From: Cyanobium sp. FACHB-13342
Lineage (GTDB): Bacteria; Cyanobacteriota; Cyanobacteriia; PCC-6307; Cyanobiaceae
DNA: 64,000 nucleotides
Assembly (NCBI RefSeq): GCF_014697415.1
Contig: NZ_JACJRT010000001.1
Span: 62,001 to 126,000 of the forward strand
Reading direction: 5' to 3'
The translations under genes were made by a program, and so were the position numbers. The notes under the pieces were generated by a model. The model was not told the DNA's origin. It saw only the letters and a list, made by a program, of their open reading frames with translations, and ran no database searches. How positions within the stretch are numbered: position 1 is the first letter of the stretch; each line of letters opens with the position of its first letter. Below, piece after piece: positions 1-64,000 of this stretch.

Positions 1-58
1 GGTCCAGGCCGATGACGGCATCGGCCGCGCTTAATTCGTTCTCAAGATTCTCAGTCAT
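1..58 (-). CDS. 5' end of an unidentified protein, cut by the window edge
   Basis: A minus-strand reading frame starts at an ATG at 58 and runs off the left edge after 19 codons, reading MTENLENELSAADAVIGLD. A GGA lies four bases upstream of the ATG and could act as a weak ribosome binding site. The visible piece is acidic and has no recognisable domain, so no function can be given. It would be the next gene after the 137-residue protein on the same strand. Confidence 0.4.
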   Translation of the reverse strand, partial: MTENLENELSAADAVIGLD

Positions 59-197
59 ATCCAGATCGGCTGGATGCTCAATCCAAATTGTAGGCCCAAG
101 ATCGCTTGATGAGCACACTGGGCTGAAAGGGCTGGTAGATCAGCCCAGCAGTGGCTGAGTGAGCTGCTTAGCCAACAAACCTGATGAGACTAAAGAG

Positions 198-611
198 CTA
201 GCGCTGGTTGACTGGCGCAAGTGAATGCTGCAACTCTGACAAGAAAGCCAAGATCTCGCCTTTGTCCTTAGGCGACGAATCAACCTGAAACACCACCGAG
301 CCGACGCGGCACAGTTCGACCAAAAGCTCCATCTCTGCGTCACTGATAATCAGAGTTCGCTTTTCGCCATCCTCTCCGCACTGCATCACAACCCCGTCCG
401 ATGGGAACAGCAGGGCGTATCTGCGTTGGATGGTTCCCTGACCAAAACCAGTAAAAAGAGCAGACATAAGCTGCGATATCTTCGGGCTGAGCTGGCCATG
501 TGGCATGTTCTTTGCCATCTGGACCAGCAGCGAGCAGGCTTCGAGTAGCGTCGAGGCCTCATCTTCACTTAGAGCAAGAATCTGGCTTCCGGGCCTGCGC
601 GAGACCTCCAT
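198..611 (-). CDS. Hypothetical protein, 137 aa
   Basis: An ATG-initiated open frame encodes a soluble protein with no signal peptide or membrane segment. It is mixed helical, with a central segment containing CGEDGEKRTLIISDAEMELL and a Leu-rich C-terminus. I do not recognise the family. The gene stands alone, about 330 bp from the diguanylate cyclase gene, and its base composition is lower in GC than the core genes to the right. That fits a recently acquired or lineage-specific gene, but this is inference. Confidence 0.6.
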   Translation of the reverse strand: MEVSRRPGSQILALSEDEASTLLEACSLLVQMAKNMPHGQLSPKISQLMSALFTGFGQGTIQRRYALLFPSDGVVMQCGEDGEKRTLIISDAEMELLVELCRVGSVVFQVDSSPKDKGEILAFLSELQHSLAPVNQR

Positions 612-936
612 GGGCTGACCTTCGTATTCCTGTAGTAATTATAAGAAAGAGCCAGGACTGCGCAGCATTGACTGCCACAAAGTCAACACAAATTTATCCG
701 AAAAAATCCTGAAAGCCGCCAAAGAGGCGAGCATATTTATATGCAGTCGCTGGATCAAGCGAGCGGGTTGCTTGTCTTGTCTTTGAAGTGTGTTGTAGGG
801 CTGTTCTCAGGCCGCTTGCGGTTTGATAGCGCTGTGCTGCGTCAAGTGGATCCATCGCAGGCCGCCAGCAGGGCATCAAATCAAGCCACCAGCTGGGGGC
901 CGGTACCGGGGATAACCAGGGTGGCGTATGCAGCGC
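612..936. other. Gene-free stretch
   Basis: About 325 bases lie between the 137-aa gene and the diguanylate cyclase, both on the minus strand. The stretch is visibly AT-richer than the flanking DNA, with runs such as TTTATCCGAAAAAATCC near 690. It must hold the promoter of the 137-aa gene and the 3' end region of the cyclase transcript. No convincing ORF, tRNA or strong terminator hairpin was seen. Confidence 0.4.
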
Positions 937-2907
937 TCACGAGAAGCCGATCACCCGGTTGCGGCCAGTCTGCTTGGCCTGATACATGGCGGTATCCGCC
1001 CGGTCGATCATGGCGTCACTGCTTTCGCCAGGCACCACCAGGGTGGCGCCAATGCTGAGGGTGATCTGCAGGTCGCCCGCCGTAGTAGGCACCGGATCCT
1101 GCACGGAGTTGCGGATTTTTTCAGCGATCACCAAAACGCAGTCGAGGTTCTGCACCCCCTTCAACACCACCAGCAGCTCGTCACCCCCCATCCGGGCCGC
1201 CACATCTTCACTGCGCAGGCACGCCTGGATGCGGCTGGCCACGGTGCGCAGCAGTTGGTCGCCGGCCGCATGGCCCCAGCGGTCATTGATGCCCTTGAAG
1301 TGGTCGAGGTCGCAGAACAACAGCGCCGTCTGTTCGCCGCTGCGCTGGTCGGGGGAGGACAAGGCGTGGATCTGCTCCAGAACCTCCCGGCGGTTGAGCA
1401 GACCGGTGAGTGCATCGGTGCGGGCATGGCGCTCCAGTTCGTGCCAGGCCGCCATTTCCCGATCGATCAGCCGAAAGGAGGCCACCATGCCATCGAGGCA
1501 GTTCTGGCTGTCGAGGTAGGGGCCCACATGCAGTTCGGCCCAGTGCCAGCTGTTGTCCTTGGCGCGGATCCGGTGGCGGCACACGACGCACTGGCCTGCG
1601 GCGATGGCTTCCAGGTTGTTGGCGTATTCCAGGAGATCGTCTGGGTGGAGCACCTCCCGTGAGGATCGGCCCAGCCACTCCTCTGGAGACCAACCCAGGG
1701 CCCCAGCCAGGGAGGGCGACACGTAGGTGATCACGTCATTCCGGAGGCGCACCACCACATCCGACGCGTTCAGGGCCAGCAGCCGGTAGGCCTCCTCGGA
1801 GGCCGCCAGCTCGCGAAGGCTCTCGTAGCGCTCGGTCACATCACGCCAGGTGTAAACGAGTTCCTCGCCCTGGGGTACGGCACGGATGTCGTAGCGGCGG
1901 GTCTGGCCCAGGATCTCGTGGGGATAGGGGTAGTCATCGAGCACCAACGGCTCGCCGGATTCCACCGCCTGGATGTACAGCGCCAACAGCCCTCTGGCGC
2001 TGTGGCCCGGCAGAACATCCAAGACAGTGCGACCGATCAGCTCGTCGTGGCTGAGCAGGTTGTAACGGCAGGCGGCCCCATTGGCTTCTACGTAGGTGAA
2101 GTCCTCAATCGCCCCCATGGCATTGCGGCGGGCCTTCAGCACCACGTGGGGATCGAGTAAGGAATCGAGGGTGGCCTTCAGGCGCGCCAGGGTCTGGGTC
2201 ATGGCCTGCTCACCCGCCACCTTTGCCTCGATGTCGCTCCAGCTGCCGATGATCGCCAGCACGTCCGGCCCGCCATCGCGGGCCCCCCGGGCGTTCACCT
2301 CCACCCAGCGGTATCCCCCCTGGGCCCGGCGCACCCGCAGCCGAAACTGCGGTTCTTCGCCCTGGGCAAAGGCGGCTTGAACCCTCTGCAACAGCTCCAG
2401 ATCGTCGGGGTGAACAAACTCCCTGAAGGGTTTGCCAATCATCTGGGCGGGTGTCCAGCCAAGCAACCGCGTGACCGATGGGGAGATCCACTCCAGCCCC
2501 CCCTGCCGGCTGGCCCGGAACACCACATCGCAGGCGTTTTCGGCCAGCAGCTGGTAGTTCTTCTCCGACTCGCGCTGAATCCGGTGGGCCCGAGCCCGTT
2601 TGGCGGCGACGCTCAGGCTGACTACGCCAACCACGACTAGCAGGGCCAGTTGCTCCAGGACCTGCGGCGTTTGCAGGTGCGCCCAGCGCTGCTCCGCAAT
2701 CAGCGCCAACCCGATGCTGGCCAGGGTCATCCGCCGTAGCGGCTTTAGATCGGCGAAGCCTGCGGCAAACACCAGTGGCAGCCAGAAGTAGGGCAGCAGT
2801 TCGACGTCCAGTGGCATGGCCACATCCACCACGAAGATCCCGATCAGGAGGATCCAGAGGCCCGTCATGCGCCGGGCGCCGATGGTGGGCGTGGGGGATG
2901 CGGTCAT
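937..2907 (-). CDS. Membrane-anchored multi-PAS diguanylate cyclase (GGDEF)
   Basis: The product should make the second messenger cyclic di-GMP from two GTP in response to signals sensed by PAS domains. The 656-aa protein starts with about four hydrophobic segments in the first 110 residues, followed by three PAS/PAC modules and a C-terminal GGDEF domain. The active-site signature is GGDEL (574-578), a tolerated variant of GGDEF. An inhibitory I-site, RSED (565-568), lies the canonical five residues upstream, so both catalysis and product feedback look intact. No EAL domain is present. The open frame extends 19 codons upstream to a TTG, but the ATG at 2907 is preferred. The gene is monocistronic, and what the PAS domains sense cannot be read from sequence. 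Confidence 0.9.
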   Translation of the reverse strand: MTASPTPTIGARRMTGLWILLIGIFVVDVAMPLDVELLPYFWLPLVFAAGFADLKPLRRMTLASIGLALIAEQRWAHLQTPQVLEQLALLVVVGVVSLSVAAKRARAHRIQRESEKNYQLLAENACDVVFRASRQGGLEWISPSVTRLLGWTPAQMIGKPFREFVHPDDLELLQRVQAAFAQGEEPQFRLRVRRAQGGYRWVEVNARGARDGGPDVLAIIGSWSDIEAKVAGEQAMTQTLARLKATLDSLLDPHVVLKARRNAMGAIEDFTYVEANGAACRYNLLSHDELIGRTVLDVLPGHSARGLLALYIQAVESGEPLVLDDYPYPHEILGQTRRYDIRAVPQGEELVYTWRDVTERYESLRELAASEEAYRLLALNASDVVVRLRNDVITYVSPSLAGALGWSPEEWLGRSSREVLHPDDLLEYANNLEAIAAGQCVVCRHRIRAKDNSWHWAELHVGPYLDSQNCLDGMVASFRLIDREMAAWHELERHARTDALTGLLNRREVLEQIHALSSPDQRSGEQTALLFCDLDHFKGINDRWGHAAGDQLLRTVASRIQACLRSEDVAARMGGDELLVVLKGVQNLDCVLVIAEKIRNSVQDPVPTTAGDLQITLSIGATLVVPGESSDAMIDRADTAMYQAKQTGRNRVIGFS

Positions 2908-3181
2908 CAAAGGCAGAGGGGCGGAGACTTCAAAACCTCGGCGGATCAGAGATGGCGCCCGCAATGCATAGATGTATGCGAGACATGGATAATCCCTGGG
3001 ATTAGCTGTTCGGCTGTGCCACTTGTTGGGTGGGCAAAGTAGATCCTCCAGCGATTTCAGTCCACCAAACTTGTAGTTATGTGTGCGCTATGCATTTGAT
3101 GCATTTGTCTGAATCAAAGCGGTATTGGGGCCGCCCGTAAGGCGAAATCTGGATCAGAATGAGTGTCTCGCCCCGGAAACG

Positions 3182-4366
3182 ATGGCGTCGCTGACCGCTA
3201 CCCCACTGGTCCGTGATCTCTGCGCAGTGGTGAGGGACCTCGGAGCTGCTCCCACCACCGGAGAGAAAGCCAGGGCCACCCTCCGCCTCATAGCGCTGAG
3301 CGCCTTGCTACTTGGCGGCGCTTGGCTCTACTGGCGACTGCCCATTGGAGGGGCCGCGATCGGAGCCGTCCTCATCGCCGGTGTGGCCTATGGCCTGCTG
3401 CTGATCGCCACCCACGAGATGGTGCATGGCACCCTGCTGGGTTGCCGGACGCTGGAGCCGTTGCTGGGGTGTTTGCTCAGCTGGCCGATGGCCTGGCCCT
3501 ATTTCACCTATGCACGACTGCATCATCTGCATCACCGCTGGAATGGCTGCGATTCGCGGGATCCGGAGCGCACCACACCCCTCCTCCAGGAGCGCCTGGC
3601 GGCGGGACCACTGAGGCGCCTGGTGCAGCGCCATCTGCTCGGCTGGCGTGTTGGCGTGCTGGGAGGCGTGGGCTTGATCGTTGATGTAGCGCACAAGGGC
3701 CTCTTGCTTCAGCAACAAGATCAGGGACTGGTTCGAGCGCGTTTCATCGACGGGGCCGGCGTGACGGCCGTGCACACGGCCATGCTCCTCATCGCTCTGA
3801 CCCAGGGTGAGTTGGGGAGGTACCTGCTGTTCTGGCTACTGCTGGAGCGTGTGATCGGCGCGATGGTGCAGTTTCGCGGCATGGTGGAACATCACCTGTT
3901 GTGGCGAGCCGGGGAAGCCCAGTTGCTGACGCAGCTCTATACCAGCCGCACCATCAACGCAGGCAGGTGGCTCAATGCCCTGCTAGGAGGGCTTCCTCAC
4001 CACTCCGCCCACCACGCTTTTCCCGCGATTCCCAGTGAGCGTCTGCCCCTGGCTACTCGCCGTATCGCCTTGGTCCTGGAGCGTCATGGTGCGCCTCCTC
4101 TTCCAACCGTGCCGAACTATGGCGAGGCGCTGCGCTTGTTGATCGCTGCTCAGAACACTCCAGCCTCAGCTGCAGTGGGCCGCTGGCGTCGACACGCAGG
4201 GGCCATGGGCGGGGAAGGTGATCACAAACGGCCGATTGGCCTGGGCGCAGAAGGGGATGCCAAAGCGACCTCCGCTGCTGATGCACTGGATTTTGTGGCC
4301 GCCTCTCCCCCAGCAGTTGGCGGGACAGGCCACAAAGCGCACCCCCTCGTGCTGAAACACCGCTGA
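3182..4366 (+). CDS. Membrane fatty-acid desaturase family protein
   Basis: This is a di-iron membrane desaturase/hydroxylase-type protein. Three histidine boxes are visible: HEMVH (78-82), HHLHH (114-118) and HHSAHH (273-278), set between hydrophobic stretches near 35-75, 95-105 and 195-225. These features define the FA_desaturase fold; substrate (acyl lipid or carotenoid) cannot be assigned. The ATG at 3182 is preferred over an upstream TTG at 3125. Homologues normally end soon after the third box. Here the frame continues about 70 residues into low-complexity Gly/Ala sequence that lies opposite a plausible minus-strand gene. A lost stop or frameshift near the 3' end is therefore possible. 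Confidence 0.75.
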   Translation: MASLTATPLVRDLCAVVRDLGAAPTTGEKARATLRLIALSALLLGGAWLYWRLPIGGAAIGAVLIAGVAYGLLLIATHEMVHGTLLGCRTLEPLLGCLLSWPMAWPYFTYARLHHLHHRWNGCDSRDPERTTPLLQERLAAGPLRRLVQRHLLGWRVGVLGGVGLIVDVAHKGLLLQQQDQGLVRARFIDGAGVTAVHTAMLLIALTQGELGRYLLFWLLLERVIGAMVQFRGMVEHHLLWRAGEAQLLTQLYTSRTINAGRWLNALLGGLPHHSAHHAFPAIPSERLPLATRRIALVLERHGAPPLPTVPNYGEALRLLIAAQNTPASAAVGRWRRHAGAMGGEGDHKRPIGLGAEGDAKATSAADALDFVAASPPAVGGTGHKAHPLVLKHR

Positions 4367-4486
4367 CGCATCGGGCGGCACCACGCAGACCGCCGCGCTG
4401 CTGAGGATTGCGGTCACGGTTTTTCGGCCTGGATACGGTTCAGGCAGAGAAGAGGTGCCGGTGATCTTCAAACTCGCGCTGGCCAT
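4166..4486 (-). CDS. Cysteine-rich hypothetical protein, 106 aa
   Basis: An ATG-initiated minus-strand frame overlaps the 3' 200 bp of the desaturase gene. Its codons are more strongly GC-ending than those of the plus-strand frame across the overlap, so this may be the real coding strand there. The protein has seven cysteines, in elements such as VACPANCW, IQCISSGG, IPFCAQ and HGPCVS. It has no signal peptide or membrane helix. I do not recognise the family. Either this ORF or the last 70 codons of the desaturase frame is probably non-coding. Confidence 0.4.
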   Translation of the reverse strand: MASASLKITGTSSLPEPYPGRKTVTAILSSAAVCVVPPDASAVFQHEGVRFVACPANCWGRGGHKIQCISSGGRFGIPFCAQANRPFVITFPAHGPCVSTPAAHCS

Positions 4487-4591
4487 CGGGAAGTGGTCGT
4501 GGCCAAGGACGCCGAGCCCCGTCGCGAAGTGGGCAAGTGCGGAAGGGGAATGACAACTAGGGTGAATTACACCTAAGAGGCCCGGCGTGCG

Positions 4592-5296
4592 ATGTGTTTC
4601 TCAGCCGCCGCCAGCTTCACCACTGCAGCGCTGCTGCTGCCACTGGGCATCAGCGCTGTAGCGCAGTCACGGCGAGATCATCGTCCTGAACTACTTCCCC
4701 TGGCGCTGATGCCGGTGGGTTTTGGCCTGCAGCAGGCCCTTGAAGGGGTGGTATGGCTTGGACTCAACCATGGGCCTGCAACTCCGCTCCTGAAGGGAGG
4801 AGCCCTGGGCTATCTGTTCTTTGCCCTGGCCTTCTGGCCGATCTGGATTCCCCATGTGGCCTTATGCCTCTGGCCCCAGCATCGTCGTCAGCCTGACCGG
4901 AAGCTGCTTTGGACGCTTCAGGGGATGGGACTGATGCTGGGAACATTGCTCTGGCTGCCACTGCTCTTTCAGCCAACGCGGTTCGAACCGGTGGTGGTAC
5001 ACGGGTCAATCGACTACGGCCTAAAGCTGCTGGTGGGCGGCGGCGAAGCGGATTCGATTCGCTTCATCTATGCCGCTGTGGTTGGCCTACCGCTTCTGCT
5101 CCTGCCCTACATTTGGATGCGGATCTTCGGGGTGGCACTGCTGGGCAGCGGCCTGGTTGCGGAATGGGCCTACCGCGAAACTTTCGCTTCAGTCTGGTGC
5201 TATTTCAGTGCGCTGCTATCAGTCCTAATTGTTTGGATGATCTACACCAACAGACTCCACATCAAGGGGCACGAAAATGCGAGCTCGTCAACTTAG
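4592..5296 (+). CDS. DUF6629 family multi-pass membrane protein
   Basis: The 234-aa protein begins MCFSAAASFTTAA, the characteristic start of the DUF6629 family. It carries about seven hydrophobic segments spread along its whole length. Conserved-looking features include the N-terminal MCFSA and the segment LMPVGFGLQQALEG at about 40-53. The family has no established function; a role in the membrane is all that can be inferred. It is followed by the convergent DUF305 gene. The start is the only ATG that preserves the family motif. Confidence 0.7.
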   Translation: MCFSAAASFTTAALLLPLGISAVAQSRRDHRPELLPLALMPVGFGLQQALEGVVWLGLNHGPATPLLKGGALGYLFFALAFWPIWIPHVALCLWPQHRRQPDRKLLWTLQGMGLMLGTLLWLPLLFQPTRFEPVVVHGSIDYGLKLLVGGGEADSIRFIYAAVVGLPLLLLPYIWMRIFGVALLGSGLVAEWAYRETFASVWCYFSALLSVLIVWMIYTNRLHIKGHENASSST

Positions 5297-5375
5297 ATAA
5301 ACCACCGTTTCCCACCTGCTGTGACCAAAAGGCGCGGATCAGCAGGTCAACCTGCTCACCATCTCCCCGGCGGCT

Positions 5376-6068
5376 TCATCGGTTCGCCGTGCCGAACCAC
5401 TGGCGATACCACCGGGCCATTTGATCGATCTCTTCGCTCTGCACCCGCACCATCGCCGCTTCCAACTCCCGCAGCTCGGGATGGACGGTGCCCCACTCGG
5501 CATGGGACGCCATCATCACGCCCATGCGGTGGTGGGCGATCATCTGCTCCAGGAAGGCTCGATCGAAGTCGGGTGCTCGGCGCAGGGCATCGAGACTGGT
5601 GGAAAAGCCCGGCATTCCCATACCCATGCCACCCCTCATGCCCATCCCTTGGCCCCAGCCCGGACCTGGCCAAGTCGGCACATCGCTGCCGTACCACTGG
5701 CGATACCAGCGGCGCATCTGGGCATTTTCCTGACTCTGACTGGTGCGGATCTTCTCCGCCAGGCGTCGAATCTCCGGTCGCTTGGAGCGCTGCAGAGCCA
5801 GCTCCGCCATGGCGATTGCCCCGTCGTGGTGGGGAATCATCATCACGATGAAATGGGCATCAGCGGAACGCTGGCCCATCGGCATACCGCTCCAACCACG
5901 GCCGGGCGGCATCGCGGTGTTTGGAGCCTGGGTGACAGATCCAGCGCCAGGGGCGCTGGGGCCCGCCTGAACTGTGCTCGCCAAAACCAGCAAAGCCGCT
6001 GCCGCTGGGGCGAGGGCTTTCAACGATCGACGACTCCCTGCGCCGCAACCATTCAGAAACCGGGCCAT
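5376..6068 (-). CDS. Exported tandem DUF305 protein with Met-rich linker
   Basis: The 230-aa protein has an N-terminal signal sequence ending near STVQAGP, then two DUF305 (ferritin-like helical) units. The units carry matching elements: MIPHHDGAIAMA with RWYRQWYG in the first, and MIAHHRMGVMMA with RWYRQWFG in the second. The linker between them is rich in Met and Gly (MGMRGGMGMGMPG). Paired His plus Met-rich runs suggest periplasmic copper binding, which is inference; DUF305 has no firmly established activity. The ATG at 6068 puts the signal peptide at the N-terminus, so the upstream extension to 6137 is rejected. Two repeats of one family indicate internal duplication. Confidence 0.8.
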   Translation of the reverse strand: MARFLNGCGAGSRRSLKALAPAAAALLVLASTVQAGPSAPGAGSVTQAPNTAMPPGRGWSGMPMGQRSADAHFIVMMIPHHDGAIAMAELALQRSKRPEIRRLAEKIRTSQSQENAQMRRWYRQWYGSDVPTWPGPGWGQGMGMRGGMGMGMPGFSTSLDALRRAPDFDRAFLEQMIAHHRMGVMMASHAEWGTVHPELRELEAAMVRVQSEEIDQMARWYRQWFGTANR

Positions 6069-6765
6069 CGGCACCTCCGCTGAGCTGCTAATCCCATCTT
6101 GGCCAGATTGTGGGTAAAGGAGTCCGGTACAGCGCAAGAGGTATTAGGGGGCTGGCGAGACAGGGAGCGCTTCACTGCCGAGAAGCTATGCCGCGACCTG
6201 CCGTGCTCCGGTTCGGACTAGCTGGCGCTGGTGTTGTGACCTCTCTCACTGGGATGCAGAGCTGTTGATCAACCCAGTGGCAAGCCAGGGCTGCCAAGAG
6301 GCTCTGATGATCTCCGTGAAGCCGGAACATGACGGTGAAAGCAACTGGGTTCACCCTCGCGCCGCCAGTGACCTCGTGCTGACCATCGGCTGCACCGGCA
6401 TGCAGCCGATGTCACAGACCGGCATGACCGACGTGCAAAAACAGAGCCTGCGGCCGTTGGCGGGGCTTGCCGCGTGGCTCACGGTGTAGGGGTGAAGGGA
6501 TGCGTGGCACCCCCTCGACAGGACTCGGTTGAACTGATCCGCTTCCCGTGCGCTTTATTGCAAGAGTTGCGCGAAACGTCAAGCCAGGACGCGCTTGAAC
6601 CAGGGGATGGCGACAGGGCCTTACCCACGCCCATGACATCGCCCGAGCGCAGCACCCCAAGGGAAGGCTGTCAGCAGTGCCGGCAGAGCTGCTCGACGGT
6701 CAGGACCGCCACAAGCTGCTGGCGGCGTGGCTTAGGCGTGAGAGGTGAGCTGGGCAAAGCGGCAA
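6069..6765. other. About 700 bp without a well-supported gene
   Basis: This stretch separates the DUF305 gene from the small peptide gene next to tRNA-Pro. It should contain the promoter of the DUF305 gene near 6069-6130. One short plus-strand frame with coding-like third positions (6307-6489) is listed separately. The rest, 6490-6765, gives only short overlapping frames with no recognisable protein. Gene remnants are possible. Confidence 0.35.
6307..6489 (+). CDS. Possible small protein or gene remnant, 60 aa
   Basis: An ATG-started frame with mostly G/C-ending codons encodes a 60-residue protein containing DLVLTIGCTGMQPMSQTG. There is no recognised domain and no clear Shine-Dalgarno sequence. 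The frame stays open upstream to a TTG at 6265. It sits alone in an otherwise gene-poor stretch, so a decayed fragment of a larger gene is as likely as a functional small gene. Confidence 0.25.
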   Translation: MISVKPEHDGESNWVHPRAASDLVLTIGCTGMQPMSQTGMTDVQKQSLRPLAGLAAWLTV

Positions 6766-6861
6766 TCAGTCCAGCATCCGGATCCAGACCCACCACAGCA
6801 GAGCCACCGGCACCATCGCCAGTGCCAGCACAGCAAGGCTCTGAAGCTGTTCTGGGTTCAT
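6766..6861 (-). CDS. Possible 31-aa single-helix membrane peptide
   Basis: From the ATG at 6861 the frame reads MNPEQLQSLAVLALAMVP and continues through one hydrophobic helix rich in Val, Leu and Trp before ending in RMLD. The layout (polar start, single transmembrane span, short charged tail) resembles small photosynthetic-complex subunits, but it does not match PsaM, PetN or others I know. There is no clear ribosome binding site. The gene lies about 95 bp downstream of tRNA-Pro on the same strand, so it could be read from the tRNA promoter. Confidence 0.4.
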   Translation of the reverse strand: MNPEQLQSLAVLALAMVPVALLWWVWIRMLD

Positions 6862-6955
6862 TTGTCGGCGTTTTGTCGGCGTCGGCTGTCGGCCCGAGCA
6901 CCTAGGTCGCAAGGCAGACGGCGCAAAACCCTTGCGCTGCAGTCGATCTGAGAAG

Positions 6956-7029
6956 TCGGGGCGACAGGATTCGAACCTGCGACCTAGTGCTCCCAAAGCA
7001 CCCGCGCTACCAAGCTGCGCCACGCCCCG
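6956..7029 (-). tRNA. tRNA-Pro (anticodon TGG)
   Basis: Read on the minus strand, the acceptor arm pairs CGGGGCG with CGCCCCG and is followed by an A discriminator. The T arm contains the usual GGTTCGAATCC, and the anticodon loop TTTGGGA places TGG at positions 34-36, which reads CCA and other proline codons. CCA is not encoded, as is common in cyanobacteria. The length is 74 nt. It is flanked by the cupin gene upstream and a putative small membrane peptide gene downstream. Confidence 0.95.
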
Positions 7030-7040
7030 TCGTTTGGAGC

Positions 7041-7481
7041 TTAGGGGGCAACAGGAAGGGTGGTGGCCTGGCCCTTCGGGCCGACGTAAACCACCACGAT
7101 CACCGCGGGATCGGGCCCGAGGCTCACGCCCCGATGCACGGTGTTGACCACTTCGATCAAGGCCTGACCGGGCTCTAGCAACAGGGTGGCGCCGTCGTCT
7201 CCCTCAACCCGCAACCGCCCCTGCAACAGCACGCCGGCGTTGATCACCGGGTGCAGGTGGCGCTGCAGCTTCACGCCTGGAGGCACTGTGATCCGCAGTA
7301 CAGACACCTCCGGCTGGACTGCAGCCAGCGGCGGCAGAAGGGCCCCATCCCAGGAGCGATCGCTGCGGGCCAGGGTTTGCACCGTCACTCCCTGGGCCGT
7401 GCCGCCGTGGCCGTCGTCGGCCTGCGCCGGCGGCATCAGCGCGAGCCCCAGAGCAAGCAGCACCCCTGCCGACCTCGCCAT
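7041..7481 (-). CDS. Exported cupin-domain protein
   Basis: The 146-aa protein has a signal peptide ending about MPPAQADD, followed by a single small beta-barrel cupin domain. The metal-site region contains GVKLQRHLHPVINAGVLLQG, with HxH and a later His in VVNTVHRGVS; together these form the usual cupin His cluster. Activity is unknown; the family includes binding proteins and small enzymes. The ATG at 7481 gives a clean signal sequence, so the TTG at 7505 is rejected. It ends 11 bp before tRNA-Pro. Confidence 0.75.
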   Translation of the reverse strand: MARSAGVLLALGLALMPPAQADDGHGGTAQGVTVQTLARSDRSWDGALLPPLAAVQPEVSVLRITVPPGVKLQRHLHPVINAGVLLQGRLRVEGDDGATLLLEPGQALIEVVNTVHRGVSLGPDPAVIVVVYVGPKGQATTLPVAP

Positions 7482-7549
7482 AACCACAACCAACAGCTGG
7501 CTCAATCATCCCGGTGCCACCAGCCCGACCAAAGACAGCCCAGCGGCGC

Positions 7550-7587
7550 TTGACACTCGCGGAAATCTTGAGTAGTACATGTGTATC
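7550..7587 (+). promoter_or_regulatory. Strong -35 with LexA-like box over the -10
   Basis: A perfect TTGACA (7550-7555) is followed by a 17-base spacer and TAGTAC (7573-7578). Overlapping the -10 is AGTACATGTGTATC (7574-7587). It matches the cyanobacterial LexA box RGTAC-N3-D-GTWC-B, as I recall it, at all but one position. This arrangement would allow LexA repression of the small gene at 7604. It is a pattern match only. Confidence 0.45.
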
Positions 7588-7603
7588 CATACGCGCCTGC
7601 GCC

Positions 7604-7798
7604 GTGCCCGCCTGCTCCCCCTACGCCGTCTTCCGCGCCGAAGACTGGCTCCTCGCATCCGCATCCCCTTCGATCAACAACCGCCCCTCCGCCGCCCCAA
7701 AACGCCGCGTCCCCACCCCTGCCAAAGCCGCCGCCGGTCGCGCCCGCTGGGCCACCTTGGTGCAGGGCGACCTCTTCCAGCCCCTGCCCCTCGCCTGA
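7604..7798 (+). CDS. Small basic hypothetical protein, possibly SOS-regulated
   Basis: This frame shows a very strong preference for C-ending codons from about 7592 to its stop, so it is probably coding. From the GTG at 7604 it gives 64 residues with the elements YAVFRAEDWLLAS, SINNRPS, KRRVPTPAKAA and LVQGDLF. I do not recognise the family. The only other in-frame start is a GTG at 7514, upstream of the promoter-like sequence. The transcription start predicted from that promoter (about 7585) favours 7604. No Shine-Dalgarno is visible. Confidence 0.45.
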   Translation: MPACSPYAVFRAEDWLLASASPSINNRPSAAPKRRVPTPAKAAAGRARWATLVQGDLFQPLPLA

Positions 7799-7839
7799 AC
7801 CGCCCCAGCGCCAGCAGACAGACGCCCAATGGCTCGCTA

Positions 7840-7855
7840 GTGTTGAAACCAACAC
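7840..7855. repeat. Perfect inverted repeat, operator-like
   Basis: GTGTTG-AAAC-CAACAC forms a perfect 6+4+6 palindrome about 30 bases upstream of the small gene at 7886. No T-run follows closely enough for a typical terminator, so an operator is the alternative. Chance occurrence cannot be excluded. Confidence 0.35.
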
Positions 7856-7885
7856 ACTTTTGAATCCCTCAGGGAGGTCTGGGTC

Positions 7886-8077
7886 GTGGCGATGCACTCC
7901 GGTTTCGGCTCCAGTGCTGGAGCAGACGACTCCACCGACATCGGCCGCTCTGTGATGAAGTGGGGACAGGATGGCGAGCTCTCAGCGCCCGACCTGCAAG
8001 CGATCCTGCAGCGGCTCAGCGCCGTGGATGCCCAGGCGGCAAGCCTGATGGACTGCCCCCTCGAGCCCCCCCACTGA
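7886..8077 (+). CDS. Small acidic hypothetical protein, 63 aa
   Basis: The GTG start at 7886 is chosen because AGGGAGG (7871-7877) sits eight bases upstream, an excellent ribosome binding site. An ATG two codons later would be too far from it. The protein has a helical C-terminal half containing ELSAPDLQAILQRLSAVDAQ and no membrane segment. Third codon positions are strongly G/C. The family is unknown. It converges with ridA, 16 bp away. Confidence 0.55.
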   Translation: MAMHSGFGSSAGADDSTDIGRSVMKWGQDGELSAPDLQAILQRLSAVDAQAASLMDCPLEPPH

Positions 8078-8093
8078 ATCCCGGCAGGTTCCG

Positions 8094-8495
8094 TCAGGAG
8101 GTGAGGGCAATGGCATCGATCTCCACCCGCGCCCCCTTGGGCAGGGCCGCCACTTCCACACAGGCCCGCGCCGGCGACACCCCCTCGCCGAACACCTCGG
8201 CATAGATCCCATTCACCCGGGCAAAATCGCCCAGATCCGCCAGAAACACGGTGGTGCGCAGCACCAGCTGGGGGCTGCTGCCGCCCGCGGCCAGCACGGC
8301 CTTGAGGTTGCTCAACACCTGGCGGGTCTCCGCCTCTACGTCGCCGTCGCCCACCATCGCCCCGGTGGCCGGATCCAGGGCGATCTGGCCGGAGCAATAG
8401 AGCACCCCACCGGCCTTCACCGCCTGGTTGTAGGGGCCCACGGGAGCTGGTGCTTGGGCGGTGATCACGGCTTCCGGCTGCATCGTGGGGCTCAT
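8094..8495 (-). CDS. ridA: RidA family reactive-intermediate deaminase
   Basis: RidA hydrolyses reactive enamine/imine intermediates released by PLP enzymes such as threonine dehydratase, protecting other PLP enzymes. The 133-aa length is typical. Family motifs are visible: APAPVGPYNQAVKAGGVLYCSGQ near the N-terminus (shown here as pieces APVGPYNQA and YCSGQIALDP) and the C-terminal ARACVEVAALPKGARVEIDA, where the first Arg of the pair is the expected substrate-binding residue. It is cytosolic and should be trimeric. The gene is divergent from an ABC ATPase gene with only 11 bp between start codons, so the promoters must overlap coding sequence or one start lies further in. Confidence 0.9.
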   Translation of the reverse strand: MSPTMQPEAVITAQAPAPVGPYNQAVKAGGVLYCSGQIALDPATGAMVGDGDVEAETRQVLSNLKAVLAAGGSSPQLVLRTTVFLADLGDFARVNGIYAEVFGEGVSPARACVEVAALPKGARVEIDAIALTS

Positions 8496-8506
8496 GCCAG
8501 GTCAGG

Positions 8507-9667
8507 ATGGTGGCCGAGCTTATGGCCCTTGCCGGCCCTGCGCCGATCGCCAGCCCCCTGACCGAGCTGATGCCTGCCGAGTTGCCGGTGCGTGAGCACG
8601 TGCAGCTCAAGGGCCTCTGGCACCGCTACCCCAACGCCGCCGCCGAGGAGTGGACCCTCCAGGGCATCGATCTGGCCCTCGGCCAGGGAGAACTGGTGGG
8701 CCTGCTGGGACCATCGGGCTGCGGCAAAACCACCCTGCTGCGGCTGATCGCCGGCTTTGAACGGCCGGAGCGGGGTTCCGTCTGCATCGATGGCCGCACC
8801 GTGGCCGGGCCGGGCCGCTGGCTAGCGCCCGAGCGCCGCGGCGTAGGCATGGTGTTTCAGGACTACGCCCTGTTCCCTCACCTCGATGCCTGGCGCAATG
8901 CCTGCTTCGGGCTGCGGCGCGGCCAGGACACCAGCCGCGCCGGTTGGCTGCTGGAGCTGCTCGGCCTCAAGGGACTCGAGGAGCGCTACCCCCACGAACT
9001 CTCCGGAGGTCAACGCCAGCGGCTGGCCCTGGCCAGGGCCCTCGCCCCCGGCCCCTCGGTGGTGCTGCTGGATGAACCGTTCTCCAACCTCGATGTGGAA
9101 GTGCGGCTGCGGCTGCGCAGCGAACTGCCCGCCGTGCTCTCCCGCTGTGGCGCCAGCGGCCTGATCGTGACCCACGATCCGGAGGAAGCCCTGGCCATCT
9201 GCGATCGGGTGGCGGTGCTGCGCGATGGGGTGTTGCATCAGTGCGCCAGGCCCCGCCAGCTGGTGCAGCAACCCGCCACCGCCTTTGTGGGGCGCTTCGT
9301 GTTGCAGGGCAACCTGCTGCCCGCCACCGCCCAGGGCAACCGCATCCACACACCCCTCGGCGATCTAGCCAGCAGCGAGGGGGCGTTGTCTCCAGGCGAG
9401 CAGCCCCTGGAGGTGCTGGTGAGTCCGGAGGCCATCGCCCTCCTCCCCGATGGGGACGGCGAAGCCTGGGTGCAGGGCCGCGAATTTCTGGGCCGCGAAT
9501 GGCTCTATCAGGTGCAGCTCGGCACCCTCAAACTGCGGCTGCGGCTGCCCCTGGAGGCGGAATATGGCCGCGGTCAGCGCTGCCAGCTCAGCCTGCGCCC
9601 CGGGTCCACGGGCATCCTCTTCCCCACGCGTGAGCCGCTGCGGGTGCTCGACGCCGGCCCCGCCTAG
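8507..9667 (+). CDS. ABC transporter ATP-binding protein, iron/sulfate/polyamine importer type
   Basis: This ATPase should energise an importer. The 386-aa protein has a nucleotide-binding domain with Walker A GPSGCGKT (68-75), Q-loop Gln118, signature LSGGQ (165-169), Walker B VVLLDE (185-190) and switch His223. A C-terminal TOBE-like beta domain follows (about 275-385). Domain order fits the FbpC/FutC, CysA or PotA groups, most like Fe(III) transport, but no permease or binding-protein gene is adjacent. Translation could also start at a later Met, such as residue 22. Its stop overlaps that of gloB. Confidence 0.8.
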   Translation: MVAELMALAGPAPIASPLTELMPAELPVREHVQLKGLWHRYPNAAAEEWTLQGIDLALGQGELVGLLGPSGCGKTTLLRLIAGFERPERGSVCIDGRTVAGPGRWLAPERRGVGMVFQDYALFPHLDAWRNACFGLRRGQDTSRAGWLLELLGLKGLEERYPHELSGGQRQRLALARALAPGPSVVLLDEPFSNLDVEVRLRLRSELPAVLSRCGASGLIVTHDPEEALAICDRVAVLRDGVLHQCARPRQLVQQPATAFVGRFVLQGNLLPATAQGNRIHTPLGDLASSEGALSPGEQPLEVLVSPEAIALLPDGDGEAWVQGREFLGREWLYQVQLGTLKLRLRLPLEAEYGRGQRCQLSLRPGSTGILFPTREPLRVLDAGPA

Positions 9668-10407
9668 CCCGCCCAGTGGTCCTTGCTGGCCCGCAGGCTG
9701 GCGAGCTGCTCGGCGCTGCTGGCACGCACAAACAGGTTGGTGGCCCGCTCCAGCTCCACCGTGCTGGGGATGGTGGCCTCGCCCCGGGCCCGGGCCTGGC
9801 GCACCGATGCCAACCGGGCGCTAACCGCCGCCGCGCAAGGGTCCTGGGGGGCCACGGTGGCGGCGGCCCAGCGCAGATTGGCTTCGGTGTACTCATGGGC
9901 GCACCACACCCGGGTGGCCGGGGGAAGGGCGGCCAGCCGCTGCAAGGAGTCCCGCATCTGGGCCGCACTGCCCTCAAACAGGCGGCCGCAGCCGCCGGCG
10001 AACAGGGTGTCGCCGCAGAACAGATGGCCCGAGGCGGGCAGGTGGTAAGCGATGTGGGCGCGGGTGTGACCCGGCACGGCCAGCACCTCCACCGGCTCCC
10101 CCAGCAGCGCAAACCGGTCGCCGTCGGCCACACCCTGGGTCTGCAGGGGAATCCGATCCCGGTCTTCCCGGCTGGCCAGCACCGCCGCACCGGGCCAGCG
10201 GGCCAGCAGCCCGGGGGTGCCACCGATGTGGTCGCTGTGGTGGTGGGTGTGCAGGATCGCCACCAGCTCGAGCCCCTGCTGCTCAAGGGCGGCGATCACC
10301 GGCTCGGCCACGGCCGGATCCACCACGGCGGCCTGGCCCTGCCGCTGCAGCACAAACACGTAGTTGTCGTGCAGCACCGGGATCAGGCCAACGCGGAGTT
10401 GCTGCAT
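9664..10407 (-). CDS. gloB: Hydroxyacylglutathione hydrolase (glyoxalase II)
   Basis: The enzyme hydrolyses S-D-lactoylglutathione to D-lactate and glutathione, the last step of methylglyoxal detoxification. The 247-aa protein has the metallo-beta-lactamase metal motif THHHSDH (54-60), followed by further ligands in VPGHTRAH and [11 protein letters not shown], and the glyoxalase II-type C-terminal helical substrate domain with HEYTEANL. The start is an ATG that gives the normal N-terminus [11 protein letters not shown]. It is convergent with the ABC ATPase gene; the four bases CTAG at 9664-9667 provide the stop for both genes. Confidence 0.92.
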
Positions 10408-10436
10408 CGTTAAAGTCCAGCCTGAGGCGTACCCCC

Positions 10437-11084
10437 ATGATCACCGTCGCCCTCGCCAAAGGCGCCCTGCTCAAGGATTCGGTGGCCCGCTTCGCCGCCG
10501 CCGGCCTCGACTTCTCGGCCCTGCTGGAACCCAGCAACCGCCAGCTGATGGTGCCGAGTGCCTGCGGCCAGGCCCGGGCCCTGCTGGTGCGCAACGCCGA
10601 CGTGCCGGTGTATGTGGCCTACGGCCAGGCCCAGCTCGGAGTGGTGGGTTACGACGTGATCCGTGAACACCAGCTGCCGGTGGCCCAGCTGCTCGATCTG
10701 GGCTTCGGCGGCTGCCGCATGAGCGTGGCCGTCAAGGCCAGCAGTGGCTACCGCCGGGCGGCAGACCTCCCCGCCCACTGCCGCGTGGCCAGCAAGTTCA
10801 CCGGCTGCGCCCAGGCCTTCTTTGATGCCCTCGATCTGCCGGTGGAGCTGATTCACCTGGCGGGATCGGTGGAGCTCGGCCCGATCACTGGCATGAGTGA
10901 GGCGATCGTGGATCTGGTGGCCACCGGCCGCACCCTCGAGGAAAACGGATTGATCGCCATCGAAGACCTGTTCCACAGCACCGCCCGACTAGTGGGCCAC
11001 CCCCTGGCCCTGCGCCTCGATGACGGCGTGCTCCAGGGGCTCGTCGATCGCCTTGGGGTGGCGGTGCCGCAGCGGAGCCGCTGA
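10437..11084 (+). CDS. hisG: ATP phosphoribosyltransferase, short form
   Basis: HisG catalyses the first committed step of histidine synthesis, joining ATP and PRPP. At 215 aa it is the short form, which lacks the C-terminal regulatory domain and needs HisZ for activity and feedback control. Motifs include [15 protein letters not shown] at the start, [14 protein letters not shown], and the PRPP-binding [14 protein letters not shown] near the C-terminus. hisZ is not in this window. The last base of the stop (TGA, 11082-11084) is the first base of the next gene's ATG, so translation of the two is likely coupled. Confidence 0.92.
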
Positions 11085-12883
11085 TGGCCCGCCTTGATCG
11101 GCAACGCCTGACCCGCCTGTTGCCCTACCTGGGCAAGGACCGCCGCCGCCTCGGCCTCACCCTGCTGCTGCTGATCCCCGTGGCCTTCGCCGCCGCGGTG
11201 CAGCCACTGCTGGTGGGCCAGGCGATTGCCGTGCTGCGGCGCGAGCCCACCCTGGCCTGGCTCAACGGCCTGTCGGTGGCGGCGGCGCTCCAGCAACTGG
11301 TGCTGCTGCTGTTGCTGGCGGTGCTGCTGCGCCTCGGCCTGCAGGGCATCCAAACCTTCAACGTCCAGGCCGTCGGCCAACGGCTCACCGCCCGAATCCG
11401 CAACGACCTGTTCGCCCATGCCATGGCGCTGTCCTTGCGGTTCCACGACCGCACGCCCGTCGGCAAGCTGCTCACCCGCCTCACCAGCGATGTGGACGCC
11501 CTGGCCGAGGTGTTCGGCAGCGGCGCCGTGGGGGTGCTCGCCGACCTGGTGACCCTGCTGGTGATCGCGGCCACGATGATCTCGATCGAATGGCGCCTCG
11601 GCCTGCTGCTGCTGGTGAGCCAGGTGCCGGTGGTGCTGGGCATCCTCTGGCTACAGGGTCGCTACCGCACGGCCAACTACCGGGTGCGGGAAGAGCTCAG
11701 CCAGCTCAACGCCGACCTGCAGGAAAACCTGCAGGGTCTGGAGGTGGTGCAGATGTTCCGCCGGGAAGCCACCAACAGTGCCCGCTTCTCCCGCGTCACC
11801 ACGGCCTACCGCGAAGCGGTGACGGGCACGATCCTCTACGACAGCGCCATCTCGGCCTTCATCGAGTGGGTGGCCCTCAGCGCCGTGGCCGTGGTGCTGG
11901 CCCTCGGGGGCTGGATGGTGCTCGGCAGCGCCATGGGCCTGGGCACCCTCACCACCTTCATCCTCTATTCCCAGCGCCTGTTTGATCCCCTGCGCCAGCT
12001 GGCGGAGCGCTTCACCCAGATCCAGGGCGGCCTCACCGCCGTCGAACGCATCGGCGAACTGCTCGAACAACCCATCGAGATCGCCGAGCTGCCCTCCAGC
12101 GAGCGCACGGCGGCGGCGATTCAGAGCGGCAGCCAACGCGCCAGTGCCGGCGAGGTGGTGTTCGACAACGTCAGCTTTGCCTACCGGGACGACGACCCCA
12201 TCCTCACCAACCTCTCCTTCCGGATTGGCCCCGGCGAACACGTGGCCCTGGTGGGACCCACCGGTTCCGGCAAAACCACCGTGATCCGCCTGCTCTGCCG
12301 GCTCTACGAGCCCCAGCAGGGCCGGATCCTGCTCGATGGCGTCGACATCCGTCAGCTCCCCATTCCCACCCTGCGCCAGCGGCTCGGGGTGGTGCTGCAG
12401 GACACGTTTCTGTTCAGCGGCAACGTGGCCGACAACCTGCGCCTCGATGCGCCGATCAGCAGCGACGACCTGCAGAAGCTCTGCGCCGAGCTCGGCCTGG
12501 AGCCCCTGCTGCGGCGCCTTCCCGATGGCCTGGCCACCGAGCTGCGCGAACGGGGCGGCAACCTCTCCTCCGGCGAGCGCCAACTGCTCTCGGTGGCCCG
12601 GGTGGCGATCCGCGACCCCTCGGTGCTGGTGATGGATGAAGCCACCGCCTTCATGGACCCCTCCACCGAAGCCACCCTGCAGCGCGACCTGGCCCGCCTG
12701 CTGCAGCAGCGCACGGCCATCGTGATCGCCCACCGCCTGGCCACGGTGGAGGCCTCCGATCGCATCCTGGTGCTGCGCAAGGGCCACCTGATCGAGCAGG
12801 GCACCCACACCGAACTGCGCCAGGCGGGGGGGGTGTATGCCCAGTTGGCCGACCTGCAGGAGCGCGGGCTGGCGGCCCTCTGA
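11084..12883 (+). CDS. ABC exporter, fused membrane and ATPase domains (MsbA-like)
   Basis: This half-transporter should act as a homodimer exporting lipids, peptides or drugs. The N-terminal 315 residues form six transmembrane helices. The ATPase domain follows with Walker A GPTGSGKT (391-398), Q-loop in VVLQDTF (Gln439), signature LSSGE (494-498), Walker B VLVMDE (514-519) and a His in IVIAHRL. Length (599 aa) is standard. The substrate is unknown. The start overlaps the hisG stop by one base, and both genes are probably co-transcribed, although no functional link is obvious. Confidence 0.85.
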   Translation: MARLDRQRLTRLLPYLGKDRRRLGLTLLLLIPVAFAAAVQPLLVGQAIAVLRREPTLAWLNGLSVAAALQQLVLLLLLAVLLRLGLQGIQTFNVQAVGQRLTARIRNDLFAHAMALSLRFHDRTPVGKLLTRLTSDVDALAEVFGSGAVGVLADLVTLLVIAATMISIEWRLGLLLLVSQVPVVLGILWLQGRYRTANYRVREELSQLNADLQENLQGLEVVQMFRREATNSARFSRVTTAYREAVTGTILYDSAISAFIEWVALSAVAVVLALGGWMVLGSAMGLGTLTTFILYSQRLFDPLRQLAERFTQIQGGLTAVERIGELLEQPIEIAELPSSERTAAAIQSGSQRASAGEVVFDNVSFAYRDDDPILTNLSFRIGPGEHVALVGPTGSGKTTVIRLLCRLYEPQQGRILLDGVDIRQLPIPTLRQRLGVVLQDTFLFSGNVADNLRLDAPISSDDLQKLCAELGLEPLLRRLPDGLATELRERGGNLSSGERQLLSVARVAIRDPSVLVMDEATAFMDPSTEATLQRDLARLLQQRTAIVIAHRLATVEASDRILVLRKGHLIEQGTHTELRQAGGVYAQLADLQERGLAAL

Positions 12884-12885
12884 AT

Positions 12886-12915
12886 TCAGCCGAAGTCAGC
12901 CGAACTCAGCCGAGC
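12886..12915. repeat. Three tandem 10-bp repeats carrying stops in all frames
   Basis: TCAGCCGAAG, TCAGCCGAAC and TCAGCCGAGC follow each other exactly between the exporter stop and the hydrolase gene end. Each TCA is TGA on the minus strand. Because the period is 10, the three stops fall in the three different minus-strand frames. The last copy is the actual stop codon of the hydrolase. Confidence 0.8.
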
Positions 12916-13715
12916 TGCTCCAGCCAGGGTCGCAGCACCCCGGCGAGCTGGGCGGGCCTCTGGCGCATGGGCAGGTGCCCCACCCCTTCCAGTTCCACGA
13001 CCTGGTGCTGGGCGGCATAGCCGGCCAGGTGGCGCACATAGCGGGGCTCCATCACCTGGTCGCGGCTGCCGGCGATCCAGAGGCTGGGCACCTGCAGCCG
13101 GGCGGTGAGCTGGGGAATCTGACGCACCGCCCCCCGGTTGGTGCTGCAGGCCAGCAGCCCCTGGGCGGCGCGACGCTCGGCCAGCAGGGGGCTGCGCCAA
13201 GGATCGCTGCCCGGCAGCTCGGCCAGCCAGCCGGGCCGCCAGCGCAGAAACAGGGCCCCACCCCGCCGCACCTGGGCAAAGGCCCGGGGCTGGTACACCC
13301 CCCCACCGGCGGCGATCTGCACCAGGCCCACCAGCTGATCCCCCAGGTGGGGGGCGGCGTGCAGGGCGACGCTGCCCCCCAGCGAGTGGCCCATCAGCAC
13401 GATCGGGCGCTCCCCCGCCTGCTCCCGCGCCGCCTGGGCCAGCCAGCGGCCGTAGCTGGCCAGGCTGGCGTGCAGGCCCCGCGGCCGCGGCCGGTGGCCA
13501 AAGCCAGGCAGATCGGGGGCCCAGAGCTCCCAGTCCGGGGCGAGGGCCTCGGCCAACGGCGTCCACAGCCGCCCCGCCAGCAACCAGCCATGCAGGGCCA
13601 CCAACAGGGGCGGTGAAGTGGCGTGGGCCAGGGATCCGGGCTCAGGAGTCTCCAGGCTGGCCCACCGGTCGCACCCTGGGCGGCCATCGGGCAGGATCGT
13701 GCCATTGCGTTGCAC
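12906..13715 (-). CDS. Alpha/beta hydrolase
   Basis: The 269-aa protein has an alpha/beta-hydrolase fold. Visible elements are the oxyanion-region LVALHGWLLAG, the DLPGFGHRPRP loop, the nucleophile elbow GHSLGG with the catalytic Ser, an acid in IAGSRDQV, and the catalytic His in EGVGHLPM. The substrate cannot be named. The open frame continues far upstream but overlaps the acetyltransferase gene on the other strand. The GTG at 13715 gives a normal-length protein starting VQRNGTILPDG and leaves a nine-base divergent gap. Confidence 0.85.
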   Translation of the reverse strand: MQRNGTILPDGRPGCDRWASLETPEPGSLAHATSPPLLVALHGWLLAGRLWTPLAEALAPDWELWAPDLPGFGHRPRPRGLHASLASYGRWLAQAAREQAGERPIVLMGHSLGGSVALHAAPHLGDQLVGLVQIAAGGGVYQPRAFAQVRRGGALFLRWRPGWLAELPGSDPWRSPLLAERRAAQGLLACSTNRGAVRQIPQLTARLQVPSLWIAGSRDQVMEPRYVRHLAGYAAQHQVVELEGVGHLPMRQRPAQLAGVLRPWLEQLG

Positions 13716-13724
13716 GCGGCAGTC

Positions 13725-14213
13725 GTGGCCTCGGCCGAGCTCCTCACCAGCCTCTACGGGGAGCAGCACCGGCTCTGCCCCACTCCCAACTCCGAACTCA
13801 GCCTGGTGCTGAGCCGGGAGCGGGAGATCGACCTGATCGAGCTGGAGCAGCTCTGCGATGCGGTGGGCTGGAGCCGCCGGCCCCTGCGCCGGGTGCGCAA
13901 GGCCCTGCAACACAGCCTGCTGCGCGTCGGCCTCTGGCGCCACGACCCCCGCCTGCCCAAGCTGGTGGGATTCGCCCGCTGCACCGGCGATGGCGTGGTG
14001 GAGGCCACCGTCTGGGATGTGGCGGTCCATCCCCTCTACCAAGGCGCCGGGCTGGGGAAACAACTGATGGTCTACGTGCTCGACCAACTGCGCACCATGG
14101 AGGTGGATCGGGTGAGCCTGTTCGCCGACCCGGAAGTGGTGGCCTTCTACGCCGCCCAGGGCTGGGAGCTGGAGCCCCTGCAGCGCCGCTGCGCCTTCTG
14201 GTACGCCCCCTAA
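13725..14213 (+). CDS. GNAT family N-acetyltransferase
   Basis: The protein should transfer an acetyl group from acetyl-CoA to an amine. The acetyl-CoA-binding motif A is clear: DVAVHPLYQGAGLGKQLM, with the Q/R-x-x-G-x-G/A pattern in YQGAGLGKQ. The C-terminal motif B carries FYAAQGWE. The GTG at 13725 gives 162 aa; the frame is open to an upstream ATG at 13623, but that would overlap the divergent hydrolase. The substrate is unknown; the adjoining cyanobacterial-type sequence LSREREIDLIELEQLC suggests a cyanobacterium-specific subgroup. Its stop overlaps that of the glycosyltransferase gene (CTAA, 14210-14213). Confidence 0.8.
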   Translation: MASAELLTSLYGEQHRLCPTPNSELSLVLSREREIDLIELEQLCDAVGWSRRPLRRVRKALQHSLLRVGLWRHDPRLPKLVGFARCTGDGVVEATVWDVAVHPLYQGAGLGKQLMVYVLDQLRTMEVDRVSLFADPEVVAFYAAQGWELEPLQRRCAFWYAP

Positions 14214-14908
14214 TCCGGAGCTCCGTAGTACCGCGCCGCCAACCGTTCGGCTGGTACGCCCTGCCGCCAGGCGCGCCGCAGCCGGGCATTGGCCAGGGCC
14301 GTCTGGCCAATCCCCAGGGCCCGCCAGCGCCGGCCATCCACCCGCAACCGGGCCTGCAGGGGCCGCAGCCGGGTGTGCTTCCGCAGGCGCTGCACCAGGT
14401 CGAGGTCTTCCATCAGCGGCAGCGGAGCCAGCCCTCCGGCCCGATCCAGCAGCGGCCTTGGCAGCAGCAGGCCCTGGTCGCCATAGGGCTGCTGGCGCCA
14501 GCGGCTGCGCCAGGCCACGGCCATCTCCACCAGCCGCAGGGCGGGGTGGGGGCCGTCGATGGCCAGGTCGAAGTACCAGGCGGCCTCCGGCAGGCCCAGG
14601 GCCGCCGCCACGGCCGGACGCCAGCCGGCCTCCAGCCGGGCATCGGCATGCAGCAACCACAGCCAGGGGCCACTGCTACGGGCGATCCCGCAGGCCAGCT
14701 GCAGGCCCCGCCCGGGGGGGCTCACCAACACCCGCGCCCCGGCCAGGGCCGCCACGCGACGGGTGCCATCGCCGCTGGCCCCATCCACCACCAGCACCTC
14801 CGCCACCAGCTCCGGAGCAGCGGCCAGATCGGCCAGCAGCGCCGGCAACCGCGGCGCCTCGTTGCGCGCGGCGATCACCACGGAGATCGGCGGCAGCCTC
14901 AGCGCCAC
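14210..14908 (-). CDS. TIGR04283 family glycosyltransferase
   Basis: The 232-aa GT-A fold protein begins ISVVIAARNEAPRLP, followed by the DGASGDGT nucleotide-sugar loop, LLHADARLEAGW as the metal-binding D-x-D-like segment, and MEDLDLVQRLRK further on. TIGR04283 proteins are often annotated as arsenosugar-biosynthesis glycosyltransferases, but many occur without arsenic genes, so the acceptor is uncertain. It overlaps the following TIGR04282 gene, the usual partner, by 10 bp. The two are read as one unit on the minus strand. Confidence 0.82.
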   Translation of the reverse strand: MALRLPPISVVIAARNEAPRLPALLADLAAAPELVAEVLVVDGASGDGTRRVAALAGARVLVSPPGRGLQLACGIARSSGPWLWLLHADARLEAGWRPAVAAALGLPEAAWYFDLAIDGPHPALRLVEMAVAWRSRWRQQPYGDQGLLLPRPLLDRAGGLAPLPLMEDLDLVQRLRKHTRLRPLQARLRVDGRRWRALGIGQTALANARLRRAWRQGVPAERLAARYYGAPD

Positions 14909-15516
14909 GGCCCCAGGTCCTCGCCCCGATCGAGATCGCCCCGGCAGGGCAGCAGGGCCGGCTCCAAGCCCCGCTGCGCCATCACCGCCAGGGTCTGCTC
15001 CAGCACCTGGGCCGAGCCCCAGGCCATCCCCGCCAGCAGGGCGGGATCGGGCCGGTGCAGGCCCAGCAGCCAGTAGCCGCCATCGTCGGCCGGCCCCAGC
15101 ACCGCGGGCCGGCGGTTGAGGGCCTCGAAGGCCGCCGCCAGGTCGCTGCCCTCCAGCCGGGGCAGATCACTGCCGATGAGCACCACCCGCCCGGCCCCCT
15201 CGGCCGCCGCCCGCAGGAACTGGCGGTGCATCCGCAACCCCAGGCCGCCCCGACCCTGCAGCCGGAAGCGGTCGGCCCCCAGCTCAGCGGCCCAGCGGCA
15301 GGCCGCCCTCGGACCCAGCCCATCGACGGCCAGCACCAGCTCGAGGTCCAGCTGGCTGGCCAGGCTGCGGGCGACCGCCAAGGTGTGGCGGGTGAGCCGT
15401 GCCTGAATCCGAGCCGCCGCCACTGCCCCCATGCTGCTGGCCAGGCGGCGCTTGCAGCGGCCTGGCGCGGGCCAGCGGGCCATCACCACCAGCTGGCCCC
15501 GGCCGGATCGCCTCAC
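14899..15516 (-). CDS. TIGR04282 (DUF2064) glycosyltransferase-like protein
   Basis: The 205-aa protein resembles small nucleotidyl/glycosyl-transferases: [19 protein letters not shown] at the start, then [15 protein letters not shown] and [14 protein letters not shown]. It is normally encoded with a TIGR04283 partner, as here. The GTG start at 15516 overlaps the stop of the upstream protease gene as GTGA, which suggests translational coupling and sets the start. The longer upstream frame to 15762 lies inside the protease gene and is rejected. The substrate is unknown. Confidence 0.78.
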
Positions 15517-16637
15517 CCCTGGCGCGGCAATTCCGCCGGCTTCACCTCCAGGGTCAAGCGCTGGTCCCCGCGCCGCAGGGACACCCCCAGCGCCTGACCC
15601 ACCCGGCCCTGGTCCACGGCCAGCTGCACCTCCGAGGGGTTCTTCACCGCCTTGCCGCCCACCTGGTCGATCAGGTCGCAGGGCTTGAGCCCTCCCTTGG
15701 CCGCCGGACTGCCCGGCATCACCTCCACCACCACCACCCCGTTCACCTCGGGCAGGCGGCATTCATCGGTGCTGGCATTGATCTCCCGGGCCAGCTGGGG
15801 CGTGAGGGCCTGCAGCCGCACACCGATGTAGGGGTGGCTGGCGGAGCCCTTCTCCAGGATCTGGGCGGCGATCTGGCGCGCCACGTTGATGGGGATCGCA
15901 AAGCTCAGCCCCGCCCCCGGCGCCTGGCGAATCGCCGTGTTGATGCCGATCACCTGACCCCGGTCATTGATCAGCGGTCCGCCGCTGTTGCCGGGGTTCA
16001 CGGCGGCGTCGGTCTGGATGTAAGGCACCCGCTGGCCCTCGCCCACCGCATTGGTGCGCTGGATGGCGCTGATGATCCCGGCGGTCACCGTGTTGTCGAG
16101 GCCGAGGGGATTGCCGATGGCTATGGCCCACTCCCCGGGCCGCACCTTGGCGGAATCGCCCAGGGGGGCCACCGGCAGCTTGCTGGCCACCACCTTCACC
16201 ACGGCCACGTCGGTGAGGGGATCACTGCCGAGCACCTTGCCGGTGAAGCTGCGGCCATCGGGCAGGGTCACGGTCACCTCACTGGCCCCCTCCACCACGT
16301 GGGCGTTGGTGAGCAGCACCCCATCGGAGCGGGTGATAAAGCCCGAACCCTGGCCCTGTTGCTGCTGGATCGTCGGCCCGCCGCCAAACAGGCCGCCCAG
16401 GGGGTTCACCATCCGCTTGACGGTGTCGATCCGCACCACCGCGGGCCCCACCTTGGCCACCGCATCCACGATCAGGGTGTTGCCCTGCTGCAGGGGCGGG
16501 GTGGGAGCCGCGTCGCTGATCGGCGTCTGGGCACCGCTGCGACCCGGCAGCCCTTGCAGGCCCTGGCTGCAACCCACCAGCAGCAAGGCGGCGGGGGCGA
16601 TCAGCGCGATTCGACGGGAGGGGAAACGGCGCGGCAT
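15513..16637 (-). CDS. HtrA/Deg-type serine protease, predicted lipoprotein
   Basis: This is a trypsin-like periplasmic or thylakoid-lumen quality-control protease of the cyanobacterial HhoA/HhoB/HtrA group. Counting from the ATG at 16637 (374 aa), the catalytic triad is His113 (TNAHVV), Asp143 (LTDVAVV) and Ser218 (GNSGGP). One PDZ domain follows (about 265-365). The N-terminus is basic and hydrophobic and contains LLLVGC with Cys23, a likely lipobox, so membrane anchoring is inferred. An ATG 12 codons upstream is the alternative start. The gene is divergent from dnaA. Confidence 0.88.
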
Positions 16638-16748
16638 GGGGACGGGATGGAGGCCAGGTCTGAATCCGTTCATTTAAGACGGACTGGCCGCAACACCACG
16701 CGTAGATTCGGCACCCACGAGTCGGCGCGGTCGGTGCAGCAGGGATCG

Positions 16749-18167
<1,419 letters not shown>

Positions 18168-18188
18168 TCTCCCTCAGGGGCCAACACC

Positions 18189-18689
18189 TCAGCGGCAGCC
18201 CTGCACGGAGATGCGGTAGCTGAAGCCCAGGGCGCCAGGGTCGTTGCTGGCGCCGATCTTGAAGTTCATCTGGGTGGCCTGCTTGCCCGGCACCGCTGCA
18301 AACGGACCGAACATCTTGCCGGTGCCCATCGGCGGGTTCATCAGGGTGTTGAACATCTGCAGGTTGGAGCCATCGCTGAACTTCATGTAGCCCTCCACCG
18401 GGTACTGGGCGTTGGGGTCGGAGGAGTTGGCCGTGAAGAAAAACTTGTAGCTGGTGTAGGGCTGGGTGACGAAGAAATCGGTGTTCCAGTTGGTGTTGCC
18501 GATCAACTTGCCCCGCCCCACCGACTTCGACACGATCGGCGAGGTGCCGTTACCGCCCACCGGCTGCAGGAAGGTGCAGGTGGGGGCGGCGTTGGCCGAC
18601 AGACCCGCCAGGCTGACGCCAACCGTCAGGCTCGCCGCCACCAGGGTTGGGGCTTTCAGGAGCGCGGCTACAAGCTGGGCGGCGGGCAT
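18189..18689 (-). CDS. Secreted hypothetical protein, 166 aa
   Basis: The protein starts with a signal peptide (MPAAQLVAALLKAPTLVAA, cleavage near SANAAP) and continues as a beta-rich domain with two cysteines, in PTCTFLQPV and at the C-terminus in VQGCR, which may form a disulfide. Recognisable stretches such as NWNTDFFV and SYKFFFTANSSD do not match a family I know. The ATG at 18689 is chosen to put the signal peptide first. The longer start at 18761 would overlap cbbX. It ends 21 bp from the dnaA stop. Confidence 0.65.
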   Translation of the reverse strand: MPAAQLVAALLKAPTLVAASLTVGVSLAGLSANAAPTCTFLQPVGGNGTSPIVSKSVGRGKLIGNTNWNTDFFVTQPYTSYKFFFTANSSDPNAQYPVEGYMKFSDGSNLQMFNTLMNPPMGTGKMFGPFAAVPGKQATQMNFKIGASNDPGALGFSYRISVQGCR

Positions 18690-18714
18690 GGGCCAAGGAA
18701 ACACTGCCCAGACC

Positions 18715-19659
18715 TTAGGTGAGGGGGCGAGCCGGATCCAGTCCCTCCACTTCCCCAGCAAACACCCGGCTGGCCGTGATGTCCTCGGCCTCGATCGTCA
18801 TCAGATCGCGCTTGGTCAGCGGGCTCCCCATGCGGCTGAACAGGCGGTTGGCCTGGCGCATCCGTGACCGGTCGATGGCGTTGCGGATCGAGCGGGCATT
18901 GGCGAAGAACGGCAGCTGCATCCGCCTGTGGATGTAGTCCGAGAAGGCAGCAGTGGCCTCATCGCTGAAGCGGTAGTTCTCAGCCGCAAGCACGAGACGG
19001 GCAATCGCCAGCAGCTCATCGGCGCTGTAGTCGGGGAAATCGATGTGGTTCGCCACCCGCGACGACAGCCCCGGATTCGACTGGTAAAACACATCCATCC
19101 GATCCTTGTAGCCGGCGAAGATCACCACGAGGTCGTCGCGGTTGCTCTCCATCACCTGCAACAGGATTTCGATGGCCTCGGCCCCGTAGTCCCGCTCGTT
19201 TTCTGGTCGGTAGAGGTAATAGGCCTCATCGATGAACAGCACGCCGCCCATCGCCTTCTTGAGCATCTCCCGGGTCTTGGGGGCGGTGTGGCCGATGTAC
19301 TGCCCCACCAGGTCATCGCGGGTGGCCGTCACCACATGGCCTTTGCGCACGTAGCCCAGCCCGTGCAGGATCTTGCTCATCCGTTCCGCCACGGTGGTCT
19401 TTCCCGTGCCGGGCCGCCCGGTGAAGGACATGTGCAGGCTGGGCGGGGTGGTGTCCAAACCCACCTGCTGGCGCGCCCGATCCACCACCAGCAGGGCGGC
19501 GATCTCGCGGATGCGGGCCTTCACGGGCCGCAGGCCGATCAGCTCCTGGTCCAGTTGATCCAGCATCGCCTGGATGCCCGCCCCCTCATAGGCGGCCTGC
19601 AGATCAATGACCGTGTTGTCCGAGGACGCTGCGGCGGAACTGTCAGCTGGGGAGCCCAT
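18715..19659 (-). CDS. cbbX: RuBisCO activase CbbX
   Basis: CbbX is a hexameric AAA+ motor that removes inhibitory sugar phosphates from RuBisCO by threading its large-subunit C-terminus. The 314-aa protein has Walker A GRPGTGKT (81-88), Walker B VLFIDE (140-145), the pore-loop region [11 protein letters not shown], and sensor/arginine elements in [12 protein letters not shown]. It is the last gene of the carboxysome island, seven bases after acRAF, as expected for alpha-cyanobacteria. A role on Form IA enzyme is inferred from that context. Confidence 0.92.
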
Positions 19660-19666
19660 GGGGGAG

Positions 19667-19924
19667 TTAGGCGATCAGGGCATCGATGGCAGCAGCGAAG
19701 GCCCATTCGGGCTCGGCGATCAGGGCCTCTTCCGCTTCAGCCCGCACGGTGAGATTCACGTAGGTGCGGCCGAAACTGATGTCGGGGAAACGCTGCTGCT
19801 CCTCACAGAGGGCATTGAGCCGCTCCAGAAAGTCGCGGGTGGTGGCGTAGTCATCAAATTCCAGCCGCCGCTCCAGCCGCTCGGGCTGATCGGGTTTGGG
19901 GCGGGGAGTCCAGGCTTGATCCAT
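19667..19924 (-). CDS. Carboxysome-locus pterin-dehydratase-like RuBisCO assembly factor (acRAF)
   Basis: This 85-aa protein has a pterin-4a-carbinolamine-dehydratase-like fold: [19 protein letters not shown], then [15 protein letters not shown]. In alpha-carboxysome clusters this family (acRAF) acts as an assembly chaperone for Form IA RuBisCO and has lost dehydratase activity. The ATG at 19924 gives the normal length; extension to 20056 would run into chpX. It lies 10 bp after chpX and 7 bp before cbbX. Confidence 0.85.
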
Positions 19925-19934
19925 GGCTTCGACG

Positions 19935-21077
19935 CTACGCCTCCAAGCAGTCGGTGCGGGCGATACCCAGGCGTTGGGCCCAGGCGCCGGCATAGGCCGC
20001 GTTGGCCGCCCGGGCCTCCGGATCGGTGCTGTCCAGTGGGTGGGGCATGGTGCCATTGATGGCCGCGTTGGTGACGCAGAACATCGACTTCTGGAAGCTC
20101 ATGCAGATCTTCACGCGCACGTCGCCCTCGCCGCGGGTGCGCTCCCGGTACCACTGGTGCAACCGCTCCGGCAGGTGGCGGTACATGTCCTGCATCAGCA
20201 GGCTGGGCGGAATCCCGGAGCCCATGCTCGGCAACGGATCGGCGTAGAGGGCCCCGTAGGTGAACTGGGCCTGGTCGGGGGAGATCTGCTGGGCCTGGGC
20301 GTTGAAGCTCACGGTGCCGAGGAAGGGCATGCCGCGCAGGAACACCGCTTCCACATAGGGCACCGCCACATCCACCAGAAAGGTGAGCCCCGCCTCCGGC
20401 GGCAGCACCCAAAAGTGCTCACCACCGATCTGCACCCCGTACTCAATCGGGTTGGCGGCGGCAGCCACCAGGCCGTTCTTGATGAACTCCACCACCGCCG
20501 CAATGGAGCGCACCCGGCCATCCGCTTCGGCGGCGGCCAGATCCAGGAACAGATCGCTCATCACCCGCCAGAACTGACCCAGGGCATGGGTGGTGGCCGC
20601 CGAGCGGATCATTTCCGGCAGGAAGCCCGGGAACAGCGGGTTGAGGATGGCCAGCAGGGGATCCCGCCGGCTCTTCGCCGCAATGATCCGCCTGCAATTG
20701 GCGGCGAAGGCCTCGGAATCGAAGTAGGCGTCCATGCCGCCCGTGGCATGCCAGAACATCGCCTTCTGGCAGTACTCCGCGTACTCGAAGTTGATGCGGT
20801 CGTGGTTGAGATGGCGCCAGATCTTGGCGGGATTCAAATCGCCATCGAGATATTTGAAGATCGGAAATGGATTGAGGAATTGATGCTCGGCCTGGTAGAT
20901 CAGGTTGATGCTGTAGGCATCCAGCACTTCGCCATAGCTCTTGAGCACATCCACCACCTCCACCAGGTGGTCGGCGCTCTCGCCCAAGAGGGTTTCACCG
21001 GCCAGCAGGCGCCGTTGCACCTCCTCCCGTTCGATCGAGAGGTTGGCCTGCACCAGCTCGGCGGGAATGATCGGCAT
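19935..21077 (-). CDS. chpX: CO2 hydration protein ChpX (CupB-like)
   Basis: ChpX/CupB binds specialised NDH-1 complexes and is thought to convert CO2 to bicarbonate on the cytoplasmic side of thylakoids using redox energy. The 380-aa protein matches the family in length and in segments such as FPIFKYLDGDL, FEYAEYCQKAMFWHATGGMD (near residue 98) and YRERTRGEGDVRVKICMSF. No membrane helix is obvious. It starts one base after the ndhD4 stop, so ndhF4-ndhD4-chpX form one operon. That pairing with D4/F4 indicates the constitutive, lower-affinity CO2 uptake system. Confidence 0.88.
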   Translation of the reverse strand: MPIIPAELVQANLSIEREEVQRRLLAGETLLGESADHLVEVVDVLKSYGEVLDAYSINLIYQAEHQFLNPFPIFKYLDGDLNPAKIWRHLNHDRINFEYAEYCQKAMFWHATGGMDAYFDSEAFAANCRRIIAAKSRRDPLLAILNPLFPGFLPEMIRSAATTHALGQFWRVMSDLFLDLAAAEADGRVRSIAAVVEFIKNGLVAAAANPIEYGVQIGGEHFWVLPPEAGLTFLVDVAVPYVEAVFLRGMPFLGTVSFNAQAQQISPDQAQFTYGALYADPLPSMGSGIPPSLLMQDMYRHLPERLHQWYRERTRGEGDVRVKICMSFQKSMFCVTNAAINGTMPHPLDSTDPEARAANAAYAGAWAQRLGIARTDCLEA

Positions 21078-21078
21078 T

Positions 21079-22596
21079 TCAGCCCAGCCCTCCCGGGATC
21101 GCCGTGATGCCGGCCAGGGCAGTGGTGGCCACCTCGCTCAGCCGGCCGAGGCTGCTGGGCACCAAGCCCAGCACCACCACAGCGGCCGCCAAGGCCACGG
21201 CGGGGATGGTTTCCCGGGGCGCCACCGGCGCCAGCTGCACATCCAGCCGCCCATCCGCCACCGGATCCGCGCTGGGGGGGGTGATCGCCAACCGGCCGAA
21301 GAAGGCCCGGTTCACCAGCAACAGGAAATACACGGCGGTGAGGCCGGAACCCACCATCGACAGCAACGTCGCCACCGGAAAGACGCCGATGCTGCCGCGG
21401 AACACCAGAAACTCCGAGATGAAGCCGGCCATGCCGGGCAGGCCGGCGCTGGCCATCACCGCCACGATCATCAGCGAGCCGGTGAAGGGGAGTCCCTTTT
21501 CGGGGTTGAGCAGACCGCGCAGCACCTCCAGATCGCGGGTGCCGGTCTTGCGGTACACGATCCCGACCAACAGGAACAGCAGGGCCGAGATCAGGCCGTG
21601 ACTCACCATCTGGAACACGGCCCCCAGCATGCTCACGGGGGTATGGGCGGCAGCAGCTAGCAGCACGTAGCCCATGTGGCCCACGGAGCTGTAGGCCACC
21701 ATCCGTTTCATGTCCGTCTGGGCAATGGCCGCCAGGGACCCATACAGCACCGAGATGGCCGCCCAGATCGCCAGCACCGGCGCCAACTTCGCCCAGGCCT
21801 CGGGGAACAGCTGCAGCCCAAAACGCAACATGCCGTAGGTGCCGAGCTTGAGCAGCACCCCCGCCAGCAGCACCGACACCGGCGTGGAGGCCTGGGTGTG
21901 GGTGTCGGGCAGCCAGTTGTGCAGGGGCACCAGCGGAATCTTGATGCCGAAGCCGATCAGCAACGCCCCCAGCAGCCACAGCTGGCCGCCCATGGCCAGC
22001 CGGTCGCTGAGCACGGGCGTGAGACTGAAATCCACACTGCCGGTGAGCAGGGCCAACCCCAGGAAGGCCCCCAGGATCAGCATCCCGGAGACGGCCGTGA
22101 AGATCAGGAATTTGGTGGCCGCATAGGCCCGGTTGACCCCGCCCCACACCGACACCAGCAACCAGAGCGGGATCAGCTCCAGCTCATAGAAGAGGAAGAA
22201 CAGCAGCAGGTTTTCCGACAGGAAGGCTCCGTTCACCGCACCGCTGATCAGCAGCAGCATCGCGAAGTAGATGCGCGGCCGCTTGTCGATGTCGCGGGTG
22301 ATCACCGCCGACACCAGGGTGAGGGCGCCGTTGATCAGCACCAACGGCAGGGACAGCCCGTCCACGCCCAGGGCGTAGTCGAGGCCGATCCCCGGCACCC
22401 AGGCGTGGCGCACCTGTAACTGCATGCCGGCCTGGGTTGTGTCAAAGGCCAGCGCCACCGCCACGCTCACCCCCAGCTGCAGCACCAGGATGGCGATCGT
22501 GATCAGCCGGAGCCGCGATGGGCGAGGGCCGCCCGGCCAGAGCAACAAGGCCAGGCTTCCGGCGAAGGGAATCAGCAGCAGGCAGGTGAGCAGCAT
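21079..22596 (-). CDS. ndhD4: NDH-1 subunit D4 (CO2 uptake)
   Basis: This is a proton-pumping antiporter-type subunit of the CO2-uptake NDH-1 complex in thylakoids. The 505-aa protein has about 14 hydrophobic segments and the NuoM/NdhD core features: LLFFLFYELELIPLWLLV with the conserved membrane Glu, and the lysine-bearing DMKRMVAYSSVGHMGYV. The ATG at 22596 lies two bases after the ndhF4 stop. An upstream GTG would overlap. Assignment to D4 rather than D1-D3 rests on the neighbouring chpX and F4. Confidence 0.88.
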   Translation of the reverse strand: MLLTCLLLIPFAGSLALLLWPGGPRPSRLRLITIAILVLQLGVSVAVALAFDTTQAGMQLQVRHAWVPGIGLDYALGVDGLSLPLVLINGALTLVSAVITRDIDKRPRIYFAMLLLISGAVNGAFLSENLLLFFLFYELELIPLWLLVSVWGGVNRAYAATKFLIFTAVSGMLILGAFLGLALLTGSVDFSLTPVLSDRLAMGGQLWLLGALLIGFGIKIPLVPLHNWLPDTHTQASTPVSVLLAGVLLKLGTYGMLRFGLQLFPEAWAKLAPVLAIWAAISVLYGSLAAIAQTDMKRMVAYSSVGHMGYVLLAAAAHTPVSMLGAVFQMVSHGLISALLFLLVGIVYRKTGTRDLEVLRGLLNPEKGLPFTGSLMIVAVMASAGLPGMAGFISEFLVFRGSIGVFPVATLLSMVGSGLTAVYFLLLVNRAFFGRLAITPPSADPVADGRLDVQLAPVAPRETIPAVALAAAVVVLGLVPSSLGRLSEVATTALAGITAIPGGLG

Positions 22597-22598
22597 GG

Positions 22599-24464
22599 TC
22601 AGAGCGCTCCCCGCCACACCTGGAGCGAGACCAGCAGCAACACGATCGCCATGACCACCGTGAGCACGTAGCTCTGCAGTTGACCACTGATGCTGAACTT
22701 CAGTCCTTCGGCCGTGGTGAGCGAGAGGCGGCCCACCCCATCCACCAGCCCCTTGATCACGGTGATGTCAAACCAGCGGGTGAGACGGGCCAGGGACGCC
22801 ACCAGAAAGACGATCGTGCGCTTGTAGATCTCAGGCGTGTAGAAGTCGTAGGCGAGCAGATCCTGCAGCACCCGCAGGGTGGGCTGGGTGGAGCGCGACC
22901 AGAACTGATCGAGACGCACCAGAGAGCCAATCACCAGCCCCAACAGGCCGCTGCCGGCCACCGCCAGACCCACCGGCAGGGGGAAGGCGGCAATGCCGGG
23001 CACCGGATCGATGCGCTGCATGATCCAAGGCAGCAGCACCACCAGCACCGAGAGGCTCACCATCGGCAGGGCCATCCACCAGTTGACCTCGGGGGCCCGC
23101 TTGGTCTTGGGCCGCACTGGGCCGAGAAACACCGAGCGGTAGACACGGGTGACGTTGGCGGCGGCCAGCAGATTGGTGAGCAGGAACACCAAGGCGAACA
23201 GCGGCGCATCGAAGCGCAGGCTCTCCACCATCAGCCCCATACACCAGAAGCCGCCAAGGGGCAGCAGCCCCAAAAGACCGGCACTGCCCAGCAGGAAGGC
23301 CATGGAGGTGGCGGGCATGCGGGTGCCCAACCCGCCCAGTTCGGTGAGGTCCTGGCAATTGGTGGTGGCGATGATGCTGCCCACCCCCATGAACTGCAGC
23401 GCCCGGGCCAGGCCATGGGCAAACAGCAGCAGCAGGGCAATGCCGGGAAGCTGGAGGGCGATGGCGATGAACACCAGGCCCAGATAGGAGGTGGTGGAGT
23501 AGCTGAAGGCCCGCTTGAGATCCACCTGGGCCAGGGCCACCAGGGCGCCACCCACGGCGCTGATGCTGCCCACCGCCAGCAACACCTGGGTGGCCAGGGG
23601 GGAGAGGGCCACGATCGGCATCAGCTTCATCAGCACGATGGCGCCGCAGGTCACCACCACCGAATTGCGCAGGATCGAGGCGGGGTTCGGACCCTCCATC
23701 GCCTCATCCAGCCAGAGATGCATCGGGAACTGGGCGCACTTGCCCATCGGACCCGCAATCAGGCCAAGCCCCAGCAGGGTGCCGGCCAGGGGGCTGATCA
23801 GCTGCTGCTCCCGGGCTTGGGCGGCCCAGGCATAGAGATCGTTGAATTCCATCGAGCCCGCCCAGGCCGAAAGCGCCACCACCCCCATCAGCAGCAGCAC
23901 ATCGCCGACGCGTTTGGTGAGGAAGGCATCGCGGGCCGCCGTCACCACCAGGGGCTGGGCATACCAGAAGCCCACCAGCAGGTAGGTGGAGAGGGTGAGC
24001 ATCTCCAACAGGAAATAGCTCATGAACAGGTTGCTGCTCAGCACCACGCCGCTCATGGCCCCCTCGAAGAAACCCACCAGGGCAAAGAAGCGGGCCAACG
24101 ACCACTCCTTGTCCATGTAGCCGAGGGCGAACACCTGGCAGATCAGGCTCATGGTGGTCACCAACTCCAACGCCGCCAGGTTGGTGAGGGAGAGATCGAA
24201 GCCGATGCGCAGGTTGAGATCGGCCGCCTGGAACCAGGGAAACTCCAGGTGCTGGGGGCCCAGGATCCACACCTGCTGGAGGATCAGGGAGCTGTGCGCC
24301 ACCGCCAGCAGGGTGACCAGCAGGTTCAGGTAGGCCGCCGGACGGGGACCATTCCGCTTGAACCACCCCGCCGCCCAGGGCAGCGAGAGCACCATCCCGC
24401 TGAACCCGTAGAGGGGAAGCAGCCAGGCCAGCTGGATCGGGAGTGGCAGGGGGGGGGCGAACAA
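22599..24464 (-). CDS. ndhF4: NDH-1 subunit F4 (CO2 uptake)
   Basis: This is the distal proton-pumping subunit paired with NdhD4. The 621-aa protein has about 16 hydrophobic segments. Typical elements include YFLLEMLTLSTYLLVGFWYA with the conserved Glu, and DLKRAFSYSTTSYLGLV with Lys. The C-terminal part holds the long amphipathic-helix region. Translation appears to start from a TTG at 24464, since no ATG or GTG fits the normal N-terminus. It is the first gene of ndhF4-ndhD4-chpX, 86 bp after the bacterioferritin-like gene. Confidence 0.88.
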   Translation of the reverse strand: MFAPPLPLPIQLAWLLPLYGFSGMVLSLPWAAGWFKRNGPRPAAYLNLLVTLLAVAHSSLILQQVWILGPQHLEFPWFQAADLNLRIGFDLSLTNLAALELVTTMSLICQVFALGYMDKEWSLARFFALVGFFEGAMSGVVLSSNLFMSYFLLEMLTLSTYLLVGFWYAQPLVVTAARDAFLTKRVGDVLLLMGVVALSAWAGSMEFNDLYAWAAQAREQQLISPLAGTLLGLGLIAGPMGKCAQFPMHLWLDEAMEGPNPASILRNSVVVTCGAIVLMKLMPIVALSPLATQVLLAVGSISAVGGALVALAQVDLKRAFSYSTTSYLGLVFIAIALQLPGIALLLLFAHGLARALQFMGVGSIIATTNCQDLTELGGLGTRMPATSMAFLLGSAGLLGLLPLGGFWCMGLMVESLRFDAPLFALVFLLTNLLAAANVTRVYRSVFLGPVRPKTKRAPEVNWWMALPMVSLSVLVVLLPWIMQRIDPVPGIAAFPLPVGLAVAGSGLLGLVIGSLVRLDQFWSRSTQPTLRVLQDLLAYDFYTPEIYKRTIVFLVASLARLTRWFDITVIKGLVDGVGRLSLTTAEGLKFSISGQLQSYVLTVVMAIVLLLVSLQVWRGAL

Positions 24465-24550
24465 GGGGGAGGAGGGTGTCGATCGGCAGTGTTCGGAAGG
24501 AACAGATCAGCCGGCGGCGATCCCTGAAGACCGGCCGCGGAATCCGGGGA

Positions 24551-25018
24551 CTAGAAGGTGGCCCGTTCCATCGACGGATCATGGTTGGGGCCCAGGCTGC
24601 GCAGCCAGGCGCCCAGCTCCTCAGCGTGATGTTGTTCGTCCGTCCAGAGGGCCTGGAAGAAGGCTTCGCTGGCGGCATCACCCACCAACACGCAGAAGCG
24701 CACCGCCTCGGCGTAATGCTGGATCAGGTCTGCTTCGAGGGTGAGGTCGAGCCGCAGCAGGCCAGCCAGGTCGGGGGCATGGCCCACGGGCCGCAGCTGG
24801 GACGCAGCTGGTGCCACCCCAAGGGCCAGCATCCGCTGGACAATCTGCTCGGCGTGCTGCAGTTCCTCCACGGTTTCGCGGCGGAAACGGGTGGCCGCCT
24901 CAGCCTCTCCCCAGAGCTCCACAAGGGAGGCCTGGGTCATGTACTGCTGAACGGCAGAGAGCTCAAGGCTCAGGGCGCGACCGAGATAACCCAGGACGCG
25001 CGGATGAACGGCGCCCAT
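24551..25018 (-). CDS. Bacterioferritin-like protein of the carboxysome locus
   Basis: The 155-aa four-helix protein keeps all six di-iron ligands of bacterioferritin at the expected spacing: Glu19, Glu52, His55, Glu95, Glu128 and His131. The haem-ligand Met of bacterioferritin, the residue right after the second Glu, is Leu53 here. It therefore probably oxidises or stores iron without haem, or is a related ferritin-like oxidase. It starts six bases before the csoS1E stop region ends, on the same strand, tightly within the cso cluster. Similar genes are known from alpha-carboxysome loci, but their role is unresolved. Confidence 0.85.
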   Translation of the reverse strand: MGAVHPRVLGYLGRALSLELSAVQQYMTQASLVELWGEAEAATRFRRETVEELQHAEQIVQRMLALGVAPAASQLRPVGHAPDLAGLLRLDLTLEADLIQHYAEAVRFCVLVGDAASEAFFQALWTDEQHHAEELGAWLRSLGPNHDPSMERATF

Positions 25019-25023
25019 GGGAA

Positions 25024-25671
25024 TCAGAGACGGCGGATGGTGGCGGTGCCGGTGAGGGCGGGCTCCACTTCACTGTGGGGACGGGCAATGATGTGGGCCG
25101 CCACCAGGCCATCACCAACGCGCTCGCAGGCATCGGCACCGGCGCGCACGGCGGCGTTGACCGCACCGGTTTCGCCGCGGACCATCACGGTGACGTAACC
25201 GCCGCCGACGAATTCGCGGGCAATCAGGGTCACTTCAGCCGCTTTGGTCATGGCGTCAGCGGCTTCAATCGCCGGCACCAGGCCACGGGTTTCGATCATG
25301 CCGAGGGCGATGCCCTGAATGGAAGGAGCCATGGCGTTGCTGCGCGAGGGGGTGGATGGACGGTTGGTCCCGGCGCCGCCGCCGGTACCGGATGGGGTGG
25401 CACTGGAGCGACGGGTCGTGCTGGATGCACGGCCGCCACTGGCCTTGGCGGCAGTCCTGGGAGCTGCCTTGGCCGCCGGTTTCGCGGCGGCCTTAGCGGC
25501 TGCAGCCGGTTTGGCCGCCGCTGCCGGCAGGGCCTTGGGGGCCGCTGCCGCGGGGGTTGAGCCCGCCGCCGTACCCGTCGCCGGCGTGGTGCTAGCTGCC
25601 GCTGCCGCCGCAGGGGCGGGTTTGGCAGCGGCAGCGGCGCTGGGGGTGGGTCGGGGAGTGGGGGTGGCCAT
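25024..25671 (-). CDS. csoS1E: Carboxysome shell protein CsoS1E (BMC-H with long N-terminal extension)
   Basis: The 215-aa protein has about 112 residues of Ala/Pro/Lys-rich low-complexity sequence followed by one BMC domain (about 117-205). The BMC part is almost the same as CsoS1A; I count two changes over some 86 residues, Thr for Arg in AAEVTLIAREF and Ser for Arg in ARPHSEVEP. It should form shell hexamers, with the flexible, basic extension reaching to one side, perhaps contacting cargo. It lies between csoS4B and the bacterioferritin-like gene. Confidence 0.88.
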   Translation of the reverse strand: MATPTPRPTPSAAAAAKPAPAAAAAASTTPATGTAAGSTPAAAAPKALPAAAAKPAAAAKAAAKPAAKAAPRTAAKASGGRASSTTRRSSATPSGTGGGAGTNRPSTPSRSNAMAPSIQGIALGMIETRGLVPAIEAADAMTKAAEVTLIAREFVGGGYVTVMVRGETGAVNAAVRAGADACERVGDGLVAAHIIARPHSEVEPALTGTATIRRL

Positions 25672-25734
25672 GGCTCAGGGGGTTGGGGGCTGGTGGGATG
25701 ACAGGACGGGCGAGTCGCGAACGACCCGAACGGC

Positions 25735-25986
25735 CTAGCCGTCTGGCTCCCAGAAATCGATGATTCCGCCGATCGTCAGATCGGTCTGCACCTCGGGATT
25801 GCCGCAGGCAAAGCGGGCCGCCGATCCGCTGGCGGTGAACACCCAGTTGCCCGGGGAGGCCCCCACCGGATCGACGGCGACGCTGAGTTTGCCCTTGGGG
25901 GTGCGCAGCACGCGCAGGTTGGAGTGGTCGAGACCGGGCACCCGCTGGGTGCACACCAAAGAGCCCGTGACCTGCATGATTTCCAT
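25735..25986 (-). CDS. csoS4B: Carboxysome shell vertex protein CsoS4B
   Basis: An 83-aa BMC-P (CcmL/EutN) protein that forms pentamers capping the vertices of the icosahedral shell. It begins MEIMQVTGSLVCTQRVPGL and ends TIGGIIDFWEPDG, matching the family. Its ATG shares one base with the csoS4A stop (TAATG), so the two pentamer proteins are translationally coupled. Confidence 0.93.
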   Translation of the reverse strand: MEIMQVTGSLVCTQRVPGLDHSNLRVLRTPKGKLSVAVDPVGASPGNWVFTASGSAARFACGNPEVQTDLTIGGIIDFWEPDG

Positions 25987-26285
25987 TACTTGGTCCCTCC
26001 CGCTGACGCCGGGGGAGCACCCGGAGCGGGGGCTTTGGCCGCCTCGGGATCCCAGTGGTCAATGATCCCGACAATCGTCAGGTCGCTCGGGTACGACTTG
26101 CTGCCGGCCGCTTCACGGGCTGCGGAACTGCCCACGCAGATCACCCAGTCCCCGGGGATGCAGCCCACCGCATCCACGGCCACCTTCTGGGTGCTGCCAT
26201 CGAGCACCACCTGGAGGTGCTTGTGCTCGAAATCGGGAATGCGGTTGGTGGAAACCAGGGGCTTGATCACCTTGCAGATCAACAT
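25986..26285 (-). CDS. csoS4A: Carboxysome shell vertex protein CsoS4A
   Basis: A 99-aa BMC-P pentamer protein for shell vertices. It reads MLICKVIKPLVSTNRIP at the start and has TIVGIIDHWDPE near residue 80, followed by a short Ala/Pro tail that CsoS4B lacks. It starts one base after the csoSCA stop and overlaps csoS4B by one base, keeping the standard order csoS2-csoSCA-csoS4A-csoS4B. Confidence 0.94.
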   Translation of the reverse strand: MLICKVIKPLVSTNRIPDFEHKHLQVVLDGSTQKVAVDAVGCIPGDWVICVGSSAAREAAGSKSYPSDLTIVGIIDHWDPEAAKAPAPGAPPASAGGTK

Positions 26286-26286
26286 G

Positions 26287-27828
26287 TCAGTGCCCTCCTC
26301 CGCTCGCGAATGTGATGGTGGAACCTACCGCCTCTGCAGGGGTATGGCGGTCCTGATCCCGCACGGTGAGCAGGGCGTGGAGCAGGCCCTGCGCAAACAG
26401 GTCGGGATAGCGGTTTTCCATGGCCGCCTGCACCCGCTGGCAGTTGCGGATGGCCCGCTCCCGGGCGCCCGGCACCTGGCTGTTGTAGTCGAAGCGAACG
26501 ACCACGGGCACCGGTAGACCACGGGAGACATTCAGACCCTTGAAGATCTTCACGCCCACATCCAGATCCGGCGCACCCTCTTCCACCGTGTCCATGTAGG
26601 CGAAGTAGGTGAGATTGCGCAGGTGGATCTCCTTGAACCCAATACCCACACCGATGAAGCGTTCGGCATGGCCGGCATCGGCGTAGCTACCGCCGTGCAC
26701 CTGCCGCACGTAGTCGATCTGGGAGAGATTGTGCTCTAGCAGACGGGCAATGAGCTGCACCATGCCGGGATCGGGGCTGCTGGCGGCCGCCTGCTCCACC
26801 ATCGCCAGGATGCGGGCCCGGCCCTCGTCGGGATTGAGATGGCGGGTGGCGTCGTAGACCGCCTGGGCATCCAGCCACCGCTCCAGGTTGGTGCTGCCGT
26901 CCATGCCGGGCACATGCACCCGAATGGTGTCGGTATCGGTGTCGATGCCCATCAACAGCAGATCCACCGACGCCCCGCAGCAAAAGCTGTTTTCCACCGC
27001 CTGCTGGAAATCCTTGAGCCGGGAGAGGCCACAGGAGGCCGCCAGGGCATCGTCGCTGCCGTGGGCGGCGCAACCTTCGCGCAGGGGATCCTTGGAACTG
27101 AAGTGGTAGATCACCACCTTCAGGTAGCGGGTGTCGTCGTGGGCGGGATTGGGCAGCCCTTCGCGGTAGCGGCGGTGCTCGGTCTTGACCCAGCGGTTCA
27201 CCGTGTTCTCCACATCGAACAGGGCACCCGCATGGGAACGGCGCCGCACCGCACTGAAGGGAACCCGCAGGGCATAGGCCACCGCGTGGGCCAGACGGCC
27301 ATCGGCGCAGGGCGTGATGTCGAGCAGGTGGAAGCCGCAGGAGAGCAGGAACGCGTTGAACGCTTCACCGGCGGGGCTGCCGGGCTTGCCCGCCAACGGA
27401 TCGTGCTGGAAGAAGGCGTCGCTGGTCTGCTCGTAGGTCTCGAACAGGCACCAGGCAAACAGGGTGCGCATGTCGAGCTGGCTCACCCAGGCCTTCTCCA
27501 GGATCGGCAGGGGCAGCTCAAAGCCGAGCTCGGCCCGGGCCAGACGCTGGGCCTGTTCAATGAAATCGGGCTCGTGCTGGAGCGCGGAGAGGCGCTTGAG
27601 CACGGGCACAATTCGGTCGAAAGCCCCTTTCACCTGCTCGTCGTAGGCCTGCAGGGCCGCATTGGCCTGGCGATCCGTGAGGGGATGGAGGCCAACCGCT
27701 GCCGACCGTCCCATGCGTCCGCCAGCGAGGGGCCGGGAGGGCTCGCCCGTGCTGGCGCCGCTGGGGCGACGGCGGGGAGCCGTCGGCGCCAGGGGGCGGT
27801 AGGGAGTGGACGAGCGACGGGGGGGCAT
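26287..27828 (-). CDS. csoSCA: Carboxysomal carbonic anhydrase CsoSCA (CsoS3)
   Basis: The enzyme dehydrates bicarbonate to CO2 inside the carboxysome, next to RuBisCO. The 513-aa protein has a disordered basic N-terminus, a helical domain, then a beta-type carbonic anhydrase fold with the C-x-D-x-R signature CADGR (Cys174, Asp176, Arg178) and likely remaining zinc ligands His256 and Cys266. The C-terminal half is the usual degenerate duplicate domain. The N-terminal stretch, rich in Arg and Pro, probably binds CsoS2 or RuBisCO. It lies seven bases after csoS2. Confidence 0.94.
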   Translation of the reverse strand: MPPRRSSTPYRPLAPTAPRRRPSGASTGEPSRPLAGGRMGRSAAVGLHPLTDRQANAALQAYDEQVKGAFDRIVPVLKRLSALQHEPDFIEQAQRLARAELGFELPLPILEKAWVSQLDMRTLFAWCLFETYEQTSDAFFQHDPLAGKPGSPAGEAFNAFLLSCGFHLLDITPCADGRLAHAVAYALRVPFSAVRRRSHAGALFDVENTVNRWVKTEHRRYREGLPNPAHDDTRYLKVVIYHFSSKDPLREGCAAHGSDDALAASCGLSRLKDFQQAVENSFCCGASVDLLLMGIDTDTDTIRVHVPGMDGSTNLERWLDAQAVYDATRHLNPDEGRARILAMVEQAAASSPDPGMVQLIARLLEHNLSQIDYVRQVHGGSYADAGHAERFIGVGIGFKEIHLRNLTYFAYMDTVEEGAPDLDVGVKIFKGLNVSRGLPVPVVVRFDYNSQVPGARERAIRNCQRVQAAMENRYPDLFAQGLLHALLTVRDQDRHTPAEAVGSTITFASGGGH

Positions 27829-27835
27829 CAGGGAT

Positions 27836-30214
27836 TCAACCGCGGGCTCCGCCGGACACGGTGATCAGGGAGCCTGCAGTGGTGTTGCCACTGGAGCCGG
27901 TGACCCGACTCACCGGCTCGGGACGCTCCTCGTTGCGCTTGGCCTGGAACGCCGGCATGGCGGCCATCGAACCGGGACGGGTCGGGTTGCGGCGACGGGC
28001 GGAAGCGCCCTCGGTTCCCGTGACCCGCTCACCCCGATCCCAGTCGTCGCCGGTGATCTTCAGCCCAGCTGAGATGCCTTCGCCGGTGACCCGGGACATG
28101 GGGCGGGCATCCTCATCGACGCTCACGGGAGCGTCCATGGGGCTGCGCTGAATCGGAGCACGCTCGATCGGACCGCGGGACAGCTGGGGGCCGCGGCGGT
28201 CGAAACGGAACTGCTCGGTGCCGGTGACCTTGTCACCGGCCATGTCAAAAGGGCCGGTAACCCTGCCACCCTGCTCGTAGCTGTTTCCCGTGACCGAGCC
28301 ACCGCGTTCTCGCCCCACCTGGGCCGCCCTGGCGGGCGACTGAATGCTGAACTGCTGCCAGGGCTGGCTGCCGGCCAGGGCCTGGGGAAAATCGGCATCC
28401 TGGGCAGCGGCGGCGCCACAGGCTTCCACCAGCTGGTCGTTGCCGATGTAGGGCGTGCCGGTGACGGCCTCACAGGCCCCACGCTCGGCGCCGGTCATCA
28501 CGCCGCCGATCCCCGGCTGGATCCCGCTCATCCGATTGGAGCCCCGCACGGGGGTGCGCTGGCGGATGGCGCCCACGGCCTTGCCGCTGCAGAAATCCCC
28601 GGCCTGCTCCAGGCCGGCATAGGGGGTGCCGGTTACCGCCTTGCAGGTGCCGGGCTCATCGCCGGTCACGTTGGTGGACCGGCCCGTGCGGGTACCGCTC
28701 ACCACCTGGGCCTTGTTGGTGACACTGAAGCCAACCTTGGGGGCCTCTGGAGCGGGTTTGGTGCCGCAGAAATCGGCGTACTGCTGGCTGCCCACGTATT
28801 CATCACCCGTGACCAGGCGGCAGCTGCCGGGTTCATCACCGGTGACATGCTCACTGCGGCCCACATGGGTGCCGGTGATGCCGGTGCCACGCAGGGTATG
28901 GAGGCTGGCCACCTTGGTGGGGGCCCGGCCGGTCACCTGGCTTTGGTCAGCCACATATTGGGTGCCGGTGAGCTGCTTGCCGGAGCCGGGCTCATCGCCG
29001 GTCACCTTGCTGGAGCGGCCCACCATCACCCCCGAGACGGGTTGGCCGCCGAGGGTCTGGCTGCGACCCACCTTGCGGGGGGACGGGGTGGTGCCACCGC
29101 AGTAGGCGGCGGATTGGTTGGCGGACACGTATTCGGTGCCGGTGACGTTCTTGCAGGTGCCGGGCTCATCACCGGTGACCTTTTCGGAACGACCGACCTC
29201 ATTGCCGGTGACCCGGTTGCCATGGGTGGTGGCCGTGACCCGCACCTTGGCGGGCTGGGAGGCGACAGGACCGCTCTGGCAGAAGGTCTGGAACACCTCA
29301 GCGCCGAGATATTCGGTGCCGGTGATGGCGCGGCAGGTGGCCGCTTCGTTGCCGGTGGTCTTGACGGAGCGGTTGGCCTGGGTGCCGGTGACCACCTGAC
29401 CGGAGCTGGTTTCACTCACGCCCACCTTCCAATGGGCATCGCTGGCGGCGGATTGCTTGGCGCCATGGCGATTGGGGCCCGAGGGGCGGGTGCCGCCACT
29501 GCGGGAGGAGCCGGCACTGCCGACCTTGGCCCGCAGCTCCCGCACCTTCTGGGAGAGCTCGCGGGCGCTCATGTCGGGGTTGCCCTGACGGGACACGGTC
29601 GCCGCCGTGGTGCTCCGGGGGGTGCTGGCCGACTTGCCCCGCTTGGAGAGGGCTTCACGGCGCGCCAGCACCAGGGCACGGCTGGGATCGCGCTGGGCCG
29701 TGCGCTTCGGCGTGGAGCGGCGCTCGGCGCCCTGGCTGGCGGGGCTGCTGAGGCTGCTCAGGGCCGGGGCGGCCTGACGGGTTTCGCCCTGGCACTTGCA
29801 GGGCTTCTCAACGGCAGGGGCAGCCGCAGCGGCGGGGGCTGGGGCGGATTTCGCCAGATCGGTGCGGGTGCGATCGGTGGAGGAATCGGCCCGCTTGCCG
29901 CGCTTGGAGAGGGCTTCCCTTCGGGCCAGCACCAGATCACGGCTGGGGTTGGCGATTGGACGGGCCGCGCTGCGGTGGCTGCCGCTGGATGGAGCAGCCA
30001 GGCTGCGGCTGGGAGCTACGGCCCTGGCCGGAGCTGGGGTTGGGGCTGCGGGAGCGGACTCGACCGCAGCCGCGGCGGTACGGGTAGGCCGGGCATCCTC
30101 CACCGAGCGCACACGGCTCGGACCGGAGGTAAACCGGCTGGCGGCTTTCTTGCCACCGTTGGTGAGGGCCCTGCGGCGCTCCAGAGCTGCTTCCCGGCTG
30201 GATGTGCTGGCCAT
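27836..30214 (-). CDS. csoS2: Carboxysome scaffold protein CsoS2
   Basis: CsoS2 is the disordered linker that bridges RuBisCO and shell. In the 792-aa protein the N-region has four RuBisCO-binding helical repeats (about 7-26, 92-110, 178-196 and 216-232; two share LVLARREALSKRGK). The middle region has six shell-interacting M-repeats (about 264-312, 324-372, 381-428, 434-483, 493-542, 553-599) built on VTG and GTEY motifs. The C-region has further VTG repeats and ends in SSGNTTAGSLITVSGGARG. Five M-repeats carry Cys pairs or a single Cys, but the third has none. Alpha-cyanobacteria make mainly the long form; no frameshift site was identified by eye. Confidence 0.94.
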   Translation of the reverse strand: MASTSSREAALERRRALTNGGKKAASRFTSGPSRVRSVEDARPTRTAAAAVESAPAAPTPAPARAVAPSRSLAAPSSGSHRSAARPIANPSRDLVLARREALSKRGKRADSSTDRTRTDLAKSAPAPAAAAAPAVEKPCKCQGETRQAAPALSSLSSPASQGAERRSTPKRTAQRDPSRALVLARREALSKRGKSASTPRSTTAATVSRQGNPDMSARELSQKVRELRAKVGSAGSSRSGGTRPSGPNRHGAKQSAASDAHWKVGVSETSSGQVVTGTQANRSVKTTGNEAATCRAITGTEYLGAEVFQTFCQSGPVASQPAKVRVTATTHGNRVTGNEVGRSEKVTGDEPGTCKNVTGTEYVSANQSAAYCGGTTPSPRKVGRSQTLGGQPVSGVMVGRSSKVTGDEPGSGKQLTGTQYVADQSQVTGRAPTKVASLHTLRGTGITGTHVGRSEHVTGDEPGSCRLVTGDEYVGSQQYADFCGTKPAPEAPKVGFSVTNKAQVVSGTRTGRSTNVTGDEPGTCKAVTGTPYAGLEQAGDFCSGKAVGAIRQRTPVRGSNRMSGIQPGIGGVMTGAERGACEAVTGTPYIGNDQLVEACGAAAAQDADFPQALAGSQPWQQFSIQSPARAAQVGRERGGSVTGNSYEQGGRVTGPFDMAGDKVTGTEQFRFDRRGPQLSRGPIERAPIQRSPMDAPVSVDEDARPMSRVTGEGISAGLKITGDDWDRGERVTGTEGASARRRNPTRPGSMAAMPAFQAKRNEERPEPVSRVTGSSGNTTAGSLITVSGGARG
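29633..29935 (-). repeat. Direct repeats encoding CsoS2 N-repeats 2 and 3
   Basis: Two blocks of about 42 bases, at 29633-29674 and 29894-29935, encode the same 14 residues (LVLARREALSKRGK) within csoS2. The DNA is closely similar but not identical, showing synonymous drift. The copies are 261 bp apart and reflect the protein's repeat structure rather than a mobile element. Confidence 0.75.
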
Positions 30215-30333
30215 GTCCGCCCGTCGAATGGAGTGTCTGAAAAGAGGCCGATCAGTCCGCAGCGCGAACCGACCCGCAAAGAAAGGGGATGGGGGTCCCG
30301 GTGGTCAACCAGAACCCCACGGGGTGCTGAGAA

Positions 30334-30675
30334 TCAGCGACCTTCGAACACCACGAAGCAGGCACCCTGGCTTTGGGTGTAGGCGTCGTAGCCCACCAGA
30401 CGCACGTGGTGGTCGGGGTAGGCGCGGTGGCAAGCCTCGAGCTCACTCACAATCACACCCAGATCCTTCTCGCCGAAGAAGGGCAGCTTCCAGAACGACC
30501 AGTAGGTCGCCATGGAGTTGCTGGGATGGACGTGCTCAACGAGCGGGCTCCAACCCTGGGCAATGATGTAAGCAATTTGGTCGTAGATCTCGTCCTGGGT
30601 CATCGGCGGGAGGAAGCCGAAGGTCTCCAGGGTGGCGACTGTTTGGTAGTCACCCACGGTGCTCTTGAAAGGCAT
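30334..30675 (-). CDS. cbbS: RuBisCO small subunit, Form IA
   Basis: The 113-aa small subunit completes the L8S8 holoenzyme. It has MPFKSTVGDYQTVATLETF at the start, GWSPLVEHV, and YWSFWKLPFFGE, all typical of Form I small subunits. The ATG at 30675 gives the standard length; the frame's extension to 30717 is rejected. It lies 128 bp after cbbL and about 120 bp before csoS2. Confidence 0.96.
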   Translation of the reverse strand: MPFKSTVGDYQTVATLETFGFLPPMTQDEIYDQIAYIIAQGWSPLVEHVHPSNSMATYWSFWKLPFFGEKDLGVIVSELEACHRAYPDHHVRLVGYDAYTQSQGACFVVFEGR

Positions 30676-30803
30676 GGGGATCCTTGTGTGGATGGAATGG
30701 TTGAACCCTGATTCCAAGGGTTCGGATCGCGTTCACTGGAGTGGTCTGGCCGGGAATGGGGGTGCCGAAGACTCGGCAACCGCCCATTTCCAACCGACGA
30801 ACC

Positions 30804-32216
30804 TCAGTTGACGTCGAGCTTGTCGACGGTGTCGAACTCGAACTTGATTTCCTTCCAGGTCTCCAGGGCGATCGCCAGCTCGGGGCTGTGCTTCGCAGCT
30901 TCCAGAAGGATGTCGCGACCTTCGCGCTCGATCTCACGACCGGCGTTACGGGCCTTGACGCAAGCCTCAAGAGCCACCCGGTTGGCAGCGGCACCAGCGG
31001 CGGAACCCCAGGGGTGACCGTGGGTACCACCACCGAACTGCAGCACCGAGTCGTCGCCGAAGATGGCCACGAGGGCGGGCATGTGCCACACGTGGATACC
31101 GCCGGAGGCCACGGCGAACACGCCGCCCATGGAACCCCAGTCTTGGTCGAAGAAGTTGCCGCGGCTGCGATCTTCGGGAACGAAGGATTCACGCAGCTGG
31201 TCGATGTAGCCGAGGGTCGACTGACGGTCGCCTTCGAGCTTGCCGACCACGGTGCCGGTGTGGAGCTGGTCACCACCGGAGAGACGCAGGCACTTGGCCA
31301 GCACACGGAAGTGAATGCCGTGCTTGGGGTGACGGTCAATCACCGCGTGCATGGCACGGTGAATGTGCAGCAGCATGCCGTTCTTACGGCACCACTTGGC
31401 CAGACCGGTGTTGGCCGTGAAGCCACCGGTGATGTAGTCGTGCATGATGATGGGCTGGCCCAGTTCTTTGGCGAACTCGGCACGCTCATACATCTCCTCA
31501 GGAGTGGCGGCGGTGCAGTTGAGGTAGTGCCCCTTCTTCTCGCCGGTTTCCTGTTCGGCCAGCTTGACGGCTTCAGCCACGAACTCGAAACGGTTCTGCC
31601 AGCGCTGGAAGGGCTGGGAGTTGATGTTCTCGTCGTCCTTGGTGAAGTCGAGACCGCCACGGAGGCACTCGTACACGACCCGGCCGTAGTTCTTACCGCT
31701 CAGGCCGAGCTTCGGCTTGATGGTGCAACCCAGCAGGGGACGGCCGTACTTGTTCATCCGGTCGCGTTCCACGACGATGCCGTTCGGGGGACCCATGCAG
31801 GTCTTGATGAACGCCATCGGGAAGCGGATGTCTTCCAGACGCAGGTGGCGCAGAGCCTTGAAGCCGAACACGTTGCCGACCAGGGAGGTCAGCACGTTGG
31901 TGATGGAGCCTTCCTCGAACAGGTCGAGGGGATAGGCGATGAAGGCATAGAAGGATTCCTTGTCGCCAGGAACGTCTTCGATGCGGTAGCAACGGCCCTT
32001 GTAGAAGTCGAGATCGGTGAGGAGCTCGGACCACACGGTGGACCAGGTGCCGGTGGAGGATTCAGCGGCCACAGCGGCGGCGACTTCTTCCTTGGGCACA
32101 CCTTCCTGGCCGGTGCACTTGAAGCAGGCCAGCAGGTCGGTGTCGAGGGGGACGTAATCAGGAGTCCAATACGTGTCGCGGTACTCCTTGACCCCGGCGT
32201 CGTACTTCTTAGCCAT
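30804..32216 (-). CDS. cbbL: RuBisCO large subunit, Form IA
   Basis: This is the catalytic subunit for ribulose-1,5-bisphosphate carboxylation. The 470-aa protein contains the active-site motifs [25 protein letters not shown] (with the carbamylated Lys in this segment), and the loop 6 region [10 protein letters not shown]. The N-terminus [17 protein letters not shown] and the cso gene context mark it as the Form IA type of alpha-cyanobacteria, not the Form IB of other cyanobacteria. It starts 77 bp after csoS1A and heads the central carboxysome transcript with it. Confidence 0.97.
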
Positions 32217-32293
32217 GAGTGATTCTCCGGTTGGGTCGAAAAAGGTGAATGGTTGTGGGTGCCGAGCCGTTCAACGCTCAGGCCTTACACCAC

Positions 32294-32608
32294 TCAGTCC
32301 TTGGAACCCGTGAAACCGGCGCTGCCATTCAGAGCCGGCTCCACCTCACGGTGGGGACGGGCAATGATGTGGGCCGCCACGAGGCCATCGCCAACGCGCT
32401 CGCAGGCATCGGCGCCGGCGCGCACGGCTGCGTTCACGGCGCCGGTTTCACCGCGCACCATCACGGTGACGTAACCGCCGCCGACGAATTCGCGGGCGAT
32501 CAGGCGCACTTCGGCGGCCTTGGTCATGGCGTCAGCCGCTTCGATCGCGGGGACCAGACCCCGGGTTTCGATCATGCCGAGGGCGATGCCCATGGTTTCA
32601 GTTGCCAT
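32294..32608 (-). CDS. csoS1A: Major carboxysome shell protein CsoS1A (BMC-H)
   Basis: The 104-aa BMC-domain protein forms the hexamers that tile the shell facets. It begins MATETMGIALGMIETRGLVP and has the pore-loop and C-terminal ARPHREVEP typical of CsoS1. The ATG at 32608 is the standard start, followed upstream by a GGAG-type ribosome binding site (CAGGAGCAGG region on the minus strand). It is the first gene of the cso operon proper. The nearly 200-bp upstream stretch to sbtB should hold the main carboxysome promoter. Confidence 0.95.
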   Translation of the reverse strand: MATETMGIALGMIETRGLVPAIEAADAMTKAAEVRLIAREFVGGGYVTVMVRGETGAVNAAVRAGADACERVGDGLVAAHIIARPHREVEPALNGSAGFTGSKD

Positions 32609-32804
32609 TACCTGCTCCTGGAGGAGGGGGGTGGAATGTTCGCTCGCAACCATGGTCGGCAGGCAAACCCTCCGTCAAGCCATTTGGGCCCGTCTGGCCA
32701 TCACCGTTACCACGCGTTCAGATAAGCCACGCTGATCAGTGCATCACAAATCGTTAGGCAATGCTTGCCGATGTAGTGCTGGCAAGGGTTTTGGGCGGCG
32801 CTGC

Positions 32805-33086
32805 TCAGAGCGGTTCCGCATCGGCCACATAGGCCACGCCGCCGTAGTAATCCAGCAAGGGCTGGATGCCTTCCCGCAATTTGGGCAGGATCCCGGCCTC
32901 ACAGAACACGATGACGTGGGCATTGGCCCCCAGGCCGCTGAAATCCATGGCGTCGGAGACCCACCCGTGGGGGCCCTTGCCGGTGACGTGCTTGATCACG
33001 GAGTAGCCCGGCGCTCCAGCCGCATCCACGGCCTTGAGCACCGCATCCAGTTCCCGTTCGCTCAGGATCAGATCGACGCGTTTCAT
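32805..33086 (-). CDS. sbtB: PII-like regulator of bicarbonate transport SbtB
   Basis: SbtB is a trimeric PII-like protein that binds adenine nucleotides (cAMP, AMP, ADP, ATP) and regulates SbtA. The 93-aa protein shows the small ferredoxin-like fold pattern, with VDLILSERELDAVLKAVDA at the start and GHGW-like GKGPHGW in the loop. It ends at ADAEPL, so the C-terminal CGPxGC redox loop of some beta-cyanobacterial SbtB proteins is absent. It follows sbtA after a three-base gap, which fixes the identification. Confidence 0.88.
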   Translation of the reverse strand: MKRVDLILSERELDAVLKAVDAAGAPGYSVIKHVTGKGPHGWVSDAMDFSGLGANAHVIVFCEAGILPKLREGIQPLLDYYGGVAYVADAEPL

Positions 33087-33089
33087 GGG

Positions 33090-34085
33090 TCAGGGAGCGG
33101 CGGGAAGAACGGCATTGACCAACACCATGTAGAGCGGGATGCCCACGATGATGTTGAAGGGGAAGGTGACCCCTAGGGCCGAGGAGATGTAGAGGCTGGG
33201 ATTGGCCTCCGGCACGGTCATGCGCATGGCCGCCGGAACGGCGATGTAGGAGGCGCTGGCGCACAGCACCACAAACAGCAGGGCATTGCCGGGCCCCAGC
33301 CCCAGCCCCCGGGCCAGCAGCACGCCCACAAGGGCGTTGAACAGGGGCATCAACACCGAGAAGGCGATCAGGAAGGCCCCGGCCTGCCGCAGATCCCGAA
33401 TCCGCTGGGCCGCCACGATGCCCATGTCGAGCAGAAAGAAGCTCAGAGCCCCGTAGAAGAGCTTGTCGCTGAAGGGCTCCATCTTGACGATGCCGGCGGG
33501 GCTGTAGGCCGCCACCAACAGTCCGATCACCAGGCTGCCCACCAGCAGAAACACGGAGCTGTTGAGGCAGGCCTCACGCAGCACCGCCCCCCAGCGCATG
33601 CCCGCTGCGCCCGGCCGCTTCTGGGGAGCAGCCAGGGTTACCAGCAGCAGACCCACGATGATCGCGGGCGACTCCATCAGGGCCAGTGCCGCCACCATGA
33701 AGCCATCGAAGGGCAGCTTCTGGGTTTCCAAAAAGCTCTCGGCGGTGATGAAGGTGACCGCACTGATCGAGCCGTAGGTGGCCGCAATGGCTGCGGCGTT
33801 AAACCCATCAAACCGGGTTTTCAGCACCAGAAAGCTATAGAGCGGCACCACCAACGACATGGCAACCGCTGCGCCAATGGTGGGGAGCACCTGTCCGCCG
33901 AGGCCGCTGTGCTGAAGCTCCAGCCCGCCCTTGAAGCCGATGGCCAGCAACAGATACAGCGAGAACAGTTTGGGCAGGGGCGACGGAATCTCCAGATCGG
34001 AGCCCACCAGCACCGCAATCACCCCCAGGAAAAAAAACAGAACCGGAGGGGAGAGCAGGTTCTGCAGGATCAGGCTTGAATCCAT
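33090..34085 (-). CDS. sbtA: Sodium-dependent bicarbonate transporter SbtA
   Basis: SbtA imports bicarbonate with high affinity using the sodium gradient across the plasma membrane. The 331-aa protein has about ten hydrophobic segments in two inverted halves. Family segments include FFLGVIAVLVGSDLEIP, YGSISAVTFITAESFL and CASASYIAVPAAMRM. The ATG at 34085 (MDSSLILQNLLSPP) matches the family; extension to 34145 is rejected. It forms an operon with sbtB and diverges from rdgB across about 290 bp. Confidence 0.93.
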   Translation of the reverse strand: MDSSLILQNLLSPPVLFFFLGVIAVLVGSDLEIPSPLPKLFSLYLLLAIGFKGGLELQHSGLGGQVLPTIGAAVAMSLVVPLYSFLVLKTRFDGFNAAAIAATYGSISAVTFITAESFLETQKLPFDGFMVAALALMESPAIIVGLLLVTLAAPQKRPGAAGMRWGAVLREACLNSSVFLLVGSLVIGLLVAAYSPAGIVKMEPFSDKLFYGALSFFLLDMGIVAAQRIRDLRQAGAFLIAFSVLMPLFNALVGVLLARGLGLGPGNALLFVVLCASASYIAVPAAMRMTVPEANPSLYISSALGVTFPFNIIVGIPLYMVLVNAVLPAAP

Positions 34086-34374
34086 GGCGCCAAACTCCAG
34101 TGGGACCGCTTCAGGCCTGCCGCAACCGTAGGTCGATTGGGACAACCGGCTGTCAGCGGCCGCTCAAATTTCAGCCCTGACGACAAGAAACCAGGCATTT
34201 CTGCCTACGGTCTTGTCGGAACCGGCACCCCTGGAGCCATTCAGGGGGTGGAATGTTCAACCCAGCCGGTTCCCCCCCAATCCGTCAGCGATCCTGCGCC
34301 CCCTACTGGGGCCTCTGGGGAATGGCGCCCGTGGGCTGGTCTTGCGACACAATGGCGTCCCCCGGGGTTCGTGG
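34086..34374. other. Divergent intergenic region, sbtA / rdgB
   Basis: These 289 bases separate the start codons of sbtA (minus) and rdgB (plus) and should contain both promoters. An open plus-strand frame continues in from rdgB but has no conserved character. A clear -10/-35 pair or a low-CO2 regulator site could not be assigned by eye. Confidence 0.4.
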
Positions 34375-34956
34375 ATGCCTGCCTTGGTCATCGCCAGTGG
34401 CAACCCCCACAAGGTGGCGGAAATCGGCGCCATGCTCGATCTGATCGATCTTCAGGTGCGCCAGCAACCCGAGGGGCTGGAGATCGAGGAGACCGGCTCC
34501 ACCTATCTCGAAAACGCCCGGCTCAAGGCCGAAACGGTGGCCCAACTCACCGGCGAATGGGCCCTGGCCGATGACTCCGGCATCGAGGTCGATGCCCTCG
34601 ATGGGGCGCCAGGGATCTATTCGGCCCGCTATGCCCCCACCGACCACGAGCGTATCCATCGGCTGTTGAAGGAGCTGGGGGATTCGCTCTATCGGGGGGC
34701 CAGCTTCCGCAGCGCCATGGTGCTGGCCGATCCAGCGGGCACGATCCGGGCCGAAGCCGAGGGCATCTGCCGGGGGCAGATCCTGCGGGAGCCCCAGGGC
34801 CATGGACCGGGCTACGACAGCCTCTTCTACGTGCGTGAGGCCGGCAGCTCCTATGCCCTGATGGGTCCCCACCTCAAGGCCAAATTGGGCAGTCGCGGCA
34901 AGGCGGCCCGGCAGTTGGCCCCAGACCTGCGACGGCTGCTGGGGATCTCCGGCTGA
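34375..34956 (+). CDS. rdgB: Non-canonical purine NTP pyrophosphatase (RdgB/HAM1)
   Basis: The enzyme removes ITP, dITP and XTP from nucleotide pools. The 193-aa protein has the family motifs ASGNPHKVAEIG near the start, ADDSGIEVDALDGAPG with the catalytic acids, and SFRSAM. The ATG at 34375 gives the usual length; the frame's extension to 34213 is rejected. It is the only plus-strand gene inside the carboxysome island; a HAM1 gene at this place is usual in picocyanobacteria. Confidence 0.92.
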   Translation: MPALVIASGNPHKVAEIGAMLDLIDLQVRQQPEGLEIEETGSTYLENARLKAETVAQLTGEWALADDSGIEVDALDGAPGIYSARYAPTDHERIHRLLKELGDSLYRGASFRSAMVLADPAGTIRAEAEGICRGQILREPQGHGPGYDSLFYVREAGSSYALMGPHLKAKLGSRGKAARQLAPDLRRLLGISG

Positions 34957-34976
34957 ACGGGGCCCGCCCGAGCCGC

Positions 34977-35825
34977 TCAGCGCGCGCTGCTGTTGATGTG
35001 GTTGATCGCCCGCATGGCCGCAGCGGCCGCCTCCTCCACATCCCCCTCCTTGCCCGCCAGGGTGAGCCGCCCAAAGGCCCCCACCGCCTTGACATCCACC
35101 ACCGTGATATTCGCCGCCTTCTCGGCCTCGTTGGCCGCGATCAACACGTAGCCAGCCGGCTCGGTTTCCAGAATGAACATGCTCATGCCGGCCTGGATCA
35201 TCGAACCGCGGCGGTTCTGGCGGTTGATCAACACCGCATGGTCGGGGGTGACGGCACGGATGATCTCGGTCCAGCTCACCTCGGCGCGGCTGCGATCCTC
35301 CTTGCGGTTGCCGATCGCCTCGAGCACCACGTCGCCCGAGTGGAGCACGTTGCTCTGGTCGCGGTGGTAGAGCGCCAGCGAGCCAAAGGCCCGCTCCACA
35401 ATCATCTGGCCGAGGCGCACGGTGCTGGCCTTCAGGGCAATGTCGGTGACCCGGTGCACGGCCATGCCGGGGGACACCTCCAGCCAGAGACAGGCATCGC
35501 CGGGAATGGGCAGAAAGCCCTGGCTCACCGTGCCCATGTAGGCAGCCAGTTGGGGCTGCAGCGAATCGAGAAAGACGTAGGTGCGCAGCTCAATCGACTG
35601 CACATGGCTGGATTGGCGGGCGAGCCGCGAGCCTTCGCTGTCGGTGGTGATCACACAGCTGGCCCCGTCGCTGTCGGAGTCCACCTGGGTGCCGGTGATC
35701 AGGGACCCCGATCGGACCGAGCCCATCGCTGATCGGGATGGGGCCCGCCCGGTGGACTGGCCCAACGACCCATCCTGCCGGCGACGGAACGCCAGGTCTT
35801 CACGAGAGGGCTGGCGGGCTGACAA
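34977..35825 (-). CDS. csoS1D: Carboxysome shell tandem-BMC protein CsoS1D
   Basis: CsoS1D forms pseudohexameric trimers, often stacked as double layers, with a large gated pore thought to pass RuBP and 3-phosphoglycerate. The 282-aa protein has a disordered Ser/Arg-rich N-terminus (about 1-70), then two BMC repeats (about 75-175 and 180-275). The second ends in [18 protein letters not shown]. The frame opens at a TTG (35825) without a good ribosome binding site; an ATG at 35726 would give a shorter N-terminus. It is separate from the main cso operon, downstream of convergent rdgB. Confidence 0.92.
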
Positions 35826-35954
35826 GGGAGGAACCTTCCGGCAACTGCCCGTTCATCGGCTCAGCTGCGGCTGGATCTTAACCCTGGTCCCCCCCGCCCC
35901 TTGCCCATCCGGATGGAGCCGGTACCGTCCGGCCAACCTTGATGGGACGGGTCC

Positions 35955-37871
<1,917 letters not shown>

Positions 37872-37929
37872 GGTGACACCGATGGACCAGAGCCCCACGG
37901 GGGCCTGCACGCTTCTAGCGGCCCCGCCC

Positions 37930-37944
37930 CCCCTTGCCAAGGGG
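37930..37944 (-). terminator. Hairpin downstream of psaM
   Basis: CCCCTT-GCC-AAGGGG forms a strong six-pair GC-rich stem, 15 bases after the psaM stop and before the next gene. No T-run follows on the minus strand, so it is either a factor-dependent stop, an attenuator or a processing signal protecting psaM mRNA. Confidence 0.35.
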
Positions 37945-37958
37945 CCGGGGAGGGCGGA

Positions 37959-38063
37959 TCAGGCCTTGTAGAGGCTGAAGCAAAGGCGCACCGCCAGCAC
38001 GCCCGCATGGGCGGCCACCACCAGGGCAATCAACACTTCGGCCTGGCTGAGTGCGGAAACCAT
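37959..38063 (-). CDS. psaM: Photosystem I reaction centre subunit XII (PsaM)
   Basis: PsaM is a single-helix subunit at the trimer-facing side of photosystem I. The 34-residue peptide begins MVSALSQAEVLIALVVAAHA and ends CFSLYKA, matching PsaM in length, in the single hydrophobic span and in the terminal L-Y pair after a conserved Arg. It is too short for ordinary ORF cut-offs. No Shine-Dalgarno is seen. The gene diverges from the CRR6-like gene, 90 bp away, and heads the psaM/151-aa/por group. Confidence 0.88.
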   Translation of the reverse strand: MVSALSQAEVLIALVVAAHAGVLAVRLCFSLYKA

Positions 38064-38153
38064 GGAGGTTCGGGAATTGACGGGATGTGTTCCATTCTTT
38101 GCCCTTCGGTGGCTACGGTCCACCCTTGCGCGGCCTTGCTGTCACAGCTCTTG

Positions 38154-38627
38154 ATGGCGTTCCTAGAGATCTCCGAACAGCAGATCCGCAATCTGGATCT
38201 GGCCAGCCTGCAGCCCTGGTGCGGCCTGGGGGCGGCTGAACTGGTGCAGCAGGCGGGGTCCCTGGAGCTCCACTTCCAGTGGCCCCGCGCCAGCGATGAC
38301 CCCCGGGAACTCTCCGAGATTCCCGAGCTGCGGCTCTGGTCCTTGCGGGCCGATGCGGAATGTCCTTGGCTCCCCCTGCTGCTCGAACGCAGCAGTGGCC
38401 AGCTCACCCGCCACGGGGCCATGCTGCTGCCCCACCAGTTCAGCCGCACGGAGGGCATCCGTTTCGCCCCCGAGGCCCTCGAGCTCTGGATCACCCACCG
38501 CCTGTTCGGCCTCGATGCCTGGGCCCGCCAGAACGGCCTGAGCATCCGCCAGGGTCTCGCCCAGATGGCCGCGGTGCTCGGATTTGAGCTCGACACCAGC
38601 TTCTGGACCCATCTGCCCCCCGTCTGA
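38154..38627 (+). CDS. CRR6-like (DUF1817) NDH-1 assembly factor
   Basis: The 157-aa soluble protein reads MAFLEISEQQIRNLDLASLQ at the start and has FSRTEGIRFAPEALELW in the middle and RQGLAQMAAVLGFELD near the end. This agrees with the CRR6/DUF1817 family, which helps mature NdhI and assemble the hydrophilic arm of NDH-1. The assignment rests on overall pattern and length and is moderate. The ATG at 38154 is used because the longer frame (from 38007) would cross the psaM promoter. Its stop is directly followed by the convergent TauE stop (TGATCA). Confidence 0.65.
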   Translation: MAFLEISEQQIRNLDLASLQPWCGLGAAELVQQAGSLELHFQWPRASDDPRELSEIPELRLWSLRADAECPWLPLLLERSSGQLTRHGAMLLPHQFSRTEGIRFAPEALELWITHRLFGLDAWARQNGLSIRQGLAQMAAVLGFELDTSFWTHLPPV

Positions 38628-39404
38628 TCACAGACCCGCGCTAGCGGGCCAAAGCACCAGGGCCAGGGCCCGTCGGCCGCTATCAAGGGCGAGAAGCAGC
38701 GTGAGGGCCCGCAGCATCCACACCAGGGCAGCGTCGCTCACCCGGTCCAGACGGGAGGCGGACCAGCGGGCCGCCAGGGCTGCGGTGGCCCCGAGGGCGA
38801 GGCCGACGGGCAGCAATCCCCGACCATCCCCCAAAAACCTGACCGAGGCGACCGAGGCAGACACCAGCACGGCCAGGGTGCTGAAGCGAATCGCCAGATG
38901 GATCGGCACCTGCAGGAACCGCACCATCAGCGGCACCATCACCAAGCCACCGCCCACGCCGAGCATGCCGGTGCCCAAACCCGCAACGCACCCCACACCG
39001 GCAAGCCCAGCCAGATTCCACGACGCCCCAGCCGGCTCCGCCAGGCCCGCCTGGGAGCGGATCGTGGAGGCCAGCACCCCGTACATCAGGGCCTGCAGGG
39101 TCAACAGCAACCAACCCTGCACCCCGAAGCCCACGTGACTGAACAGGGCCGCGCCCAGGGCTGAGCCCAGGGCGATCGCCAGGCAGCCGCGCCAGGGCAG
39201 GCTGCGGCTGCGCAGATGGGCCCAGGTGCCGCCGAAGGTGGTGGGCACGATGGCCAGGGTGCTGGTGGCCAGGGCCTGGTGTGGGTCCAGGCCCATCAGC
39301 AGCAGCAGTGGTGAAAACACCAACCCGCCGCCGATGCCCAGCAGGCCCGAGAGCAGCCCCGCCAAAAGGCCCAGGGGCAGATAGGGCAGCAGGCTCCACA
39401 GCAT
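38628..39404 (-). CDS. TauE/SafE family membrane transporter
   Basis: The 258-aa protein has eight hydrophobic segments in two repeats; each repeat starts with the family's Gly-rich loop, GLLGIGGGLVFSPLL in the first and GMLGVGGGLVMVPLM in the second. TauE/SafE proteins export sulfite, sulfoacetate or other small organic anions. The substrate cannot be named here. The ATG at 39404 gives a short N-terminus and avoids overlap with the divergent lipoate-ligase-like gene; an ATG at 39440 is the alternative. Confidence 0.88.
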   Translation of the reverse strand: MLWSLLPYLPLGLLAGLLSGLLGIGGGLVFSPLLLLMGLDPHQALATSTLAIVPTTFGGTWAHLRSRSLPWRGCLAIALGSALGAALFSHVGFGVQGWLLLTLQALMYGVLASTIRSQAGLAEPAGASWNLAGLAGVGCVAGLGTGMLGVGGGLVMVPLMVRFLQVPIHLAIRFSTLAVLVSASVASVRFLGDGRGLLPVGLALGATAALAARWSASRLDRVSDAALVWMLRALTLLLALDSGRRALALVLWPASAGL

Positions 39405-39421
39405 CCGGGCAATCTGGGGCG

Positions 39422-40171
39422 ATGGAGGCCACCACAGCATCCCCCATGCCCCCCCTGCGCCACCTGCCCACGAGCTGCCTGACGGGCGACTGGCAGATGG
39501 CCATCGATGGCTGGCTGCTGGAGCAGCGGACGCCGGCCTTTCGGCTGTACCGCTGGGAGCGACCCACCCTGTCCCTGGGATTCCACCAACGCAGCCTTGA
39601 AGCCCACTGGGGCGAACTGGCGGCGGCCGGGGTGATCGACCTCATCCGTCGCCCCAGCGGCGGCCGGGCCGTGCTCCACGCCGGCGAACTCACCTATGCC
39701 CTGGTCTGGCCGGAAGCCGTGGCGAACCGCCAACAGGCCTATGCCCAGGCCTGCGGCTGGCTGCTGGAGGCCTTTGCCCAGATGGGGCTCCCCCTGGAGC
39801 CCGGCCGCCAGGCCGCCAGCTCCCAGCGCAGCAGCTGCTTCGCCACCAGCACCCCCGCCGACCTGGTGCATAGCTGCGGCGCTAAGCGGATCGGCAGTGC
39901 CCAGCTCTGGCGCCGCGGCTGCCTGCTGCAGCACGGCTCCATCCTGATTCACCCACCGGCCGACCTCTGGGAGCTGGTCTTCAGGACCCCTCCCCCCCGG
40001 TTACCGCCCCTGCCCCTGGACGCCAGCGCCCTGGACAACCTGCTCACGAAGATTGCCCTGGCGTCTCTACCGACGGCCGGGACCGGCAGCAACCTGCAAC
40101 CGCTGGACGCCGCAGAGCTGGCCACCATCGCCGGCCGCCGCAGCGGGTATGGCGTTGGGATTCAGGGCTGA
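39422..40171 (+). CDS. Lipoate-protein ligase A-like protein
   Basis: The 249-aa protein belongs to the biotin/lipoate transferase fold: ERPTLSLGFHQRS, then RRPSGGRAVLHAGELTYALV with the ligand-binding RRxxGG, and GAKRIGSAQLWRRGCLLQHGSI with the likely catalytic Lys. It may ligate lipoate or octanoate to 2-oxoacid dehydrogenase E2 or glycine cleavage H protein. Many cyanobacteria carry such a LplA-like gene. The ATG at 39422 is chosen; 39446 is the next option. It ends five bases from the site-2 protease stop. Confidence 0.8.
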   Translation: MEATTASPMPPLRHLPTSCLTGDWQMAIDGWLLEQRTPAFRLYRWERPTLSLGFHQRSLEAHWGELAAAGVIDLIRRPSGGRAVLHAGELTYALVWPEAVANRQQAYAQACGWLLEAFAQMGLPLEPGRQAASSQRSSCFATSTPADLVHSCGAKRIGSAQLWRRGCLLQHGSILIHPPADLWELVFRTPPPRLPPLPLDASALDNLLTKIALASLPTAGTGSNLQPLDAAELATIAGRRSGYGVGIQG

Positions 40172-40175
40172 GGCC

Positions 40176-41420
40176 TCAGGGCGTGGCCCTGGCCTCGCCC
40201 GAGGCCAGCATCGAGCGCACCACCTGGGGCAGGGCCAGACCCAGGGGATAGGTGCCCTGACGCCGGGCCGCCTCAAGCAGGGGTGGCGGCAGACGCAGCC
40301 CCAACTTGGCCAACACCGCTTCCCCCAGCTCGGGGCGCTCAAGGGTGCCACTGGGCAACCCGGCCGGGCTGAGCACCAGCAAGCGGTTGCGGCCGCTGTC
40401 CTCGAGTTGCTGCACGGCCTGCCAGAGCGGCGCCGATTCCTGAATCGACGGCAGGCTGGAGAGGGGCTGGAGGTGGTCGCCGATCCGGTCACTATCCCAG
40501 CGCTGCACCGGCAACTCCTGGAGCGGCTGGTCATCGATGACCCCCTGCCAACGGCCCCGGTCGCACACCAGCAGCCAGTCGCCTTGGTCGACCTCGGCGG
40601 TCTGGGAAAGGCGGATCTGGCTCAGCTCCCGCAACCGGCCCGACGCCTCCAACACCCGGAAGCGCCGGCCAGCCGCATCGCGCACCTTGAGGTCGTTGAG
40701 CGCCTGCTGGAGGGCGAGCATCTGGCGCTGGTTACGGGACGCCCCCAGGCCGAACCAGCCCAGCAACATCAACCAGGCCCCCCCCAGGCCGGCACCCCGT
40801 AGCAGCAACACGACCCCGAAGCCGATCGCCATCAACGAGAGGAAGCGGCCGCAGCCATTGGCCACCTCCACCCCCCGCCGCTGACTGCCACTGACCTGCC
40901 AAACGAGGGCTTTGACGATCAAGCCCCCATCCAGGGGCAGGCCCGGCAACAGATTGAACAGACCCAGCACCAGGTTGAGGCTGCCCAGCTGGTACACCAT
41001 GGCGCCCAGCAGCGGCGACAGGTGGGAGGCCCCGTGGGTGCCCGCGAGCAATCCCACCCCCAGCACCAGGCTCACCGCCGGGCCAGCCGCCGCCACCAGC
41101 AAGGCGCCGCGGGCGGTGCTGCATTCCCGCTCCACGCTGGCCACGCCGCCCAGCAGAAACAACGTGATGCTGCGCACCTGCACCCCCTGGGCCAGGGCCA
41201 CCAGCGAGTGGCCCAACTCGTGCAGCAGCACCGAGACAAACAGCAGCACGGCCGTGGCCAGGCCCAACCCCCACAGCACCGTCGCGCTAACCGGATCCTT
41301 CAGGCTGAGGCTGTAGTGCTGCTGGAAGGCGGCCGTGGCGAGCGCCAGGATCACGAACCAACTGGGATGGATGCGCAGGGGAATGCCGCGGATCTTGAAG
41401 AGTTGCCAGCCTTCCCCCAC
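40176..41420 (-). CDS. Site-2 protease family (M50) metalloprotease with CBS domains
   Basis: This intramembrane zinc protease cuts membrane-bound substrates such as anti-sigma factors. From the GTG at 41420 the 414-aa protein has the zinc motif HELGH (His67, Glu68, His71) and the third ligand Asp164 in LPGLPLDGG, embedded in about six hydrophobic segments. Two CBS domains (about 240-300 and 310-370) follow and may bind adenosyl ligands. The GTG start is preferred because homologues begin here (GEGWQLFKIRGIPLRIHPSW) and it leaves 60 bp before the divergent trpF. The substrate is unknown. Confidence 0.85.
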   Translation of the reverse strand: MGEGWQLFKIRGIPLRIHPSWFVILALATAAFQQHYSLSLKDPVSATVLWGLGLATAVLLFVSVLLHELGHSLVALAQGVQVRSITLFLLGGVASVERECSTARGALLVAAAGPAVSLVLGVGLLAGTHGASHLSPLLGAMVYQLGSLNLVLGLFNLLPGLPLDGGLIVKALVWQVSGSQRRGVEVANGCGRFLSLMAIGFGVVLLLRGAGLGGAWLMLLGWFGLGASRNQRQMLALQQALNDLKVRDAAGRRFRVLEASGRLRELSQIRLSQTAEVDQGDWLLVCDRGRWQGVIDDQPLQELPVQRWDSDRIGDHLQPLSSLPSIQESAPLWQAVQQLEDSGRNRLLVLSPAGLPSGTLERPELGEAVLAKLGLRLPPPLLEAARRQGTYPLGLALPQVVRSMLASGEARATP

Positions 41421-41480
41421 GGCCCCCCAGGGCGTCAGAGCCCCAATCCTAGAAAGGCATACCCGTCGGCGCCCTTCCCC

Positions 41481-42143
41481 ATGACGCCTCCCCTGCTCAA
41501 GATCTGCGGCTTGCGGAGTGCCGAGCAGGCTGCCGCCGTTGCCCGGCTGGGGGTGGATGGGATCGGCGTGGTCGCGGTGGAGGGCACGCCCAGGTTTGTG
41601 GAGGCGGGGCTGCGGCCGATGCTGTTTGGGGCCGTGCAGGCGGTGGCTCCCTCCTGCCGGCGGGTCCTGGTGGTGGCCGATCCCGACGAAGGCCAGTTGG
41701 CCGAGCTGGAAGCGGGCCGGGGCCACACGGTGGTCCAGCTGCATGGGGCGGAGACCCCGGAGCGGTGCCAACAGCTCCGGCGGCAGCTGGGCTGTGAGCT
41801 CTGGAAGGCCCTGCGCATCCGCTCCGCCGCCGACCTGGACCGGGCTGCCGACTACGCCGACGTGGTGGACGCCCTGCTGCTGGATGCCTGGGTGCCGGAC
41901 CAACTGGGCGGATCGGGCCATCGCATCCCGATCGAGTGGCTGGAGCGATTTGCGCCCCCGCTCCCCTGGTGGCTAGCCGGGGGCATGCGCGCCGATCGGG
42001 TGCCGACCGTGCTGGCTCGGCTCAGGCCCACGGGCCTGGATGCCTCCAGCGGCGTGGAGCGCTCCCCCGGGGACAAGGATCTGGTCCAGGTGGCCGCGCT
42101 GGTGGCCGCGATCCAGCAGGGTTCAGACCCAACCGCTGGTTGA
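41481..42143 (+). CDS. trpF: Phosphoribosylanthranilate isomerase
   Basis: TrpF performs the Amadori rearrangement in tryptophan synthesis. The 220-aa TIM-barrel protein has KICGLRSAEQA with the general-base Cys at the start, TVVQLHGAETPE, and the phosphate-binding end LAGGMRADRV and LDASSGVERSPGDKD. The general acid Asp is in ALLLDAW. The ATG at 41481 gives the normal N-terminus; the frame upstream is the shadow of the divergent protease gene. Confidence 0.95.
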   Translation: MTPPLLKICGLRSAEQAAAVARLGVDGIGVVAVEGTPRFVEAGLRPMLFGAVQAVAPSCRRVLVVADPDEGQLAELEAGRGHTVVQLHGAETPERCQQLRRQLGCELWKALRIRSAADLDRAADYADVVDALLLDAWVPDQLGGSGHRIPIEWLERFAPPLPWWLAGGMRADRVPTVLARLRPTGLDASSGVERSPGDKDLVQVAALVAAIQQGSDPTAG

Positions 42144-42187
42144 ACGGCGCGATTGGGGGCAGGATCGGGGCATACCTGTGCTGGCCG

Positions 42188-42724
42188 ATGCCCCGTCCCA
42201 CCACCTCCCCGCTCCGCCCCCGAGCCCTGCTGCTCAGCTTGGTGGCAGCCAGCACCCTGGCGGGCCAGGTCGCGCCCCTGCAGGCCCAGGACCTGGTGGG
42301 CTGCCAGCTGGTGGATGGTCAGCTCTCCTGCGTCCCGGGGGTGAGCGCCGATCCCCAGAGCCAGATCCGGGCCCTGCGCCAGGAGATCTCCACCAACCTG
42401 CAGCTGGAAAGCGGCGTCCAGCAGCAGATCGATGGGTTGCAGCAGCTGGAGCTGCAGGGTGCGGCCGTACAGGGCCAGCTGCTCGAGGCCACGGCAGTCG
42501 CGGACGCACTGGCGGCCCTGCCACCCCAGGCTTTCCACTGGTACCGGCGCCCAGCCGGAGCCGCCGCGTGGGTGTTGATCACCGAGGCCGCGGGCCCCAC
42601 CTACGTGCTGCAACCCCAGGACGTCTCAGCCCAGGTGATGGTGGTGGTGGCCGTGACGGTCCCCGGGGGCGGCGCGAAGCGCCAGGCCTCAACGGTTGTG
42701 GGACCGGTGCGGCCGGCGCCCTAG
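42188..42724 (+). CDS. Secreted hypothetical protein with helical stalk
   Basis: The 178-aa protein has a signal peptide (RALLLSLVAASTLAG, cleavage near PLQAQ), two early cysteines (VGCQLV and LSCVPG), a helical, Gln-rich, coiled-coil-like part (about 60-105), and a beta-rich C-terminal domain with HWYRRPAGAAAWVLI. The family is unknown. It follows trpF by 44 bp and may be co-transcribed. The ATG at 42188 places the signal peptide first. It converges with folE. Confidence 0.65.
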   Translation: MPRPTTSPLRPRALLLSLVAASTLAGQVAPLQAQDLVGCQLVDGQLSCVPGVSADPQSQIRALRQEISTNLQLESGVQQQIDGLQQLELQGAAVQGQLLEATAVADALAALPPQAFHWYRRPAGAAAWVLITEAAGPTYVLQPQDVSAQVMVVVAVTVPGGGAKRQASTVVGPVRPAP

Positions 42725-42728
42725 GGAC

Positions 42729-43472
42729 TCAGGTGGACAACATCGATTCCTGTTGCTTCACCAGCTCAAAGAACTCCGCCTTGAGGCTGGGGTCGGCCCG
42801 GAAATCACCGCGCACCACCGAGTTCACCATGCTGGTCTGGGGCTCTTTGACCCCGCGCCACTTCATGCAGTAGTGCTGGGCCTTGACCAGAATCGCCAGG
42901 CCTTGGGGCTCGCATAGGCGCTCAATCTCGTCGGCCAGAATCATCACCGCCTCTTCCTGGATGTGGGGGCGAGAGAACACCCAGTCGGCAACGCGGGAGA
43001 ATTTGGACAGGCCAATCACCCGATCCCCCGGCTTGATGCCGATCCAGCAATTGCCGAGAATCGGAACCAGGTGATGGGAACAGGCTGAACGAACGGAAAT
43101 AGGACCAACCGTATAGATCTCGTCGAGCTTTTTGACGTTAGGGAAACTGGCGATCTTGGGCTGTTCGTGATAGCGACCCTTGAACACCTCATGGAGATAC
43201 ATCCGGGCTACACGCTCGGCGGTTTCTTCGGTGTTGTGATCTTTGTCGATGTCGATCACCAAGCTGCGCAGCAACTCGCGCACCTTGCCAGCTACCTCAA
43301 TTTCCAGCTGATCCAGCTCACCATCCTTGAGGTGGGCTGAAATGTTGTCGTTGGCGAGGTAAGCCACGCCGGCTGCATCGAGGCGCTCGCGGATCCGCAG
43401 GCTCACCGGCAAGGGACCCGCATCCGGAGCACTGGCACGGGAGGGAAGGCTGGACGGCAGGGTGGAGGTCAT
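42729..43472 (-). CDS. folE: GTP cyclohydrolase I
   Basis: FolE converts GTP to 7,8-dihydroneopterin triphosphate, opening the folate and pterin pathways. The 247-aa protein has a variable N-terminus (about 50 residues) and the conserved core, with zinc ligands in RSACSHHLVP and AQHYCMKWRG, and the substrate motif VIGLSKFSRVADW. It lies nine bases after the SDR gene in the order ado-aar-accA-SDR-folE, which is common in cyanobacteria. Confidence 0.95.
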   Translation of the reverse strand: MTSTLPSSLPSRASAPDAGPLPVSLRIRERLDAAGVAYLANDNISAHLKDGELDQLEIEVAGKVRELLRSLVIDIDKDHNTEETAERVARMYLHEVFKGRYHEQPKIASFPNVKKLDEIYTVGPISVRSACSHHLVPILGNCWIGIKPGDRVIGLSKFSRVADWVFSRPHIQEEAVMILADEIERLCEPQGLAILVKAQHYCMKWRGVKEPQTSMVNSVVRGDFRADPSLKAEFFELVKQQESMLST

Positions 43473-43480
43473 GAAGGGGC

Positions 43481-44203
43481 TCAGAACGCGCCGGCGGCCG
43501 GCATCAGGGTGAGGTCTTCCACCACCAGGGTGGCGGGCTGTTGGGCCAGATACAGCAGGGCTTCGGCCGCCCGCTCGGCCTCAAGCATGGCACGGCGATC
43601 GAAGGAACTGTGGACGGTTTCGCTCTCCCAGAGTGGCGTATTCACCGCACCCAGGGTGAGCGTGCTGACCCGGATCCCATGGGAGCGTTCCTCCACCGCC
43701 AGACAGCGCCCCAGGGAGCCCAGGGCGGCCTTGCTGACGCAGTAGGCCCCCCAGTCGGGGAAGGCGTGATGGGCGGCATGGCTGCTCACGTTGATGATGT
43801 GCCCGCCCCCGCTGGCCCGCAGCCGTGGCAGCAGGGCCTGGCAAACCTGGAAGACCGCGGTCAGGTTGAGCTGCATCAGTCGCTGCCACTGCTCCAGGGG
43901 CATGTCAGCCAGGGAGCCCGTGTAGGCCATGCCCGCGTTGTTGATCACCACCGAAGGGGTGAGGCCCCGTCCACAGAGCTGGTCCAGACCCGGGGCAATG
44001 GCGGCGGCATCGGCCAGGTCCAGGGCCAAGGTCTCGACGCGACGGCCCAGCGGGGCCAACTCTGCCGCAAGGGCAGCGAGGTCCGCCGCCGAGCGGGCCA
44101 GCAGCAGCAGGTCGTAGCCGGCAGCGGCGAAGCATCGGGCAGCAGCAGCGCCAATGCCCCGGGAAGCCCCGGAGATCAGTGCGACGGGAGTGGGGTCAGG
44201 CAA
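43481..44203 (-). CDS. Short-chain dehydrogenase/reductase
   Basis: The 240-aa protein is a classical SDR: nucleotide motif SGASRGIGAAA near residue 11, NNAGMAYTGSL, catalytic Ser in NVSSHAAHHAF, and YCVSKAA with catalytic Tyr and Lys. It likely reduces a carbonyl with NADPH. The position, between accA and folE in the alkane/fatty-acid gene group, is conserved in cyanobacteria, suggesting a lipid or pterin substrate, though which is not known. The start seems to be a TTG at 44203, ten bases after the accA stop region. Confidence 0.82.
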   Translation of the reverse strand: MPDPTPVALISGASRGIGAAAARCFAAAGYDLLLLARSAADLAALAAELAPLGRRVETLALDLADAAAIAPGLDQLCGRGLTPSVVINNAGMAYTGSLADMPLEQWQRLMQLNLTAVFQVCQALLPRLRASGGGHIINVSSHAAHHAFPDWGAYCVSKAALGSLGRCLAVEERSHGIRVSTLTLGAVNTPLWESETVHSSFDRRAMLEAERAAEALLYLAQQPATLVVEDLTLMPAAGAF

Positions 44204-44212
44204 GGTGCGGGC

Positions 44213-45202
44213 CTAGGAACTGCGAGACGGGTCCTGGGCCTCACTCTCGAGATAGCGACCCATACGCCGAAACTTGGCATAGCGCTGGTCGATCAGCTGC
44301 TGCTCGCTGAGGAGCTGAAGCTCGGCGAGTTGCTCGAGCAGGGCGGCTTTGAGGGTTTCCGCAGCCTGCAGCGGCGCCCAGTGGTTGCCGCCCGAGGGTT
44401 CCGGCAACACCCGATCAACGATGCCCAGCTTGAGCAGGTCGGGGCCGGTGATCTTGAGGGCCTCCGCCGCGGTGGACGCCTTGCCGGCATCCCGCCAGAG
44501 AATCGACGCGCAGGCCTCCGGGCTCGCCACGGTGTAGACGCTGTGCTCGAACATCAACAAGCGATCGGCCACACCGATCCCCAGGGCGCCGCCGGAGCCG
44601 CCCTCCCCGATCACGGTGGCCAAAATCGGCACCCGCAGGCGGAACATCTCGCGCAGATTGACGGCGATGGCCTCCCCCTGGCCCTGCTCCTCCGCCAGCA
44701 CCCCGGCATAGGCCCCAGGGGTATCAATGAAACTCAGGATCGGCAGGCGAAAACGGTCGGCGTGCTCCATCAGCCGCATCGCCTTGCGGTATCCCCCGGG
44801 GGAAGCCATGCCGAAGTTGCGGGCCACGTTCTCCTTGGTATCGCGCCCCTTCTGGTGGCCGAGGAGCACCACGCCCTGGTCGCCGATGCGGCCCACGCCA
44901 CCCACCAGCGCCCGGTCGTCGCTGCCTCGCCGATCGCCGTGCAACTCGAGCCACTCATCGGTGATCACCTGGATGTAGTCCAGGGTGCTGGGCCGCTGGG
45001 GATGGCGGGCCACCTGAATCTTCTGGGAGGGCGTCAGGGCATCGAAAATGTCCTTGCGGCGACGGGTGGCCAGGGTTTCGAGCTGGAGCAGCTGCTGGCT
45101 CACATCCACTTCCGAATCCCGCGCCAGCTGCCGGATCTGCTCGATCTGCTCCTCCAGCTCAACCAGCGGTTTTTCGAACTCCAGCAGGGCGCGACGGGCC
45201 AT
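44213..45202 (-). CDS. accA: Acetyl-CoA carboxylase carboxyltransferase subunit alpha
   Basis: AccA, with AccD, transfers the carboxyl group from biotin to acetyl-CoA, the first step of fatty-acid synthesis. The 329-aa protein has [18 protein letters not shown] at the start and the crotonase-like core GQKGRD-type segment [28 protein letters not shown] and [10 protein letters not shown]. The ATG at 45202 is standard; the 45-codon extension is rejected. It follows aar after 52 bp. Confidence 0.95.
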
Positions 45203-45254
45203 GGCGGGGATGTCGGGAGGGGAGAGGGGAAAGCAACCCGGAGGGTTGGTGGGG

Positions 45255-46325
45255 TCAGGCCGGGGTGAGGGCTGGCTGAACGCGGTCGGCCGGGGCGGGA
45301 TCGGCAGGCAGGGTGAGGCCCAGGCTGTGGAAACCATGGCGCTGGGAAGCAGCGCCGATCAGATCCATTTTCTCGAGGGTGATGTTGTTTCGTCCCCAGC
45401 TAAAATTGGTGTGAATTCCTTCGAACTCAAGCAGGATCGCCTCAGCAAAGCAGGCAAACATCTGACGCTTGGGATTGTCCATTTCCGCCATTTCCATCAT
45501 CTGCCAGGTGATGTCGCTGAAGAATTCAACGATTCCTCCTTTCAGCACATGGATTCCCTCCCCATTGGCCTTGCTGTCGAGGTTTTTGGGATAGCCGCCA
45601 TCAATCATCAGGCAGGGCGACTTGAGGTTCGCGGCATCGATGGTCAGGGTCTGGGGCAGGCTGGCCACCCAGACCACCACGTCGGCTTCCGGCAGGGCTT
45701 CGTCCAGGCTCAGGATGCGACCACCGCCCAACTCCTGCTGCAGATCCAGGAGTGGTTGGGGCTGGCGAGCCACCAACAACAGCTCCTTCACGCCGGTGCG
45801 CTGACTCAACCAGCGGCACACCGCACTGCCAATGTCTCCGGTTGCTCCCACCACCGCCACCCGGGCCTGGGCCAGGTCGATGCCGAGCAGGGGCGCATTG
45901 GTTTCCACTTGCCGACAGATCACCCAGGCGGTGTGGGTGTTGCCGGTGGTGAACCGCTCCCATTGGAGGGTTGTGGAGCGGATTTGCTGCTCTTTGAGCA
46001 GGTTGAAGTTTTCAAAAATGATCGAGGTGAAGCCCCCTAGAGCCGTGATGTCGATGCCATTTTTCTGGGCCAGCTCCATGGCGCTGAGCACTTTGCGCCG
46101 GGCCGTTTTGAACCGGCTGAGCATCTCCGGCACAAAACAGGAATCGATGTAGGCCCCTTCGATCGTCTTGCCCGTGGCGCTCGTCACCTGCAGACGCTCC
46201 ACCAACTGGGGAGGGGCACTGCACCACACATCGAGGTCGCCGTCAGCAAACTCCTCGAACCCGAGGGTGCGGGCCTTGGCGCGGGCCTCCTCAAAGCTTG
46301 TGGAGTGACCGATCAGGCCGAACAT
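45255..46325 (-). CDS. aar: Long-chain acyl-ACP reductase
   Basis: AAR reduces fatty acyl-ACP to the aldehyde with NADPH, the first step of cyanobacterial alkane synthesis. The 356-aa protein has [18 protein letters not shown] at the start, the nucleotide-binding [11 protein letters not shown] (158-168) and the acyl-binding Cys292 in ACFAEAI. Length and motifs are typical. The ATG at 46325 is preferred over one two codons upstream. It lies 59 bp after ado. Confidence 0.95.
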
Positions 46326-46384
46326 GGGCAACCCCAGAGGATGTCGCGGACGCTACATCCTGCCACGTCTGGTCTGGCCAATCC

Positions 46385-47104
46385 TCAACCAACCAGGGCG
46401 GCTGCCGCCATCTTGGCAATCTCCCGGGAGGTGAGTCCCACTTCCATCAGGGCTTCCTGGTACGAGGTGAGGAAATCGGCCATCAGGTCCTCTTCGTCCA
46501 TGTGCAGCACGGCCGCATCGCCGGCCACCTGCTCGAGCATCTTGCGCACCAGGGGCAGGTTGTCGCGGTTGGCCTGCTCGAGCTCCTCACGGCAGGTGTC
46601 CAGGTTGGCCTTGAGCCACTCCTGGCCGTAGTTGAGGTGGGTGTACTCGTCCTTGACCACTCCCTCGGTGATCTTGCGGGCGAAGGGATCGGCGACAGGG
46701 ATATAGATGTGGTAGGCCGAAATCGCAAAGGCCTCAATCAGAATGGCCTGAATCAACAGGCAGGTGGTCACCTTGCCCTCCGCCAGAGCCTTCTGGAAGT
46801 TGCCGTGCAGGGGGGCGAAGAATTCCTTGGCGAAGGGCATGTCGGCGGTGACACCGAGGTTGTTGGCGCAAGCCGTGAAGCCCTTCATGTGCTTCAGCTC
46901 CATGCGGGCCAACTTGGCGAGCTCCTCGGCTTGGTCCGGAATCAGGGTGCCGATGGAGATGTAGTTGTCGTGCGCTTCCTGCTCGCCCTCGATCACGATG
47001 GCGTTGATGCGGCTGTAGGCGTCCTTGTAGGCGTCGGTGCTGAAGTCGGGCAGCTGGTCGGCGGCAAAGGCCTCGGACACTGCTGGGGAAGCAAGGGTTG
47101 CCAT
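46385..47104 (-). CDS. ado: Aldehyde-deformylating oxygenase
   Basis: ADO converts fatty aldehydes to alkanes or alkenes plus formate with a di-iron centre. The 239-aa helical protein has all six predicted iron ligands: Glu41, Glu69, His72, Glu124, Glu153 and His156. The core [11 protein letters not shown] and [10 protein letters not shown] are nearly invariant in the family. It is the first gene of the ado-aar-accA-SDR-folE group on the minus strand. Confidence 0.95.
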
Positions 47105-47147
47105 GGCTACCGCGCGGTTGGATCAGATCAGACGACTGTAACCACCC

Positions 47148-47966
47148 TCAGCTGGGATCTGGCCCCTGGCCGGACACCAGGTCAGAAGCCGGCCACGAAC
47201 TGCGCAGCAGGGCATCCAGCCGCTGCCGCCAACCCTCCACCAACCGCTCAAACAACTGGGCCCCGAGGGCAGCAGAGGCGCCTCCGGCATCGCCGATCAC
47301 CCCAGAGCGGCTGAGGTCCTGGGTGAGCCAGGCCAGAGGGGCTTGGCCCTCCAGGCTCCACCCCTGGGGAATGGGGGCGCCCAGATGGCCATCGCGGGGA
47401 CGCTCTGGGCCCACCAGTTCAGGGGCCAGATGCAGCATCAGGCTCGTTTCCGCCAAACCGGCATGGAGCCCAGCGGAACGCTCCGGCTCAGGGATCAGGG
47501 CGGCGACGCCCTCAGGGCCACTCCAGAGGAAGCAGGGCAGCACGGCCAGCTCCGGGCGCTCGGAGCGGAGTTGGCGTGCCGCGGTCTGCAACAGCGCGAT
47601 CTGGCCCCCATGGGCGTTGAACAGCACGAGACGCTGGAAACCGGCGGCAGCCAGCTCATGGCCGACGCCCACCAGCTGGTTGATCAGCAGCTCGGGGGGA
47701 AGGCTGAGGGTGCCGCTGAAGCCGCGGTGTTCGGGAGAGAAGCCGATGCTCTGAAGCGGCAGCCGCAACACCGGCAACGCGGCATCCAGCCGGGCCAACA
47801 CCGCATCCAGCACCCGCTCGGCAAAGAGCGCGTCGGTGCCCAGCGGCAGGTGGGGCCCGTGCTGCTCCACCGCCCCCCAGGGCCAAACCACCGTGCTGCC
47901 AGGTCGGGCCGCGAGCTGCTCGACCTGGGGCCAGGCCAGCTGCTGCAAGTGGCGCGAGTGCTCCAT
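47148..47966 (-). CDS. Creatininase family protein
   Basis: The 272-aa protein belongs to the creatininase/MftE/FAPy-hydrolase amidohydrolase family. It has the metal-binding loop GAVEQHGPHLPLGTDAL near residue 30, NAHGGQ in the middle, and GLAETSLML with the later acid. The family cuts cyclic or formyl amide bonds; the substrate here is unknown. The ATG at 47966 follows a GTG one codon earlier. The gene is divergent from the S1-domain gene by 49 bp. Confidence 0.82.
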   Translation of the reverse strand: MEHSRHLQQLAWPQVEQLAARPGSTVVWPWGAVEQHGPHLPLGTDALFAERVLDAVLARLDAALPVLRLPLQSIGFSPEHRGFSGTLSLPPELLINQLVGVGHELAAAGFQRLVLFNAHGGQIALLQTAARQLRSERPELAVLPCFLWSGPEGVAALIPEPERSAGLHAGLAETSLMLHLAPELVGPERPRDGHLGAPIPQGWSLEGQAPLAWLTQDLSRSGVIGDAGGASAALGAQLFERLVEGWRQRLDALLRSSWPASDLVSGQGPDPS

Positions 47967-48015
47967 CACGTCAGAACTGATCCCTACAGTGTGGAGCTCT
48001 CAGCCCCCAGTGGAG

Positions 48016-49296
48016 ATGGCCGGTACCGGCAGCCAACCGCCTTCGTCTGCGTCCTCCCGGCCCGTGCCCCCCGGTGCCGCCAGACCCCAGCCGGTGGCGC
48101 CCCTGCGCAAGCCTCCCCAGGTGCTGATGATCCGCAAGGACGAGCCCACCCCGGCTCCTCCTGTCGAGTCGGCCGAGCCCCCCGTGGCGGCCTCGGCCCC
48201 CCAGGCGCCCAGCCCGGCGGCGGCAGCCCCGGTTCCCACGCCTGCACGCACCCCTGAGCGCAGCGACGACGAGCTCTTTGAGATGGGGTCCATGGAGGGC
48301 CTCACCATGGCCGACCTGCTGGGCCCGGACCCGGGCCGCCAGCGTCCGGCCAAGGCCGTCACTCCCGCCGCGTCCCAAGCCGTTGCGGCCCCGGCACGCA
48401 GCGTTGACGATTTCGATTTCGACGAAGAGGCTTTCCTGGCTGCCCTGGACGACCACGAACCCCATGGCACCACCGGGGAAGTGGTGCGGGGCACGGTGAT
48501 TGGCCTGGAGAGCGACGGCATCTATGTCGACATCGGCGGCAAGGCCCCCGGCTTCATGCCCAAAAAGGAATGCGGCCTCGGGGTGATCACCAACCTCAAA
48601 GAGCGCTTCCCCAAGGGCCTCGAGGTGGAAGTGCTGGTGACCCGGGAGCAGAACGCCGACGGCATGGTCACCATCAGCGCCCGCGCCCTCGCCCTGCGCC
48701 AAAGCTGGGAGAAGGTGCGGCAGCTGGAGAAGGAGGGCAAGGTGGTGCAGGTGAAAGTGAATGGCTTCAACCGCGGCGGCATCACCTGCGATCTGGAAGG
48801 GCTGCGCGGCTTCATTCCCCGCTCCCAGCTCCAGGAGGGAGACAACCACGAGGCCCTGGTGGGCAAAACCCTTGGCGCAGCCTTCCTGGAGGTGAATCCC
48901 GAAACCAGAAAGCTGGTGCTCTCCGAGAAGAAAGCCGCCACCGCGGCCCTGTTCCAAAACCTGGAGGTGGGCCAGCTGGTGGAGGGGCAGGTGGTGTCGA
49001 TCAAGCCCTATGGCCTGTTCATCGATCTGGGCGGCGTCAGCGGCCTGCTCCACCAGTCCGCGATTACCGGCGGCCAACTGCGCGATCTGCGCGAGGTGTT
49101 CGGCCAGGGCGACCGGGTGCAGGCGCTGATCACCGAGCTGGATCCGGGCCGGGGGCGCATTGCCCTCAACACGGCCCTGCTGGAGGGCCAGCCCGGCGAA
49201 CTGCTGATCGATCGCGACAAGGTGATGGCCGAAGCCGCCGACCGGGCCAACCGGGCCCGCTCCGTGCTGCGTCAACAGGAGCAACAGGCCGGATGA
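48016..49296 (+). CDS. S1-domain RNA-binding protein (ribosomal protein S1 paralogue)
   Basis: The 426-aa protein has a long Pro/Ala-rich N-terminal part (about 1-155) and then three S1 OB-fold domains: the first around VVRGTVIGLESDGIYVDIGG, the second around VKVNGFNRGGITCDLEG and the third around VEGQVVSIKPYGLFIDLGG. Cyanobacteria have a short ribosomal S1 plus such a paralogue (Rps1b type). It likely binds mRNA leaders or structured RNA. The long disordered N-terminus is unusual for S1. Its stop overlaps the next ATG (ATGA), so it is coupled to the Tab2-like gene. Confidence 0.85.
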   Translation: MAGTGSQPPSSASSRPVPPGAARPQPVAPLRKPPQVLMIRKDEPTPAPPVESAEPPVAASAPQAPSPAAAAPVPTPARTPERSDDELFEMGSMEGLTMADLLGPDPGRQRPAKAVTPAASQAVAAPARSVDDFDFDEEAFLAALDDHEPHGTTGEVVRGTVIGLESDGIYVDIGGKAPGFMPKKECGLGVITNLKERFPKGLEVEVLVTREQNADGMVTISARALALRQSWEKVRQLEKEGKVVQVKVNGFNRGGITCDLEGLRGFIPRSQLQEGDNHEALVGKTLGAAFLEVNPETRKLVLSEKKAATAALFQNLEVGQLVEGQVVSIKPYGLFIDLGGVSGLLHQSAITGGQLRDLREVFGQGDRVQALITELDPGRGRIALNTALLEGQPGELLIDRDKVMAEAADRANRARSVLRQQEQQAG

Positions 49297-50204
49297 GCGA
49301 GGCCCCTGCTGCCGCGGTGAGCCTCACCACCCCACCGGACTGGGAGCTCGACTACTACTCCCGGCCGATTCTCGAGCCCGACGGCAAGAAGCGTTGGGAA
49401 CTGCTGATCTGCTCCACCCCGCAGGTCCCGGCCCATGGGGAGGAGCCAGTCCCCTCCTTTCGCTGGGTGATGCCCTGCCCGGCCTCAAGCGTCAATTCCA
49501 TCTGGCTGCGGGAGGCCCTGGAGCAAGCCCTGGAGGCCGCCGCTGGACAGGGCTTCGGCCCTCCACGGCGGCTGCGCTGCTGGCGCGCCTCGATGCGCAC
49601 CATGGTGCAGCGGGCGGCGGAGGGGCTGGGCCTGGAACTGGTTCCCAGCCGCCGCACCTACGCCCTGGTGAGCTGGCTGCAGGAGCGGGAGCGGGAGGTG
49701 TACCCCCAGGAGCCTGGCTACCTGGCCGGCCCCCTGGCTCCCCCGCCCCAGCCGATCCGCCCCATCGCCGTGCCCCTGCCGGAGGCGGCCCGGGGCGACA
49801 GTTGGGCCTGGGCCACCCTGCCCCTCGAGGCCCTGGCAGGGGCTCCGGAGTGGGAGCTGGGCTTTGCCGGCCTGGTGCCCCTGCCGCCGGGTCTGCCCCC
49901 CCAGGTGCCGGTGCCGGGGATTCGTCTGTTCAGCTCCGCCCGGGCCCTGGCCCTGGCGGGCTGGCTGGCCGGTCTCGAGCCCGTGCGCCTGGAGATCAGC
50001 GGCCAACAGCTGGTGCTGGAAGCCGGCCTCGAAGACCGCTGGCTACTGAGCGATCTGCCCGCCGATGAGGCCGGTGCCGCGGCGGCGGCCTTCGCCGCAG
50101 CCCGCGATCAGGCTGGAGGCCTGCAATTCCTGGCGGTCCAAGCCCGCGAAGACGACCAGCGCTTCGAGGGGTTCTGGCTGCTGCGCGACCTCCCTGACGC
50201 CTGA
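49293..50204 (+). CDS. Tab2/Atab2 family RNA-binding protein
   Basis: In chloroplasts Tab2 is needed for translation of psaB, and the cyanobacterial homologue is thought to act on photosystem mRNA. The 303-aa protein reads WELDYYSRPILEPDGKKRWELLICS at the start (given here as WELDYYSRPIL and KKRWELLIC), RLRCWRASMRTMVQRAAE, and YALVSWLQEREREVYPQ, all typical of the family. The start is fixed by the ATGA overlap with the S1 gene. The pair S1-Tab2 suggests a shared translational function. Confidence 0.85.
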   Translation: MSEAPAAAVSLTTPPDWELDYYSRPILEPDGKKRWELLICSTPQVPAHGEEPVPSFRWVMPCPASSVNSIWLREALEQALEAAAGQGFGPPRRLRCWRASMRTMVQRAAEGLGLELVPSRRTYALVSWLQEREREVYPQEPGYLAGPLAPPPQPIRPIAVPLPEAARGDSWAWATLPLEALAGAPEWELGFAGLVPLPPGLPPQVPVPGIRLFSSARALALAGWLAGLEPVRLEISGQQLVLEAGLEDRWLLSDLPADEAGAAAAAFAAARDQAGGLQFLAVQAREDDQRFEGFWLLRDLPDA

Positions 50205-50231
50205 ACCCAGCCAGCCCCTGGCTCCCCACCC

Positions 50232-51047
50232 ATGGCCGAAGCGCTCGATCCGCCCTTTGACCGGCCCGACCGGGACTTCAACAGCCTGCCGGGCTGGACC
50301 TGGGTGGGCACCTACGGCGGCTACTACCTGCAGTGCGATCTGCTGCAGGGGTTTGAGCACGGGTTTTTCACCCGCCAATGGCAGGGGCGGGGGCCGGACG
50401 TGCTGGCGGGCTACGTGAGCGCGGGGATCAGCGTCCACCGGCTGCGCCAGGTGCACAGTGCCCAGGTCCTGCCAGCCAGCCAGGCCACGGCCGACCCCTG
50501 GCCAGAGGCGGACGGCCTGGTGAGCGATGCGGGGGGCCAAAGCCTCTGGGCCTGCGGAGCCGACTGCACCCCGGTACTGGTCGCCGATCCGGTGTACGGC
50601 CGCGTGGCGGCCTGCCATGCGGGCTGGCGCGGGGTGGCCGGCGGCATTCTGGGCGCGGCCATTCAACAGCTGGAAGCCGGGGGCAGTCACCGGAGCGACC
50701 TGCTTGTGGCCCTCGGCCCAGCCATTGGTGGATCCCGCTACCAGGTGGAGCGTGCTGTGAGCGAGCAGGTGGCACGCTCCCTGGCGCCCAGTGCCGATCC
50801 GGGTCAACTGCCCGCCCTGCTGGAGGACCTTCGCCAGTGTGGGGCTCTGCTGGATGATCCGGATCCCGCTCGGGACCGCCTGGACATCCGGGCCGCGGCC
50901 AGGCGCCAACTGGAGGTCCTGGGGCTCCAGACGGATCGCATCGCGACCTGTCCGCTCTGCACGGCCGAGGAGTCGCTGCTGTTTCACTCCTGGCGACGCG
51001 ATCAGGTGAAGGCCGTGCAATGGAGCGGCATCGTGTCCCAGGCTTGA
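50232..51047 (+). CDS. pgeF: Purine nucleoside phosphorylase/laccase-domain protein (PgeF/YfiH)
   Basis: This family, once called polyphenol oxidase or laccase domain, hydrolyses or phosphorylises purine nucleosides and edits peptidoglycan precursors. The 271-aa protein has the zinc-site elements RQVHSAQ, ADCTPVLVAD and HAGWRG, and ends with the TCPLCTAEESLLFHSWRRD element. It follows the Tab2 gene by 27 bp on the same strand and may be co-transcribed. Confidence 0.88.
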   Translation: MAEALDPPFDRPDRDFNSLPGWTWVGTYGGYYLQCDLLQGFEHGFFTRQWQGRGPDVLAGYVSAGISVHRLRQVHSAQVLPASQATADPWPEADGLVSDAGGQSLWACGADCTPVLVADPVYGRVAACHAGWRGVAGGILGAAIQQLEAGGSHRSDLLVALGPAIGGSRYQVERAVSEQVARSLAPSADPGQLPALLEDLRQCGALLDDPDPARDRLDIRAAARRQLEVLGLQTDRIATCPLCTAEESLLFHSWRRDQVKAVQWSGIVSQA

Positions 51048-51142
51048 TTATTGGGCCGTCCGTTGGCCTTGATGGGCCGCACGCGAGAGGGGGGATTTGA
51101 CTGAAAACGCAATTCATCCCGCATCCGATTCCCGACCCTTGC

Positions 51143-51172
51143 TTGCAGCGGCACCCATCACTGAGCGATAAT
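51143..51172 (+). promoter_or_regulatory. Candidate promoter of the cyAbrB gene
   Basis: GATAAT (51167-51172) is a five-of-six match to a -10 element, 25 bases upstream of the ATG. The region 18 bases before it reads TTGCAG, a poor -35. The intergenic stretch is AT-richer than its surroundings. Only the -10 is convincing. Confidence 0.35.
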
Positions 51173-51196
51173 GCGAATGTTGCATAAATCTCATCC

Positions 51197-51559
51197 ATGC
51201 TCACAGGCGCTGACCTCCTCGCAAAGGTCAAAGAACTCGGGGATGTGAGCAAGTCCGATCTCGTGCGAGCTTGCGGATACGTCTCACACAAAAAAGATGG
51301 CTCAGAGCGCCTCAACTTCACGGCCTTCTATGAAGCCCTGCTGAATGCCAAAGGTGTGGATTTCGGCAGCACGGCCAAAACGGGCAAAGGCGGCCGCAAG
51401 CTCAGCTTCAACACCAAGGTGCAATTCAACGGCAACCTGATGGTGGGCAAGGCCTACACCGCCATGCTCGACCTCAAGCCCGGTGATGAGTTTGAGATCA
51501 AGCTGGGGCGCAAGCAGATCCGCCTGGTTCCCCTGGGGGCTGAGGACGAGGAGGAGTGA
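51197..51559 (+). CDS. cyAbrB transcriptional regulator
   Basis: cyAbrB proteins are abundant cyanobacterial regulators of carbon and nitrogen genes, including sbtA and ndh CO2-uptake genes in beta-cyanobacteria. The 120-aa protein begins MLTGADLLAKVKELGDVSK and has the C-terminal AbrB-like DNA-binding segment KPGDEFEIKLGRKQIRLVP. Length is normal. It has its own promoter region and is about 16 kb from the carboxysome island. The end of the gene overlaps the convergent FAD oxidoreductase gene by 62 bp, which is longer than usual. Confidence 0.88.
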   Translation: MLTGADLLAKVKELGDVSKSDLVRACGYVSHKKDGSERLNFTAFYEALLNAKGVDFGSTAKTGKGGRKLSFNTKVQFNGNLMVGKAYTAMLDLKPGDEFEIKLGRKQIRLVPLGAEDEEE

Positions 51560-53201
51560 TCGCCAGAGCTACCTGCTCGGCGACCTTGATGCCATCAATC
51601 GCCGCCGAGAGGATCCCTCCCGCATAACCGGCCCCCTCCCCAGCCGGATACAACCCTGGTGTGTTGCAGCACTCCAGGGTTGTGCCGTCTCTGGGCAAGC
51701 GCACGGGCGATGAGGTGCGGGTCTCGACGCCAGTGAGCAAGGCGTCATCCATCAGAAACCCGGGGATGCGACGGGCGAAAGCCGGCAACGCTTCGCGGAT
51801 GGCCGTCAGCGCAAACTCCGGCAAGCAGTCGTCCAATGCCCCGAACTGCACCCCTGGCTGGTATGAAGGCTCCACGCCCTGGACCGCCCCGATGCTGGGC
51901 CGGTGGGCCAGGAAATCCCCTACCCGTTGGGCCGGCGCCCGATAGCTGGATCCACCGGCGGCAAAGGCCCGCGCTTCCCAATGGCGCTGGAAGGCCACGC
52001 CGGCCAGCGGGTCCTCCGGTCCCTCGCCGTAGGGCAGCAGGTCGGCCAGTTCCACGGTGACGACGATGCCGCTGTTGGCGTTGCGCTCATTGCGGGTGTG
52101 CTGACTCATGCCATTGGTCACCACATGTCCCTCCTCGGAGGTGGCTCCCACCACCAGCCCTCCAGGACACATGCAGAAGCTGTACACGCTGCGCCCCGCG
52201 CTGGCCGGCTCTTTGCAGTGGTGCACCAGCTTGTACTCGGCCGGACCCAGGCGGGGATGGCCGGCGGCCCCTCCCCAGCGGGCCCGGTCAATCAGGTTCT
52301 GGGGGTGTTCGATGCGCAGACCCACCGCAAAGGGCTTGGGCTGCATCGCCACACCGCTGGCCTTGAGCATGGCGAAGCTGTCGCGGGCGCTGTGGCCCAG
52401 GGCCAGCACCACCTGACGGGCGGCAATCCTCTCCCCCCCAGCCAGCCACAGGCCCTGCACGGAGCGATCCTCCCCCGCCAGCTCCAGGCCCTCCACCCTG
52501 GCGCCAAACCGCACCTCCCCGCCGAGAGCTTCGATGCGCCGGCGCAGGCCGCGCACCACCGTGGCCAACTTGTAGGTGCCGATGTGGGGATGGTGCAGGG
52601 TGAGGATCTCGGGATTGGCCCCCGCCGCCACCAACTCCTCCAGCACCTTGCGCACGTAGGGCTTGGCCTCGCTCACCTGGCTATAGAGCTTGCCGTCAGA
52701 GAAGGTGCCGGCTCCGCCCTCGCCGAACTGGGCATTGGATTCGGGATCGAAAGCCCGGGTGCCCTTCCAGAAACCGAAGGTGTCGGCGGTGCGCTCCCGG
52801 ATGGCCTTGCCGCGCTCCAACAACAGGGGGCGGAAGCCCATCTGGGCCAGGAGCAGGGCGGCAAAGTAGCCACAGGGTCCAGCCCCCACCACCACTGGAC
52901 GCTGAACAGGACCCGAGGCGATGGCGACCGGGTGGTAGGTGGTATCGGGGCTCGGTCGCAGATGGGGATCGCCGGCGAAGCGTTTGAGTAGGCGTGCCTC
53001 AGCCCGGGCATCCAGGGCCAGGTCCAGATCCAGGCTGTAGACCAGCGCAATTGCCTGGGGCTTGCGGGCATCGACACTGCGTTTGACCAGCCGCAGGCCC
53101 TGCAGCTGCTGGGGCTCCAGCCGTAGTCGCCGGCACACCGCAGCCTTGAGATCGGCGTCGCTGTGGTCGAGGGGCAGCTTCAGTTCGCTCAGCCGCAGCA
53201 C
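51498..53201 (-). CDS. FAD-dependent oxidoreductase (BaiN/HI0933-like)
   Basis: The 567-aa protein (from the GTG at 53201) has an N-terminal helical alpha/beta domain (about 1-80), then the FAD-binding VVVGAGPCGYFAALLLAQ, and later FGEGGAGTFSDGKLYS and GYAGGILSAAIDGIKVAE, the family's flavin motifs. It should oxidise or reduce a small molecule with FAD; the substrate is unknown. The GTG is preferred since homologues start at LRLSELKLPLDHSDADL; the TTG at 53240 is the longer option. Its C-terminus overlaps cyAbrB by 62 bp on the other strand. Confidence 0.82.
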   Translation of the reverse strand: MLRLSELKLPLDHSDADLKAAVCRRLRLEPQQLQGLRLVKRSVDARKPQAIALVYSLDLDLALDARAEARLLKRFAGDPHLRPSPDTTYHPVAIASGPVQRPVVVGAGPCGYFAALLLAQMGFRPLLLERGKAIRERTADTFGFWKGTRAFDPESNAQFGEGGAGTFSDGKLYSQVSEAKPYVRKVLEELVAAGANPEILTLHHPHIGTYKLATVVRGLRRRIEALGGEVRFGARVEGLELAGEDRSVQGLWLAGGERIAARQVVLALGHSARDSFAMLKASGVAMQPKPFAVGLRIEHPQNLIDRARWGGAAGHPRLGPAEYKLVHHCKEPASAGRSVYSFCMCPGGLVVGATSEEGHVVTNGMSQHTRNERNANSGIVVTVELADLLPYGEGPEDPLAGVAFQRHWEARAFAAGGSSYRAPAQRVGDFLAHRPSIGAVQGVEPSYQPGVQFGALDDCLPEFALTAIREALPAFARRIPGFLMDDALLTGVETRTSSPVRLPRDGTTLECCNTPGLYPAGEGAGYAGGILSAAIDGIKVAEQVALAITPPRPQPPGEPGGSACAPA

Positions 53202-53249
53202 AGCCCACTCCTGCCGGAGCCCTTGCGGCGATGGATCCAATTCATGGCG

Positions 53250-53402
53250 TTATTCCAGCAGTCGCTGGGCCAGCCAACCGGAAATCGCCAGAGACTGCCA
53301 GGGTGGATGCTGCTGCACTGCCGGTTCGATGGGGATCAGCCACTGCCCCCTCTGCGTTGCCCTGGCGGTGATGTGTGTGCTGCGGGCCACGGCCCATGGC
53401 AC
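53250..53402 (-). CDS. Small hypothetical protein, 50 aa
   Basis: A GTG-initiated frame closed by TAA encodes a 50-residue protein containing RGQWLIPIEPAVQQHPPWQ and ending SGWLAQRLLE. The upstream TAA stop at 53427 bounds it. Codon usage is normal for the region, and the sequence looks protein-like (amphipathic C-terminal helix, Trp and Pro pattern). It lies 48 bp upstream of the FAD oxidoreductase start on the same strand, so the two are probably co-transcribed. The family is unknown. Confidence 0.5.
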   Translation of the reverse strand: MPWAVARSTHITARATQRGQWLIPIEPAVQQHPPWQSLAISGWLAQRLLE

Positions 53403-53452
53403 CCTGCTGTGGAAACTGGCCCGTTAGGCGGCCTCGCCCGCGCCACCCTGCC

Positions 53453-54517
53453 ATGGATCCGAGGTTCGGAGTCACCCTCAGCCGCCGGGGCTTTCTCAGC
53501 CTGGCCGGCCTGGCCCTGGGAACCTGGGCCCTCACCCCGGGGCCATCCCGCGCCTCCGGCATCAAGCTGCCCCGCCGCGGCGACCTGCGCCTAGTGGCCA
53601 TCAGCGATCTCAACAGCAGCTACGGCTCCACCAGCTACCTGCCGGAGGTGCTGCGGGCGGTGGAACTGATCCCCAGCTGGAAACCCGACCTGGTGCTCTG
53701 CGGCGGCGACATGGTGGCGGGCCAGAAGCTGGGACTGAGCCGGGTGCACCTCAGTGCGATGTGGGCCTCCTTCCACCGCCAGCTGCTCGCCCCCCTGGAG
53801 CGGGCCGGGCTGCCGGTGGCCATCACCATGGGCAACCACGACGCCTCATCGGCCCGCTCCGGCGGGCGCTACACCTTCGAGCTCGACCGCCAGGAGGCGG
53901 AGCGTTACTGGCGCGGGCAGCAGGACGCCCTGGGGCTGCAGTTCGTGGATGCCACCGGGTTCCCCTTCGCCTACAGCGTGCGCCAGCACGACCTGTTCCT
54001 GCTGGTGTGGGATGCCTCCTCCGCCACGGTGCCCGCCGAGCAGGTGGCCTGGGCGGAACAGCAACTGCGCAGTCCGCAGGCCCGCTCCGCCCGGATGCGG
54101 CTGGTCTTGGGCCACCTGCCCCTGCTGGCGGTGGGCCAGGGCCGGGACACCCCTGGCAACGTGTTGCAACACAGCGAAGCCCTGCGCCAGCTGCTGGAGC
54201 GCACCGGGGCCCACGCGTACATCAGTGGCCATCACCACGCCTACTTCCCCGGTCGGGTGGGGCAACTGGATCTGTTGAACCTCGGGGCCCTGGGCAGTGG
54301 CCCCCGCCGCCGCCTGCAGGACAGCACCCCACCGGTGCAGACCCTCACCCTGATCGACGCCTTCTGGCCCCAGGGCGAGGGGGCCACCGAGGGCAGCTCG
54401 GCGGGCCGCACGGTGTACACGACTTACAACATGACCAGCTTGCAGCCGATCAGCAGCCAGCAGTTGCCAGCCCAGATCCGCCCCAGCCAGGGCCCCCCGC
54501 TGCGCCGGATCGGTTAA
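53453..54517 (+). CDS. Tat-exported metallophosphoesterase
   Basis: The 354-aa calcineurin-like phosphoesterase has a twin-arginine signal (LSRRGFLSLAG) and is therefore exported folded. Metal-site motifs are VAISDLN (the usual DxH has Asn in place of His), CGGDMV, TMGNHDA, LGHLPL and SGHHHAY. The substrate (nucleotide, phosphodiester or phosphoprotein) cannot be read off. The ATG at 53453 puts the Tat signal first. It ends with TTAA shared with the convergent ppsA stop. Confidence 0.85.
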   Translation: MDPRFGVTLSRRGFLSLAGLALGTWALTPGPSRASGIKLPRRGDLRLVAISDLNSSYGSTSYLPEVLRAVELIPSWKPDLVLCGGDMVAGQKLGLSRVHLSAMWASFHRQLLAPLERAGLPVAITMGNHDASSARSGGRYTFELDRQEAERYWRGQQDALGLQFVDATGFPFAYSVRQHDLFLLVWDASSATVPAEQVAWAEQQLRSPQARSARMRLVLGHLPLLAVGQGRDTPGNVLQHSEALRQLLERTGAHAYISGHHHAYFPGRVGQLDLLNLGALGSGPRRRLQDSTPPVQTLTLIDAFWPQGEGATEGSSAGRTVYTTYNMTSLQPISSQQLPAQIRPSQGPPLRRIG

Positions 54518-56964
54518 GGGAGCAACCCAGGCGCGCAGCCCAGACTGGCTTCGATCCGGGCCACCTCCAGGCGGGTGGCGATCAGGGCATCGGGGTTGAG
54601 GCTGATCGAATCGATGCCCTCCTCCACCAGAAAGCGGGCGAAATCGGGATAGTCGCTGGGGGCCTGGCCACAGATGCCGATCTTGCGGCCGCAGCGGTGG
54701 GCCGTCTGGATCGCCAGCCGGATCATGGCCTTCACGGTGGGATGGCGCTCGTCGAACAGGTCGGCCACCAACGCGGAATCCCGATCCAGGCCCAGGGTGA
54801 GCTGGGTGAGGTCGTTGGAGCCGATCGAAAAGCCATCGAAGCGCTCGGCAAACGCCTCGGCCCCGACCACATTGCTGGGCAGCTCGCACATCACATACAC
54901 CTCCAAGCCGTTCTCGCCGCGCACCAGGCCGGATCGGGCCATTTCCGCCAGCACCCGGTCCCCCTCCTCCGGGGTGCGGCAGAAGGGCACCATCGGGATC
55001 ACGTTGGTGAGGCCCATCCGGTCGCGCACCCGCCGGAACGCGTGGCATTCCAGGGCAAAGGCCTCGCGGAAATCGGGGGCGTAGTACCGCGATGCCCCCC
55101 GCCAGCCAATCATCGGGTTTTCCTCGCTGGGCTCGAAGGCGCCACCGCCGAGCAGGCGGGCATATTCGTTGCTCTTGAAATCCGAGAAGCGCAGGATCAC
55201 CGGCCTGGGATAAAAGGCCGCCGCAATGCGGGCCATGCCCTGGGCCAACAGGTCCACGTAGTACTCCGCCGGACTGGCATGGCCCGCTGTCAGCCGATTG
55301 ATCTCCTGGCGTTGTCCGGGGTCGGCGACCCGCTCCGGCCGGAGCAGGGCCATGGGATGCACCTTGATGTGGTTGGCGATGATGAACTCCAGCCGGGCCA
55401 GTCCCACCCCGTCGCAGGGGATGGCGGCCAGCTTGAAGGCCTCCTCCGGATTGCCCACATTCATCAGGATCCGGGTGCGGGTGGTGGGCAGGTCGCCGAT
55501 GGCCTGCTCCGTCACCGAAAACGGCAACGTGCCCCGGTAGACCCGGCCCACATCGCCCTCGCAGCAGCTGATCGTGATGGCATCGCCGTCCTGGATGCGG
55601 CGGGTGGCCTCCCCGGTGCCGACGATGGCGGTGAGGCCCATCTCCCGGGCAATGATCGCCGCGTGGCAGGTCCGCCCCCCCTGGTCGGTCACCACACCGC
55701 TGGCCCGCTTGAGGATCGGCTCCCAATCGGGATCGGTGCGCTCGGTGATCAGCAGATCGCCACTCTCGAACCGCTCGATTTCGTCGGGATGGCGAATCAC
55801 CCGGGCCACGCCACTGCTCACGGAGGCGCCGATGGCGCGGCCACTCACCAGGAGCTCCGCCTGGTTGGGCTCCAGGTGCCAGCTGCGCAGCATGGCCTGC
55901 TGCTGCCGCGACTGCACCGTTTCGGGGCGGGCCTGGAGGATGAACAGCTCGCCGCTGAGGCCGTCCTTGGCCCACTCGATGTCCATCGGCGTGGGCTGGC
56001 CTCGCCGGGCGCTGTAGTGGCGCTCGATCCGGCAGGCCCAGCGCGCCAGGGTGAGGCAGTCGTCGTCGCTGAGGGCAAAGCGCTCGCGCTCGGCCTGGGG
56101 CACCGGCTCGTTGTGCACCGGAGCGCCGCCAGCCCCCTCCCCACCTGAAGGCCCAGCTCCGTAAACCATCCGGATCGCCTTGCTGCCCAGCCGCTTGCTG
56201 AGGATCGGCGCGAAGCCCTGCTCCAAGGTGGGCTTGAAGATCAGCACCTCATCGGGATTGACCGCCCCCTGCACCACGTTCTCGCCCAGGCCGTAGGCGG
56301 CGGTGAGCAGCACCGCATCCCGGAAGCCGGTTTCGGTGTCGATGCTGAACATCACGCCGGCGCAGGCTCGATCCGAGCGCACCATGCGCTGCACCCCGAT
56401 CGAGAGGGCCACCTCGAGGTGATCGAAACCGTTCAGTTGGCGGTAGGAGATGGCCCGGTCGGTGAACAGGGAGGCGTAGCAGCGCCGGCAGGCCTCCAGC
56501 AGGGCCTCCTCCCCCTCGATGTGCAGGAAGGTTTCCTGCTGGCCGGCAAAGCTGGCATCGGGGAGGTCTTCAGCGGTGGCGCTGGAGCGCACGGCAACGG
56601 CCGGCAACGTGCCGTCGGGGGCGGCGAGCTGCCGATAGGCCGCCAGGATCGCCTCGGTGAGATCGAGGGGAAGGGTCGCCTCCAGCACCAGCGTGCGGGC
56701 GGCCTTCCCGGCGGCCTGCAGGGCAACGAGATCGTCCGCATCCAAGGCCCCCAGCAGCGCCCGGAGAGGGCCGATCAAGCCATTGGTGTGCAGCAGGTGG
56801 CGGTAGGCGGCGGCGGTGGTGGCAAAGCCGCCCGGTACCCGCACGCCCTCGCTGGCGAGCTCGCGAATCATCTCGCCGAGGGAGGCGTTCTTCCCGCCCA
56901 CATCGGCGATCGCCTCGATGCCCACCGCAGCGAAGGGCACCACCAGGGTTTCCGCAGACAGCAT
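54514..56964 (-). CDS. ppsA: Phosphoenolpyruvate synthase
   Basis: PpsA makes phosphoenolpyruvate from pyruvate and ATP, giving AMP and phosphate. The 816-aa protein has the ATP-grasp N-terminal domain (GGKNASLGEMIREL), the swivelling phosphohistidine domain with catalytic His in GGRTCHAAIIAREM, and the C-terminal PEP/pyruvate barrel ending SLNPDALIATRLEVARIE. The ATG at 56964 matches homologues; the 37-codon extension is rejected. Monocistronic, convergent with the phosphoesterase. Confidence 0.94.
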   Translation of the reverse strand: MLSAETLVVPFAAVGIEAIADVGGKNASLGEMIRELASEGVRVPGGFATTAAAYRHLLHTNGLIGPLRALLGALDADDLVALQAAGKAARTLVLEATLPLDLTEAILAAYRQLAAPDGTLPAVAVRSSATAEDLPDASFAGQQETFLHIEGEEALLEACRRCYASLFTDRAISYRQLNGFDHLEVALSIGVQRMVRSDRACAGVMFSIDTETGFRDAVLLTAAYGLGENVVQGAVNPDEVLIFKPTLEQGFAPILSKRLGSKAIRMVYGAGPSGGEGAGGAPVHNEPVPQAERERFALSDDDCLTLARWACRIERHYSARRGQPTPMDIEWAKDGLSGELFILQARPETVQSRQQQAMLRSWHLEPNQAELLVSGRAIGASVSSGVARVIRHPDEIERFESGDLLITERTDPDWEPILKRASGVVTDQGGRTCHAAIIAREMGLTAIVGTGEATRRIQDGDAITISCCEGDVGRVYRGTLPFSVTEQAIGDLPTTRTRILMNVGNPEEAFKLAAIPCDGVGLARLEFIIANHIKVHPMALLRPERVADPGQRQEINRLTAGHASPAEYYVDLLAQGMARIAAAFYPRPVILRFSDFKSNEYARLLGGGAFEPSEENPMIGWRGASRYYAPDFREAFALECHAFRRVRDRMGLTNVIPMVPFCRTPEEGDRVLAEMARSGLVRGENGLEVYVMCELPSNVVGAEAFAERFDGFSIGSNDLTQLTLGLDRDSALVADLFDERHPTVKAMIRLAIQTAHRCGRKIGICGQAPSDYPDFARFLVEEGIDSISLNPDALIATRLEVARIEASLGCAPGLLP

Positions 56965-57110
56965 CGGACCAGGGCAGCCAACTTGACTTTGGCCCCGTTC
57001 GGCGCCGTTGGGGCAACTGTGAAGCCAGCGCAGCCGGCCGCTCACCCCCTGTCGCGGGCCCGGCTCGGGTGCCACAGTGGGGCGAGCCTTTTCGTCGTCG
57101 AACGGTTTCC

Positions 57111-57551
57111 GTGTCTCGTTCTCCCCTGGCCTGGATCGCAGCCTCCGCCCTTGGCACGACAGCCCTGTTGCTGGGTGCTCCAGCCCTGGCCCAGTCCGGA
57201 GCCGCTGCCGCAGCGGCGGCCAAGCCCGCCTCCCTCGAGACGATGAATGACATGGCCCTGGCCGCCGCCGTCAGCGTCTGTGAGCTGGCGGTGGAGCAAA
57301 AGGTGCCGGTCCAGAACGCGGTCATCTCCAATGCCAAGGCCATCACCTATGTGGTGACCGCAGCCCACGGGGGGCAGATTGCCGGAGCCGGAAAACTGGA
57401 AGCCTCCCAGATCGTCAACGGCACGATTGTGCAGATTGTGGGCCGGGTGAAGCAGGGTTGCTATCCCAAAATCACGGCAGCCGACAAGAAATTCGTCGAC
57501 GAGGTGATCGCCCAGTTCACCGCCCAGGCCAAACAACAGCAGAAGAAGTAA
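57111..57551 (+). CDS. Exported hypothetical protein, 146 aa
   Basis: The protein has a signal peptide (LAWIAASALGTTALLLGA, cleavage near ALAQ) and a conserved helical domain with VSVCELAVEQKVPVQNAVISNAK in the middle and VNGTIVQIVGRVKQGCYPKI near the end, with two cysteines that may pair. Picocyanobacteria share such a small lumen or periplasmic protein, but I know no function. The GTG at 57111 is chosen as it gives a clean signal peptide. It is divergent from ppsA by about 146 bp. Confidence 0.7.
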   Translation: MSRSPLAWIAASALGTTALLLGAPALAQSGAAAAAAAKPASLETMNDMALAAAVSVCELAVEQKVPVQNAVISNAKAITYVVTAAHGGQIAGAGKLEASQIVNGTIVQIVGRVKQGCYPKITAADKKFVDEVIAQFTAQAKQQQKK

Positions 57552-57615
57552 CCCCATCGATCCAATCAGCGGTCGACAGGGAGGTTCGGCCCACTCCAAG
57601 CCAAGCCAATCGCGA

Positions 57616-57822
57616 TCAGTCCTGATCCGGGTTCTCCGGGACGCTCTCGGGGAGCAACTGGGCCAGCAGGCCTGCGGCCATCAGCACGCCCCCCAGGGTC
57701 AGGGCCAATCCCTTGTTGCTGGCAGCGGGTCCGTCACTCCAGACACCGGCCGCCAGGAAGGCTCCCCCCAGCAACAGGGATGGCACCAGCACGATGCCCT
57801 TGGCAGTGCGGTTCAGGCTCAC
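57616..57822 (-). CDS. Small two-helix membrane protein, 68 aa
   Basis: A GTG-initiated frame encodes a protein with two hydrophobic spans (IVLVPSLLLGGAFLAAGVW and ALTLGGVLMAAGLLAQLL) and an acidic tail (PESVPENPDQD). It is a plausible conserved cyanobacterial membrane protein of unknown function. It follows the nuclease-like gene by 22 bp and may be part of the ilvB-led transcript. Confidence 0.6.
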   Translation of the reverse strand: MSLNRTAKGIVLVPSLLLGGAFLAAGVWSDGPAASNKGLALTLGGVLMAAGLLAQLLPESVPENPDQD

Positions 57823-57844
57823 GGGCTCTCAGACAACAGGGGGA

Positions 57845-58213
57845 TCAGGCGCCGACCCTGGCACAGTCGCCGGGGGCGGTGAGGTCAGTTTGGGCCAGAC
57901 CAGCGGCGATCAGGCCGGCGCCCAGGTCGTCAGCCGCGCCAATCTTTTGAACCCGCGCCAACAGCACCCCCTGGTTCTGGCCCATGGGACGCAGGTTGAC
58001 CCGGCTGTGGCGCGGCACCGCCTGACGCAACCAGGCCAGGGCCTGATCCTGCTGGGCCTCCGGCACGGCAATACAGGCCAGTTCGACGGTGTAGCTGCGG
58101 TTCTGATCCCCCAGCTGGAGCAGGGTGGCACCGCGCACCTGCAGCACTTCAGCGGCAGCCGCGACGCCGGGGCACCACAGCAGAACGGCCAGGACAGCCG
58201 CGAACCACCTCAA
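57845..58213 (-). CDS. Exported staphylococcal-nuclease-like domain protein
   Basis: The 122-aa protein has a signal peptide ([19 protein letters not shown]) followed by an SNase-like beta-barrel: [25 protein letters not shown], then VNLRPMGQ and a C-terminal helical part with [10 protein letters not shown]. The Arg/Asp/Glu active-site set of true nucleases is not clearly present, so it may be only a fold relative. Start is probably the TTG at 58213, overlapping the ilvB stop as TTGA; a longer ATG start at 58279 would overlap ilvB more. Confidence 0.6.
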
Positions 58214-60096
58214 AGCTTGGCGCCACAGCTGGGGCAGAAGAGGTGGGCGCTTTCGGTGGTGCTGCCGCAGGCGTGGCAATGGCGACTGGTGTCGATGGCC
58301 AGTTCAGGGTGGCTGGGCAGGCCCACCATCTGGGCATTGCTGGCACCCGGCGGCACCATCGGGTAGCAGTTTTCGTTGCGGCGCACCTTCACATCAATGA
58401 AGGCGGGTCCGGGATGGTCGAGGGCCTCCTGAAGCTGCTGGCGCAGGGTGGATCGCTCTTCGATGCACACCCCCCGAACCCCAAACGCCTCGGCCAGGGC
58501 AGCGAAATCAGGCATGCCGCCCGTCATCTCCGAGGCGGAATAGCGCTCGCCGTAGAAACTTTCCTGCCACTGGCGCACCATGCCCTGCCAGCCGTTGTTG
58601 AGCACCACCACCTTCACCGGCAGGTTGTACTGGCTGAGGGTGCCCAGCTCCTGGATGTTCATCAGGATGCTGGCGTCGCCGGCGACGCAGATCACCTGTT
58701 CGCCAGGGAAGGCGGTCTGCACGCCCATGGCGGCGGGCATGCCGAAGCCCATCGTGCCCAGGCCAGCCGAACTGATCCAGCGGCGGGGGCCGTTGTGGAG
58801 GAACTGGGCCGCCCACATCTGATGCTGCCCCACATCGGTGGTGTAGAAGGCATCGGGAGCCAGCTCCCGCAGGGCCACAACCACCTCCTGGGGGGCGATT
58901 TCCCCTTCCGGTGCCGGCACCACCAGGGGATAGTGCTGCTTCCAGGTGTCGATGCGCTGCAACCAGGCCTCGGTGCGACCCTCCGAGTTGTCCTGGGCCG
59001 ACGCGGCCAGCAGGGCCTCGAGGGCAGCCTGCACATCGGCCACGAGCGCCACATCCGGCAGGCGCGTCTTGCCCATCTCGGCCGCATCGATGTCGATGTG
59101 GATCACCTGGGCCCGGGGGGCGAAGCCATCCAGGCGGCCCGTGACCCGGTCGTCGAAGCGGGCACCGGCGGCGATCAGCAGATCGCATTCGGTGACGGCG
59201 AAATTGGCATAGGCGGTGCCGTGCATGCCGAGCATGCCCACCGACTGGGGATGTTTCTCATCGAAGGCCCCTTTGCCCATCAAGGTGGTGGTGACAGGCA
59301 GCCGGAAGCGCTCCGCCAATTGCTTCACCGCGGCGTGGGCCCCGCTGCTGATGGCACCACCGCCCACGTAGAGGAGCGGACGCCGCGCCTGACGGATCAG
59401 GGCCAGGGCAGCCGCCACCGCAGCGGGATCCGGACTGACCGGCAGCTTGAAACCGGCAGGGATGGCCGTGCCTGGGGCCACCGGGGTGTAGTCAAATTCC
59501 TCCAGCCCCACATCCTTGGGCACGTCGATCAACACCGGGCCCGGGCGGCCACTGGCGGCAATCAGGAAGGCCTCGGCCACGATCCGACCGATGTCGCGGG
59601 GATCGCGCACCACCCAGGAGTGTTTCACGATCGGCAGGGTGATGCCGAAGATGTCGGTTTCCTGGAAGGCGTCGGTGCCGATCGCCGCCCGGGGCACCTG
59701 ACCGGTGATCACCACCATGGGCACCGAATCCATCTGGGCGGTGGCGATGCCGGTCACCAGGTTGGTGGCGCCGGGGCCGGAGGTGCCGAAGCACACGCCC
59801 ACCTGGCCGGTGGCCCGGGCGTAGGCATCGGCCGCATGGGTGCCGCCCTGCTCGTGGCGCACCAGGATGTGCTTGAGCCAGCCGCGGGACTCCGCCTTGT
59901 GCAGCTCGTCGTAAATGGGCAGGATCGCCCCGCCGGGGTAGCCAAAAATGTGCTTCACCCCATGGCGGTGGAGCGCGTCCATCAGGGCGTATCCACCGTT
60001 CACCCGTTGGGGTGCGGTGCCGTCAGCGGCGGAGCCGGCGCCACTCGAGGTGGCCGGGGCGGACAGGGCCGCAGGTGTGAGGGGCGTCAGCGTCAC
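58210..60096 (-). CDS. ilvB: Acetolactate synthase large subunit with C-terminal zinc ribbon
   Basis: IlvB is the thiamine-diphosphate enzyme making acetolactate for branched-chain amino acids. The 628-aa protein has the catalytic Glu region in [19 protein letters not shown], the FAD/ThDP core and the ThDP motif [12 protein letters not shown]. Unusually it ends in [23 protein letters not shown] (given here in pieces): Cys607, Cys610, Cys621 and Cys624 form a C-x2-C...C-x2-C zinc-ribbon pattern. The frame starts with a GTG at 60096, with a Pro/Thr-rich leader before the catalytic domain. The stop overlaps the nuclease-like gene start (TTGA). Confidence 0.92.
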
Positions 60097-60125
60097 GGCT
60101 GCGACAGGCCAATCACCTTGGCTGG

Positions 60126-60716
60126 TTAACGGACTACGGCAACCCTAGGTGCCGGTGGGGCTTTTGGCGCGGTGCCGCGGGCCGCTTGTTGGCGCCGGCC
60201 GGCGGCCATGGCCCGCAGAATCTGGGCCGGATCCAGCCAGCGGCCGCCATGGCGCATGCCCCAGTGCAGATGGGGCCCGGTGGTGCGGCCGCTCATGCCC
60301 ACATGGCCGATCAGTTGGCCGGTCCGCAGGCGCTGGCCCTGGCGCAGCAGCACCGGGCCACTGCTGTAGATCCCTCCGGCTGCAGAGCCCGAGAGGTGGC
60401 AATAGATGTGCTCGTAGTTGCCGGAGCGGATCACCAGACCGACGCCACAGGCGCCGTCATGGATCACGTCCTGCACCACCCCGGCCCACCAGTTCCGGAT
60501 GGGCGAGCCCATGGGGGCGGCGATGTCGAGACCGTAGTGGGGCTCCACCCGTCCCCAGGGCCCGGTGCGGGTGCCGAAGTGGCTGGTGTAGGCCTGAAAG
60601 GTCGTCACCGGGAAGACCCCCATCTGCCAGCGGCTCTGGGCGACCGCCGAGGAGCTGGACAGCTGCAAGGCCGCCAGTCCAGCCAGCCCCCAGCGTTTAA
60701 AGCAGGCCCAGCGCAT
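60126..60716 (-). CDS. M23 family peptidase (LytM-like)
   Basis: The 196-aa secreted protein has a signal peptide (cleavage near SAVAQ) and a LytM endopeptidase domain with zinc ligands His60 and Asp64 (EPHYGLD) and His151 in the HLH motif (GPHLHWG). It should cut peptidoglycan cross-bridges or act as a LytM regulator; the metal site looks complete. It overlaps the hemH 3' end by 20 bp on the same strand. Confidence 0.88.
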
Positions 60717-61872
60717 GGAGCGGTCCCCGTCCGCTGATCAGCTCCAGCAGGAAAGCGGAAAAACCCACCATCGCCAAGCGCCCGTTCCAAACCTCGGAGC
60801 TGTTGTTCCAGCCCCAGGCCCACTTGTCCTGGGGATAGAGCTTCACCTTGGTGGGCAACTCCGCCGCCTGATCGAGGTTCACCTCCGGTCCCTCCAGGGC
60901 ATGCTGCACCAGGTCGGCCAGGCCGTGGATGAAGGCGGGGGTGGTGTCCAGAGCCGGAACCCGGCGGAAATTGATGATGCCAGCTTCGGTGGCAATTTCC
61001 CGGTATTCGATGTCGATTTCTTCGAGCGTTTCGATGTGCTCGCTGACGAAACTGATCGGCACCACCACCAGATCGGTCACGCCCGCCGCCCCCAGCTCCT
61101 GCAGGGCGTCGTCGGTGTAGGGCTTGAGCCACTCCACCGGCCCCACCCGACTCTGGTAGGCCAGGGTGAAGGGGTTGGGATGGCCGAGATCGCGCTCCAG
61201 CCGCTCCATGATCAGGCGCGCGCAGGCTTCGATCTCCTGCTGATAGGGATCACCGGCCTCCTCCACATAGCTCTTGGGCACGCCATGGGCGCTGAAGAAC
61301 ACATGGGCCGTGGCCGGTTCAGGACAAGCCTGGATCTCCTTGGCGATCAGGCCGGCCATGGCGCCGATGTAGCCGGGATCGTCGTAGTAACTGCGGATGC
61401 AGCGGATCGGCAAGCGTGAAAAGCCGGTGTCGGCCTGACGCAGGCGCTGCAGCTCGCGGAAGCTCGAACCGCTGGTGCTGATCGAGAAGTGGGGATAGAG
61501 GGGCAGCACCACCACCGCATCCACCCCGTCGGCCTTGATGTCGGCCACGGCCGATTCGGTGAACGGATGCCAGTAGCGCATGGCCACGTAGCTGGTGGCC
61601 TCGATCCCCCGGGACCGCAGTTCGCTCTGCAGTTCACGGGCCTGCTGCTCGGTGATCCGGCGCAGCGGCGAACCACCGCCAATCGAGCGATAGGCCTCCT
61701 GGGATTTTCCGGCCCGCAGGCTGCTGATCAGCCAGGCCAGGGGCTTCTGCAGGGCCGGATTGGGCAGCCGGATGATCTCCGGATCGGAAAACAGGTTGTA
61801 GAGAAACGGACCGACGTCCTGGATCCGCTCGGGCCCCCCGAGGTTCAGCAGCAGCACGCCAACCTTGGCCAT
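60697..61872 (-). CDS. hemH: Ferrochelatase with C-terminal chlorophyll-binding tail
   Basis: HemH inserts iron into protoporphyrin IX. The 391-aa protein has the class I ferrochelatase core ([18 protein letters not shown] at the start, catalytic His in SAHGVPKSY, and [14 protein letters not shown]). From about residue 350 it carries a hydrophobic tail with a CAB/HLIP-type motif, [12 protein letters not shown], in one transmembrane helix. Such tails are found in cyanobacterial and chloroplast ferrochelatases and bind pigment. The M23 gene follows with an overlap. Confidence 0.95.
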
Positions 61873-61976
61873 GCCTTCGTTCCGTGCAGCTCAGGGAGAG
61901 CAGGAGCGTAACGCTGCCACCTCGCCTCTAGCGGCATCGGCCCAGGATCGATAAGGTCGGGCCCTGTGCAAAGCCC

Positions 61977-63224
61977 ATGGCAAGCGGAGCTGGGGAGCCC
62001 GATCTGGAGGGAATGGCGGAGCCGGTCAGCCCGCAGACCATCCAGGCCCGCCTGGCCCAGGAGAACGGCCAACTGGCGGCGGCTGGAATTGCGCTGCGGC
62101 TGGAGCTACGCGGCCAGCGGCTGGGGCTGCGCGGCCCCCTGCCCTGCCGGCGGGGATCCGGGGGCCATCGGGTCCAACGCATCAGCCTGGGGCTGAATGC
62201 CGATGGGGCCGGGGTGGACCGGGCCAGGGAGCGGCTCAAGGAGGTGGTGCGCCAGTTGCAGCAGGGACGGTTCGACTGGTCGGAGTGGGGCCGCCGCAGC
62301 CCGGCCGTTCCCCGGCGGATGGCCAGCCCCCCCGCGGATCCCCTGGGGTTGGCGAGCTTCCAAACCGCCTTCTTCGCCGACCCCCGTCGGCGCCGCAACC
62401 CAGCCGGCTGCCGCACCACCTGGACCGGCGCCTACCGCCCCTACCTGCGGCGGCTGGCGGCGATGGCCCAGGAGCGGGGGCAACCGATGGGGCTCCCCCT
62501 GCTGGACGCTGTGTTGGAGAGCTACCCCCCCACCAGCCGCGGGCGCCAGCAATGCGGCATCGCCCTGGCCGCCCTGGCCCGCCACTTGGGTGAACCCCTC
62601 CCCGACGACTGGAGCGTTCGGGCGGCGGGCTACGGCCTGCACGCCGCCCAGTTCAGGCGCCTGCCCGGCGATCCCCAGATCCTCGCCCTGGTGGAGCAGA
62701 TCCCCAACCCGGCCTGGCGGCTGGCCTACGGCCTGATGGCCACCTACGGCCTGCGCAACCACGAGGTGTTTTTCTGCGACCTGTCCGCCCTGGCCCCCGG
62801 CGGCGACCGGGTGATCCGGGTGCTGCCCACCAGCAAGACGGGCGAACACCAGGTGTGGCCCTTCCAGCCGGAATGGGTGGACCACTTTGGCCTGGAGCAG
62901 CTGGGTGCCCTCCAGCCCCCCCTGCCGCCGGTGACCACCGACCTGCGCCGCACCACCCTGCAGCAGGTGGGCCGGCGGGTGGCCGAGCAGTTTCGCCGCT
63001 ACGCCCTGCCGATCACGCCCTACGACCTGCGCCATGCCTGGGCCGTGCGCACCATTCACATCGGGCTGCCCGACACGGTGGCGGCGCGGATGATGGGCCA
63101 CTCAGTGGCGATCCACACCCGCACCTACCACCACTGGATCACCCGCCGGGACCAGCAACAGGCCGTGGATGCGGCCCTCTCGCGCCGCCGCCAGAGTGGG
63201 GACCCTGCCCTAGCCGTCCCGTGA
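61977..63224 (+). CDS. Tyrosine recombinase (site-specific integrase family)
   Basis: The 415-aa protein has the catalytic-domain residues of a tyrosine recombinase: Arg260 (YGLRNHE), Lys287 (TSKTGEH), Arg352 in the box YDLRHAWAVR with Tyr349 where many have His, His375 (MMGHS) and nucleophile Tyr384 (TRTYHHW). The N-terminal part is a helical core-binding domain. No phage or plasmid genes surround it, and it is coupled to cobO by a GTGA overlap, which argues for a fixed cellular role, such as a divergent Xer protein. An ATG at 62013 is an alternative start. Confidence 0.8.
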   Translation: MASGAGEPDLEGMAEPVSPQTIQARLAQENGQLAAAGIALRLELRGQRLGLRGPLPCRRGSGGHRVQRISLGLNADGAGVDRARERLKEVVRQLQQGRFDWSEWGRRSPAVPRRMASPPADPLGLASFQTAFFADPRRRRNPAGCRTTWTGAYRPYLRRLAAMAQERGQPMGLPLLDAVLESYPPTSRGRQQCGIALAALARHLGEPLPDDWSVRAAGYGLHAAQFRRLPGDPQILALVEQIPNPAWRLAYGLMATYGLRNHEVFFCDLSALAPGGDRVIRVLPTSKTGEHQVWPFQPEWVDHFGLEQLGALQPPLPPVTTDLRRTTLQQVGRRVAEQFRRYALPITPYDLRHAWAVRTIHIGLPDTVAARMMGHSVAIHTRTYHHWITRRDQQQAVDAALSRRRQSGDPALAVP

Positions 63225-63922
63225 GCCAGCCCCCAGCCGATCCCTCCGAAGCCCCAGCGGCGGCCACAGCCCTGGATGCGGTGGCCGCCGAACTCGGCCC
63301 CGGCGGTGACCTGGCCCCGGAGGGGGATGCCGATGGCTACCGCCGCCGCATGGCCCGGCGCAAGGAGGTCCAGCAGCAGCGGGTGGGCGAACGCAATCTG
63401 GAAAAGGGCCTGGTGCTGGTGTTCACCGGCGACGGCAAGGGCAAAACCACCGCCGCCCTCGGGCTGGTGCTGCGCACCCTGGGCCACGGCGACGCGGTGG
63501 CGGTGGTGCAGTTCATCAAGGGGGGCTGGCAGCCCGGCGAAGCCAAGGCCCTAGACCTCTTTGGCGATGCCCTGGCGTGGCATGCCCTCGGCGAAGGCTT
63601 CACCTGGGAAACCCAGGACCGGGAGCGGGATCGGGCCCTGGTCCAGGCCGCCTGGGAGCAATCCTGTCGCTATCTGGCGGACCCTAGCCGCAAGCTGGTG
63701 GTGCTTGACGAGGTGAACGTGGCCCTCAAGCTCGGCTATCTCGCCCTGGAGCAGGTGCTCGAGGGCCTGGCCCTGCGTCCCGAGCTCACCCATGTGGCCC
63801 TCACCGGCCGCGGGGCACCGCCGGGCCTGGTGGAGCGGGCCGACCTGGTGACCGAGATGAAACTGGTGCGCCACCCCTTCCGGGAACAGGGGGTGAAGGC
63901 CCAGCGGGGCATCGAGTTCTAG
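63221..63922 (+). CDS. cobO: Cob(I)yrinic acid a,c-diamide adenosyltransferase
   Basis: CobO adds the adenosyl group to the corrin cobalt in vitamin B12 (or pseudo-B12) synthesis. The 233-aa P-loop protein has VFTGDGKGKTTAALGL (Walker A), VVQFIKGGW and VVLDEVNVAL (Walker B). An N-terminal extension of about 50 residues precedes the core; the region RKEVQQQRVGERNLEKGLV is shared with homologues. The GTG start overlaps the recombinase stop (GTGA), indicating coupled translation. Confidence 0.92.
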   Translation: MSQPPADPSEAPAAATALDAVAAELGPGGDLAPEGDADGYRRRMARRKEVQQQRVGERNLEKGLVLVFTGDGKGKTTAALGLVLRTLGHGDAVAVVQFIKGGWQPGEAKALDLFGDALAWHALGEGFTWETQDRERDRALVQAAWEQSCRYLADPSRKLVVLDEVNVALKLGYLALEQVLEGLALRPELTHVALTGRGAPPGLVERADLVTEMKLVRHPFREQGVKAQRGIEF

Positions 63923-63929
63923 GCCCCGT

Positions 63930-64000
63930 TCAGCCCAGGTCGTCCTGGAGCTGGGCCAGGGCGCTCACCAGCACGGTGAGACCCGTCACCAGCACCGCCC
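63930..64000 (-). CDS. 3' end of an unidentified protein, cut by the window edge
   Basis: Read on the minus strand, the last 22 codons before a TGA stop (63930-63932) are visible, giving AVLVTGLTVLVSALAQLQDD plus LG. The hydrophobic stretch suggests a terminal membrane span followed by a short acidic tail. Codon usage fits the region. It converges with cobO with only seven bases between stops. No family can be named from this piece. Confidence 0.5.
   Translation of the reverse strand, partial: AVLVTGLTVLVSALAQLQDDLG

Follow-up and report, generated by a model that had tools for sequence, protein, structure and literature searches.

A bacterioferritin (Bfr) gene 3' of alpha-carboxysome operons was described in 2007 (Marin et al., PMC1904183) and again in 2014 (PMC4207490), and bacterioferritin is listed in over half of the chemoautotroph loci (Axen et al., 2014, PMC4207490). 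Such bfr-like genes follow the csoS1 genes in the Paulinella chromatophore, Synechococcus WH5701, Nitrococcus, Acidithiobacillus and Thiodictyon, the same position as that of the gene studied here. The gene was kept in the Paulinella chromatophore and transferred together with the operon (PMC1904183), and bfrA of Acidithiobacillus ferrooxidans lies inside the cbb1/cso cluster and belongs to one operon by RT-PCR (PMC2942843). The gene is missing from marine relatives that have alpha-carboxysomes (PMC1904183), thus carboxysomes can function without its product. Although the gene has been listed at the end of these operons since 2007, we found no function for it in the literature searched. For purified carboxysomes of Cyanobium PCC 7001, a strain that may or may not carry the bfr-like gene, a 9-gene operon and 9 proteins are reported and Bfr is not named in the main text (PMC10689251); the main text of the Halothiobacillus neapolitanus carboxysome stoichiometry study does not mention Bfr either (PMC9040747).

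Among characterized bacterioferritins, residues K33, Y45, D56, E60 and E128 of E. coli Bfr have been named critical for oligomerisation, and exchange of the same five positions in Magnetospirillum gryphiswaldense Bfr1, a ferroxidase subunit without part in haem binding, has been blamed for its poor homo-oligomer formation (PMC6529640). Magnetospirillum Bfr carrying M52L is haem-free and still active as a ferroxidase (PMC6529640). The ferredoxin Bfd is the partner of Bfr in haem-mediated iron release (PMC7762939). Here we analyze the bfr-like gene in a stretch of 64,000 nucleotides from Cyanobium sp. FACHB-13342 (the window, to which all positions refer).

Results

The bfr-like gene is the last gene of an alpha-carboxysome operon

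The initial annotation had pointed to an open reading frame at 24551-25018 without giving its strand. The frame is real; it lies on the minus strand, starts with ATG at 25018 and encodes a four-helix ferritin-like protein of 155 aa, as judged by translation, Pfam, PDB search and AlphaFold2. The protein matches the Pfam Ferritin family PF00210 with 72.4 bits (gathering cut-off 24.5, E 4.6e-20) and its best PDB relatives are bacterioferritins (1jgc, Rhodobacter capsulatus, 4.3e-20). The NCBIfam bacterioferritin equivalog TIGR00754 is not reached (66.9 bits vs. a cut-off of 125.55), and an encapsulin-type ferritin (EncB, NCBIfam NF058679) was rejected at 21.8 bits vs. a cut-off of 90. Comparison with close orthologues gave dN/dS values of 0.13-0.23, indicating purifying selection.

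Directly upstream lies csoS1E (25024..25671, minus), a shell protein gene with a BMC domain and a CsoS1 equivalog match whose product carries a disordered N-terminal extension. The gap between the two genes is 5 bases (25019-25023) and not six as first stated, and the same 5-base gap is found in most orthologues. The rest of the operon core, csoS4B, csoS4A, csoSCA, csoS2, cbbS and cbbL, occupies 25735..32216 (minus) and was assigned by profile matches, with cbbS assigned from its sequence only. Since a second csoS1 also lies upstream in addition to csoS1E and these core genes, the bfr-like gene is the last gene of the alpha-carboxysome operon. The next gene downstream, at a distance of 86 bp, is ndhF3 of the inducible CO2-uptake NDH-1 complex (22599..24464, minus; TIGR01960 over cut-off). 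A search for promoter- or terminator-like sites around the csoS1E-bfr-ndhF3 junctions found none.

Other genes of this region were noted in passing. An SbtA-type bicarbonate transporter gene (32805-34145, minus) and a small P-II-like (SbtB-like) gene immediately precede the cso operon. The same cluster holds, some 4.5 kb past bfr, a gene for a pterin-4a-carbinolamine dehydratase-like protein (19667-20056, minus; Pfam Pterin_4a, 30.6 bits) that resembles the Rubisco assembly factor acRAF, and the acRAF-type gene was reported in 2007 to be unlinked to the carboxysome operon in most alpha-cyanobacteria (PMC1904183). A CbbX-type Rubisco activase gene (18715-19659, minus; TIGR02880, 523.9 bits) closes this CO2-fixation cluster. 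The N-terminal extension of CsoS1E is Ala/Pro-rich and in the clear cases varies from about 60 to 200 residues across relatives. In five loci (L094, L010, L015, L022 and L096) the csoS1 gene upstream of bfr seems to have its ATG right at the BMC domain; loss of the extension in these loci is unproven because the script may have picked an internal ATG or run into the end of a contig.

The bfr-like gene was detected in 143 of the 400 genomes of the family that were searched. Linkage was read from Thiodictyon and from 77 distinct cyanobacterial sequences, for one of which the contig is cut off too soon to show the upstream gene; in every fetched locus with upstream sequence, bfr directly follows a csoS1-type gene, which bears out the earlier claim that a di-iron ferritin-like protein is tied genetically to the alpha-carboxysome operon. 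The link of the protein to the carboxysome is thus a genetic one, given by operon position. On the other side, ndhF3 is the neighbor in nearly all orthologous loci. A strict tie of bfr to the CO2-uptake NDH genes was rejected, as ndhF3 scores over cut-off in 207 of the 400 genomes, is therefore more widespread than bfr, and occurs without it (for example in genome G197). Thiodictyon syntrophicum encodes a protein 51% identical by tblastn at the same place of a plasmid-borne carboxysome operon. No bfr-like gene was found in the plasmid carboxysome locus of Nitrobacter hamburgensis (plasmid records), and no relative of the protein turned up in a single scan of viral contigs.

The di-iron site is complete and the haem ligand varies

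All six ferroxidase ligands are present at Bfr spacing, as the initial annotation had reported, each numbered one higher than its aligned counterpart in E. coli Bfr. Glu19 (codon 24962..24964, minus; E18 in E. coli), Glu52 (24863..24865, minus; E51), His55 (24854..24856, minus; H54) and Glu128 (24635..24637, minus; E127) are found in 78/78 distinct orthologues, and Glu95 (24734..24736, minus; E94) and His131 (24626..24628, minus; H130) in 77/78 each. Tyr26 and Trp36 are also invariant (78/78). The protein shares with canonical haem bacterioferritins (E. coli Bfr, 1jgc) the four-helix fold (TM ~0.85), the di-iron ligands and the residues Tyr25 and Trp35 of E. coli numbering. It differs from them in the lack of helix E and in the replacement of Y58, W133, H46 and the cage contacts; furthermore, the haem Met is optional in the carboxysome-operon family, and Bfd is missing from this genome.

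The position of the haem-ligating Met52 of Bfr is occupied here by Leu53 (codon CTG at 24860..24862, minus). The earlier observation is correct for this protein and does not extend to the family, in which Met (56 of the 78 distinct orthologues) is commoner at residue 53 than Leu (21) or Ile (1). CTG and ATG differ by one base, and at least 11 Met/Leu changes are required on a tree built without column 53 and without the tail (mean of 17.8 with shuffled labels). The protein falls into a small Leu53 clade of four, and the Thiodictyon protein also has Leu53; it is one of several Leu branches within a family where Met prevails. This protein cannot form the bis-Met haem of Bfr and, judged by sequence, should lack Bfr-type haem. 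With Met in most orthologues and repeated Met/Leu changes, haem loss is not defining for the family, so that a haem-free state was dropped as its hallmark.

The genome is 99% complete, and a search for Bfd ferredoxin (PF04324) gave no match over cut-off, though the control matched. The role of haem in the Met53 orthologues is therefore probably not the standard iron release from Bfr, and haem-mediated iron release is unlikely for the carboxysome-operon protein. There is only one Bfr-type gene in this genome; separately encoded are Dps and an orthologue of SynFtn, the marine Synechococcus ferritin, which shares the ferritin superfamily but belongs to a separate family and lies outside the cso operon.

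A predicted disordered tail with a conserved end stands in place of helix E

Structure prediction, which the initial annotation had proposed as a check, returned a four-helix ferritin-like fold with a disordered tail in place of helix E. AlphaFold2 (mean pLDDT 90) places only four helices in this protein (6-35, 39-65, 84-112 and 115-141), followed by residues 142-155 (24554..24595, minus) as a tail with pLDDT 46-63. The Met53 orthologue L016 (mean pLDDT 86) is likewise predicted with four helices and a disordered C-terminal part without helix E. These models suggest loss of the bacterioferritin fifth (E) helix across the family. By alignment, the E. coli oligomerisation residues K33, Y45, D56, E60 and E128 are replaced by E34, R46, E57, Q61 and Q129, and the inner-surface iron-site residue His46 of Bfr by Arg47. 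With helix E predicted absent and the contact residues exchanged, an ordinary 24-mer is doubtful, and the protein probably does not form the standard 24-subunit cage with a mineral core. Ferritins without helix E can still form 24-mers. A parallel in the exchanged residues is M. gryphiswaldense Bfr1, in which the same five positions are replaced and which has no part in haem binding (PMC6529640); Bfr1 differs in that it pairs with a Bfr2 subunit, whereas a single Bfr-type gene is present here.

The tail ends in the peptide RATF (24554..24565, minus; consensus [QED]-R-A-[TS]-F), and R-x-x-F is found in 69/78 orthologues. The R, A and F positions have entropies of 0.5-0.7 bit, compared to more than 3 bits per position in the linker, which is mostly 16-18 residues long after Trp138 (up to 42), rich in Gly/Pro/Ser/Arg and without a predicted helix. 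Across the orthologues, Arg is encoded by all six of its codons and Ala and Thr by four each, so it is the peptide itself that is conserved. Overlapping DNA signals are an unlikely source of this conservation given the six Arg codons, the 86 bp before ndhF3 and the lack of a terminator or promoter match. The motif is absent from 6/78 orthologues, mostly the most divergent ones, by at least three changes on the tree. The Thiodictyon protein, the sole proteobacterial sequence compared, ends in RRRALR, and the tail motif is that of the cyanobacterial orthologues. We rejected RATF as a tag used generally across the genome, since a scan for CGN-Ala-[Thr/Ser-like]-Phe-stop, which covered the CGN arginine codons and left out AGR, hit only the bfr-like gene with a true stop. 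Short docking peptides typically show this combination of variable linker and fixed end, and we infer docking from it. Encapsulated ferritin-like cargo (EncB) offers a functional analogy, as its C-terminal docking peptide serves a protein compartment; the compartment here would be the carboxysome, docking is putative, and the EncB model scores far under its cut-off. The lost helix E and the conserved C-terminal peptide set the protein apart more than its haem position does, and we found neither of them described in the literature searched.

Discussion

It is well supported that the protein is carboxysome-dedicated, derived from Bfr and di-iron, and that haem is dispensable for it; its docking, partner, substrate, oligomeric state and protective role are what we infer beyond this. 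As a whole we tentatively favor, at somewhat less than even chances, a carboxysome-dedicated Bfr-derived di-iron ferroxidase that probably forms no classical iron-storage cage, docks to a partner through its tail and protects against Fe2+ and oxidant. The protein would have kept the ferroxidase di-iron site and shed, or ceased to need, the haem-cage traits of Bfr. It would be made together with the shell proteins and may be dimeric or form some other small or non-standard oligomer, with the flexible tail ending in [QED]-R-A-[TS]-F docked to a partner, for which a carboxysome component is the most plausible candidate. Free Fe2+ would bind at the di-iron site and be oxidized with O2 or H2O2, which may spare Rubisco and the carboxysome from Fenton chemistry. 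The more specific proposal that [QED]-R-A-[TS]-F brings a ferritin-fold protein lacking the cage-closing helix E to alpha-carboxysomes, as an overlooked redox- or iron-active component, is possible and rather doubtful.

The strongest rival, which we regard as on the unlikely side, is an ordinary bacterioferritin iron store, i.e., a 24-mer with a mineral core that shares the operon without a physical link to the carboxysome, the shared operon perhaps letting iron storage follow growth on CO2. Its fold and ferroxidase site as in Bfr, the haem Met kept in most orthologues and the main texts of the carboxysome proteome papers, which do not name Bfr (PMC10689251, PMC9040747), all fit such a store, but the replaced cage contacts, the predicted loss of helix E and the change of the inner-surface His46 to Arg47 do not. 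Nor does the genomic setting: no Bfd over cut-off in the genome, a SynFtn orthologue and Dps already present, and a bfr-like gene never found outside the cso operon in the loci seen.

The tail could be read differently. Since MAFFT sets the end of E. coli helix E (NYLQAQI) over SMERATF, the RATF end may be what is left of helix E, folding back so that it lines pores or stabilizes the assembly, and not a docking peptide. We consider this unlikely, because the linker in front of it is variable in length, rich in Gly/Pro/Ser/Arg and without a predicted helix.

With its complete di-iron site the protein could also be an enzyme that consumes O2 or peroxide and so controls O2 level or redox state inside the carboxysome, and O2 scavenging has been proposed for a cyanobacterial Dps in heterocysts (PMC7762939), but such an enzyme would have to be fed continuously with electrons or Fe2+, the locus shows no reductase partner and the lumen location is unproven, which make it very unlikely. 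The original proposal, by which this di-iron protein is specifically haem-free and is defined in its carboxysome role by that lack, has in its favor Leu53 here, in the three closest relatives and in Thiodictyon as well as the active haem-free M52L Bfr (PMC6529640), and is the least probable of all, as Met prevails at the same locus position (56/78) and a single-base change lets the residue drift between Met and Leu (at least 11 changes).

Deleting or transplanting four tail residues offers a direct and simple test of organelle membership. The loss of helix E and of the cage contacts speaks against labelling the protein an iron store by default. If docking is true, carboxysomes would gain an iron- and oxidant-handling component, which may be relevant to engineering carboxysomes in plants.
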